This document shows, piece after piece, positions 1 through 39,693 of a DNA stretch of 39,693 bases. Position 1 is the first letter of the stretch, and every line of letters starts with the position of its first letter. The position numbers were made by a program, and so were the translations under genes. Below the pieces are notes generated by a model. It did not search any database. It was given only the letters and a program-made list of their open reading frames with translations, and was not told the DNA's origin. Origin of the DNA: Bacilli bacterium (GTDB taxonomy: Bacteria > Bacillota_I > Bacilli_A > RFN20 > CAG-288); contig JALEUS010000094.1 in NCBI GenBank assembly GCA_022780765.1, positions 1-39,693 on the forward strand. Direction: 5' to 3'.

Positions 1-338
1 AAATCCTTCAAATATATTTTTCATCAGTTTATCGAGCTCGAATAGATCCATGTAAAAAGAGAGTCGGCGTTAATGAATTTAAATTGCTTCTTGAAACTTA
101 TCATAATAAAATAGCGGGTAGCGATTATCTTTATAGTGCTATAAAACCATGTCTTAATGAATTTGACTACATCAGGAAAAACCTAAGGCGACATGGTGAA
201 GAGTATAGTCTTGATAGTCTAATTGAATACTACAAAAAGACTGACGCTTTATTTACTGAAGCAAGTGACGCTCTTATCGAAGAGATAATTGATATTAAGA
301 AAGAAGAAGATTTATTATTCCGAAGTCGCTATAGATAG
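1..338 (+). CDS. C-terminal part of an unidentified protein, cut by the window edge
   Basis: The ORF track starts this frame at a TTG (84), but the same frame is open back to base 3, so this is the 3' end of a gene that begins outside the window. The visible ~112 residues are mostly helical and charged (LLLETYHNKIAGSDYLY, then an acidic helix near IIDIKKEED) and end RSRYR. No motif I can name is present. The stop TAG abuts the first of five GGGTATTCA repeats. A transposase gene running up to its own terminal repeats, as in IS21-like elements, would explain this layout, but the protein sequence does not prove it. Confidence 0.5.
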   Translation, partial: ILQIYFSSVYRARIDPCKKRVGVNEFKLLLETYHNKIAGSDYLYSAIKPCLNEFDYIRKNLRRHGEEYSLDSLIEYYKKTDALFTEASDALIEEIIDIKKEEDLLFRSRYR

Positions 339-431
339 GGGTATTCAGAACTCATAAGGGGTATTCAATTTTTCAATAAGGGTATTCAATAAAGGACTAA
401 GGGTATTCAAAAAATCACTTAGGGGTATTCA
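338..431. repeat. Five direct copies of (A/G)GGGTATTCA, 20-22 bp apart
   Basis: The 9-mer GGGTATTCA occurs with start points near 338, 358, 379, 400 and 422 (three copies read GGGGTATTCA, two AGGGTATTCA). Spacings are 20, 21, 21 and 22 bp, so all copies lie on about the same face of the helix. The array starts directly at the stop codon of the truncated ORF. IS21-family elements are known to carry multiple repeats at their ends that serve as transposase sites. That reading is an inference; an operator array is the alternative. Confidence 0.85.
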
Positions 432-475
432 AACTCGTATTAAGAACAGTAATTAAAGCCATATTATGAAGATTT

Positions 476-510
476 AGGCTTGATTTCAAAGATGGGTTTC
501 AAGCCTTTTT
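476..510 (+). terminator. Rho-independent terminator
   Basis: An 8-bp perfect stem, AGGCTTGA paired with TCAAGCCT, with a 15-nt loop, is followed by TTTTT. It lies downstream of the repeat array and would end transcription arriving from the left edge. Confidence 0.7.
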
Positions 511-573
511 GTTATCTCATTGTTATTTTTTTAATTCCTATTATAATTTCTTAAAAGATTAAGAAAATTAAAG

Positions 574-830
574 ATGAGTATAAAAAAGATAGAAACAAAT
601 TTATATTGGTAAGAAAAATCTAAGATAAGGTAAAGAATCAAATCAATGAAAGAATCTGGAATAGTAATGTCAAAGTAATTGCAGGTATTAGAAGAGGTGG
701 AAAAGCAACTCTTCTTTTCAATATTTTAAGGAGTATTTGATCTCTAGTTTTGGAAATGCTTATCGCATAATGATGTAACTATATTAGATTTTAATTGATT
801 TATAAACAAGCTGTTATCGATAGAATAGGT
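574..830 (+). pseudogene. Remnant of an AAA_14/DUF4143-type ATP-binding protein gene
   Basis: No intact ORF exists here, but shifted frames give fragments in the right order for this family. They are a start MSIKKIE, then RIWNSNVKVIAGIRRGGKATLLF, which resembles the usual KVITGIRRCGKSTLL Walker A region, then EYLISSFGNAYRI in the next frame. In-frame stops (TAA near 620, TGA near 739) and at least two frameshifts break it. The Walker A itself is damaged (GGKAT for GKST), and everything beyond roughly the first hundred codons is missing. The family name comes from my recognition of the GIRRxGKS context and needs a profile search. These ATPases are often multicopy and sporadic, so a decayed accessory gene is plausible next to a possible IS end. 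Confidence 0.55.
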
Positions 831-847
831 AAAAGGAAGTGTTGTTA

Positions 848-941
848 TTAATCTTTTTCTCAAGTTTAATCTTTTTTTTACTTTTTTCAGAAGAACAATG
901 TAAAAAGAAAAAACTTTTACTCTTGTTTTTTTAATCTTTTT
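848..941. repeat. Three TTAATCTTTTT repeats upstream of sdaA
   Basis: TTAATCTTTTT occurs at 848-858, 866-876 and 931-941 in a T-rich stretch before the sdaA promoter. The first two are 18 bp apart. The remainder of 831-983 shows no gene. The repeats could bind a regulator or be simple low-complexity sequence left from the decayed element. Confidence 0.5.
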
Positions 942-954
942 TTATTTCTGTTAT

Positions 955-960
955 TATAAT
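955..960 (+). promoter_or_regulatory. Likely -10 box for the serine dehydratase gene
   Basis: TATAAT lies 23 bp upstream of the sdaA ATG. No good TTGACA-like -35 is found at 16-18 bp, so the assignment rests on the -10 alone. Confidence 0.4.
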
Positions 961-983
961 GAATTGTAAGAGATTAAAAAAAT

Positions 984-2174
984 ATGAGATCTATAAGAGA
1001 ACTTTATATAATCGGACATGGTCCTAGTTCTTCGCACACTATGGGTGTTGCTTTTGCTTGTGAATATGTAAAGGAAAAATATTTGGATATAAAAGAGGTA
1101 AAAGTGATACTATACGGTTCACTTGCTTTGACAGGAAAAGGTCATTTAACAGATTATATAATAAAAAAAGAATTTGATAAAAAACTTAAGAGCATCGATT
1201 TTGATACTGTAAAAAAGACTTCTCATCCCAATGTTATGGAGTTTTTTGTCACAGATAATGATGGAAAAGAACATTATGAGAAAATCTGTTCTACCGGTGG
1301 AGGAAGCATAAAAATATTCAGTCAAAAGGATCAGAAACATAAGGAGATCTATCCCCATAATTCACTGAAAGATATTCTTCTATTCTGCAAGAAAGAGAGA
1401 ATATCTCTTGTTGACTATGTGAAAAGATATGAGGATAAAGATATTCTTTCTTATATGAAAGAGATTCTTTTGACAATGAAAAACGTAACCAAAACAGGTA
1501 TGAATAAAACTGGTTATCTTCCAGGCACACTGAAGGTTAAAAGAAAAGCAAGTGCCATGTATAAAAGAGCGTTAACAAACAATAGTTTGTCAGATATTAA
1601 TACATGTATTGCTATTACAAGTTTCGCTGTAGCTGAAGAAAACGCTTCAGGAGGTGTCGTTGTCACTGCTCCCACATGCGGAAGTGCAGGCGTTTTACCT
1701 GGAACGATCACTTACTGTAAGATGAACAACTTGTCTGAAGAGAGAATACTAGATGGACTTCTCGTTGCTGGACTTTTTGGAATGCTTGCTAAAACAAATG
1801 GTTCAGTCAGCGGTGCAGAGTGTGGGTGTCAAGCTGAAATAGGTGTCGCCTGTGCGATGGGAGCGGCACTGGTTGCTACTGCTTTACAGCTTCAGAATGA
1901 AAAGATAGCTCAATCGGCTGAGATAGCTTTAGAGCATTCTCTTGGTTTGACCTGCGATCCAGTGTGTGGATATGTTCAGATTCCTTGTATCGAGAGATGC
2001 GCAATCTATGCATTAAAAGCTGTTGATTCTGTTTTACTTGCTAAACTCTTACCATCATCAGATGCGAAAGTGTCTTTCGATGATATTTTAAAAACGATGT
2101 ATATGACTGGGAAGGATATCAGAAAAGAATATAAAGAGACATCGATTTCTGGTCTTGCTAAAGTCATCAAATAA
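984..2174 (+). CDS. sdaA: L-serine ammonia-lyase (dehydratase), iron-sulfur dependent, single chain
   Basis: Converts L-serine to pyruvate and ammonia using a [4Fe-4S] cluster in the cytoplasm, feeding fermentation. The 396-residue chain joins the two parts that are separate subunits in Bacillus. The N-terminal beta-type domain (about 1-145) has GPSSSHTMG and YGSLALTGKGH; the C-terminal alpha-type domain (about 155-396) has APTCGSAG, ECGCQAEIG and DPVCGYVQIPC, whose cysteines include the cluster ligands. It is slightly shorter than E. coli SdaA (454 aa). The ATG at 984 is preceded only by a weak TAAGAGA. It appears to be monocistronic: 103 nt and a strong promoter separate it from the hydrogenase gene. 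The family assignment is secure. Confidence 0.93.
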   Translation: MRSIRELYIIGHGPSSSHTMGVAFACEYVKEKYLDIKEVKVILYGSLALTGKGHLTDYIIKKEFDKKLKSIDFDTVKKTSHPNVMEFFVTDNDGKEHYEKICSTGGGSIKIFSQKDQKHKEIYPHNSLKDILLFCKKERISLVDYVKRYEDKDILSYMKEILLTMKNVTKTGMNKTGYLPGTLKVKRKASAMYKRALTNNSLSDINTCIAITSFAVAEENASGGVVVTAPTCGSAGVLPGTITYCKMNNLSEERILDGLLVAGLFGMLAKTNGSVSGAECGCQAEIGVACAMGAALVATALQLQNEKIAQSAEIALEHSLGLTCDPVCGYVQIPCIERCAIYALKAVDSVLLAKLLPSSDAKVSFDDILKTMYMTGKDIRKEYKETSISGLAKVIK

Positions 2175-2220
2175 ATCTTTAAATCAATGATTTTTAAGAT
2201 CTGCAACCAGTTAAGTTATG

Positions 2221-2248
2221 TTGACAATAACTATTTACAATGTATAAT
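2221..2248 (+). promoter_or_regulatory. Consensus sigma-A promoter for the hydrogenase gene
   Basis: Perfect TTGACA (2221-2226), a 16-bp spacer and perfect TATAAT (2243-2248). This is the best-matching promoter in the window, and the gene also has an excellent ribosome site (GAGGAGG), so high expression is expected. Confidence 0.85.
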
Positions 2249-2277
2249 TAGAATAATTCTAAAATTGAGGAGGAATT

Positions 2278-3642
2278 ATGAAACATTTACCACTGGATGT
2301 AAGAGTACCTATTGAAGAAGATAATCCATCGATATGTCGTGATGAAAACAAGTGTATCAAATGCGGTCAATGCAGAGATGTGTGCAAGAATTATATATCT
2401 GTTTTAGATAGATACACTTTTGATATGACAGAAAACAAAGCTATATGTATAAACTGTGGACAGTGTTCGATAGTCTGTCCTACAAAGGCGATCACTGAAA
2501 AGAAAGAGTATCATCTTGTTGAAGAACAAATAAAGGATGATGAGAAAGTTGTCATCGTATCGACTTCTCCTTCCTGCCGTGTATCTTTAGGTGATGAATT
2601 TAATTTGAAACCTGGTACCTTTGTTGAGAAGAAGATGGTTTCTTTGTTAAGAAAACTAGGATTTAAATATGTTTTGGATACTAACTTTGGTGCTGACTTG
2701 ACAATCGTTGAAGAAGCAAGTGAATTGATTGAAAGGATAAAAAACAAAGGTGTTCTTCCTCAGTTCACCTCCTGCTGTCCAGCATGGGTTAAATTTGTTG
2801 AAACCTTTTATCCTGAATTCATTCCTAATATCTCATCATGCAAAAGTCCACTAGGGATGCAAGGTCCTACTATAAAGACATATTTTGCGAAAAAGATGAA
2901 CATCGATCCTAGAAGGATAGTCAATGTTGCTTTGACTCCTTGTACTGCCAAGAAATTTGAGATCAGAAGAGAGGAGATGAACGCTTCTTCTAAGTATCAC
3001 GATATAAAAGATATGCGAGATATGGATTATGTGATAACCACAAGAGAGTTAGCTAGTTGGGCAAAGGAGAAGAACATAGATTTTGCTTCTCTTGAAGATA
3101 GTGAGTACGACTCTTTAATGTCCTCCTCATCTGGTGCAGGAACAATCTTTGGTAACACAGGTGGAGTCTTGCAAGCTGCTCTTAGAACAGCATATGAGTT
3201 TTTAACTGGTAAACAAATTGACAAAAACTTATTGGAGTTTAAACCTGTCAGAGGATATGAGAGTTTAAAAGAAGCTTCACTTGATATCGATGGTTTAAAG
3301 CTGAATGTGGCTGTCATCTATGGAACAAAAGAGGCATCGGTTATTTTAGATAAGATCAAAAATGGTGAAAATAAATATCATTTTATCGAGGTGATGACCT
3401 GTCCTATGGGTTGCATAGGTGGAGGTGGTCAACCTGTAAAAGATGATTTTGACTACGATGAAGTGAGGAAAAGAAGAGTTGATTCTCTATATGAGGAAGA
3501 CAGAAGAAAAACTGTAAGAAAGAGTCATGAGAATCCTGAAATTATCAAACTGTATGAAGAGTTTTATTCTAAACCTTCAAGCGACTTATCAAAGAAGATG
3601 CTTCACACGATCTATCATGAGAGAGATGATATAAAAAAATAA
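2278..3642 (+). CDS. hydA: [FeFe] hydrogenase, ferredoxin-type, monomeric
   Basis: Catalyses reversible proton reduction, disposing of electrons as H2 in fermentation. The N-terminus holds two 4Fe-4S ferredoxin motifs (Cys 26/29/32/36 and 57/60/63/67). The catalytic domain shows all three H-cluster signatures: TSCCPAW, TPCTAKKFE and the CPMGCIGGGG region. The second begins TPC where well-studied clostridial enzymes have MPC. At 454 residues it is a short form with no [2Fe-2S] or NADH-binding extension, so the partner is probably ferredoxin. No HydE, HydF or HydG maturation gene is in the window, so they must lie elsewhere. It is followed by a flavin reductase/rubredoxin gene with its own promoter. 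The function is certain at family level; the physiological direction is inferred. Confidence 0.95.
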   Translation: MKHLPLDVRVPIEEDNPSICRDENKCIKCGQCRDVCKNYISVLDRYTFDMTENKAICINCGQCSIVCPTKAITEKKEYHLVEEQIKDDEKVVIVSTSPSCRVSLGDEFNLKPGTFVEKKMVSLLRKLGFKYVLDTNFGADLTIVEEASELIERIKNKGVLPQFTSCCPAWVKFVETFYPEFIPNISSCKSPLGMQGPTIKTYFAKKMNIDPRRIVNVALTPCTAKKFEIRREEMNASSKYHDIKDMRDMDYVITTRELASWAKEKNIDFASLEDSEYDSLMSSSSGAGTIFGNTGGVLQAALRTAYEFLTGKQIDKNLLEFKPVRGYESLKEASLDIDGLKLNVAVIYGTKEASVILDKIKNGENKYHFIEVMTCPMGCIGGGGQPVKDDFDYDEVRKRRVDSLYEEDRRKTVRKSHENPEIIKLYEEFYSKPSSDLSKKMLHTIYHERDDIKK

Positions 3643-3678
3643 GGTGAAGTCAAAAAAATATCCACATATGAATAGTAA

Positions 3679-3687
3679 TGTTATAAT
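3679..3687 (+). promoter_or_regulatory. Extended -10 promoter for the flavin reductase/rubredoxin gene
   Basis: TGTTATAAT fits the extended -10 form TGnTATAAT. No convincing -35 is needed or seen. The start codon is 27 nt downstream with GGAGG between. Confidence 0.6.
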
Positions 3688-3713
3688 TAAAATATAAGAG
3701 AATGGAGGTAAAT

Positions 3714-4331
3714 ATGGACAATAAAGCACTGTTTAATATTTCTTATGGAATATTCTTACTTGCTACAAAAGATGGTGAAAAATTAAATGGTTGTATCACA
3801 AACACATGCATGCAGGTTGCAAATAATCCGACCAGGATTGCAATGTCTGTCATCAACAACAACCTTACCTGTGAGATGTTGAAGAAGAGCAAAGTATTCG
3901 CTCTTTCTATTTTGGACAAGAGAGTGACTTTTGATACTATCAAACACTTCGGTCTTCAATCTGGAAGAGATGTCGATAAATTCAAAGATGTATCTTATGT
4001 TAAAGATCTCAATGGTGTTCCATATCTTAACGATTGCTCATGCTCAGTGTTTTCTTGCCATGTGGTATCAGAAACAGATTTAGGAAGTCACACTATGTTC
4101 ATCGCTGAATTCGATGATGCTAAGGTTCTTTCAACTGAAGAGCCTGTCACTTACAGCTACTATCAAAATAATATCAAACCTAAACCAGAGACAATCAAAA
4201 AAGATAGAAAGATCATCGGTTGGAGATGCAAGATATGTAATTACGTGTATGATGGTCCAGACATTCCTGCAGATTATTTATGTCCTCTCTGTGGTCATCC
4301 TGTCAGCGATTTTGAACCGATATACGAGTAA
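3714..4331 (+). CDS. Flavin reductase-like protein with C-terminal rubredoxin domain
   Basis: A two-domain redox protein of 205 residues. Residues ~1-150 form a flavin-reductase-like FMN-binding split barrel (FNISYGIFLLAT near the start, typical of flavoredoxins). Residues ~168-205 form a rubredoxin with paired cysteines, WRCKICNYVYDG and CPLCGHPVSDFE. This is the layout of high-molecular-weight rubredoxin (Hrb), which in clostridia passes electrons to oxygen- or NO-detoxifying flavodiiron proteins. The ORF track starts at 3702, but that ATG overlaps the Shine-Dalgarno GGAGG; ATG 3714, 7 nt after it, is the better start. A terminator follows. Its place behind the hydrogenase suggests a role in electron flow, but the partner is unknown. 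Confidence 0.85.
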   Translation: MDNKALFNISYGIFLLATKDGEKLNGCITNTCMQVANNPTRIAMSVINNNLTCEMLKKSKVFALSILDKRVTFDTIKHFGLQSGRDVDKFKDVSYVKDLNGVPYLNDCSCSVFSCHVVSETDLGSHTMFIAEFDDAKVLSTEEPVTYSYYQNNIKPKPETIKKDRKIIGWRCKICNYVYDGPDIPADYLCPLCGHPVSDFEPIYE

Positions 4332-4357
4332 ATCTCTCTTACTAATTTAAATCAATT

Positions 4358-4398
4358 AAATTCTATACAGATATCAAAATTTGTATAGAATTTTTTTA
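4358..4398 (+). terminator. Rho-independent terminator
   Basis: A 12-bp perfect stem AAATTCTATACA / TGTATAGAATTT is followed by a T-rich tail. It ends the flavin reductase/rubredoxin transcript. Confidence 0.85.
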
Positions 4399-4415
4399 TT
4401 TTATACAAATAAATT

Positions 4416-4494
4416 ACAAATGATTAATAATTGCATTTAATATTTTAAAAACATCAATATTTTTTGATGTGCAGAACAAATGAGTAATAATTTA
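4416..4494. repeat. Direct repeat pair and hairpin in the nrdD leader region
   Basis: ACAAATGATTAATAATT (4416) and ACAAATGAGTAATAATT (4476) are near-identical and exactly 60 bp apart. Between them is a hairpin, ACATCAA-tatttt-TTGATGT (4451-4470). A related inverted form, ATCATTTG, occurs at 4518. The classical NrdR box was not seen. These are candidate regulator sites for the anaerobic reductase operon. Confidence 0.5.
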
Positions 4495-4586
4495 CCTATT
4501 CAAAAAAATAGTTGCATATCATTTGCAATACGTGTTTTTTGAAAATAGAATATAAGTGCAAAACGATTCAAAAAAAGGAGGATGTT

Positions 4587-6887
4587 ATGACTAGGATTTA
4601 TGATGAAACTTTAGATGGTAATTTAGGATTAGATGACCCATCTATATGCATAATGAAAAGATCGGGAGAGAGAGTCCCTTTCAATGAAAGAAAGATTATA
4701 GCTGCAATAAAAAAAGCTAATGATGAAGAAGGAATTTTAGCTTTGAGGCTCACGGATGATGAGATCATCGCTATAGCTAGAGGCATCAAAAAGAATGCTC
4801 TGAATGCAGGAAGAGATCTCTCTGTTGAAGAGATTCAAGATAAAGTTGAAGATGCTCTGATGGCTTCTGGGAAGCATTCTGTAGCTAGGCTTTATATCAC
4901 TTATCGCTATAAACACAATGAGAACAGGAAATTATCTGATATCGATCAGAAGATTTCTGGTGTCGTTGAAAGAGATAATGAAGAGGTCAAACAGGAGAAT
5001 TCGAACAAGAATCCAACTATTCTCTCTGTCCAGAGGGATTATATGGCTGGTGAGTGGTCTAGGTATTATACAAACAGATATCTTTTACCTCATGATATCT
5101 CACAAGCTCATAAGGAAGGTATCATCCATTTCCATGATGCTGATTACTTTGCTCAGCACATGCACAACTGCTGTTTGGTCAATCTTAATGACATGCTTCA
5201 AAATAGCACCTGCATCTCTGGAACAAAGATAGATAAGCCTCATTCGTTTATCACAGCTTGTACTGTCGCAAGTCAGATCGTTGCTCAAGTAGCATCATCT
5301 CAATATGGAGGACAGACAATCACGATGTCTCATCTTGCTCCATTTGTGGACTGTTCAAGAAAAAAGATTGCAAAAAGATTGAGGGAAGAGTTTGCGCAAA
5401 CCGGTATTGAGGCAGATGAAGAGCAGTTTAATTCTCTTGTTGAAAAAGAGGTTGTCAAAGAAGTTGAATCTGGATGTCAAACTATTCAATATCAGCTTAT
5501 TACTCTTCAGTCCACAAATGGTCAGGCTCCTTTTGTCACCGTATTTCTCTACTTAAATGAAGTAGAAGAAGGAAGAGTGAGAGATGATTTAGCTCTGATT
5601 ATCAAAGTGATGCTTGAACAAAGAATATTGGGTGTAAAAGATAAAAATGGTTCTTATATAACTCCTGCTTTTCCTAAGCTTATCTATGTTTTACAGGAAG
5701 ATAATATCAATGAAGATGGGAAATATTATTATCTGACACAACTAGCAGCAAAATGCACTGCAAAAAGACTTGTTCCTGATTACATATCAGAGAAGAAAGC
5801 ACTGGAGATAAAAGGAGACTGTTATCCATGTATGGGATGCAGAAGTTTTTTGACACCTGATCGCTTCACTAAAAATGGAAAGGGCAATATGTCTAACGCT
5901 TTGGATTACAATCCAAATAAGAACAAGTATTATGGAAGATTTAATCAGGGTGTTGTAACTATCAATCTGGTCGATGCTGCTTGCTCATCAAACAAAGATG
6001 AAGATAAGTTTTGGGAGATATTAAATGATAGATTAGAGCTGTGTCATCGCGCTTTAAGAATAAGACATGAAAGACTTTTAGGTACACCATCTGATGTTGC
6101 TCCTATTTTATGGCAGGATGGAGCCTTAGCAAGGCTTAAGCCAGGCGAGGTGATAGACAAACTTCTCTACGATGGATACTCAACTATCTCTTTAGGTTAT
6201 GCTGGTTTAGCTGAGACTGTCTACTATATGAAAGGTGTCTCTCATACATCAAAAGAGGGTGAGCAGTTCGGATTTAAGATCATGAAGCTGTTAAATGACA
6301 AGTGCAAAGAGTGGAAAAAAGATGAGAATATCGATTACTCTGTCTACGGAACCCCATTAGAATCAACAACTTATAAATTCGCGAAATGTCTGCAGAAGAG
6401 ATTCGGTATCATTAAGGATGTCACAGACCACAACTACATCACTAATTCATACCATGTCTGCGTGAGAGAGAATATCGATGCTTTCGATAAGCTTACAAAG
6501 GAAGCTAGATTCCAAGAACTTTCTCCTGGAGGTGCTATCTCCTATGTTGAAGTACCTGATCTTCAGAAGAATACAGAAGCGATCATCTCGATACTCAGAC
6601 ATATTTACGACACAATTTTGTATGCGGAATTGAATACGAAATCCGATCTTTGTGAATGCTGTGGATACGATGGTGAGATAAAGATTGTCAAAGACGATAC
6701 AGGAAAACTTATCTTTGAATGTCCAAAGTGTGGAAACAGAGATCAGAATACGATGCATGTTGCAAGAAGGACATGTGGATATATCGGTACACAGTACTGG
6801 AATCAAGGAAGAACGCAGGAAATAAAAGATCGTGTTCTTCATCTGTCATGCGGTGTGTTTGATCTCGAGCAAGAAAAGAAAGATTGA
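4587..6887 (+). CDS. nrdD: Anaerobic (class III) ribonucleoside-triphosphate reductase
   Basis: Reduces ribonucleoside triphosphates to deoxy forms with a glycyl radical, giving DNA precursors without oxygen. An ATP-cone allosteric domain occupies about residues 15-110 (MKRSGERVPF...). The catalytic barrel includes CMGCRSF. Near the C-terminus are the zinc cysteines (CECCGYDG, CPKCGNRD) and the glycyl-radical segment RTCGYIGTQYW. The 766-residue length is usual. The track's start at 4512 lacks a ribosome site; ATG 4587 follows AAAGGAGG at normal spacing and is chosen here. nrdG follows 2 nt after the stop, as expected for an enzyme and its activase. Confidence 0.96.
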   Translation: MTRIYDETLDGNLGLDDPSICIMKRSGERVPFNERKIIAAIKKANDEEGILALRLTDDEIIAIARGIKKNALNAGRDLSVEEIQDKVEDALMASGKHSVARLYITYRYKHNENRKLSDIDQKISGVVERDNEEVKQENSNKNPTILSVQRDYMAGEWSRYYTNRYLLPHDISQAHKEGIIHFHDADYFAQHMHNCCLVNLNDMLQNSTCISGTKIDKPHSFITACTVASQIVAQVASSQYGGQTITMSHLAPFVDCSRKKIAKRLREEFAQTGIEADEEQFNSLVEKEVVKEVESGCQTIQYQLITLQSTNGQAPFVTVFLYLNEVEEGRVRDDLALIIKVMLEQRILGVKDKNGSYITPAFPKLIYVLQEDNINEDGKYYYLTQLAAKCTAKRLVPDYISEKKALEIKGDCYPCMGCRSFLTPDRFTKNGKGNMSNALDYNPNKNKYYGRFNQGVVTINLVDAACSSNKDEDKFWEILNDRLELCHRALRIRHERLLGTPSDVAPILWQDGALARLKPGEVIDKLLYDGYSTISLGYAGLAETVYYMKGVSHTSKEGEQFGFKIMKLLNDKCKEWKKDENIDYSVYGTPLESTTYKFAKCLQKRFGIIKDVTDHNYITNSYHVCVRENIDAFDKLTKEARFQELSPGGAISYVEVPDLQKNTEAIISILRHIYDTILYAELNTKSDLCECCGYDGEIKIVKDDTGKLIFECPKCGNRDQNTMHVARRTCGYIGTQYWNQGRTQEIKDRVLHLSCGVFDLEQEKKD

Positions 6888-6889
6888 TA

Positions 6890-7414
6890 ATGCATTTTGG
6901 ACAGATATTAAAATGTGACTGTGCAAACGGAATCGGAATCAGATTGACTCTCTTTGTTTCTGGATGCACAAATCACTGTGCAGGCTGTTTTCAAAAAGAA
7001 ACGTGGGATTTTGATTTTGGTCATTTGTTCACTGAAGAGACTGAAGATTTTATAATCAATGAATTAAAGAAGCCTTTCTATCAAGGTCTAACTCTTCTTG
7101 GTGGTGAACCTTTTGAAAAGAGCAATCAAGAAGCTCTGCTTTCTCTTTGTCTGCGAGTAAAAAACGAACTTAAAAATAGAGATATTTGGGCTTACACCGG
7201 TTTTCTTTATGAAGATCTGCTCTGCAATGGAAAAAGACATTTTGAAGTCACAGACAGACTGCTTAACTGCATCGATATACTGATAGATGGGAAATTCATA
7301 GAGGATTTAAAGAACATTGATTTAAATTTCCGTGGTTCTGAAAATCAGAGAATAATCGATTTAAATAAGACAAGAAAAGAAAAGAAGATAGTTCTCTCAG
7401 AGTTGAACAACTAG
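6890..7414 (+). CDS. nrdG: Anaerobic ribonucleotide reductase activating protein (radical SAM)
   Basis: Cleaves S-adenosylmethionine to place the glycyl radical on NrdD. The radical-SAM cluster motif CTNHCAGC (CxxxCxxC) is at about residues 26-33, and the SAM-contacting GGEPF motif follows. At 174 residues it is of normal length. The track's TTG start (6884) overlaps the nrdD stop; ATG 6890 is preferred and lies 2 nt after it, implying translational coupling. A strong terminator follows. Confidence 0.95.
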   Translation: MHFGQILKCDCANGIGIRLTLFVSGCTNHCAGCFQKETWDFDFGHLFTEETEDFIINELKKPFYQGLTLLGGEPFEKSNQEALLSLCLRVKNELKNRDIWAYTGFLYEDLLCNGKRHFEVTDRLLNCIDILIDGKFIEDLKNIDLNFRGSENQRIIDLNKTRKEKKIVLSELNN

Positions 7415-7418
7415 TAAT

Positions 7419-7468
7419 AAAAGACTGTTATCTTTCTATCAAATAGATTGAATAACAGTCTTTTTTTT
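7419..7468 (+). terminator. Rho-independent terminator after nrdG
   Basis: Stem AAAGACTGTTAT / ATAACAGTCTTT with a 20-nt loop, followed by a run of T residues. Confidence 0.9.
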
Positions 7469-7530
7469 GCAGTCTTTTAAATAAATACAGTGTATGAGTG
7501 CAATAGATCATTCAAAAAAGAGAAATTTTG

Positions 7531-7558
7531 TTGCCTAATTGTATGAAAATGGTATAAT
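7531..7558 (+). promoter_or_regulatory. Promoter of the mraZ-rsmH operon
   Basis: TTGCCT (7531-7536), a 16-bp spacer and TATAAT (7553-7558). The predicted transcription start, near 7565, falls inside the putative MraZ-binding repeat. Confidence 0.7.
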
Positions 7559-7559
7559 A

Positions 7560-7574
7560 TGGGTGGAAGTGGTA
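7560..7574. promoter_or_regulatory. Putative MraZ autoregulatory operator
   Basis: TGGGT (7560) and TGGTA (7570) are two TGG(G/T)N units with a 10-bp period, just downstream of the -10 box and before the mraZ ATG. MraZ in E. coli binds direct TGGGN repeats with this period at its own promoter, and Mollicutes MraZ uses related AAAGTG(T/G) repeats; AAGTGG is also present here. Only two units are seen, so this is suggestive. Confidence 0.45.
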
Positions 7575-7580
7575 CAAATT

Positions 7581-8012
7581 ATGTTCTACGGAAGCAAAGT
7601 TCACTGTATTGACGACAAGGGGAGATTAACTCTATCATCGATCTACAGAGATGGATTCACCTCTCAGAAATGTTATGCATGTTATGGCTTAGATCATTGC
7701 CTAGAGCTTTATCCTGAGGAAACATACATCAAAAAAGTCAACACGATAACTTCGCTTAACGATTTTGATGAAAATGCCAGAAAGGTCAAAAGAACATTTC
7801 TTTCAAACACCTTTTTGCTCACCATAGATTCACATAATAGAATACTTCTTCCGAAAACTCTTTTAGAGAAGACAGATTTAGCAAAAAATGTGATTGTCAT
7901 CGGTATGTACGATCATCTTGAAATGTGGGATGAAGAAAAGTATACCGAGATAGAAAAAAATAATCTGGATGACTTTGCAAAGAATGCTAAGGAAGTCATC
8001 AGCTGTGAATAA
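7581..8012 (+). CDS. mraZ: Transcriptional regulator MraZ
   Basis: A DNA-binding protein with two SpoVT/AbrB-like halves that autoregulates the division and cell-wall operon. FYGSKVHCIDDKGRLTL at the N-terminus matches the conserved DxKGRL element, repeated as TIDSHNRILLP at about residues 76-86. The track's longer start at 7539 would lie over the promoter; ATG 7581 gives the family's usual N-terminus and 143 residues. rsmH begins 1 nt after its stop. A putative operator overlaps the expected transcript start. Confidence 0.92.
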   Translation: MFYGSKVHCIDDKGRLTLSSIYRDGFTSQKCYACYGLDHCLELYPEETYIKKVNTITSLNDFDENARKVKRTFLSNTFLLTIDSHNRILLPKTLLEKTDLAKNVIVIGMYDHLEMWDEEKYTEIEKNNLDDFAKNAKEVISCE

Positions 8013-8013
8013 T

Positions 8014-8946
8014 ATGGCAAACACATTGCACATTCCTGTTTTACTTGAGGAGGTTCTCTCTTTCGTTGACAGTAAAAAGAGCTATGTAGTACTCGATATG
8101 ACTTTAGGAAGAGGTGGTCATGCTGAGGAGATTTTAAAGAAAATTCCTTCAAACAGCCACTACTATGGAGTTGACAGAGATAGACAAGCTATTGAATATT
8201 GTCAACAGAATCTCAAGACAGATCGCAACATTGAGTTGTGTCTTATCCGTACTAATTTTTCAAAAGCTGTCGATATCGTCAGAGGATATGGTGAAAAAGG
8301 AGCTGATTTCATTTTAATGGATATCGGAGTATCTTCTCCGCAGTTTGATGATCCTTCACGTGGTTTCTCCTATCGTTTTGATTCTAAATTGGATATGAGA
8401 ATGAACAGAGACGATTTAATCTCCTGTTATGACATCATCAATTCGTACACAGAAGAGGAACTTGTCAAAATATTTTCAGAATATGGACAGTGTCACAATG
8501 CTAGAAGAGTAAGCAAAGAGATCGTCGAAAAGAGAAAAGAGAAAAAGATTGAGACCACATTTGAACTGGTAGACATCATCAAAGATGTCTTGCCAAAGAA
8601 GGAGTTAAATGCTGAAGGACATCCTTGCAAACAGTATTTTCTAGCTCTGAGATACGCAGTTAACAACGAGCTAGATGAGCTAAAAAAAGGAGTTGAAAAG
8701 GCTGTTAATTTCCTGAACAAAAATGGAAGACTTGCAGTGATATCTTTTAACTTTTTAGAAGATAAGATTGTAAAAAACACTCTTTCACCGTACATATCTA
8801 AAAAGAAAGTAGATAAGTATAAAAGAGAGGAAAAAGAGGATACATTCCATTATTTGACTAAAAAACCCATCGTTGCTCTAGATGAAGAGATAAAAAGAAA
8901 TCCTCGCAGCAGATCAGCGATAATGAGAGTGATTGAAAGGAGTTGA
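8014..8946 (+). CDS. rsmH: 16S rRNA (cytosine-1402-N4)-methyltransferase
   Basis: Methylates C1402 in the decoding centre of 16S rRNA using SAM. The SAM-binding loop LDMTLGRGGHAE is at about residues 28-39, and the family signature MDIGVSSPQFDDPSRGFS with DMRMN follows. It has 310 residues, the normal length. The track start (7969) lies inside mraZ; ATG 8014 gives the typical HIPVLLEEV opening. It is part of the mraZ operon, with tight spacing on both sides. Confidence 0.95.
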   Translation: MANTLHIPVLLEEVLSFVDSKKSYVVLDMTLGRGGHAEEILKKIPSNSHYYGVDRDRQAIEYCQQNLKTDRNIELCLIRTNFSKAVDIVRGYGEKGADFILMDIGVSSPQFDDPSRGFSYRFDSKLDMRMNRDDLISCYDIINSYTEEELVKIFSEYGQCHNARRVSKEIVEKRKEKKIETTFELVDIIKDVLPKKELNAEGHPCKQYFLALRYAVNNELDELKKGVEKAVNFLNKNGRLAVISFNFLEDKIVKNTLSPYISKKKVDKYKREEKEDTFHYLTKKPIVALDEEIKRNPRSRSAIMRVIERS

Positions 8947-8949
8947 AGC

Positions 8950-9150
8950 ATGAAAGACAGATTGAAAAGAACAAACACTAAAAAAGTATCTCACGCTTTA
9001 AAAAACACATCGATCATTTTCGGTGGAATATCGTTTTTGACAACGATATTGTTGACAATCTTTTTAGTAAACGTCAATATTTCAAACAACACACTGTCGG
9101 ATTCGATAGATAATTATCAGGTAGCTAAAGATAATACAAGAGAAGATTAA
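8950..9150 (+). CDS. Small single-pass membrane protein in the ftsL position
   Basis: A 66-residue protein with a basic N-terminus (MKDRLKRTNTKK), one membrane helix (about 24-42) and a short polar tail. It follows rsmH by 3 nt with a clear AAAGGAG site. In Firmicutes this slot holds ftsL, a bitopic division protein. This one is about half the usual length, and the outer coiled coil is almost absent. No ftsI, mur or ftsZ gene follows: a terminator comes next. FtsL is an inference from topology and place only. Confidence 0.6.
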   Translation: MKDRLKRTNTKKVSHALKNTSIIFGGISFLTTILLTIFLVNVNISNNTLSDSIDNYQVAKDNTRED

Positions 9151-9182
9151 AATCTCTATCTCTCACCCAGATGATGTTCGAT

Positions 9183-9248
9183 ACAGTTTAATAACTGTTT
9201 GTATACCTCCTGTTTTAAGTTATTCTTTACCTAATCAACCTTAAAACA
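9183..9248. repeat. Inverted repeats between ftsL-like gene and terminator
   Basis: ACAGTT-TAAT-AACTGT (9183-9198) is followed by TGTTTTAAG ... CTTAAAACA (9211-9248, perfect 9-bp arms, 20-nt loop). On the minus strand an AGGAGG motif lies at about 9205-9210 without a start codon at proper spacing. No gene is seen in 9151-9252; the structures may be mRNA 3' hairpins or a small-element scar. Confidence 0.45.
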
Positions 9249-9252
9249 CGCG

Positions 9253-9295
9253 AAAAGATTACTGGTTTGAATCGTTGCCCAGTAATCTTTTTTTT
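9253..9295 (+). terminator. Terminator between the mraZ operon and thrS (convergent)
   Basis: Stem AAAAGATTACTGG / CCAGTAATCTTTT with a T8 tail on the plus strand. It also lies just past the thrS stop on the other strand and may serve both operons, although the tail on that side is shorter. Confidence 0.9.
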
Positions 9296-9299
9296 GATT

Positions 9300-11246
9300 T
9301 TACTCCATCAGATTTTTATCTTGATAAGTTCTCGTGACCTCTTTTTTCTGTATGTCTTTCTTTATTTTATTTACAAAGTCGTTGAAAGAGAGAGTCTCCG
9401 TCTTCTTCTGACCTAAGATCCTGTAGGTGACTGTTGAACTTTCAACTTCGCTGTTACCGATGACAACCGAGTATGATACTTTTTTTGTCAACGATTCTCT
9501 CATCCTGTAAGGAAGCTTCTCATTGCGATAGTCCACTTTAGATCTGATGTGCAAGTTTTCAAGTTTTTTGTTCAGTTTCTCAGCGTATTTTAACTGTTTT
9601 TCATCATCGGTTGAAACAGGGATGATCCTGCACTGCTCAGGTGCTAACCAGGTGGGGAAAGCTCCTTTGAAATGCTCAGTGATGACACCTACAAATCTTT
9701 CAATCGATCCGAAGATAGCGCGGTGTATCATGATAGGTTCTCTTTTCTTTCCGTCTTTGTCAACGTAAGATAGTTTGAATCTGTGAGGTAACTGCATATC
9801 TAACTGGATAGTGCCACACTGCCAGATTCTGTTCAATGAATCTTTGAATTTGAAATCAAGTTTAGGTCCGTAAAATGCTCCATCTCCCGGATTGATCTTG
9901 TAGGGGATATGATTGTCTTTAAGACACTCTTCAAGCTCTTTTTCAGCCTTGTTCCAGGTTGATATCTTACCTACGAATTTATCCAAAGGTCTGGTTGACA
10001 ATTCGATATGGTATGAGAGATTGAATCTCGAGTAGACCTCGTTATAGATTTTAAGAAGCCTTCTAATCTCTTCACCTATCTGATCCTCTCTTAAGAGAAT
10101 ATGAGCATCATCCTGAGTGAATGCTCTTACTCTGAACAATCCGTTTAAAGCTCCGGAAGCTTCATGTCTGTGAACATCACCTAGCTCAGCATATCTCAAA
10201 GGTAATTCTTTATATGAGTGAAGATCGTTTGCATAGACTAAGATTGCTCCTGGGCAGTTCATCGGTTTGATTGCAAAAGGTTGTTTGTCAATCTTGGTTA
10301 TGTACATGTTCTCTTTGTAGTGAGACCAGTGACCTGATGTCTCCCAGAGCTCTCTTGAAAGAATAGTAGGAGATTTGATGATCATGTAATCGTTTTTTAA
10401 GTGGAGATTGATCCAGTAGTTTTCAAGTTCTTTTCTTAAAATCATTCCATTAGGTAACCAGAATGGAAAACCTGGACCATAATCAGAGAGCATGAAGAGA
10501 TTCATGTTCTTTCCAATCTTCTTGTGATCGCATTCTTTTCTCTCTTCGAGAATTCTCAGATAGTTATCTAAATCTTCTTTTTTAAAGAAAGCAGTTCCGT
10601 AGATTCTTGTCAGAGAATCATTGTTCTTATCTCCTTTGAAATAACAGGAAGAGATGCTCAGAAGTTTGAAGGCTTTGATGACACCTGTAGATTTGACGTG
10701 CGGTCCTAAACAGAGATCTGAAAAATCTCCCTGAAAGTAGGCCGACAATTTCTTGTTCTCATCGTTTAGCTCTTCCATGTGTATGAGCTTGTACTTTTGA
10801 TTTTTAAATATCTCTCTTCCTTCTGAGATGGTTATCTCTCTTCTTTCGATAGGAAGATTCTCGTTTACAATCTTCTGCATCTCCTTTTCAATCTTAGGAA
10901 AATCCTCTATAGAGATGGTAGAAGAGGTCTTCAAGTCGTAATAAAAACCCTCTTCAGTAGCAGGTCCATATGCGAAAGATGCATCCGGATAGATGTGAGA
11001 TATTGCTTGAGCCATAAGATGAGCAGCAGAGTGATGAAGAATATCTAAAGCTTCCTTCATATCTTTTGTTATTGCTATAAGTTTGCAGTCATCAGTTATC
11101 TGATATGAGAGATCTTTCATCTCTGAGTTAACATAGACAGCAACAGCTTCTTTTGCTAAAGAAGAAGACAAACTTTTTAATGCTTCATATGCACTGATTT
11201 GGAAAGGAAACTCTTTTTTCTTTCGGTCCTTAAATTCGATAATCAT
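9300..11246 (-). CDS. thrS: Threonyl-tRNA synthetase
   Basis: Charges tRNA-Thr. Domains in order are TGS (about 1-62), the N2 editing domain with HHSAAHLMAQA (about 70-80), the class II catalytic core with the zinc cysteine in KPMNCPG, motif 2 (HRHEASGALNGLFR) and motif 3, and the anticodon-binding domain (about 545-640). At 648 residues it is of full length. The start has AGGAG 8 nt upstream. It is the last gene of a pyk-ROK-thrS operon. No T-box leader is possible because the gap to the preceding gene is only 15 nt. In Bacillus thrS lies beside dnaB-dnaI, which are also near here. Confidence 0.97.
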   Translation of the reverse strand: MIIEFKDRKKKEFPFQISAYEALKSLSSSLAKEAVAVYVNSEMKDLSYQITDDCKLIAITKDMKEALDILHHSAAHLMAQAISHIYPDASFAYGPATEEGFYYDLKTSSTISIEDFPKIEKEMQKIVNENLPIERREITISEGREIFKNQKYKLIHMEELNDENKKLSAYFQGDFSDLCLGPHVKSTGVIKAFKLLSISSCYFKGDKNNDSLTRIYGTAFFKKEDLDNYLRILEERKECDHKKIGKNMNLFMLSDYGPGFPFWLPNGMILRKELENYWINLHLKNDYMIIKSPTILSRELWETSGHWSHYKENMYITKIDKQPFAIKPMNCPGAILVYANDLHSYKELPLRYAELGDVHRHEASGALNGLFRVRAFTQDDAHILLREDQIGEEIRRLLKIYNEVYSRFNLSYHIELSTRPLDKFVGKISTWNKAEKELEECLKDNHIPYKINPGDGAFYGPKLDFKFKDSLNRIWQCGTIQLDMQLPHRFKLSYVDKDGKKREPIMIHRAIFGSIERFVGVITEHFKGAFPTWLAPEQCRIIPVSTDDEKQLKYAEKLNKKLENLHIRSKVDYRNEKLPYRMRESLTKKVSYSVVIGNSEVESSTVTYRILGQKKTETLSFNDFVNKIKKDIQKKEVTRTYQDKNLME

Positions 11247-11261
11247 ATTATTCTCCTAATT

Positions 11262-12128
11262 TTATAAGACTAATGAAGAAGCACCCATCACTCCGATATC
11301 CTGATCAAATTGAGGAACCGCAATTTTGATAGGATTCAGTTTGAATGAAGAGATGCTCGCATTAGAGATCTTTTCAAGATCATTTAAAAACAGATCTCTG
11401 GATTTCATAACTCCGCCAGAGACAGAGTATCTTTGAACATTGAACAACAACTGAAGATTGCTGAAGAATAAGGATAGTCTTTTGATCCATTTTTCATACA
11501 CTCTCTTTGCTAGATTATCTCCGCTTCGGTAAAGATCAAAGAATTCTTTAGCGTTCTTGACATAGAGTTCATTTTTTTCACACAGAACAACAAGTCCGTT
11601 ACCAGATAAGAGATGCTCAGCTTCATAAAACTCGTGATCGTATTCAATTATTTGTCTACCTACTTCAAAGGAAGCATCTATCATCTGATTGTTTATGACA
11701 AGTCCTCCTCCGATACCTGTTGAGATAGTGATGAAGATAGAATCTTTGACATCTTTGTTTGAACCGAAACGACTTTCAAAAAGTGCAGAACAGTTAGCAT
11801 CGTTAGCTATTCTTATATTATCGATACCAACGAACTCTTTTTTCAAAGCATCGTAGAGAGGAAAGTTACCCAAGATAGAGAGATTTCCACATTTTCCTAT
11901 CACATTGTCTTTGACAACACCGCATATAGAAACACCGATGCCTCTGATTTCATCAAGATAATCTTTCGATACTTCTTTTGCAAATTCTATTGCTTTCTTA
12001 AGTAAAAGAGGTGGATTGTCACTGATAGTAGCGTCTTTGATCTGTCTGACTATTTTTAGATCTTCACTGATGATAGCAGCTCTTAAATTTGTTCCTCCCA
12101 TATCGAGAGCAAGAACTTTATCTTTCAT
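11262..12128 (-). CDS. ROK-family sugar kinase, probably glucokinase
   Basis: A cytoplasmic ATP-dependent sugar kinase. The phosphate-binding loop LDMGGTNLR (residues ~7-15), the catalytic Asp in ANDANC and the STGIGGG loop are all present. The zinc-binding CxCGxxGCxE segment, typical of many ROK glucokinases, is missing, and the GEIGH element reads EVGRQ. Substrate specificity is therefore uncertain; glucose is favoured by its operon with pyruvate kinase. The track's TTG start overlaps the pyk stop; ATG 12128, with AAAGGAGG 7 nt upstream, is chosen (288 residues). The gap to pyk is 2 nt. Confidence 0.8.
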   Translation of the reverse strand: MKDKVLALDMGGTNLRAAIISEDLKIVRQIKDATISDNPPLLLKKAIEFAKEVSKDYLDEIRGIGVSICGVVKDNVIGKCGNLSILGNFPLYDALKKEFVGIDNIRIANDANCSALFESRFGSNKDVKDSIFITISTGIGGGLVINNQMIDASFEVGRQIIEYDHEFYEAEHLLSGNGLVVLCEKNELYVKNAKEFFDLYRSGDNLAKRVYEKWIKRLSLFFSNLQLLFNVQRYSVSGGVMKSRDLFLNDLEKISNASISSFKLNPIKIAVPQFDQDIGVMGASSLVL

Positions 12129-12130
12129 TT

Positions 12131-13603
12131 TCAATCCTCCTTTCTGGATATGTATTTATCTTTAGATGGAACAGTGATAACTTTCATAAAATTGGTATTT
12201 CCACTGCCTATTAAAGTACCACCTGTAACTATTATTCTATCACCAACATTTAAATTATAGTCTTTTGAAATTTTGATTGCTAAAACTTCCATCTCTTCAG
12301 CAAACTGTGGAAGAGTTTTAACATGATATGGATAGCATCCGTAGTAGAGCATGACATGTTTTAAAGTATCTATCTCGTTTGAGACAACAAATGTCGGACA
12401 TACAGGACGGGTCCTTGCAATTCTCATGGCAGTAGCACCAGAAGAGGATATAGTAAGAATCATTTTTGCATCGATAATAGCCGCTGTCTCACTGACTGCG
12501 TTTGCAATTGCATCGCTTATGGTCTTATCAGAGTTTCTAAAAGCAGTACTTCTTGACTCATCGTAGTCAAACTGTTTTTCGATTGCCAGAGCAATTCTGC
12601 TCTGCATCTGAACTGATTCAGCTGGATAGATTCCGTTTGCTGATTCTCCTGAGAGCATGACAGCATCAGTTCCTTCCTCAATTGCCCAAGCCACATCTGA
12701 TACTTCAGCACGAGTGGGGATAGGATTTCTTATCATAGAATCGAGCATCTGTGTAGCAGTGATAACTGGTTTTCCATAATGCCTGCAGAGATGAATTATC
12801 TTTTTTTGATAAACTGGCACAAGTTCAGCAGGTATCTCTATACCTAAATCGCCTCTTGCTACCATTACACCATCGCTTTCTCTGATAACAGATTCAAGAT
12901 TCTCTATAGCTTCTGTATTTTCGATTTTAGAGATGATAGAGATGTTTTTACCACCGTTTGAATCAAGAAGTGTTCTGATATCTTTGATGTCATTTGCATT
13001 TCTGACAAATGATGCAAAAACAAAATCAACATGTTGTTGACAACCGAAGACTAGATCATCGATATCCTGCTTTGAAAGATACGGCATTGTAAGGTGAGCT
13101 TGAGGACAGTTGACACCCCTTCTATCTTTGCAGACATGATCGTTTCTCACCTCGCAAATAAGTGTTCTGTCTTTTTTGTTTTTTTCAACAATCAAAAGTT
13201 CTAAATTTCCATCATCTAGACGTAGAACAGTGTTTTCAATAGCATCTTCAAACAGGTTAGGATATGTGACGCCAAAGCAAGTGTTATCTCCTAATTCGTC
13301 TGCTTTCATCTTTATGGTGACTTTTGTTCCTCTTTTGAAATCAGCAAAACCGCCTTTAAAGCACCCTGTCCTTATTTCCGGACCTTTTGTATCTAAAGCT
13401 ATAGGAATTATCACACCCTCTTCTCTTTCAGTCTCTCTTAAAGTGTTTATCTTTTTCAGATGTTCTTCATGTGAGCCGTGTGAAAAATTCAATCTCATGC
13501 AAGTCATTCCATTAGCAATCAATTTTTTTAATGTCTCTTTATCTTGACTAGATGGACCGATTGTAGCAACTATTTTTGTTTTTTTACTGATTAAATAATT
13601 CAT
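12131..13603 (-). CDS. pyk: Pyruvate kinase
   Basis: Final step of glycolysis: PEP + ADP to pyruvate + ATP. Conserved elements are TKIVATIGPSS, MRLNFSHGSHEEH, the active-site strand SKIENTEAIEN, MVARGDLGIEIP and ITATQMLDSM. It lacks the extra C-terminal domain of the Bacillus enzyme. The track starts at 13627, within the promoter. ATG 13603 (MNYLISKKTK) has GGAG 9 nt upstream and gives 490 residues. It is the first gene of the operon with the ROK kinase and thrS. Confidence 0.96.
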   Translation of the reverse strand: MNYLISKKTKIVATIGPSSQDKETLKKLIANGMTCMRLNFSHGSHEEHLKKINTLRETEREEGVIIPIALDTKGPEIRTGCFKGGFADFKRGTKVTIKMKADELGDNTCFGVTYPNLFEDAIENTVLRLDDGNLELLIVEKNKKDRTLICEVRNDHVCKDRRGVNCPQAHLTMPYLSKQDIDDLVFGCQQHVDFVFASFVRNANDIKDIRTLLDSNGGKNISIISKIENTEAIENLESVIRESDGVMVARGDLGIEIPAELVPVYQKKIIHLCRHYGKPVITATQMLDSMIRNPIPTRAEVSDVAWAIEEGTDAVMLSGESANGIYPAESVQMQSRIALAIEKQFDYDESRSTAFRNSDKTISDAIANAVSETAAIIDAKMILTISSSGATAMRIARTRPVCPTFVVSNEIDTLKHVMLYYGCYPYHVKTLPQFAEEMEVLAIKISKDYNLNVGDRIIVTGGTLIGSGNTNFMKVITVPSKDKYISRKED

Positions 13604-13629
13604 TAAATACATCTCCAAAATCAACAATA

Positions 13630-13638
13630 ATTATACCA
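13630..13638 (-). promoter_or_regulatory. Extended -10 promoter of the pyk operon
   Basis: On the minus strand TGGTATAAT (TGnTATAAT) lies 27 nt before the pyk start. A -35 box is not evident. Confidence 0.65.
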
Positions 13639-13743
13639 CTCGTATATATTCTTTCTTGCTAAATATAGAAAATTATTGTAATAAAGCATGTAAATCAAGC
13701 ATATTTAATTAAATTTTTACAAACAGAAAATGAACACAGAAAA

Positions 13744-13752
13744 TGTTATAAT
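13744..13752 (+). promoter_or_regulatory. Extended -10 promoter predicting a leaderless dnaB mRNA
   Basis: TGTTATAAT ends 6 nt before the dnaB ATG. Transcription normally starts about 7 nt past the -10 hexamer, which here is the A of the start codon itself. No Shine-Dalgarno exists in between. Confidence 0.7.
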
Positions 13753-13758
13753 TAAAAG

Positions 13759-15012
13759 ATGGAAAAAATATCTGCTGATTACTTTTTTTCGATAAAAAAG
13801 AGTTTTGTTTTATCATCGGAGGATCGAGAAGTTTTATCTTTCATGTATCTTCCTATCATAAAAAAAGAAGCTTTCTCTCTGTATCTGTTTCTATGTGATC
13901 TTTACAATTTGCAAAATTGTGCATGCTTTATAAATGGAAGAAGTTTTTTTGAACAGAATGGTTTTTTTCAAGATGATGTTTGCGATTCCATAAAAAGATT
14001 GGAAGCTATACATCTGATGAAGACATACTTGAAAAAAAACAGTAAAAACAGCGATGCGGAGTATATCTTTTATCTTTATAAACCTTATAGCGTCACCGAA
14101 TTTTTCTTGGATCCTCTCTTCTCATCCCTTTTAAAATCTGTTGTCGATGAAAAGTATCTCACACAGCTTAGAATTCATTTCAACTACACTGAGAAAAAAG
14201 ATATCGACTCTTCATACGTCGATATAAGCAGCAAGTTTCATGAGGTTTTTACTCTCCCTGAGATAAAAAACGACACTCTTTTTGTCGACTATAATCCTGA
14301 AAGCAAACGTCCAACTGGCTTTGATATCGATTCACTAAAAGAAGAACTGAACGCTTTAAACGTTCCTTTTCCAGCTATTGAAAAAAATATCGATGTTATC
14401 AAGAATGTTCATTCTTTATATGGTTGTGATACTAGGACTTTGGCTAGCTACATTCAGCAGTCTTTCTCTTTGAGCACGATGAGATTAGATTGCACAGCTT
14501 TTGAAAATCTAGCAAAGATCAACTGTGTCTTTGTTGGTAAAACAGGTTTTTCAAACAAGAGTGAGGAAAGCAGGTTTGAAGATAAGAAACACTACAGCAG
14601 TAAATATCATTCGCTGATAGAGTTCTTCTCAACCAAGTACTGTCAAGGCAAGAAGCTTAGCAAGTATCAACTATCTACTTTACAGTCTGTCTCTTCTCTT
14701 TATCCAGAGTTAGAAAATATTGCACTCATGTACGTTATCGATTATGTGATGGGAAAGACAGATGGCATTTTAAATGAAAAGTTTCTTTTCGGTGTCTGCG
14801 ATTCTTTAAGAAGCAATAATATTTATAAGTTTGACGATGTTCAGAAGTTTTTGACTGATTTTGAACAGAGAAAGAATGAAAAGAGAACAGTGAAAAGAAA
14901 AAGAGATGACAACATAGAGAAGAAAGAGAATAAAAAACAAGGATTTGAGAATCAGATTGATGATGACGACTTGTTTAAGATGATGTTAGAAGATCTGAAA
15001 AAGGGAAGATAG
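13759..15012 (+). CDS. dnaB: Replication initiation and membrane attachment protein DnaB (Bacillus type)
   Basis: In Firmicutes this protein works with DnaD and DnaI to load the replicative helicase at the origin. The 417 residues hold an N-terminal winged-helix-like region with YSVTEFFLDPLF (about 113-124). A DnaB/DnaD-type helical domain (about 295-375) follows, with KLSKYQLSTL and IDYVMGKTDG, and the tail is highly charged. Similarity to B. subtilis DnaB is at the level of domain layout and place beside a dnaI-like gene. The mRNA is predicted to be leaderless. It is divergent from the pyk operon. Confidence 0.82.
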   Translation: MEKISADYFFSIKKSFVLSSEDREVLSFMYLPIIKKEAFSLYLFLCDLYNLQNCACFINGRSFFEQNGFFQDDVCDSIKRLEAIHLMKTYLKKNSKNSDAEYIFYLYKPYSVTEFFLDPLFSSLLKSVVDEKYLTQLRIHFNYTEKKDIDSSYVDISSKFHEVFTLPEIKNDTLFVDYNPESKRPTGFDIDSLKEELNALNVPFPAIEKNIDVIKNVHSLYGCDTRTLASYIQQSFSLSTMRLDCTAFENLAKINCVFVGKTGFSNKSEESRFEDKKHYSSKYHSLIEFFSTKYCQGKKLSKYQLSTLQSVSSLYPELENIALMYVIDYVMGKTDGILNEKFLFGVCDSLRSNNIYKFDDVQKFLTDFEQRKNEKRTVKRKRDDNIEKKENKKQGFENQIDDDDLFKMMLEDLKKGR

Positions 15013-15019
15013 AAAAATT

Positions 15020-15976
15020 ATGAGTGATAACAATAATTTATTCAATATCGATGAGAGTTTGATTTCTTCTCTGTCTTTGTCATCTGCCGAGATAGAAAAG
15101 TTAGAAAGTGAGATTGCTAGACTTGAGAAAAGAGATATAGAAGGTGAAAAGATAATAAAAGATGTTTTATTTAATCTCAAGATGAGTAGAGAGGATTACA
15201 TAAAGAACATCGGTTTCTTCTACAGCTTTTTAAAAGGAAGAGAAGAGTGTATTGGATGTCAAGAGAAAAATCACTTCTTCTGCAAAAAGAAGAAGAACAA
15301 AGGAGTTATTCCAACTCTGATTGTAGATAATATGTACAAATATTTTCGTATCGGTGACACCTACTGCGAAGCAAAACTTTCTTTTGATGAGAGAATGAAA
15401 CAAGATCTTCTTTTCACTTCTTTAGATAGAGGTGATCTGGTTGAATACTACAGACAGGTAGATAACGATATAAAAAATGATGTGATGTCGATCAATGAGA
15501 AGACAATAATTGTCAATATTATGTACATGTTAAGAAGAATTAAGAAGGAACAGTACAATAAATCTTTTGTTCTCAACTACAATCATATTCTTGATAAGAA
15601 GTATTCTAATCCTGAAAAGCTTTTCTCTTACTTGATTGTAGATCAGCTTTTAAACAGTTCTTTGAGCATCTCATATTATGATTTTTCAGATGAGACGATG
15701 TCAGATTTATCAAGTGACACAAACTATTATCATGATTTTCAAACTGGTTTGAAAAGCGATATCTGTTTTATCAATAACTGTGACTGCCGTCCTCAATACA
15801 TCCCACAGTTTTTAAAAATTCATCTTCCTGAGATATTAAAAAAGAGAGAAGAGAAAGGAAAACTTTCTATCTTCTATTTTTCAAAGACCGATAAACATAT
15901 CAGCTTTTTAAAAGATAAACTTAATGGTTCTCTATCTGAGATAGAGATAAAAGAAATTTTTAATAATTTATTTTAG
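15020..15976 (+). CDS. DnaI-like primosomal protein with degenerate ATPase domain
   Basis: In Bacillus DnaI is the ATP-dependent loader of the replicative helicase. Here the N-terminal helicase-binding domain looks intact (about 1-125), with zinc-type cysteines ECIGC, FFCKK and DTYCE in the expected order. The C-terminal ~190 residues align in outline with the AAA+ domain. However, the Walker A segment (GxxGxGKT) is absent, FVLNYNHILDKK taking its place, and the Walker B aspartates (LMLDDIG in Bacillus) read CFINNCD. It has 318 residues, like DnaI (311). It follows dnaB by 7 nt. It is probably a structural, non-hydrolysing loader. Confidence 0.75.
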   Translation: MSDNNNLFNIDESLISSLSLSSAEIEKLESEIARLEKRDIEGEKIIKDVLFNLKMSREDYIKNIGFFYSFLKGREECIGCQEKNHFFCKKKKNKGVIPTLIVDNMYKYFRIGDTYCEAKLSFDERMKQDLLFTSLDRGDLVEYYRQVDNDIKNDVMSINEKTIIVNIMYMLRRIKKEQYNKSFVLNYNHILDKKYSNPEKLFSYLIVDQLLNSSLSISYYDFSDETMSDLSSDTNYYHDFQTGLKSDICFINNCDCRPQYIPQFLKIHLPEILKKREEKGKLSIFYFSKTDKHISFLKDKLNGSLSEIEIKEIFNNLF

Positions 15977-16022
15977 AAAAATCATCTCTTCTGACTAAAT
16001 AAGTGTTGAAGGAGATCAGTTT

Positions 16023-16442
16023 ATGTATTTACAAAATGGAGAAGGAAATTGTGCCAAAGCCTGCATAATCAACGTTCTTATCGATCAGTTTAAAGATGAG
16101 AAAATGGCTTTAACTTATGTGGATCCTAGCATCAAAGATCTGTTATCGATAAAAAAGGAGTTAAGCAAACACTCTTTGAATTATCAAGGGTATGAGGTTG
16201 ATTCATTATCTGAGATAACTGAGGATAATCTTCCTGCTGTATGTCATATAAATTATGGAAGAAACGATCACTTTGTTCTTCTTAAGAAGATAGGGAAAAA
16301 GACAGTGACTATCATTGATCCAGACAATGGAGTGATCAAACTTAAGAAAGATGAGTTTTTAAATGTGTTTTTGCGCAGAATACTCCTTAAAGAGAACAGA
16401 GTAAAGGATGAGAGAAACAATTTAAATTTTTTTCTAAATTAG
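16023..16442 (+). CDS. C39-family cysteine peptidase domain protein
   Basis: 139 residues forming a complete C39 peptidase, the domain that removes GG-type leader peptides in bacteriocin ABC exporters. The oxyanion Gln4, catalytic Cys10 (GNCAKAC), His83 (NDHFVLL) and Asp99 (IIDPDNG) are all in place with family spacing. A strong GAAGGAG site precedes the ATG. The ORF ends two codons after T TTT TTT CTA (16427-16433). A -1 shift there opens a frame that runs without a stop into the following membrane ORF. It may therefore be the front half of a ~401-residue peptidase-membrane protein. No substrate peptide was recognised nearby. Confidence 0.85.
   Translation: MYLQNGEGNCAKACIINVLIDQFKDEKMALTYVDPSIKDLLSIKKELSKHSLNYQGYEVDSLSEITEDNLPAVCHINYGRNDHFVLLKKIGKKTVTIIDPDNGVIKLKKDEFLNVFLRRILLKENRVKDERNNLNFFLN
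16427..16433 (+). promoter_or_regulatory. Candidate -1 ribosomal frameshift site (T TTT TTT)
   Basis: In the C39 reading frame the sequence reads AAT TTT TTT CTA, a perfect X XXY YYZ heptamer. AAAGGA, resembling a Shine-Dalgarno, lies about 9 nt upstream, as in E. coli dnaX. Downstream sequence is pyrimidine-rich with no obvious hairpin. Homopolymer sequencing error or a mutation is the alternative. Confidence 0.45.
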
Positions 16443-16507
16443 AAAAGTTTTTATTTTTTCTTTTCTATCTTCTTGAATCTTTCTTCATATTAGGTTCGAT
16501 ATATCTG

Positions 16508-17227
16508 ATGAATAAGAAGAATTCTTTTCAGTTCTCCTTTTACTTTATCCTATCTTCTTTTTTTGCTATTGTTTTTCAAAATCTGTATACTATTCACTTA
16601 AGAAATGCTTTTGATAAAAAAATCATTTACAGGTTCTTAAAAGATCATCCATCGAAAAAGAACTTTCAACTGACCAGCAGAATGTTTGATGAACTTTTAA
16701 AAAGAGAGAATCTGATCCTATCAAATGGTGTCTATATCACTGTAAGTCTCTTCTATTTTGCTTTTCAAAAAATATCCTCATCAGTATTTTTATTTATCTC
16801 TTTTTTGAGTGTTTTATCTGCTTGTCTTTTAAAGAATGATGTAAATAAAAACATGAGAAAAGCTAAGATAGATGAGGATGATTTTATATCTTCACTAGAG
16901 TGTGCAAATATCTCTTTCTCTTCTTTAAAGAAATGTAAAAAAACTGTCTCTCATATCTATTTTCTGAATCTTATTCCGTATGCCTTTCCTTTTATACTTA
17001 TTGTCTTTTTATATATTTTCAGTTCAATATTTAGCAAAACTGTTCATTATGGAAATTTTATCTTTAATATTTTCTTCTCTTTCTCTTTTTCAATCTCTTC
17101 ACAGTGTTTTATAAACAGTTATGTAAACTATGGAAAAACATGCTATTACTTCTCTTTGTTAGAAGATGATATAAGTCAATATATTATTAGAGATAAAAAA
17201 TTGTATAATAAAAGGTACACCGAATAA
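16508..17227 (+). CDS. Membrane protein resembling the transmembrane domain of a C39 ABC exporter, no ATPase
   Basis: 239 residues from the first ATG, but the frame is open upstream to the C39 gene and adds another hydrophobic helix (FLFFLFYLLESFFILG). With that, six membrane helices are predicted. A cytosolic segment (FISSLECANISF...) sits where exporters have the loop before helix 5. The protein ends at LLEDDISQY... plus ~15 residues, where the nucleotide-binding domain would start. No Walker A, signature or Walker B motif exists here or in the next genes. No Shine-Dalgarno precedes ATG 16508. It is read best as the second half of a frameshift-fused protein, or as a truncated exporter. Confidence 0.65.
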   Translation: MNKKNSFQFSFYFILSSFFAIVFQNLYTIHLRNAFDKKIIYRFLKDHPSKKNFQLTSRMFDELLKRENLILSNGVYITVSLFYFAFQKISSSVFLFISFLSVLSACLLKNDVNKNMRKAKIDEDDFISSLECANISFSSLKKCKKTVSHIYFLNLIPYAFPFILIVFLYIFSSIFSKTVHYGNFIFNIFFSFSFSISSQCFINSYVNYGKTCYYFSLLEDDISQYIIRDKKLYNKRYTE

Positions 17228-17239
17228 GGGGGTATATTG

Positions 17240-18109
17240 ATGAATAAATTATCTGCTAACATCGATTTTTTAAACAAAACTAGAGTAAAAGTAGATGAAA
17301 AACTGTTTTCTGAGACAATAACACACACTCTGTCTTATCTTAAGAAAGAAGGGCAATATGTTTTATCTGTCACAATTGTAAATTCAAAAGAGATGCAGAA
17401 ACTAAACAGAGAATACAAAGGTAAGGATGCTCCTACCGATGTGCTTACTTTTCCCTATTCTTCTGAGAAACAAGAAGATGAGCCATTTATCGATTTAGGT
17501 TCTGTGATACTCTGTCATGACATCTGCAAAAAGGAAGCTGAGAAGAGAAATGAAAACATCTTAAAGACATATGCTCTTCTTTTAATACATGGTATCTTAC
17601 ACATATTTGGGTATGATCACCACAGGAGCAAGAGCGAAGAGAAAGAGATGTTCTCCTTGCAAGAGAAAATTTTAGATACTCTCTGCTACGATTTTATAAC
17701 AGATATGAAACTCATGAAAAAATGTTTAAAAGAAGCTCAAAGCAGGGCATATACACCTTATTCTCATTTCAATGTAGGTGCTGTTGTTGTCACTAAGGAT
17801 GGAAAGTATCATCTAGGTTGCAACATTGAAAATTCAGCATACTCTGTTGCTTGTTGCGCTGAGAGAGTAGCTCTATTTAAGGTGATATCTCAAGGGTATA
17901 AAAAAGAAGACATAGTATCTTTAGGATGTATCACTTCATCTTCAAATATCGGTACTCCATGCGGTGTATGTCGTCAGGCTATGGCAGAACTTATGAATCT
18001 CAAATGTCCAGTTTACATCTTCAATAATGACATGGACAAAAAGCTTTTTACAACAGTTGAAGGACTTCTTCCCTACTCGTTTTCTTCAGAGGATCTCTTT
18101 GCAAAATGA
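17240..18109 (+). CDS. Fused rRNA maturation factor YbeY and cytidine deaminase
   Basis: One 289-residue chain with two enzymes. Residues ~1-155 are YbeY, a metal-dependent endoribonuclease for 16S rRNA 3' maturation and ribosome quality control, with the metal site HGILHIFGYDH (about 117-127). Residues ~158-289 are cytidine deaminase (pyrimidine salvage), with its zinc and catalytic motifs CCAER and PCGVCRQ. The linker is only a few residues and has no internal stop or ribosome site. In Bacillus the order is ybeY-dgkA-cdd-era; here dgkA is absent and the flanking genes are joined. ATG 17240 (AAGGGGGT upstream) is preferred over the TTG at 17237. The stop overlaps the era start by 4 nt. Confidence 0.93.
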   Translation: MNKLSANIDFLNKTRVKVDEKLFSETITHTLSYLKKEGQYVLSVTIVNSKEMQKLNREYKGKDAPTDVLTFPYSSEKQEDEPFIDLGSVILCHDICKKEAEKRNENILKTYALLLIHGILHIFGYDHHRSKSEEKEMFSLQEKILDTLCYDFITDMKLMKKCLKEAQSRAYTPYSHFNVGAVVVTKDGKYHLGCNIENSAYSVACCAERVALFKVISQGYKKEDIVSLGCITSSSNIGTPCGVCRQAMAELMNLKCPVYIFNNDMDKKLFTTVEGLLPYSFSSEDLFAK

Positions 18110-18981
18110 GATGTGGTACTGTATCTGTTTTTGGTAGAGCAAATGCTGGTAAATCTACCATAATTAATAAAGCTTTAGGATTTAAGCTTTTGCCCGTTTC
18201 TGAAAAACCACAGACTACAAGAGATAATGTGAGAGCGATTTTGACCGATGAAGAGAATCAGATAATCTTTGTCGATACTCCTGGAATCTTTAAACCCCAT
18301 GGAAAGCTAGGCTCTATTTTATTAAGAGATGCTTATAACTCAATGGAAGGAATCGATATGATTCTTTATGTTGTCGATGCTTCTATTAAAGTGGATGAAG
18401 AATTACCAAAAAAGATTGCTCTTTTAGATGTCCCTGTCATCGTCTGTTTTAACAAGATAGATTTAGTGAGTCTTCCCATGGGTCAGAAGCGTTTGCTTGA
18501 GTATAAAAGTATGCTTCCAAAAGCAGAGTTTGTCGAGATGTCTTGCAAGGATGATTTTGGTATAGAGGACATGCTTGAAAAAATTAAATCACATCTTCCT
18601 GAAAGGGAATTTGAATTTTCTCCTGATTACGTTTCAGATAGGCCAAAAGAGTACATCATCGCAGAGATAATCAGAGAAAAATGCATGCGCTTATTGGATG
18701 CTGAGGTTCCTCATTCTATCTATATAGACATCAAAGAAGTCAAAGAGGATGAGATAATGGAAGTTTATGCTGACATCATCGTTGAAAAAGAATCTGAAAG
18801 AGGAATAGTCATTGGAAAAAACGGCAGCATGATAAGAAAGATAAGAACATATGCTCAGCAGAGCATAAAAGGATATTTTGGTCTTCCTTGTCATATTGAT
18901 CTTCTTGTCAAATGTATACCCAATTGGAGAAATGATGAAAAGTATTTGAAAAAGTTTGGCTTTGAGGATTCTATTAAATGA
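18106..18981 (+). CDS. era: GTPase Era
   Basis: A GTP-binding protein that assists 30S assembly by binding the 3' end of 16S rRNA. G1 is GRANAGKST (usual GRPNVGKST), followed by DTPG (G3) and NKID (G4). The C-terminal KH domain (about 205-275) has VIGKNGSMIRKI. Its 291 residues are normal. ATGA overlaps link it to the upstream fusion gene and to recO, so the three are translationally coupled. YbeY and Era are known to act together in 16S 3'-end processing. Confidence 0.97.
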   Translation: MRCGTVSVFGRANAGKSTIINKALGFKLLPVSEKPQTTRDNVRAILTDEENQIIFVDTPGIFKPHGKLGSILLRDAYNSMEGIDMILYVVDASIKVDEELPKKIALLDVPVIVCFNKIDLVSLPMGQKRLLEYKSMLPKAEFVEMSCKDDFGIEDMLEKIKSHLPEREFEFSPDYVSDRPKEYIIAEIIREKCMRLLDAEVPHSIYIDIKEVKEDEIMEVYADIIVEKESERGIVIGKNGSMIRKIRTYAQQSIKGYFGLPCHIDLLVKCIPNWRNDEKYLKKFGFEDSIK

Positions 18982-19709
18982 GAAAGATTTCAAAAGGTAT
19001 AGTAATCAATGTATCAAAATATTCTTCAGCTAATGCTGTAGTAACGGTTATTTCAACTGATGGAAAAATAACTTTCAACATCACTAACGTGTATAAACCA
19101 AAGAGCAATTTTAAAGAATGCTTACTGGTTGGTAATATAATTGAATTTGATTATGATGTATTAAACAGTGAGTTTTGCAAAATACTATCAGTAAAACTTA
19201 TATACGATATCTCTAAGAAGTATACATCGTATAATATAGGACTTTTTCTGATGTACTTTTCTTCTTCACTGCAGAGATATTCTCTTTATAATGAAAACAG
19301 ATCTGATGAAGAATTAGAAGTTTACTTCACTATTCTTGAGAATCTTGATGAAGAGAATTATCTTGTGTCATCTCTGCTTTTTACTTCTAATCTCATAAGA
19401 TATCTAGGTCTTTTACCGGATACTGAATCATGTATTTACTGCGGTAAAACAAATAATCTTGTCTCATTTTCTTTCTCTGAAGGGGGCTTTGTTTGCAAGG
19501 ATTGTGTGAATAGAAACATGCATCCCTTTTACTCAAAAACTGAGCTACAAGTCATACGGTTTTCTTTCTTTCCTTTTTCAAAAGAGAATCTTTTTAGAAA
19601 GGTTCCTTACGAATCTCTTAAAAGAGTGCTCCTTGATATGAACACATATCTTCAAAATCAATTTCAATATTCAGTCGACAGAAATCTGCTCTCTTTATTA
19701 TCTGAATAA
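18978..19709 (+). CDS. recO: DNA repair protein RecO
   Basis: Loads RecA on SSB-coated single strands in the RecFOR pathway. It has an N-terminal OB fold (about 1-75), a helical middle and a zinc finger, CIYCGK ... CKDC (about 150-176). 243 residues, typical. It starts in the era stop (ATGA). The sequence is divergent, but the size, zinc site and gene place support it. Confidence 0.88.
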   Translation: MRKISKGIVINVSKYSSANAVVTVISTDGKITFNITNVYKPKSNFKECLLVGNIIEFDYDVLNSEFCKILSVKLIYDISKKYTSYNIGLFLMYFSSSLQRYSLYNENRSDEELEVYFTILENLDEENYLVSSLLFTSNLIRYLGLLPDTESCIYCGKTNNLVSFSFSEGGFVCKDCVNRNMHPFYSKTELQVIRFSFFPFSKENLFRKVPYESLKRVLLDMNTYLQNQFQYSVDRNLLSLLSE

Positions 19710-19742
19710 TTCCTTCAGTTGAATTTTATACTAAGTAAATCA

Positions 19743-19751
19743 TGATATAAT
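19743..19751 (+). promoter_or_regulatory. Extended -10 promoter before glyS
   Basis: TGATATAAT (TGnTATAAT) lies 35 nt upstream of the glyS ATG. It would allow separate transcription of glyS-dnaG. There is no room for a T-box. Confidence 0.55.
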
Positions 19752-19786
19752 TTTTAGTGCATTAATAATTACAATGAGGTGACATA

Positions 19787-21166
19787 ATGGAAAAAACATT
19801 TGAAGAGATAACAACGCATCTGCTTAACTACGGTTTTGTTTATCAAGGTAGTGAGATCTATGGCGGCATTTCTAATACTTGGGATTACGGTCCTCTTGGA
19901 ACATTGTTAAAAAATCATTTAAAGGAACTGTGGATTAGACATTTTGTTAGAGAGAATCCATACAATGTGCAGATTGATCCTGCAATAATTATGAATCCAA
20001 AGGTCTGGGAAGCCACAGGTCATGTCTCTAACTTCCACGATCCACTTGTTGACTGCAAATACTGTAAAAGTCGTTACAGAGCTGATGATCTCATAAAAAA
20101 ACAGCATCCTGAGATAGATGTTGAAGGAATGGATAACATCATGCTCAATCAAGCTATCAAAGACAATGGAATAGTGTGTCCTAACTGCGGGAAATCTTCT
20201 TTCACCGATATCAGACAGTTTCAGATGATGTTTAAAACATTTATAGGGGTGACTGAAGAAAAATCTTCGACTGTTTACCTTCGTCCTGAGACAGCTCAAG
20301 GAATATTTGTCAATTTTAAAAATGTGTTAAGAACGACTAGAAGAAAACTCCCTATCGGTATATGCGATATAGGAAAAGCTTTTAGAAATGAGATAACTCC
20401 TGGAAATTTCACTTTCAGAACAAGAGAGTTTGAGCAGATGGAGATAGAATTCTTTATCAAGCCTGGTGAGGATGAAAAGTGGTTTGAATACTATAAGGAC
20501 AACTGCAAAGCCTTCGTTGAAAAACTTGGACTTGAAGATGAGCATGTTCGTTATCGTGATCATGAAAAAAACGAGCTTGCTTTCTATTCGAAGGGAACAA
20601 CAGATATTGAATATCTTTTCCCATCTTTAGGCTGGGGAGAACTCATGGGAATTGCAATGAGAGGTGACTATGATCTTTCAAGGCATGTTTCTTATTCAAA
20701 ACAGGATCTTTCATATCTTGATCCTGAAACAAATCAAAGATATATTCCACATGTTATAGAGCCTTCATTCGGTTTGGATAGACTGATGCTGGCTTTGCTA
20801 TGTGACAGTTATGAGATTCAAAAGCTATCTGAAAATGACAGCAGAGTGGTACTGCATCTAAACAGTTTCCTAGCGCCTTATCAGGTAGCAGTTCTTCCTC
20901 TTTCTAACAAATTAAACGATGAAGCTTACAAGGTGTTTTTGTCATTGTCAAAACGTTTTGATGCAACATTTGATACGACCGGTTCTATAGGAAAAAGATA
21001 CCGTAGAGAAGACGCAATAGGTACTCCTTTCTGCGTGACTTTTGATTTCAATTCATTGGAAGATAAACAGGTCACCATTAGAGAAAGAGACAGTATGGAG
21101 CAGAAAAGGATTCCGATCTCTGACTTATCTGATTACTTATACGAACAGATAAACAAAGATTTATGA
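19787..21166 (+). CDS. glyS: Glycyl-tRNA synthetase, single-chain (alpha2) type
   Basis: Charges tRNA-Gly. It is a class II enzyme with motif 2/3 elements RPETAQGIFVNF, FRNEITP, REFEQMEIEF and EPSFGLDRL, a zinc module (CKYCKSRY ... CPNCGKS) and an anticodon domain after ~355. This is the homodimeric type found in Mollicutes, some Firmicutes, archaea and eukaryotes; Bacillus has the two-gene glyQ-glyS type in the same chromosomal place. 459 residues. GAGGTG precedes the ATG. dnaG starts within its stop (ATGA). Confidence 0.97.
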   Translation: MEKTFEEITTHLLNYGFVYQGSEIYGGISNTWDYGPLGTLLKNHLKELWIRHFVRENPYNVQIDPAIIMNPKVWEATGHVSNFHDPLVDCKYCKSRYRADDLIKKQHPEIDVEGMDNIMLNQAIKDNGIVCPNCGKSSFTDIRQFQMMFKTFIGVTEEKSSTVYLRPETAQGIFVNFKNVLRTTRRKLPIGICDIGKAFRNEITPGNFTFRTREFEQMEIEFFIKPGEDEKWFEYYKDNCKAFVEKLGLEDEHVRYRDHEKNELAFYSKGTTDIEYLFPSLGWGELMGIAMRGDYDLSRHVSYSKQDLSYLDPETNQRYIPHVIEPSFGLDRLMLALLCDSYEIQKLSENDSRVVLHLNSFLAPYQVAVLPLSNKLNDEAYKVFLSLSKRFDATFDTTGSIGKRYRREDAIGTPFCVTFDFNSLEDKQVTIRERDSMEQKRIPISDLSDYLYEQINKDL

Positions 21167-23103
21167 GCGAAAATATTTTTGAGTATGTAAATAAAAACGC
21201 AAAAATCTACGATGTCGTTCTCTATTTTTTGGGTGGAAAAAACATAGTCAAACAAGGAAAAAACTATAAATGCATCTGCCCTTTTCACAACGACCACCAT
21301 CCCTCTATGAGTATCAATGTAGAGAGAAACATTTATAAGTGCTTCACTTGTGGAGCAGGAGGGGGACCGATAACTTTTGTCTCTAAATATAAGAACATTC
21401 CTTCTTTTGAAGCTTTAAAAGAAGTCGTCAAAATATGCAAGATTGATCTGCCTAGCGATATTAAACTCATTGAGAGAACAGATGAGAAATTTGAGAAGTA
21501 TAAACAGGAGTATTCGGCCTTAAAAGAATTAGGTGATTTTTATTCTCTTTCACTATCGACTTCTGAAGGGGAAAAATGCATCAACTATTTGACCAGCAGA
21601 GGAATAGATAAAGATATCATTCAAGATTTCTCTTTAGGTTATGCTCCTGCTGATAGTTCTCTATCTGTTAAGGCACTTTCAAATAGGAATTACAGTTTAT
21701 CCGTTTTACAACAGGCTGGGATTTTATCTGAAAGTAAAAACTTAGATAGATTCTCTGATCGACTGACAATTCCTCTTAAAGATGAGCGTGGAAGGATAAT
21801 TGCTTTTGCTTCCAGGGTTCTTGATTCGATTACTAAAGAGCAAAAATATATTAATTATCCGGAGACGAATATTTTTATCAAAAGAGACTATCTTTTCAAT
21901 TTGAATCAAGCTGATCTGTATTTAAAAAAAGAAAAATGTCTTTATGTTGTTGAAGGTTATATGGATGTTATTGCTCTTTATAAAGCTGGAATAAAAAATG
22001 CAGTGGCTTTGATGACAAGCAATATCACTTCTCAACAGATTCTTATTTTAAAGAAGAAAGCTGTTGAGATAAGAATGCTTCTTGACTCAGATGATGCTGG
22101 ACAGAAAGGGATAGAGCGTTCTCTTCTACCTATGTTAAAAGAGAATATAAATGTAAAAGTTGTTGTAAGATTTGACAGAGATAATGAAGGAAAAGATCCA
22201 GATGAAGTGATCTCTAAAAAAGGAAAAGACTACTTGCTTGCAAAGATAAAAAAAACTATAAATCCTTTCTCTTTCATTATCTTTAACAGGCTTAACAATA
22301 GGAAGAAAATCACTTCATCTTCTGAGATCAACGACCTTTTAAAAGAACTTGAAGACTATTATCCCTATTTAACAGATTTGAACAGGAAGAAGAATATTGA
22401 TGGTTTATCCAGAGTGACTGATATATCAAGTGAGAATCTTCTATCTTATTTTTCAAAGAATAGTAAGGTATTCTATCCCAAAGAAAAGAAGAAGAGAGAA
22501 GAAAAAATTGTGTTTGATAATCTCGACACATCGACATCAAAAATCACAAACAGCGCTATATCTTTAGCAAATTATCTGTTGAACTCTTCTTCGTATAAAA
22601 CTGAAACTGTCAATTCAAAAATCATCCAAAACGAGATATCAATTTTGATAGCTATAGCTTCCAGTCGTGCATATTATGAAATTATCAACAGCTACAAGGT
22701 AGATGATGATTTATTCCAGTTTTCTTATTTTCCTTTCTATATAGTTCAGATGCTTTTAGGAAGATTGTATCAAGATAAAAAAACTATTACAAAAGATGAT
22801 CTTATCTCTCTATTTAGTGAATTTAAAAAAGTTTATGAGACAGATACAAATGAAGAGGAGATAGATTTTTCTGAGATAATTACCATGAAGAGGATGAAGA
22901 TCTCTTTAGATGTGATCGATAAGATATTTGTGTGTCTTGAAAACTGTTTGATCGATAGTAAAAGAGAACTGATAGGTGAAGATTGCTTGATAAACTTGAT
23001 AAAGAAAGCTGTCAGCATTCAAAATGATAAGAGAGAGGAGATATTAAACTCCGATATATCATTAGATGAGAAGCTAAATATGCTCAAAGATAGTGAAAAA
23101 TAA
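21163..23103 (+). CDS. dnaG: DNA primase
   Basis: Makes RNA primers at the replication fork. It has an N-terminal CHC2 zinc ribbon (CPFHNDHHPSM ... CFTCGAGG, about 39-66), a central TOPRIM core with VVEGYMDV and LLDSDDAG, and a divergent C-terminal helicase-binding part (about 440-646). Full length at 646 residues. It overlaps glyS by 4 nt, and the rpoD gene follows, giving the classic macromolecular synthesis arrangement. Confidence 0.96.
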   Translation: MSENIFEYVNKNAKIYDVVLYFLGGKNIVKQGKNYKCICPFHNDHHPSMSINVERNIYKCFTCGAGGGPITFVSKYKNIPSFEALKEVVKICKIDLPSDIKLIERTDEKFEKYKQEYSALKELGDFYSLSLSTSEGEKCINYLTSRGIDKDIIQDFSLGYAPADSSLSVKALSNRNYSLSVLQQAGILSESKNLDRFSDRLTIPLKDERGRIIAFASRVLDSITKEQKYINYPETNIFIKRDYLFNLNQADLYLKKEKCLYVVEGYMDVIALYKAGIKNAVALMTSNITSQQILILKKKAVEIRMLLDSDDAGQKGIERSLLPMLKENINVKVVVRFDRDNEGKDPDEVISKKGKDYLLAKIKKTINPFSFIIFNRLNNRKKITSSSEINDLLKELEDYYPYLTDLNRKKNIDGLSRVTDISSENLLSYFSKNSKVFYPKEKKKREEKIVFDNLDTSTSKITNSAISLANYLLNSSSYKTETVNSKIIQNEISILIAIASSRAYYEIINSYKVDDDLFQFSYFPFYIVQMLLGRLYQDKKTITKDDLISLFSEFKKVYETDTNEEEIDFSEIITMKRMKISLDVIDKIFVCLENCLIDSKRELIGEDCLINLIKKAVSIQNDKREEILNSDISLDEKLNMLKDSEK

Positions 23104-23183
23104 ATTTTGCACTTTTCTTTCTTTATAATTGGAAATAAATAAAAAAGTATTAAACTATTAATGTAATGCCGGTTTTTTCATGT

Positions 23184-23205
23184 GATTTTGTGAATGATTT
23201 TGTGA
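23184..23205. repeat. Duplicated GATTTTGTGA in the rpoD upstream region
   Basis: GATTTTGTGA occurs twice with a 2-bp gap (12-bp period) in the 143-bp space before rpoD, near possible -35 elements TTGTCA (23220) and TTGACT (23231). A clear -10 at proper distance was not found. Possible regulator site. Confidence 0.4.
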
Positions 23206-23258
23206 CTAAAACTTTCGTTTTGTCAATGTGTTGACTGGCTAGAATTATGGAGAAATAT

Positions 23259-24941
23259 ATGCCAATTAAAAAAACTGACAAGGATAATATGAAGAGAGAG
23301 GATAAGAAAGAAAAGGTGAAAAAGAAAGCGACAAAAGATTCTTCTAAAGTAGATAAAGCTATACTGGATGACGATATAAACAATCTTGTTTTAGGTGGAA
23401 GCGATAAGGAAACAATTTCTACTAAAAGCAAAAAGCATGCTTCTTCAAAGATTGAAGGTAAGAAGATTGTTGGAGATGATTTTGTTCAAAATAAAAGCAG
23501 TAAAAAGAAGAGTAAGAGCAATAATTACTCAACTGCTGATTATGTCAACATGATTGTGTCCTTTGCAGAGAAAAACAGTAATTACTTAACTCTTGTTGAA
23601 GTAAAAGAGTATCTCTCTGAATACCTCTTGCCTGAGAAAATTGTCAACAAAGTCGTAGAAGAAGCAAAGAAAAAAGGTGTCTCCATCAAGAAATCAAAAG
23701 GAAAAGATATTGAACAATTCAATAAAAATATCACTTCTGATGATAAAGATACATCCAGTAAAAAGAAGAAAGGTGTAATCAAGATAAAAGATTTTTCTGG
23801 TACTTTACTTACTATTGATGACATCAAAGAATCCGTTTTAATCTATGCTAAAGGCAAAGGTAATTCCATAACCACGGATGAGATGATGCTTCAGCTTAAG
23901 GGTTATGAGCTCACTGATAACGAGTATCAGATGCTCATCGATTATCTCTACGATAACAAAGTGCTTTTGGATGCAAATGACACCGATGTTGTAAATGAGC
24001 TAGACGATCTTTATATAACACAAATTGATGATGCAGATGACGATCAACCAAAACTTCAGAATTTTTATAACGAAAATGATCCTATCAATTCTGCTGATGT
24101 GAAGAATTCTGATCCTATAAGACAGTATCTTCACAGCATCGGTGCTTACGATGTTTTAGAAAGCAAAGAGCAAGAGGTCGAACTTGCTAAACTTATTGAA
24201 GAAGGTGATCAGGATGCTAAAGATGAACTCATTCAGTGCAATTTGAAACTTGTTGTGGCTATTGCCAAACACTACTTGAATCGTGGAATGGACTTTTTAG
24301 ATCTCATTCAAGAAGGTAATCTTGGTTTGATTAAAGCTGTCGATAAATTTGATTATCGTAAAGGTTTTAAATTTTCCACTTACGCTACCTGGTGGATAAG
24401 ACAAGCTATCACTCGTGCTTTAGCTGATCAGGCAAGAACTATCAGAATTCCAGTCCACATGGTTGAGACCATCAACAAGATAACAAAGACTCAGAGGATG
24501 CTTGTTCAGAAACTCAACAGAGATCCTACTCCTGATGAGATATCTGACGCTATGGGTGGAACGCTCTCAGCTTCTAAGATCATTGAGATTCAGCAGATAT
24601 CTTTGGATCCTCTATCTCTTGAAAAGCCAATCGGTGAAGAAGAGGATTCTCATGTCGGAGATTTTATTGTCGACAAGGATAATGAATCGCCTTACGATTT
24701 TGCAAACAGAGCTATGGAGACAGAGAGAATAAATGAAGTTCTTCTACAGCTCACAGATAGAGAAGCCAAAGTCATCAAGCTCAGATACGGTTTACTTGAT
24801 GGTAAGACACACACTTTAGAAGAGGTCGGTCAGCTATTTGATGTGACAAGAGAAAGAATAAGACAGATTGAAGCTAAAGCTTTAAAGAAGCTCAGACATC
24901 CTTCCAGAGCAAAATTATTGAAAGATTTTAGAAAAGATTAG
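23259..24941 (+). CDS. rpoD: Primary sigma factor (RpoD/SigA)
   Basis: The housekeeping sigma factor. The 560 residues have a Lys-rich tail (about 1-90), then two modules that look alike (about 95-143 and 187-238), both resembling region 1.1. Regions 1.2-2.4 follow with [17 protein letters not shown], then region 3, and region 4.2 with [20 protein letters not shown]. Residues for -10 and -35 contact match the standard set, in agreement with the TTGACA/TATAAT promoters seen here. The track start (23247) would place GGAG inside the gene; ATG 23259 lies 6 nt after GGAG. A second sigma gene follows 2 nt after its stop. Confidence 0.96.
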
Positions 24942-24943
24942 TT

Positions 24944-26089
24944 ATGAAAGAAGAGAAACAGATAAACATGGAAAAGGAAGAGTTATATTCTCTTGACAGT
25001 GAACTCTACTTATTATTGAAAAATGGTCTTTCGTCTAAAGGGAACTCTTTTGCTTTGATCAATAAAGATAATTTCAAAAACTTTCTTCCTCAGTTAAATT
25101 ACCTTTATAAAGAAGAGGGAGAAGTGATTTCTTTAGATAAATTCTTCAAACTGTTTAATGATTATCGTTTCGATGAAGATTCACTTGAACTTTTAAAGAA
25201 TAATCTGATTGAAAACAAAATCGAGCTCTGTGAAAGTGAAGAGGATATAAAAACTGAGATTGAAAAAGGAAACATATACACAAAAGATACCGATGCTTTG
25301 ACGATGTATCTAAGGGATATCTCTGCTTATCCGGTTTTAACTTACCAAGAGCAATCTGAATTAGCGAAAAAAACTAAAGAAGGTGATCTGAATGCGAGGG
25401 ATAAACTGATCAAGTCTAATCTGCGACTTGTCGTCTCTTTAGCTAAAAAATATGTTGGATGCGGAATCGATTATCTTGAACTTATTCAAGAAGGTAATGT
25501 CGGTCTGCTTAAGGCTGTCGATAAGTTTGATTACAGCAAAGGTTTCAGATTCTCAACCTATGCTACATTTTGGATAAGACAGGCTATTATCTCTGCTATC
25601 AATGAGAAGTACAGGCTCATCAAATTGCCTCATGAGGTGTTAGATAAGATTTCAAAGATAGTGAAAGCTGAAAATGAACTTAAGATAACTCTTGGCAGAG
25701 AGCCTACTTCTGAAGAGATATCGAAAAAACTCAACAATATCGTCTCACCTGAGAGAGTTGAAGAACTAAAGATAGTGAACATGAAACCGGTATCTTTGGA
25801 CGCTTCGATAAATGAAGATGTGAGTTTTCTTGACCTCTTATTTGATAAAGATGCAAACAATTCACCCGATGCTTTTGTTGAAAACAATATCATGATGGAG
25901 AGAGTAATGAATCACATCAGCGCTCTTTCTGACCGTGACAAAATTCTGATTGAGATGAGATTTGGTCTTTTGGATGGAAAGAGATACTCTCTTGAAGAGA
26001 TATCAAAGAAACTAGGAATATCTACTGAAAGAGTTCGCCAGATAGAGATGAAATTTAAAGAATCGATAATACAAGAGTGCTCAAAGTGA
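24944..26089 (+). CDS. Second sigma-70 family factor, tandem paralogue of RpoD
   Basis: A 381-residue group 1/2-like sigma factor with regions 1.2, 2, 3 and 4 and a ~115-residue N-terminal part. It begins 2 nt after rpoD, so the two are co-transcribed. Core-binding region 2 is well conserved ([22 protein letters not shown]). In 2.3-2.4 it reads [14 protein letters not shown]: Phe209 replaces the first of the paired tryptophans, and Ile216 stands where E. coli sigma-70 has Thr440. In 4.2 it reads STERVRQIE: Thr361 replaces the Arg584 equivalent. The end is truncated (no LRHP). Altered promoter choice is likely; the regulon is unknown. It was probably born by duplication of rpoD. Confidence 0.9.
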
Positions 26090-26724
26090 TAGATCTTTCA
26101 GACAGACTAAAAAAGATATACGATCTTGTATCAGTTTTTCCTGTGTTAGATGTAGGGGCTGACCATGGTTATCTTTCGATAATGCTTGAAAAAAATTTTC
26201 AAAAAGTGTACGCTTCTGAGAAGAATGAAGGCCCGTATAAGAATCTTTTAAAGACGATTGAAGATAATCATTCTAAGGTTATTCCTCTTTTTATGGATGG
26301 TATAGAAAAACTTCCAAATGATGTGAAAACTCTGATCATTGTAGGTATGGGAGGAGATACCATCTGCGATATTTTAAAAAGAGGTATTGATAAGCTCTCC
26401 CAGATAGAAGAGATAATAATTGAACCGCAGATCTCTTTTTCTCAACCTATTACTTTTCTATTAAATAATGGTTATATAAATACCTACGGAACCATCGTTT
26501 TTGAAAAAAGATATTATCCTCTTTTGAAATTTAAAAAAAGTGATGAGATACTAAAGTACAGAGAAGAGGATTATTATTATGGTCCATATGTCATTTCAAA
26601 CAGGGATGAGATGTTTATTAAAATGCTTTCAAGTCAACTAAAATACTATGAGAAAAACAATTTGCTCTCATATAAAAAAGAAGAGGTTAAGAAGATAAAA
26701 AAACTTCTTAGTCTTGTAAAATAG
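26086..26724 (+). CDS. trmK: tRNA (adenine-22-N1)-methyltransferase, TrmK family
   Basis: A class I SAM methyltransferase for A22 of tRNA. The SAM loop [11 protein letters not shown] is at about residues 21-31, and the family's [12 protein letters not shown] follows near 85-96, with EPQISFSQP further on. The gene sits just after rpoD/sigma, as in Bacillus. The start is ambiguous: the track uses GTG 26077, but GTG 26086 overlaps the sigma stop (GTGA) and has AAGAG 8 nt upstream, so it is preferred (212 residues). Its 3' end overlaps ispH on the other strand by 17 bp. Confidence 0.9.
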
Positions 26725-27565
26725 ATTTCAATTCATCTACAAGATCTTCGACCTGTTTTAATGAAGCGCTTGTCGCTGAAGAAATAAAGATGTCTCTATT
26801 TTTTAGTTTTTCTATATCTAATTGAGTCGCAGATAAAACTATTTTTGCCTCGATTGAAGGATATATTTTTTCAACTTGATTGAGTATCTCATTTGCATTC
26901 GATGAACTTTTATCACCGACGACTATGAAGAACAATTTATCTATATTTTTGTCCTTGAGGAAATCTATAGCTTCTCTTGCACGGCTATCGTAGAGTTTAC
27001 AAGGAGAGATAAAAGAAGTTAATGTGCTTTTTTCATCGATGATTCTTTTTATCTCATCAAAGGTAAAAGAAGAGATAGTCGTTTGAGAGATCAGAAAAGT
27101 CTTATCTTGTTTTTTTAAATCTAGTCTTTTGATATCTTCTTTAAAGGAAGAGACATCGATGTAGATGAGATATGGAAAGTGGGATAAAAAAGCTTTTGTT
27201 TCCTGATGATTTTTCTTGCCGACGAATATGAATTTTACATCATCACTGTAACATTTTTTTAACTGTTTGTATCTCTCTTTTATAAGAGGACAAGTAGCAT
27301 CTACTTGTCTAGAAGTGCTGTACTTTTTCTCTTCTTCAAGGAGATGACCGTGAGCCGAAAAGAGAATGGTATCTTCTTTTTTTAGATCTTCGCCAGCAAA
27401 GATAGTCGCATTGTTTTCTTTTAAAAGTTTGTCATTTAAAAGAGCATTGTGAATGAGAGGATGAAGAAGAAAGATCCTTCCACCATCATTTTTTATCTCT
27501 TTTAATTTTTCAACAGCGTTTTTTACTCCGAAGCAGAAACCTACATCTGAAATTATTTTTATCAT
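26708..27565 (-). CDS. ispH: 4-hydroxy-3-methylbut-2-enyl diphosphate reductase
   Basis: The last enzyme of the MEP isoprenoid pathway: it makes IPP and DMAPP with an oxygen-sensitive Fe-S cluster. The three ligand cysteines lie in DVGFCFGV (about 12), DATCP (about 94) and SPCKLYD. HPLIHN, SAHGH and SSNANEIL are also present. The track's longer start (27607) would span the promoter; ATG 27565 (MIKIISDVGF) is standard and gives 285 residues. The promoter geometry predicts a leaderless mRNA. ispG of the same pathway is 7 kb away. Convergent overlap with trmK. Confidence 0.95.
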   Translation of the reverse strand: MIKIISDVGFCFGVKNAVEKLKEIKNDGGRIFLLHPLIHNALLNDKLLKENNATIFAGEDLKKEDTILFSAHGHLLEEEKKYSTSRQVDATCPLIKERYKQLKKCYSDDVKFIFVGKKNHQETKAFLSHFPYLIYIDVSSFKEDIKRLDLKKQDKTFLISQTTISSFTFDEIKRIIDEKSTLTSFISPCKLYDSRAREAIDFLKDKNIDKLFFIVVGDKSSSNANEILNQVEKIYPSIEAKIVLSATQLDIEKLKNRDIFISSATSASLKQVEDLVDELKSILQD

Positions 27566-27582
27566 GGTAAAAGTATACCATG
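27563..27582 (-). promoter_or_regulatory. Leaderless-type promoter of ispH within an inverted repeat
   Basis: On the minus strand TGGTATACT (extended -10, 27572-27580) ends 6 nt before the ispH ATG, so transcription should start at the ATG. The perfect inverted repeat CATGGTA-N6-TACCATG spans exactly the -10 and the start codon; it could be an operator or an initiation hairpin. Confidence 0.55.
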
Positions 27583-27624
27583 TTTTAAAAATGAAATTTA
27601 AGTACATTTATAGAATTTATTTAT

Positions 27625-27654
27625 TTGACACTTCTCTCTATGGTAAAATATAAA
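27625..27654 (+). promoter_or_regulatory. Promoter of the apt-rel-hisS-aspS run
   Basis: Perfect TTGACA (27625-27630), an 18-bp spacer and TATAAA (27649-27654), 23 bp before the apt ATG with AGAGG between. Confidence 0.65.
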
Positions 27655-27676
27655 GGTTGTAAAAAGAGGTTTTACT

Positions 27677-28186
27677 ATGAATTATGAAGATTATATTCGT
27701 GTTGTTTTAGATTTTCCTAAAAAGGGTATATCTTTTAAAGATATCTCTCCTCTATTAAAGGATTCTGTAGCTTTCCACAGTGCAATCTGTGATCTTGCAA
27801 AGCTGGCTGAGGAGTTTAAACCCGATATCATCTGTGGTCCTGAATCCCGTGCTTTTATCTTTGGCTCTGCTCTTGCTTTTCATATGAACAAAGGCTTTGT
27901 CATGGCAAGAAAGAGTGGAAAACTGCCTGGTGTGACTTGTCAGACCACCTATCAGTTAGAGTATGGTACAGCGACAATAGCTATACCTCAGGATTCATTT
28001 AAAAAAGGAGAGAGAGTTCTTCTTGTCGATGACTTGATGGCTACTGGCGGAACTTTTAAAGCCCTTGAAGACCTTGTTAAACAAGCAGGAGGAAATCCTG
28101 TCGGTGCTGTTACTTTGATCAATTTAAAGGAGTTTGAAGATAGTTGCGTTTTCAAATTGAAGTGCAAATCACTTCTAGATCTGTAA
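27677..28186 (+). CDS. apt: Adenine phosphoribosyltransferase
   Basis: Purine salvage: adenine + PRPP to AMP. The PRPP-binding motif LLVDDLMATGGT is at about residues 116-127, and GPESRAFIFG near 55-64 is typical of Apt. 169 residues, family length. It is the first gene of the apt-rel pair that is conserved in Firmicutes and links purine salvage to the stringent response. Confidence 0.97.
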   Translation: MNYEDYIRVVLDFPKKGISFKDISPLLKDSVAFHSAICDLAKLAEEFKPDIICGPESRAFIFGSALAFHMNKGFVMARKSGKLPGVTCQTTYQLEYGTATIAIPQDSFKKGERVLLVDDLMATGGTFKALEDLVKQAGGNPVGAVTLINLKEFEDSCVFKLKCKSLLDL

Positions 28187-28203
28187 TTATCTAAAATAAT
28201 CTG

Positions 28204-30420
28204 ATGGAAATCAAAAATCGTGTCTGCACTTTTCTTGAGCTTAAGGAAAGCTATTCTTCATATATAACTCTTCCTGAAGATCAGCAGCTTATTGAAAAAG
28301 CATACAGGTTTGCTGAAAAAAAACATTCAGGACAGGTCAGAAAATCAGGTGACCCTTATGTGAGTCACTGCCTTTATGTTGCTTATATTCTCTCTAAGCT
28401 TCAAGTAGGACCTAAGACGATAGCAGTTGGTCTTCTTCACGACACCATCGAAGATACGGATACGACATTTGATGAGATTGTTGAAAACTTTGGACTTGAG
28501 ATAGCTACGATGACTGAAGCTCTCACCAAAGTTACCAGATTATCCGATTATAAGAATGTGGAGTTCACTGCAGAGAATCATCGAAAGATCTTTGTGGCTA
28601 TGGCAAAAGATATCAGAGTCATATTGATCAAGCTTGCAGACAGATTGCACAACATGATGACTTTACAGTATCAACCTAAAGAGAAACAGCAGAGAATCTC
28701 TCATGAGACTTTAGAAGTGTACGCTCCGATTGCTCATCGTCTAGGTTTATACAGCATCTCAACTATGCTTGAAGATCTCTCCCTTTATTATCTTGAACCA
28801 GACAAGGTCAAAGAGATTGAAGATAAGTGCAATCAGCTCGTTTCAGACTCTAAAGAGACCTTAAAGGAGCTGACTGAGCACATCGACAGCATTCTCTCTT
28901 CGACAAGTATTCCTTACGAGATCTCTAGCAGAGTCAAATCTGTTTATTCTATTTATAAAAAAATGTATCTTAAGAATTACTCATTTGATCAGATATATGA
29001 TATCCTTGCCTTAAGAATCATCACTGAAAGCGAGCAAAACTGTTATGAGATACTGGGTTATATACATGCAAACTTCCGTCCTATGCCTGGCAGATTCAAA
29101 GATTATATAGCCATGCCTAAGACAAATATGTACCAGTCTCTTCACACTACGATTATGACTGAAAACGGAATCTTCTTCGAGATTCAGATAAGAACAAAGA
29201 AGATGGATGAACTCGCAGAAAGCGGTGTTGCTGCTCACTGGAGATATAAGGAAGGCTCTTCCTACGATGCTAAAAGAGAGCAGATGGAGATTGAGAATCA
29301 GCTCCAATGGTTTAAAGAGTTTGTCACCATATCTGACTCATCAAACTCAGATGCTAAAGAGTACATGGACACTCTATCTCACGATATATTCGATGCTAAT
29401 GTCTATGTCTTCACTCCTAAAGGAAATGTCATCTGCCTTCCTAACGGATCAACTCCAATCGATTTTGCATACAGAATACATACCGATTTAGGCGAGCATT
29501 TATCAGGTGCTAAGATCAATGGTGTATTATCTCCTATATCGACTGTTTTAAAGACTGGTGATGTGGTTGAAGTAATCACCGCTAAAAACGCTTATCCTAA
29601 CTCTGAGTGGATGAACATCGCAAAATCTCACTTTGCTAAGTCTTCTATAAGAAAATATCTTGTCAAGAAAAATCAGGATTTTGCAAAAGAGGATTCTATT
29701 AAGAAAGGGAGAACTATGCTTTTGGATTACATGAAGGATCATCATGTGGAGACAGATGTCAGCAAACTTCTCTCTAAAAAGATGCTTGCTGAACTGAAAG
29801 TCAACAGCGCAGATGAACTGTTCTTACAGTTGAGCGGAAAGACTATCTCTCTTTCATCTATCATCGATAAATTTGAGGTGATGAACAAAAAGGAAGAGGG
29901 CATCCAAGATAAGCTTGTCGATAACAGCTCTGATATCTCTACCAAGAACAGGCTGAAGAGAAACACTACCGATTCGATAGTCTTAGAAAACGGAGACAAT
30001 GTCTTAATATCTCTTGCTAACTGCTGTCAACCTCTTCCTGGTGATGAGATCATCGGTTATGTTTCAACAGGTCAGGGTGTGAAAGTTCATAGAGCCGATT
30101 GTCCCAACATCAAGAAACTGGATTCCTCAGCTAGATTGATCAATGTCAAATGGAATCCAGACAATCTGAAGAAACTGGATTATCAGGTTTCTTTAGCTGT
30201 CGAATGTCACGATAGAAATCAGCTGCTTGTAGATATCTTAAACACTCTTCAGCTGTGCAATGCTAAGCTCATAAAATGCACTGCTAAACAGAACACTGCC
30301 AACAATACTGCAACAATTTCAGTAGATATACTGGTCAAAGATAAAGAGATTCTCGATCATTACATCGCTGCTCTTTACAAAGTAAAATCTGTCTTCAACA
30401 TAAGACGAATTGGTAAATAG
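28204..30420 (+). CDS. rel: Bifunctional (p)ppGpp synthetase/hydrolase Rel
   Basis: Makes and degrades the alarmone (p)ppGpp during the stringent response. Domains are an HD hydrolase (HSGQVRKSGDPYVSH, LLHDTIEDT; about 35-195), a synthetase (RFKDYIAMPKTNMYQSLHTT; about 230-350), TGS (about 400-460), a helical and zinc-finger region (NCCQPLPGDEI) and ACT (about 665-738). Hydrolase HD and synthetase residues are both intact, so it is likely bifunctional. 738 residues, like B. subtilis Rel. No Shine-Dalgarno is visible before ATG 28204; a TAAAAT lies 6 nt upstream, so an internal leaderless start is possible. It is followed by hisS. Confidence 0.96.
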   Translation: MEIKNRVCTFLELKESYSSYITLPEDQQLIEKAYRFAEKKHSGQVRKSGDPYVSHCLYVAYILSKLQVGPKTIAVGLLHDTIEDTDTTFDEIVENFGLEIATMTEALTKVTRLSDYKNVEFTAENHRKIFVAMAKDIRVILIKLADRLHNMMTLQYQPKEKQQRISHETLEVYAPIAHRLGLYSISTMLEDLSLYYLEPDKVKEIEDKCNQLVSDSKETLKELTEHIDSILSSTSIPYEISSRVKSVYSIYKKMYLKNYSFDQIYDILALRIITESEQNCYEILGYIHANFRPMPGRFKDYIAMPKTNMYQSLHTTIMTENGIFFEIQIRTKKMDELAESGVAAHWRYKEGSSYDAKREQMEIENQLQWFKEFVTISDSSNSDAKEYMDTLSHDIFDANVYVFTPKGNVICLPNGSTPIDFAYRIHTDLGEHLSGAKINGVLSPISTVLKTGDVVEVITAKNAYPNSEWMNIAKSHFAKSSIRKYLVKKNQDFAKEDSIKKGRTMLLDYMKDHHVETDVSKLLSKKMLAELKVNSADELFLQLSGKTISLSSIIDKFEVMNKKEEGIQDKLVDNSSDISTKNRLKRNTTDSIVLENGDNVLISLANCCQPLPGDEIIGYVSTGQGVKVHRADCPNIKKLDSSARLINVKWNPDNLKKLDYQVSLAVECHDRNQLLVDILNTLQLCNAKLIKCTAKQNTANNTATISVDILVKDKEILDHYIAALYKVKSVFNIRRIGK

Positions 30421-30428
30421 GAGGAATC

Positions 30429-31661
30429 ATGTCTGAAATCATTAAAAAGCCCAGAGGAACTGTCGATTATTTTTACGACGATGCTTCTGTTTTGATATCT
30501 ATAAAAAATAAGCTTCTCTCTCTAGCAGAAAGGTATGGGTTTTCTTTCTGTACAGTTCCTACTTTTGAAGAGAGCCGACTGTTTCATAGAAGCGTTGGTG
30601 AAAGCTCTGATATTGTAAGAAAAGAGACATTTGACCTGATAAACAAAGGGGATAGATCTTACACTTTAAGACCGGAGTTCACTGCTTCAATCAACAGAGC
30701 AGTCATCGAAAATAAGTTCTTTTCTTCTCCTTCTCTTCCTTTGAAGTTTTCATACTTCGATAAAGCTTTCAGGTATGAGAGACCACAGACAGGAAGATAC
30801 AGAGAATTTCACCAGTTCGGTGTTGAGATAATCGATGAGAAGATCGATTTATCTTCTCAGGTTGAGACTCTTCTTCTTGCTATCGATGCCTGCAAGATGA
30901 TCTTGGGTGATATAGAAGTTAAAGCAAAGATCAATTTCTTAGGCTCAGTTACAAGCCGAGACAACTATAAAAAAGCGCTCTACTCTTTCTTTGCTGACAA
31001 GATTCAATACATGTGTGAAGACTGCAAGAGAAGACTTGAGACAAACCCGCTTCGAATTCTTGACTGCAAAGTCGATGAGGACAGGAAGTTTATTCAGGAT
31101 GCTCCTAAGATAACAGATTATTTGACTGAAGAAGATAGAGAAGAGTTTGATCAGATTAAAAAACTTCTTTTAAAACTGAACGTCTCTTTCCAAGTGGATG
31201 ATAATCTTGTCAGAGGTCTTGATTACTACACCGGTTTTGTATTTGAACTTTACAGTGATGAGAAATTAGGTGCTTTAGCAGGTGGAGGCAAATACTCATC
31301 TCTCATGAAAGAACTTGGTGGACCTGAGTTTGAAGGAATAGGTTTTTCTATCGGTATTGAAAGACTTATTTTATCACTCATAGGCAAAGGTTCTTTAGAC
31401 TATAAAAAATCTCTCGATTACTTTGTGATAGACTTAAGAAAAAATGGAGATGGCCTCATCATCGCTAAAAAGCTCAGAGATAAAGGGTACAAGGTATCTC
31501 TTCCTTCCTTTTCCAGATCGATGAAAGGTGCTATCAAGATGGCTGATAGAGAGAATGCTAAAAATGTTATAATCGTCGATAGCGATATGACTTACAAGTT
31601 GAAAGATATGTCAACTAGAGAGCAGAAAGATATAACCTTTGAAGAGATATTAGGTTTATAG
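30429..31661 (+). CDS. hisS: Histidyl-tRNA synthetase
   Basis: Charges tRNA-His. Class II core: RGTVDYFYDD near the start, motif 2 RYERPQTGRYREFHQFG, the histidine loop GLDYYTGFVFEL, motif 3 GIGFSIGIERL, then an anticodon domain (about 325-410). 410 residues, normal. AGGAGG is in front of the ATG, 8 nt after rel. The rel-hisS-aspS order follows Bacillus, without dtd. Confidence 0.96.
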   Translation: MSEIIKKPRGTVDYFYDDASVLISIKNKLLSLAERYGFSFCTVPTFEESRLFHRSVGESSDIVRKETFDLINKGDRSYTLRPEFTASINRAVIENKFFSSPSLPLKFSYFDKAFRYERPQTGRYREFHQFGVEIIDEKIDLSSQVETLLLAIDACKMILGDIEVKAKINFLGSVTSRDNYKKALYSFFADKIQYMCEDCKRRLETNPLRILDCKVDEDRKFIQDAPKITDYLTEEDREEFDQIKKLLLKLNVSFQVDDNLVRGLDYYTGFVFELYSDEKLGALAGGGKYSSLMKELGGPEFEGIGFSIGIERLILSLIGKGSLDYKKSLDYFVIDLRKNGDGLIIAKKLRDKGYKVSLPSFSRSMKGAIKMADRENAKNVIIVDSDMTYKLKDMSTREQKDITFEEILGL

Positions 31662-31669
31662 GAGGTATT

Positions 31670-33406
31670 ATGTTAAGAACTCACAATTGTTCCTCTTTAA
31701 GAAAAGAGGATGTGTCAAAGACTGTGACTTTAACAGGTTGGGTCGACACTATAAGAAATATAGGTTCTTTCGCATTTGTCGATCTCAGAGACAGATTTGG
31801 AAAGACCCAGATCTACCTTGATTCTCAGCAGTTTGAAAAGCTGAATCTAAAGAATGAGTACTGTATTCAAGTTGTCGGTAAGGTCAGAGAAAGAAAAGAG
31901 AGAAATCCTCATCTGCTGACGGGTGATATTGAAGTCGTCGCTGACAAAGTGACAGTGTTTTCAAAATGCGCTGTTCTTCCTTTCCCTATACAGGAAGAGA
32001 TAAATGTCTCTGAAGATACCAGGCTCAAATATCGTTATTTAGATTTAAGACGACCAAACATGTTGAATAATATCATCTTAAGAAGCAAGATAGCTCAGGC
32101 CACAAGAGAGTTTTTAGATGAGCATGATTTCATTGAAGTCGACACTCCTACTCTCATCAAGTCAACACCTGAAGGAGCAAGAGACTATCTCGTTCCTTCT
32201 AGGATCTATCCTGGTTCATTTTACGCTCTTCCTCAGAGCCCACAGCTATACAAACAGCTTTTGATGATATCAGGTATTGACAGATACTATCAGCTAGCGC
32301 ACTGCTACAGAGATGAGGATCAGAGAGCTGATAGACAGCCTGAGTTTATGCAGATAGACTGCGAGATGTCCTTTGTTGAAAGAGAGGATGTTTTAAATAT
32401 CATCGAAGGTCTTTTAAAGCACATCTTTAAAAAGTGCATCGATGTGACTTTGCCTGATTTTGAAAGGATCTCATACGAAGATGCTATTACAAAATACGGA
32501 AGTGATAAGCCTGACACAAGATACAAACTTCTTTTAAATGATGCTACTGACATTTTAGGAGATTGTGGTTTCAATGCTTTTAAAGACAAGTATGTTTCTC
32601 TTCTTATAATTGAGAATTACGCAGATAAGATAAGCAGAAAGAATATGGATGAAGACAATCAGTTAGCAAAGAAATATTCTGTCTTCGGTTTCTCTTTTAT
32701 CAAGTATTTAAATGGTGAGTTCTCTTCATCCATCGTCAAAAACATCGATCCTGAATCTTTAGAAGCACTCAAGAACAGGTTTGCTATCAAAGAGAATGAT
32801 CTTCTTATCATCTGTGCCGACAGCAAGAAAGAGAAAGCTTGCGTTGCTCTTGGTGCTTTAAGAGTTGCATATGCTAACAAGCTCAAATATATTGATAAAA
32901 ATGTATATAAACCTCTCTTTGTTATTGACTGGCCGTTATTTGAAAAAGATGATGAAGGACATATAATCTCCTTATCAAATCCTTTCACAAGGCCTATCGA
33001 TGAGGATTTAAAGTATTTAGATAGCGATCCAACCAAGGTCCGTTCGACTTCTTATGACACGGTATTAAATGGTGTTGAGCTATCTTCAGGTGCGTTGAGA
33101 ATCCATGACAGTGATATACAGAAAAAGATATTCTCGCTTTTGGGACTGAGCGATGAAGATATAAAAGAGAGATTCTCATTCCTGGTTGAAGCTCTCAAAT
33201 ACGGTGTTCCTCCTGAAGGCGGTTTTGGAATAGGTGTAGAAAGACTTGCTATGGAGCTTGCTAAGGTTGATAATGTCAGAGATGTCATCGCTTTTCCAAA
33301 GAATTTAAAAGCCTTTGAACCTCTCTCTTCTTGTCCTTCAAAAGTTCCAGTTGAAGACACCGATATCTTAGGAATAAAGATCGTTGCTGGAGATGAAAAT
33401 GAGTGA
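31670..33406 (+). CDS. aspS: Aspartyl-tRNA synthetase
   Basis: Charges tRNA-Asp. An N-terminal OB-fold anticodon domain (about 1-105), the class II core with PQSPQLYKQLLM and CYRDEDQRADRQPEF, the bacterial GAD insertion (about 290-420), and motif 3 read as FGIGVERLAMEL. 578 residues. AGGAGG precedes the ATG, 8 nt after hisS. Its 3' end overlaps the helicase start. Confidence 0.96.
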   Translation: MLRTHNCSSLRKEDVSKTVTLTGWVDTIRNIGSFAFVDLRDRFGKTQIYLDSQQFEKLNLKNEYCIQVVGKVRERKERNPHLLTGDIEVVADKVTVFSKCAVLPFPIQEEINVSEDTRLKYRYLDLRRPNMLNNIILRSKIAQATREFLDEHDFIEVDTPTLIKSTPEGARDYLVPSRIYPGSFYALPQSPQLYKQLLMISGIDRYYQLAHCYRDEDQRADRQPEFMQIDCEMSFVEREDVLNIIEGLLKHIFKKCIDVTLPDFERISYEDAITKYGSDKPDTRYKLLLNDATDILGDCGFNAFKDKYVSLLIIENYADKISRKNMDEDNQLAKKYSVFGFSFIKYLNGEFSSSIVKNIDPESLEALKNRFAIKENDLLIICADSKKEKACVALGALRVAYANKLKYIDKNVYKPLFVIDWPLFEKDDEGHIISLSNPFTRPIDEDLKYLDSDPTKVRSTSYDTVLNGVELSSGALRIHDSDIQKKIFSLLGLSDEDIKERFSFLVEALKYGVPPEGGFGIGVERLAMELAKVDNVRDVIAFPKNLKAFEPLSSCPSKVPVEDTDILGIKIVAGDENE

Positions 33407-34745
33407 TGTTGCTCTTTCATCTTTCAACGTAAAAAAAGAGATAGCAGATGCTTTCTCTTCTTTAGGATACATTTCTTTATCTGATGTACAGGCTAAGACA
33501 ATTCCTCTTCTTTTGAAAAAGGAGAGTGTTTTAGCTAACTCGTACACAGGTTCTGGAAAGACTTTCTGCTATCTTATCCCTATCATAAACAACATAGATT
33601 TTTCTTCTGATTCAATTGAAGCTATCATCATAGTTCCAACAAATATTTTGGTTGATCAGGTAAAAAAAGAATTCGATTCTTTCTTTGATTTATTAGGCTA
33701 CAGCAAAGAGTTTATCAAAGTCATCAAATCAAAAAATGATTTTTCAAGAGTGAAAGCTAAAGTGGTGATAACGACTCCTTCTATGTATAAGGAAGTATTC
33801 TCTCACTATAGTACAAACAGACTGTCATACGTCATCATCGATGAAGCTGACATGCTGCTTTTTGATGGATTTTTATTTTTTACTGAAGATGTTAAAAAAC
33901 AGATCGATCAGAGCATCATCTCTGTTTTTTCAGCATCGATAAAGACACAGGATATAACTAGAATCAAGAGAAGATTTAAAATCAAAAACGTCGTCTCTAT
34001 TTCACAGAAGATAAACTGTGATAAGATCTCTCATCATCTCATCGATTTCTCATCTTATTTAAAAAAGGAAGCTTTAAATAAGATCATCTCTTCAATCAAA
34101 TACATGAAGATGATCGTGTTTTTTAAAAGCGTAGAGGAAGCAAATGATGTCTATCTTGATTACAAAGACAGAAAAGATGTTTTTATCTTCCATGGTGAAC
34201 TTGATAAAAGGGAGATAAAAAAGACATTTTCTTCTCTTCAGAAGAAAGATTCATTTATTGTTTTCTCCTCTGACTATCTCTCAAGAGGTGTGGATTTAAA
34301 AGGAATAGATACCATCATCTCTTATTCTTTACCTGATACTCTTGACTACTATTTCCATCGTGCAGGAAGAACTGGAAGATTTTTTACTGATGGCGACTCT
34401 TATATCATGGTAGATAAGGACAATGAAAAAGAGATCAAAGATATCCTCTCTTTAAAAAGGAGAGAAGTTTCCTTTGATGTCTTTAAAGTCAACGAGACTG
34501 GTCTTAAGAAGATATCACAATCCTATGTGTTTAAAAATCTTGGAAAGAAAGATCAGTCAAATGAACAGCTTCAAAAGAAGATAAGACACGCATACAATAA
34601 AAATAAGAGCGATAAGGTAAAACCGAATTACAAGAAGAAAGTCTCTAAAGCTATCAAGAGAGTTAAAGAGAAACACAGGATGAAAGTTGTCAGAACAAAC
34701 ATCGCTAAAAAAGGTGGAAACGCTAGAGATTTCCACCAGGATTAG
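33399..34745 (+). CDS. DEAD-box RNA helicase
   Basis: An ATP-dependent RNA helicase of 448 residues. Q-motif region SLSDVQAKTIP, Walker A YTGSGKT (about 49-55), DEAD in IIDEADMLL, motif III altered to SAS, SRGVDLKG (V) and HRAGRTGR (VI) are present. The C-terminus (about 390-448) is strongly basic and may bind RNA. It resembles the CshA/CshB group, but the orthologue cannot be fixed by eye. The track's TTG start is unlikely; ATG 33399 follows TGGAG by 6 nt and overlaps aspS by 8 nt. Its stop overlaps the ispG stop on the other strand. Confidence 0.9.
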   Translation: MSDVALSSFNVKKEIADAFSSLGYISLSDVQAKTIPLLLKKESVLANSYTGSGKTFCYLIPIINNIDFSSDSIEAIIIVPTNILVDQVKKEFDSFFDLLGYSKEFIKVIKSKNDFSRVKAKVVITTPSMYKEVFSHYSTNRLSYVIIDEADMLLFDGFLFFTEDVKKQIDQSIISVFSASIKTQDITRIKRRFKIKNVVSISQKINCDKISHHLIDFSSYLKKEALNKIISSIKYMKMIVFFKSVEEANDVYLDYKDRKDVFIFHGELDKREIKKTFSSLQKKDSFIVFSSDYLSRGVDLKGIDTIISYSLPDTLDYYFHRAGRTGRFFTDGDSYIMVDKDNEKEIKDILSLKRREVSFDVFKVNETGLKKISQSYVFKNLGKKDQSNEQLQKKIRHAYNKNKSDKVKPNYKKKVSKAIKRVKEKHRMKVVRTNIAKKGGNARDFHQD

Positions 34746-35776
34746 AACTCTTTTATATATTCCTCTATCTTTTTTAGTGCTTCTTCTTTTTTATATCTAC
34801 CGATCTCTTTTCCTCTGGAGAAGAGAATGTAAAGATCTTTTAAGCCTGAACCTGTGATACCTATATCACAGTCTTTTGCCTCTCCTAATCCGTTTACAGG
34901 GCAGCCCATGCAGGCGACATGGATATCTTTATTTGTTCTATCCAAGATGAGCTGTATTCTATCTGAGAGCTCTTTGACATCGACAAGTGTTCTTCCACAC
35001 GTTGGACAGACAGTTAAAGAAGGAACTTTTATTCTTCCAGCACACTTCAGCAGTGTTTTGCAAGCTCTTATCTCGTACTCTCTTTTTTCAGCTAAAGAGA
35101 CTCTTATCGTGTCTCCTATTCCATCTTTTAAAAGAGGGAATAGAGCAACAGTGCTTTTGATTGCTCCTTCAAGTGCTCTTCCAGCTTCAGTCAAACCTAT
35201 GTGAAGAGGATAGGGATACTTTTCATACGCTCTTCTGTAAAGCTGTGTTGTCATATCTACATCGCTGCTTTTTAAAGACAGGACTATCTTTTCAAAATTT
35301 TCTTGTTTGAAGATCTCCAAGGTTTCATCTAAAGCTAAAAGATAATCATCGATCTTTGATGAAGTCTTGCCTTTATATTTGTTTAAAGAACCAGAATTAA
35401 CTCCTATTCTGAGAGGAATATTCATCTCTTTGGCTGTCTTGATAACTTCTCTTAAATTGCTTTCACTTCCGATGTTTCCAGGATTTATCCTGACTTTATC
35501 TGCATGATTTTTCATCGCTTTTATAGCGTATAGATAATTGTAGTGGATATCGGCAATGATAGGTATATTCACTTTCTTCTTGATCTCTATAAGAGCATTT
35601 AAATCATCTTCATCGAGAATAGAGAATCTCATCATGTCAAGAGAGAGCTCTTCTAAAGAATTGGTAAGAGATATGTTTTCTTCAATAAGAGATGTCTTCC
35701 TATCAGACATGCTCTGAATCAAGATTCCTCCATCTCCTATTGTTTTATTTCCAATATTAAAAATTATTTTCCTCAT
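34742..35776 (-). CDS. ispG: (E)-4-hydroxy-3-methylbut-2-enyl-diphosphate synthase
   Basis: The penultimate MEP-pathway enzyme: it converts MEcPP to HMBPP using a [4Fe-4S] cluster. The N-terminal TIM barrel includes PIIADIHYNYLYA and KVRINPGNIG. C-terminal cluster cysteines lie in TVCPTCGRT and ACMGCPVNG, with GEAKDCDIG after them. The track start (35851) is upstream of the promoter; ATG 35776 (MRKIIFNIG) follows GAGG and gives 344 residues. An 11-bp tandem repeat duplicates its start region and creates a 4-codon upstream ORF. It is convergent with the helicase gene, their stops overlapping in TTAG. Confidence 0.95.
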   Translation of the reverse strand: MRKIIFNIGNKTIGDGGILIQSMSDRKTSLIEENISLTNSLEELSLDMMRFSILDEDDLNALIEIKKKVNIPIIADIHYNYLYAIKAMKNHADKVRINPGNIGSESNLREVIKTAKEMNIPLRIGVNSGSLNKYKGKTSSKIDDYLLALDETLEIFKQENFEKIVLSLKSSDVDMTTQLYRRAYEKYPYPLHIGLTEAGRALEGAIKSTVALFPLLKDGIGDTIRVSLAEKREYEIRACKTLLKCAGRIKVPSLTVCPTCGRTLVDVKELSDRIQLILDRTNKDIHVACMGCPVNGLGEAKDCDIGITGSGLKDLYILFSRGKEIGRYKKEEALKKIEEYIKEF

Positions 35777-35796
35777 ATTTTCCTCATATTTTCCTC
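35764..35796 (-). repeat. 11-bp tandem repeat duplicating the ispG ribosome site and start codon
   Basis: On the minus strand GAGGAAAATAT is repeated twice and followed by GAGGAAAATAA. Each of the first two units makes GAGG-N5-ATG. The first ATG (35787) encodes only M-R-K-I-stop, and its TGA overlaps the true ispG ATG (35776) as ATGA. Confidence 0.8.
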
Positions 35797-35807
35797 TTAT
35801 GTTTAGA

Positions 35808-35813
35808 ATTATA
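35808..35813 (-). promoter_or_regulatory. Likely -10 box of ispG
   Basis: TATAAT on the minus strand, which would start transcription near 35801, upstream of both GAGG-ATG units. The -35 is unclear. Confidence 0.5.
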
Positions 35814-35896
35814 AAACATGGATTTATCTTTTTCCACTCATTAAAGTTCAAATGAAAATAAAGAGAACTATTTATCGTAAATTAATCGATATATTC

Positions 35897-35925
35897 TTGT
35901 AAATATCAAAGAATTTATATATAAT
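35897..35925 (+). promoter_or_regulatory. Promoter of rpmG-efp
   Basis: TTGTAA (35897-35902), 17-bp spacer, TATAAT (35920-35925); the rpmG ATG is 50 nt downstream with GGAGG before it. Confidence 0.7.
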
Positions 35926-35974
35926 AAAAGAGTTTTGTAAAAATTTGCATTTTTTAAAATGGAGGAAAATAATT

Positions 35975-36133
35975 ATGGCAGATAAACGTATAAACCTCAC
36001 TCTTCGCTGCTCTGTTTGTAAAAACGAGAACTACATTGCAACAAAGAATAAAAGAACTCATCCAGACAGGTTAGCAGTTCAGAAATACTGTCCTTGCTGC
36101 AAGAAAAAGACTCTTCACGAAGAGAAGAAATAA
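35975..36133 (+). CDS. rpmG: 50S ribosomal protein L33, zinc-binding form
   Basis: A 52-residue ribosomal protein with two CxxC pairs, CSVC and CPCC, i.e. the zinc-dependent (C+) form. The remaining sequence (NYIATKNKRTHPDRL) is typical of L33. The track start (35945) lies before the GGAGG site; ATG 35975 is clear. It is followed by efp after 11 nt. Confidence 0.95.
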   Translation: MADKRINLTLRCSVCKNENYIATKNKRTHPDRLAVQKYCPCCKKKTLHEEKK

Positions 36134-36144
36134 AGAGGTGAAAA

Positions 36145-36714
36145 ATGGCTGATATTATCATGATTGGCGATTGTGGTCCTGGTAAATCATTCAAGTGGAA
36201 AAATGAGATTTACACTTCTTTATCTATCGATCACAACAAGACTGCTATGAGGCAGATGATTGTTAAAATCAAAGCTAAAAATTTAAGAACTGGTGCTATC
36301 AATGTCATGTCATTCAATGGTGACGATAAGGTTGAGACCATCTACTTAGATAAAAGAACCATGAACTACACTTACGATGATGGAACTTTGGTCCATTTTA
36401 TGGATGCAGAGACATATGAAGATTTTGCAATCGCTAAAGAGCATCTAAAGTGGGAACTGAACTTCATCACTCCTGAAAATCCTATCACCGTCACTTTTTA
36501 TGAGAATGAGATATTAGGTGTTGAGCTTCCTGCTAAAGTCACCTTAACTATCACAGAGACCGATGATAACGCTGTCTCCGGTGACACAGTTAACAAAGCC
36601 ACAAAGGATGCTATCTTAGAGACAGGATACAAATTAAGAGTTCCTATGTTTGTTAAAAACAACACCAAAATCATCATCAGAACCGATACTGGTGAGTATG
36701 ATTCAAGAGCATAA
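36145..36714 (+). CDS. efp: Translation elongation factor P
   Basis: Relieves ribosome stalling at proline runs. 189 residues in three beta-barrel domains; KIKAKNLRTGAINV and NFITPENPITVTFYENE are typical. The tip loop that is usually PGKG reads HNKTAM, with Lys32 in the position that other bacteria modify. Such NKTAM-type loops are, as I recall, characteristic of Mollicutes-like EF-P. It lies between rpmG and the yneF-like gene. The family is certain; the modification state is unknown. Confidence 0.94.
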   Translation: MADIIMIGDCGPGKSFKWKNEIYTSLSIDHNKTAMRQMIVKIKAKNLRTGAINVMSFNGDDKVETIYLDKRTMNYTYDDGTLVHFMDAETYEDFAIAKEHLKWELNFITPENPITVTFYENEILGVELPAKVTLTITETDDNAVSGDTVNKATKDAILETGYKLRVPMFVKNNTKIIIRTDTGEYDSRA

Positions 36715-36720
36715 CAGATT

Positions 36721-36981
36721 ATGATGTCAATTCCTATCTGGGCTTTTGTTTTAATAATTGTTCTTCTCATATTAGGTTCTTTAATCGCTGGCTTTTTTAT
36801 CGCAAGAACACTTATCAAAAGAGAGATGAAAAAGAATCCTCCTATAAGTGAAGATATGATAAAAGCTATGTATCGTTCCATGGGTGTCACTCCTTCGCAG
36901 GCTAGATTGAATCAGACAATGAAAGCTATCAATGAAGCGCAGAGTGGCAAAAAATCTCCTAAAAATAAAAAACACAAATAA
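36721..36981 (+). CDS. YneF-family (UPF0154) small membrane protein
   Basis: 86 residues: one N-terminal membrane helix (IPIWAFVLIIVLLILGSLIAGFF, about 4-26), then RTLIKREMKKNPPISEDMIKAMYRSMG, the conserved block of UPF0154/YneF in low-GC Gram-positives. The function is not known. The C-terminus is lysine-rich. It starts 6 nt after efp with no good ribosome site, so translation is probably coupled. Confidence 0.88.
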   Translation: MMSIPIWAFVLIIVLLILGSLIAGFFIARTLIKREMKKNPPISEDMIKAMYRSMGVTPSQARLNQTMKAINEAQSGKKSPKNKKHK

Positions 36982-36986
36982 AAATC

Positions 36987-37031
36987 AGAGCTGGTTAAGA
37001 TATCTAAAATTATCTTGTCAGCTCTTTTTTT
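36987..37031 (+). terminator. Rho-independent terminator after the rpmG-efp-yneF operon
   Basis: A long stem, AGAGCTG ... TAAGATA / TATCTT ... CAGCTCT with two mismatched positions, followed by T7. Confidence 0.9.
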
Positions 37032-37365
37032 GTACATTATTTCAAGATAATAATTGTTCAATAGTTTTAAATAGTAAATAGTTTTACAATCAGTCTTTTA
37101 TTTCTCTTTATCTTTTAGTCTAATGTATATGTTTGTATTATTAAAATGAAAAACAGATAAGAGTCAAATTTTCTAATCTAATAGATAAAAAAGATTGGAA
37201 ACTTAGAGCAAGCCTATTAGAGATTTGAAAACTGGCCAAATAATCTATCAAAAGACATTTGCTTTATTAATATTAATTTTTTAAACAACCAATTGGTATA
37301 ACAAAAACATCGTCTTCTCTTTTATATCCATATTGATTACCTGTTATATTTTTCAATATCACTTT
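37032..37365. other. Gene-poor AT-rich intergenic stretch
   Basis: No supported gene on the plus strand; short open stretches such as RFENWPNNLSKDICFINI occur between stops and may be decayed coding sequence. On the minus strand a 35-codon ORF (37273-37380) begins inside the 23-bp repeat array. It encodes NQYGYKREDDVFVIPIG near its end, which looks protein-like, but it lacks a ribosome site. No tRNA or known RNA was recognised. Confidence 0.5.
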
Positions 37366-37380
37366 ACAAATTTGCTGCAT
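37273..37380 (-). other. 35-codon ORF of unknown nature, perhaps a gene remnant
   Basis: The translation starts MQQICKVILKN and ends VFVIPIGCLKN. Its ATG lies in unit 1 of the 23-bp array, and there is no Shine-Dalgarno. The balanced composition suggests the end of a once longer protein. I do not recognise the family. Confidence 0.3.
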
Positions 37381-37444
37381 TTAATTTTACAAATTTGCGA
37401 TTTTTTATTTTACATATTTGTCATATTTAATCTTATATATTTGC
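37366..37444. repeat. Tandem 23-bp array with near-palindromic core ACAAATTTGC
   Basis: Cores at 37366, 37389, 37412 and 37435 (ACAAATTTGC, ACAAATTTGC, ACATATTTGT, ATATATTTGC) have a period of exactly 23 bp; linkers are T-rich. The ideal core ACAAATTTGT is a perfect palindrome, as expected for a dimeric DNA-binding protein. The array lies between the yneF terminator and the 3' end of plsY, upstream of the minus-strand 35-codon ORF. Confidence 0.8.
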
Positions 37445-37509
37445 GTCAGTCAATTACTTAATAGGCTAAAACAAAAATCCTTAACGGACTTGGTTCTTTT
37501 ATCAAACTC

Positions 37510-38316
37510 TTATTTATCAATTTTTTCTTTATTTAGTTCATTGATAGCGATAGTGATGATCTTGCTTTCATTTTCATCAGCATCTTTTTTTACATCTTTT
37601 TTAAATACTGTGACAGGTTCCTTTCCTGCAAGAAGTCGTTTTATATTGCTTGAATGTCTTATTAAAATGGTCAAGATAAACAAGAAAACAGTTATTGTTG
37701 TCACATAAGTTAAATGGATCATGAATGATGGAGAGAAAAAAAGACCGAAGTTATATAGAGAGTAATCTTTAAAACATGTCAAGTGAGTAATAAGCGGAAC
37801 AAATGAGAAGAGTAGGCAAGAAAAAGAACCGATTATTGAAGATAAAGAGATCTTCTTAAATCTCTTAAAAGTGATAAAAAACGTAAGAAGACCAATCAGA
37901 AAAAGAACAGGTGAGATAAAAAGACAGTAACCTGCAAAACAAGCGACAGCTTTTCCACCTTTAAAGTGTGAAAATACAGGATATATGTGTCCTATAGCGA
38001 CTGAAAAAGCAGAGATAGAACAGATGACTTCAATGAATTGATCATAATAAAATATATCCATCTTCACATATCTAAAAATTACAAATGTAAAGAGAAGAGC
38101 CAAGAAACATTTTAACAAATCAAGTGCAATAGTTAATATTCCTGCTCTTTTGGATACTGATCTTCCAACATTGGTACCACCAGCGTTTTTTGAGCCTACT
38201 TTAGTGATGTCAACACCGTAATGAGAAGAGATAATTTTTGAAAAAGAGATCGATCCTAACAGATAATTGAATATGATAGTTAACAGATACGCTAATACTG
38301 TGTAAAAAATTTTCAT
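37510..38316 (-). CDS. plsY: Glycerol-3-phosphate acyltransferase PlsY
   Basis: A membrane enzyme that acylates glycerol-3-phosphate from acyl-phosphate, the first step of phospholipid synthesis. Motifs: GSISFSKI, GSKNAGGTNVGR (about 42-53), GHIYPVFSHFKGGKA, and HSSNIKRLLAGKEP. About six membrane helices. 268 residues, longer than usual (~200), with extra hydrophobic sequence in the middle and a charged tail (about 235-268). The minus-strand TATAAT at 38329-38334 would give a leader of only ~6 nt, with no Shine-Dalgarno. It is divergent from parE; plsY beside parE is also the Bacillus order. Confidence 0.93.
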   Translation of the reverse strand: MKIFYTVLAYLLTIIFNYLLGSISFSKIISSHYGVDITKVGSKNAGGTNVGRSVSKRAGILTIALDLLKCFLALLFTFVIFRYVKMDIFYYDQFIEVICSISAFSVAIGHIYPVFSHFKGGKAVACFAGYCLFISPVLFLIGLLTFFITFKRFKKISLSSIIGSFSCLLFSFVPLITHLTCFKDYSLYNFGLFFSPSFMIHLTYVTTITVFLFILTILIRHSSNIKRLLAGKEPVTVFKKDVKKDADENESKIITIAINELNKEKIDK

Positions 38317-38328
38317 AAAACATTTTTA

Positions 38329-38334
38329 ATTATA
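38329..38334 (-). promoter_or_regulatory. Likely -10 box of plsY
   Basis: TATAAT on the minus strand, 12 nt before the plsY ATG, predicting a leader of about 6 nt. Confidence 0.5.
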
Positions 38335-38394
38335 TAGGTTTCGTCTTTAAATTCAATCATTTTTTGTGTAAAATTGATAGGTTGAGGTAGAAAT

Positions 38395-39693
38395 ATGGGC
38401 GAATCATATAATGCTAGTAATTTGAAGATTCTTCATGGTCTATTGCCTGTCAGGGAAAGACCAGGAATGTATATAGGTTCAACCGATACAATCGGCTTAC
38501 ATCACCTTGTTTGGGAAATAGTTGACAATGCAGTCGATGAAGCAAATGAAGGATATGGAAAGAATATTTACGTGATAATTCACGATGATAATTCGTTGGA
38601 GGTTATCGATCAGGCTAGAGGTATTCCCTACGATTACAATGAGAAAGAGAAAATGACCGGTTTTCAAATAGTCTATCAGACACTGCACGGCGGAGGAAAG
38701 TTCGATGAAAAGAATTACTCTCATGCTGGAGGTTTACACGGTGTCGGTGCTGCTGTTACAAATGCTTTATCCAAATGGATGGAGATACATTCATACAAGG
38801 ATGGTGTAGATCATTTCGGTCGTTTTGAAAACGGAGGAAAGAAGTTTTCAGGAATTAAGGATTTAGGACCAACTACCAAGAGAGGAACATCGGTCAGATT
38901 TCTTCCTGATGACACTATCTTTGAAGATATCACTTGGAATTATGAGAGGATCTCTTCTCATTTAGATCACAGAGCATGTCTTACAAAAGGTGTCACTTTC
39001 CATCTGAAAGATGAAAGGAGCGGTAGAAGTCAAACATATTTCTATGAGAGAGGTCTTTTAGAATATTATCAAAGAAGGACAGCAGGAAAAACTGCTCTCT
39101 GTCAGCCTGTTCACATTGAAGGCAAATCACCGGAAGGTATTTCTGTTGAGACAGTCTTTGGCTTTTTGAAAGATAACTACGATGAAAAGATCATCTCTTT
39201 TGCTAACGGTGTAAGAACAACAGATGGTGGATATCATGTCACCGGTTTAAAAAAAGCGATCACCAGCTGCTTTAATTACTACGCTTCTTCTCACAATCTT
39301 ATAAAGAAGAACGAGTCTTTAGATGGAGATTGTTTAAGGGAAGGTTTAGTGTGCATCATCTCAGCATGGGTTCCTGAACATCTGCTTCAGTTTGAAGGAC
39401 AGACAAAAGGAAAACTAGGTACGAAAGAGGCTTTAAACTCCGTCGATTCGATAATCGAAGAGAAGTTAGCCTATCATCTTGAAGAACATGCTAAGGAGAG
39501 TGACAGCATAGTCAGTAAGACGATAAATGAGATGAGAATAAGAGCGAAGAGCGAAGAGGATAAAAGAAAGGAAAGAGAGCTGCTTAAAACAAAGATGAAC
39601 AGCTTCTCACTCTCTGATAAACTCACTCCTTGTTCAACAAAAGATTATCTCAATAATGAGCTTTTTATAGTTGAAGGTGATTCCGCAGGCGGT
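38395..39693 (+). CDS. parE: DNA topoisomerase IV subunit B, 3' end outside the window
   Basis: The ATPase subunit of topoisomerase IV, which unlinks daughter chromosomes. It is not in the ORF track because no stop lies in the window; 433 codons are visible. The GHKL ATPase domain has VDNAVDEA (Bergerat N box), MYIGSTD (as in ParE), the lid GGLHGVGAAVTNALS and the QTK loop (FEGQTKGKLG). The visible part ends at EGDSAGG, the start of TOPRIM. The nearly universal DxGxG box reads DQARG, so its first Gly is Ala. GAGGT lies 6 nt before the ATG. The plsY neighbour and IGSTD favour ParE over GyrB. Confidence 0.93.
   Translation, partial: MGESYNASNLKILHGLLPVRERPGMYIGSTDTIGLHHLVWEIVDNAVDEANEGYGKNIYVIIHDDNSLEVIDQARGIPYDYNEKEKMTGFQIVYQTLHGGGKFDEKNYSHAGGLHGVGAAVTNALSKWMEIHSYKDGVDHFGRFENGGKKFSGIKDLGPTTKRGTSVRFLPDDTIFEDITWNYERISSHLDHRACLTKGVTFHLKDERSGRSQTYFYERGLLEYYQRRTAGKTALCQPVHIEGKSPEGISVETVFGFLKDNYDEKIISFANGVRTTDGGYHVTGLKKAITSCFNYYASSHNLIKKNESLDGDCLREGLVCIISAWVPEHLLQFEGQTKGKLGTKEALNSVDSIIEEKLAYHLEEHAKESDSIVSKTINEMRIRAKSEEDKRKERELLKTKMNSFSLSDKLTPCSTKDYLNNELFIVEGDSAGG

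Follow-up and report, generated by a model that had tools for sequence, protein, structure and literature searches.

A C39 peptidase gene beside ybeY that lacks its ATPase across a bacterial order and carries a frame break in one Bacilli genome

Introduction

In peptide exporters, the C39 domain is known as the part that cuts off the leader. In the window, as we call the whole stretch of 39,693 nucleotides from a Bacilli bacterium that was analysed here, an ORF for such a peptidase stops close behind a run of seven T residues, a membrane ORF lies downstream of it, and the exporter ATPase is missing. We asked whether these are two genes, one gene joined by frameshifting or the remains of an exporter, and what a C39 protein of this kind might do. 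The initial annotation, made from the sequence alone, had offered two readings: programmed -1 frameshifting that yields free peptidase plus a membrane-tethered form, or a broken exporter.

Results

The peptidase and membrane parts belong to one gene

The C39 ORF (Table 1) matched Peptidase_C39 in Pfam (PF03412, 1.2e-13), with Gln4, Cys10, His83 and Asp99 all present as had been noted at the outset. Its 3' end reads AAT TTT TTT CTA AAT TAG, and both the in-frame T7 near this end and the -1 frame that stays open to 17227 were reproduced; read-through gives 401 aa. The 239-aa membrane ORF, described earlier as having no ribosome site of its own, indeed lacks a good one at its start (16508). No second C39 gene was found in the window's own genome.

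Table 1. Positions of the features discussed (window coordinates unless a locus is given)
Feature	Position	Strand	Remarks
DnaB/DnaD-like replication protein, upstream neighbour	13759..15012	+	named by position and conservation; no Pfam match
DnaI-like, upstream neighbour	15020..15976	+	named by position; no Pfam match
Ribosome-binding site GAAGGAG	16008..16014	+	8 nt 5' of ATG; from sequence
C39 peptidase ORF	16023..16442	+	139 aa, ATG start; frame 0 stops at TAG; Pfam PF03412, sequence
AAAGGA	16403..16408	+	18 nt 5' of T7; too distant for a dnaX-type stimulator
T7 run forming an in-frame T_TTT_TTT heptamer where the frame breaks	16427..16433	+	not conserved in relatives
Membrane half of the C39 gene, -1 frame, exporter-type six-helix domain without ATPase	16433..17227	+	continuous alignment with uninterrupted homologues; fold of an intact relative
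AU-rich weak hairpin, 8 bp, 12-nt loop	16440..16467	+	6 nt 3' of T7; -5.2 kcal/mol
239-aa ORF as called from the first ATG inside the membrane half	16508..17227	+	no separate gene in relatives
YbeY-cytidine deaminase fusion, downstream neighbour	17237..18109	+	opens the conserved ybeY-cdd-era-recO-glyS-dnaG block
Small ORF of family f17	L090:8061-8480, L091:10705-11151, L092:10208-10639, L094:10025-10435, L096:6686-7126		behind a full C39-ABC exporter

A homologue in a single open frame was observed in 39 of 59 relatives, the uninterrupted proteins being typically about 380-450 aa long, and the window read-through aligned across the junction with all the uninterrupted homologues inspected. A profile built from 27 uninterrupted proteins was run on 279 genomes of the order and matched in 255 of them (143 of the 150 cleanest), a count that includes a few contig-end fragments or additional ordinary exporters (724-753 aa) of some genomes; among the matches listed, the frame was mostly open over about 380-490 aa. 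Only three frame-broken copies were seen among about 250. Besides the window copy, these are G254:C6:65847-67027 and G234:C47:12102-13270, both broken inside the membrane domain and elsewhere than in the window.

We concluded that 16023-17227 is one gene cut by a one-base frame break, not two genes, which bears out the earlier view that peptidase and membrane part form a unit. Two separate genes were rejected because the membrane ORF was never a gene of its own in the relatives inspected.

The family is near-core in the order and adjoins ybeY in nearly every genome. In nearly all inspected loci (families f1, f3 and f5) the C39 membrane gene immediately precedes ybeY-(cdd)-era-recO-glyS-dnaG; the exceptions are L074, where no ybeY block follows, and L075, where one gene intervenes. 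On the 5' side of the C39 gene, f1 and f3 have dnaB-dnaI-like genes, and several f5 loci have a putative hrcA-grpE-dnaK-dnaJ cluster, so named from the lengths of its genes. This order-wide retention of the slot upstream of ybeY agrees with the initial argument that the operon position speaks against junk.

Some local arrangements were also recorded. In the window genus (also in L062, L063, L065-L069, L088 and L089), a single ORF of about 290 aa encodes YbeY joined to cytidine deaminase; the other families have a separate gene for each. In all three loci of f4/f6 (L210:4020-5422, L211:2906-4261 and L212:1882-4361) the C39 gene is adjacent to and divergent from a putative Na/Pi cotransporter-like membrane protein, identified by eye.

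The ATPase is absent order-wide, and the membrane domain resembles that of exporters

None of the 27 family members matched ABC_tran, and none matched Pfam ABC_membrane. The family ORFs end before the nucleotide-binding domain (Walker A, signature and Walker B), the next gene being ybeY. The missing ATPase noted in the window is thus real and order-wide, and was lost before the order diversified.

As fold evidence, an intact relative of the genus (L062) was modelled (pLDDT 78.9, pTM 0.66). The model contains a C39 domain and six long helices, in line with the six-helix, exporter-like reading given initially. Its best solved matches were PCAT1 entries (about 457 columns, E 4e-12), compared to about 1e-4 for peptidase-only entries, indicating that the membrane part contributes to the fold match. 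In an hhalign profile comparison the membrane domain alone matched exporters with E 4e-5, a probability of 70% and 13% identity; the reversed control gave 1.4% probability and no match. By sequence, the predicted homology of the membrane domain to exporters is modest (13% identity).

Two families of the order have also lost the membrane domain, entirely or for the most part. Directly 5' of ybeY, the f4 proteins consist of the C39 domain alone (120-127 aa), and f2 has a 171-aa protein with the C39 domain and one helix.

Full exporters occupy the same slot, and the ATPase was lost more than once

Full C39-ABC exporters of 605-690 aa were found at the ybeY slot in Erysipelotrichales-like (L099, L101, L104), Spiroplasma/Mesoplasma-like (L097, L098, L105) and Mycoplasma-like bacteria (L106, L107), these labels being inferred from gene content and UGA reading. 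One small ORF lies between the C39-ABC gene and ybeY in L106 and L107. The slot proteins of L099, L101, L104 and L107 have both C39 and ABC_tran domains; those of L097 and L098 gave no ABC_tran match. Elsewhere, in f17, a small ORF (136-148 aa; Table 1), perhaps an accessory protein, lies behind a full C39-ABC exporter, and in L093 and L103 a few kb separate this exporter locus from ybeY.

In the Mesoplasma-like clade f11 (L170-L183 and L192), the protein at the ybeY slot is a full-length C39-ABC protein with a decayed ATPase domain: Walker A, signature and Walker B are missing from 14 such proteins, and the ATPase motifs are intact in the sister genera of this clade. In the tree, which has long branches, the ATPase-less C39 and TM clade is monophyletic (100/99) and apart from this decayed-ATPase clade, which joins intact Spiroplasma-like proteins (98/96). 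The separate placement of the two clades indicates two or more losses of the ATPase. The ATPase-less proteins of f8 are placed elsewhere with weak support (83/85) and perhaps represent a third loss. The case for orthology between the family and the full exporters depends chiefly on gene order, together with NF045998 as the best NCBIfam match of those exporters.

The catalytic residues are nearly invariant: Cys is present in 78 of 78 family members, His in 79 of 79 and Asp in 76 of 79, and the triad is complete in all 14 proteins of the decayed-ATPase clade. The exceptions are the three family members without Asp and two short forms without Gln.

The frame break is specific to the window genome

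Three accounts of the break itself were weighed; each concerns the break alone, and none conflicts with the main explanation of the gene. The first is programmed -1 frameshifting, or slippage of transcription at the T7, by which this species would produce a free peptidase plus a tethered form. It would explain a canonical in-frame T_TTT_TTT with a stop three codons downstream, a weak hairpin at the canonical distance of 6 nt, a long product that is what relatives encode, and the lack of extra decay in either half of the gene. Relatives, however, share neither the split position nor the heptamer: across the order, no relative compared had a split at this site or the heptamer. The comparison of homologues for a conserved heptamer versus an in-frame fusion, proposed in the initial annotation, returned simple in-frame fusions, an outcome that it had itself listed against frameshifting. 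An SD-like stimulator about 10 nt 5' of the heptamer was not found, and the AAAGGA element, given earlier as ~9 nt away as in dnaX, is wrongly spaced at 18 nt, the shorter gap being a miscount. The AU-rich hairpin scored z -2.8 alone but -0.8 over 90 nt, and was equalled by 6 of 200 shuffles. Slippery heptamers are also common among the window genes (135 in-frame X_XXY_YYZ, 4 of them T_TTT_TTT), and the 'perfect' heptamer is not independent evidence, since a T-run break in this phase creates it automatically. The site therefore has the in-frame slippery heptamer of dnaX-type frameshifting, but differs in its misplaced SD-like element, weak hairpin and lack of conservation. The order-wide comparison led us to drop programmed frameshifting as the main reading, and we regard it as very unlikely.

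The window copy is not faster-evolving (tip distance 1.21 versus 1.03-1.79 in siblings, with control genes similar), from which it follows that the break either arose recently or does not exist. That the true gene is uninterrupted and the homopolymer was wrongly assembled or sequenced is a possibility of some weight, though short of probable: the genome looks metagenome-derived (105 contigs), the break is located in the T7, the gene has no extra divergence, and broken copies are so few among about 250. On the other hand, only one other locus looked frame-broken when 240 kb of the window genome was compared with a relative, and dozens of A7/T7 or longer runs are intact within window genes. Alternatively, the mutation may be genuine and recent, so that a soluble peptidase of the C39 domain only remains, as a further step of the reduction seen elsewhere in the order; this is a comparably plausible reading that we put forward tentatively. 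The break falls at the domain boundary and spares the whole C39 domain, which is retained in all three broken copies; f4 and f2 provide precedents directly before ybeY; and the genome has at least one clear pseudogene (pstB-like, C27). The membrane half, however, has acquired no further stop or frame break, and three broken copies are few. That both error and real decay are possible is indicated by the other frame-broken locus together with the pstB-like pseudogene. The suggestion of a broken exporter fared better in one part than in the other: loss of the ATPase is ancient and predates the diversification of the order, but this frame break is confined to the window genome. A long-standing pseudogene was ruled out by the normal branch length and the lack of further breaks.

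Two loci of the window genome were noted in this connection. G000:C16:12104-12557 (L125) shows apparent frame breaks in a repeat-protein-like gene, and G000:C27:480-1560 (L219), a pstB-like phosphate-transporter ATPase with many stops and frame changes, is a real pseudogene.

Searches for an ATPase partner and a substrate

The protein could still be a half-transporter that works with an ATPase encoded elsewhere, and the conservation of the membrane domain in most families would fit this. The search for an orphan ATPase, suggested initially, gave 47 ABC-ATPase matches in the window genome, several of them in single-domain ORFs, but no adjacent candidate. An ATPase gene never adjoined the C39 gene in the inspected loci, the same slot lost its ATPase at least twice, and two families have also lost most or all of the membrane domain; we consider a half-transporter unlikely. 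A search for Bacteriocin_IIc double-glycine peptides gave no match in 28 of 29 genomes, in a weak test whose controls were barely detected. The sole match was weak and came from a relative that also carries a full exporter.

Discussion

The family shares with PCAT/AMS transporters (PCAT1, ComA and LctT; TIGR01193) the N-terminal C39 domain, the same triad and a six-helix exporter-type membrane domain, and these transporters are its best structural match. It differs from them in having no nucleotide-binding domain, in its shortened cytosolic loops, and in the lack of a Bacteriocin_IIc peptide except in the one full-exporter genome (by the weak test above). NF045998, the Mbov_0121 family peptidase domain-containing ABC transporter, is the top NCBIfam match of the window peptidase and of some relatives as well as of the ybeY-slot full exporters; the order's members, however, lack the ATPase third and score 25-48 bits where the cut-off is 500, the window peptidase at 47.5 bits falling under this curated value. 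Stand-alone C39 peptidases such as FapD and FilB (NCBIfam) likewise have a C39 domain unfused to an ABC ATPase and gave weak profile matches, but they occur in another context and have no exporter-type membrane domain.

We propose that the family descends from a PCAT encoded upstream of ybeY, in an ancestor common to this order and to Spiroplasma-, Mycoplasma- and Erysipelotrichales-like bacteria. Family members would then have shed the nucleotide-binding domain but retained a C39 peptidase with all its catalytic residues, attached to an exporter-type membrane domain of six helices. Such a protein would most likely act as a membrane-tethered cytosolic cysteine protease that cleaves an endogenous substrate, probably after a Gly-Gly-like site, and cleavage would proceed without ATP-driven transport. 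In the window genome, the one frame break, at the junction of the peptidase and membrane parts, would be either a recent truncation that leaves a soluble 139-aa peptidase or a T-run assembly error. Protease activity is predicted from the conserved residues, and the type of substrate and the absence of a separate ATPase partner are likewise presumed. Taken as a whole, the locus is very probably one ATPase-less, PCAT-derived family gene, likely for a housekeeping, ATP-independent, membrane-tethered C39 protease, that is frame-broken here.

The minimal cell JCVI-syn3A has a C39 protein, gene 0401, annotated as sublancin-transporter-like and of unexplained function; no double-glycine substrate candidate was reported for it, and import of lipoyl peptides was tentatively assumed (PMC6609329). 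Glycyl-tRNA synthetase is gene 0405 in the same cell (PMC6609329), and the numbering of 0401, four before it, fits the order C39, YbeY, Era, RecO and GlyRS of L097 and L098. From this gene numbering and order, the ybeY-slot C39 gene appears to correspond to 0401. Beyond PMC6609329, we found no literature on an ATPase-less PCAT or on a link between C39 and ybeY.

That the ATPase was lost or decayed several times independently with the catalytic residues kept argues for a housekeeping protease, and its independent loss at the ybeY slot counts against import or export as the role of the entire family. We therefore suggest, as a tentative view that falls just short of an even call, that in Mollicutes-related bacteria the C39 protein encoded at the ybeY locus, gene 0401 included, may at heart be a housekeeping protease and not an exporter, conserved for cutting an endogenous substrate independently of ATP. 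An order-wide gene, fixed beside ybeY, with its triad kept and its ATPase gone, suggests that selection keeps the cutting and not the pumping, and the function of a minimal-cell gene becomes testable through separate peptidase versus ATPase mutants.
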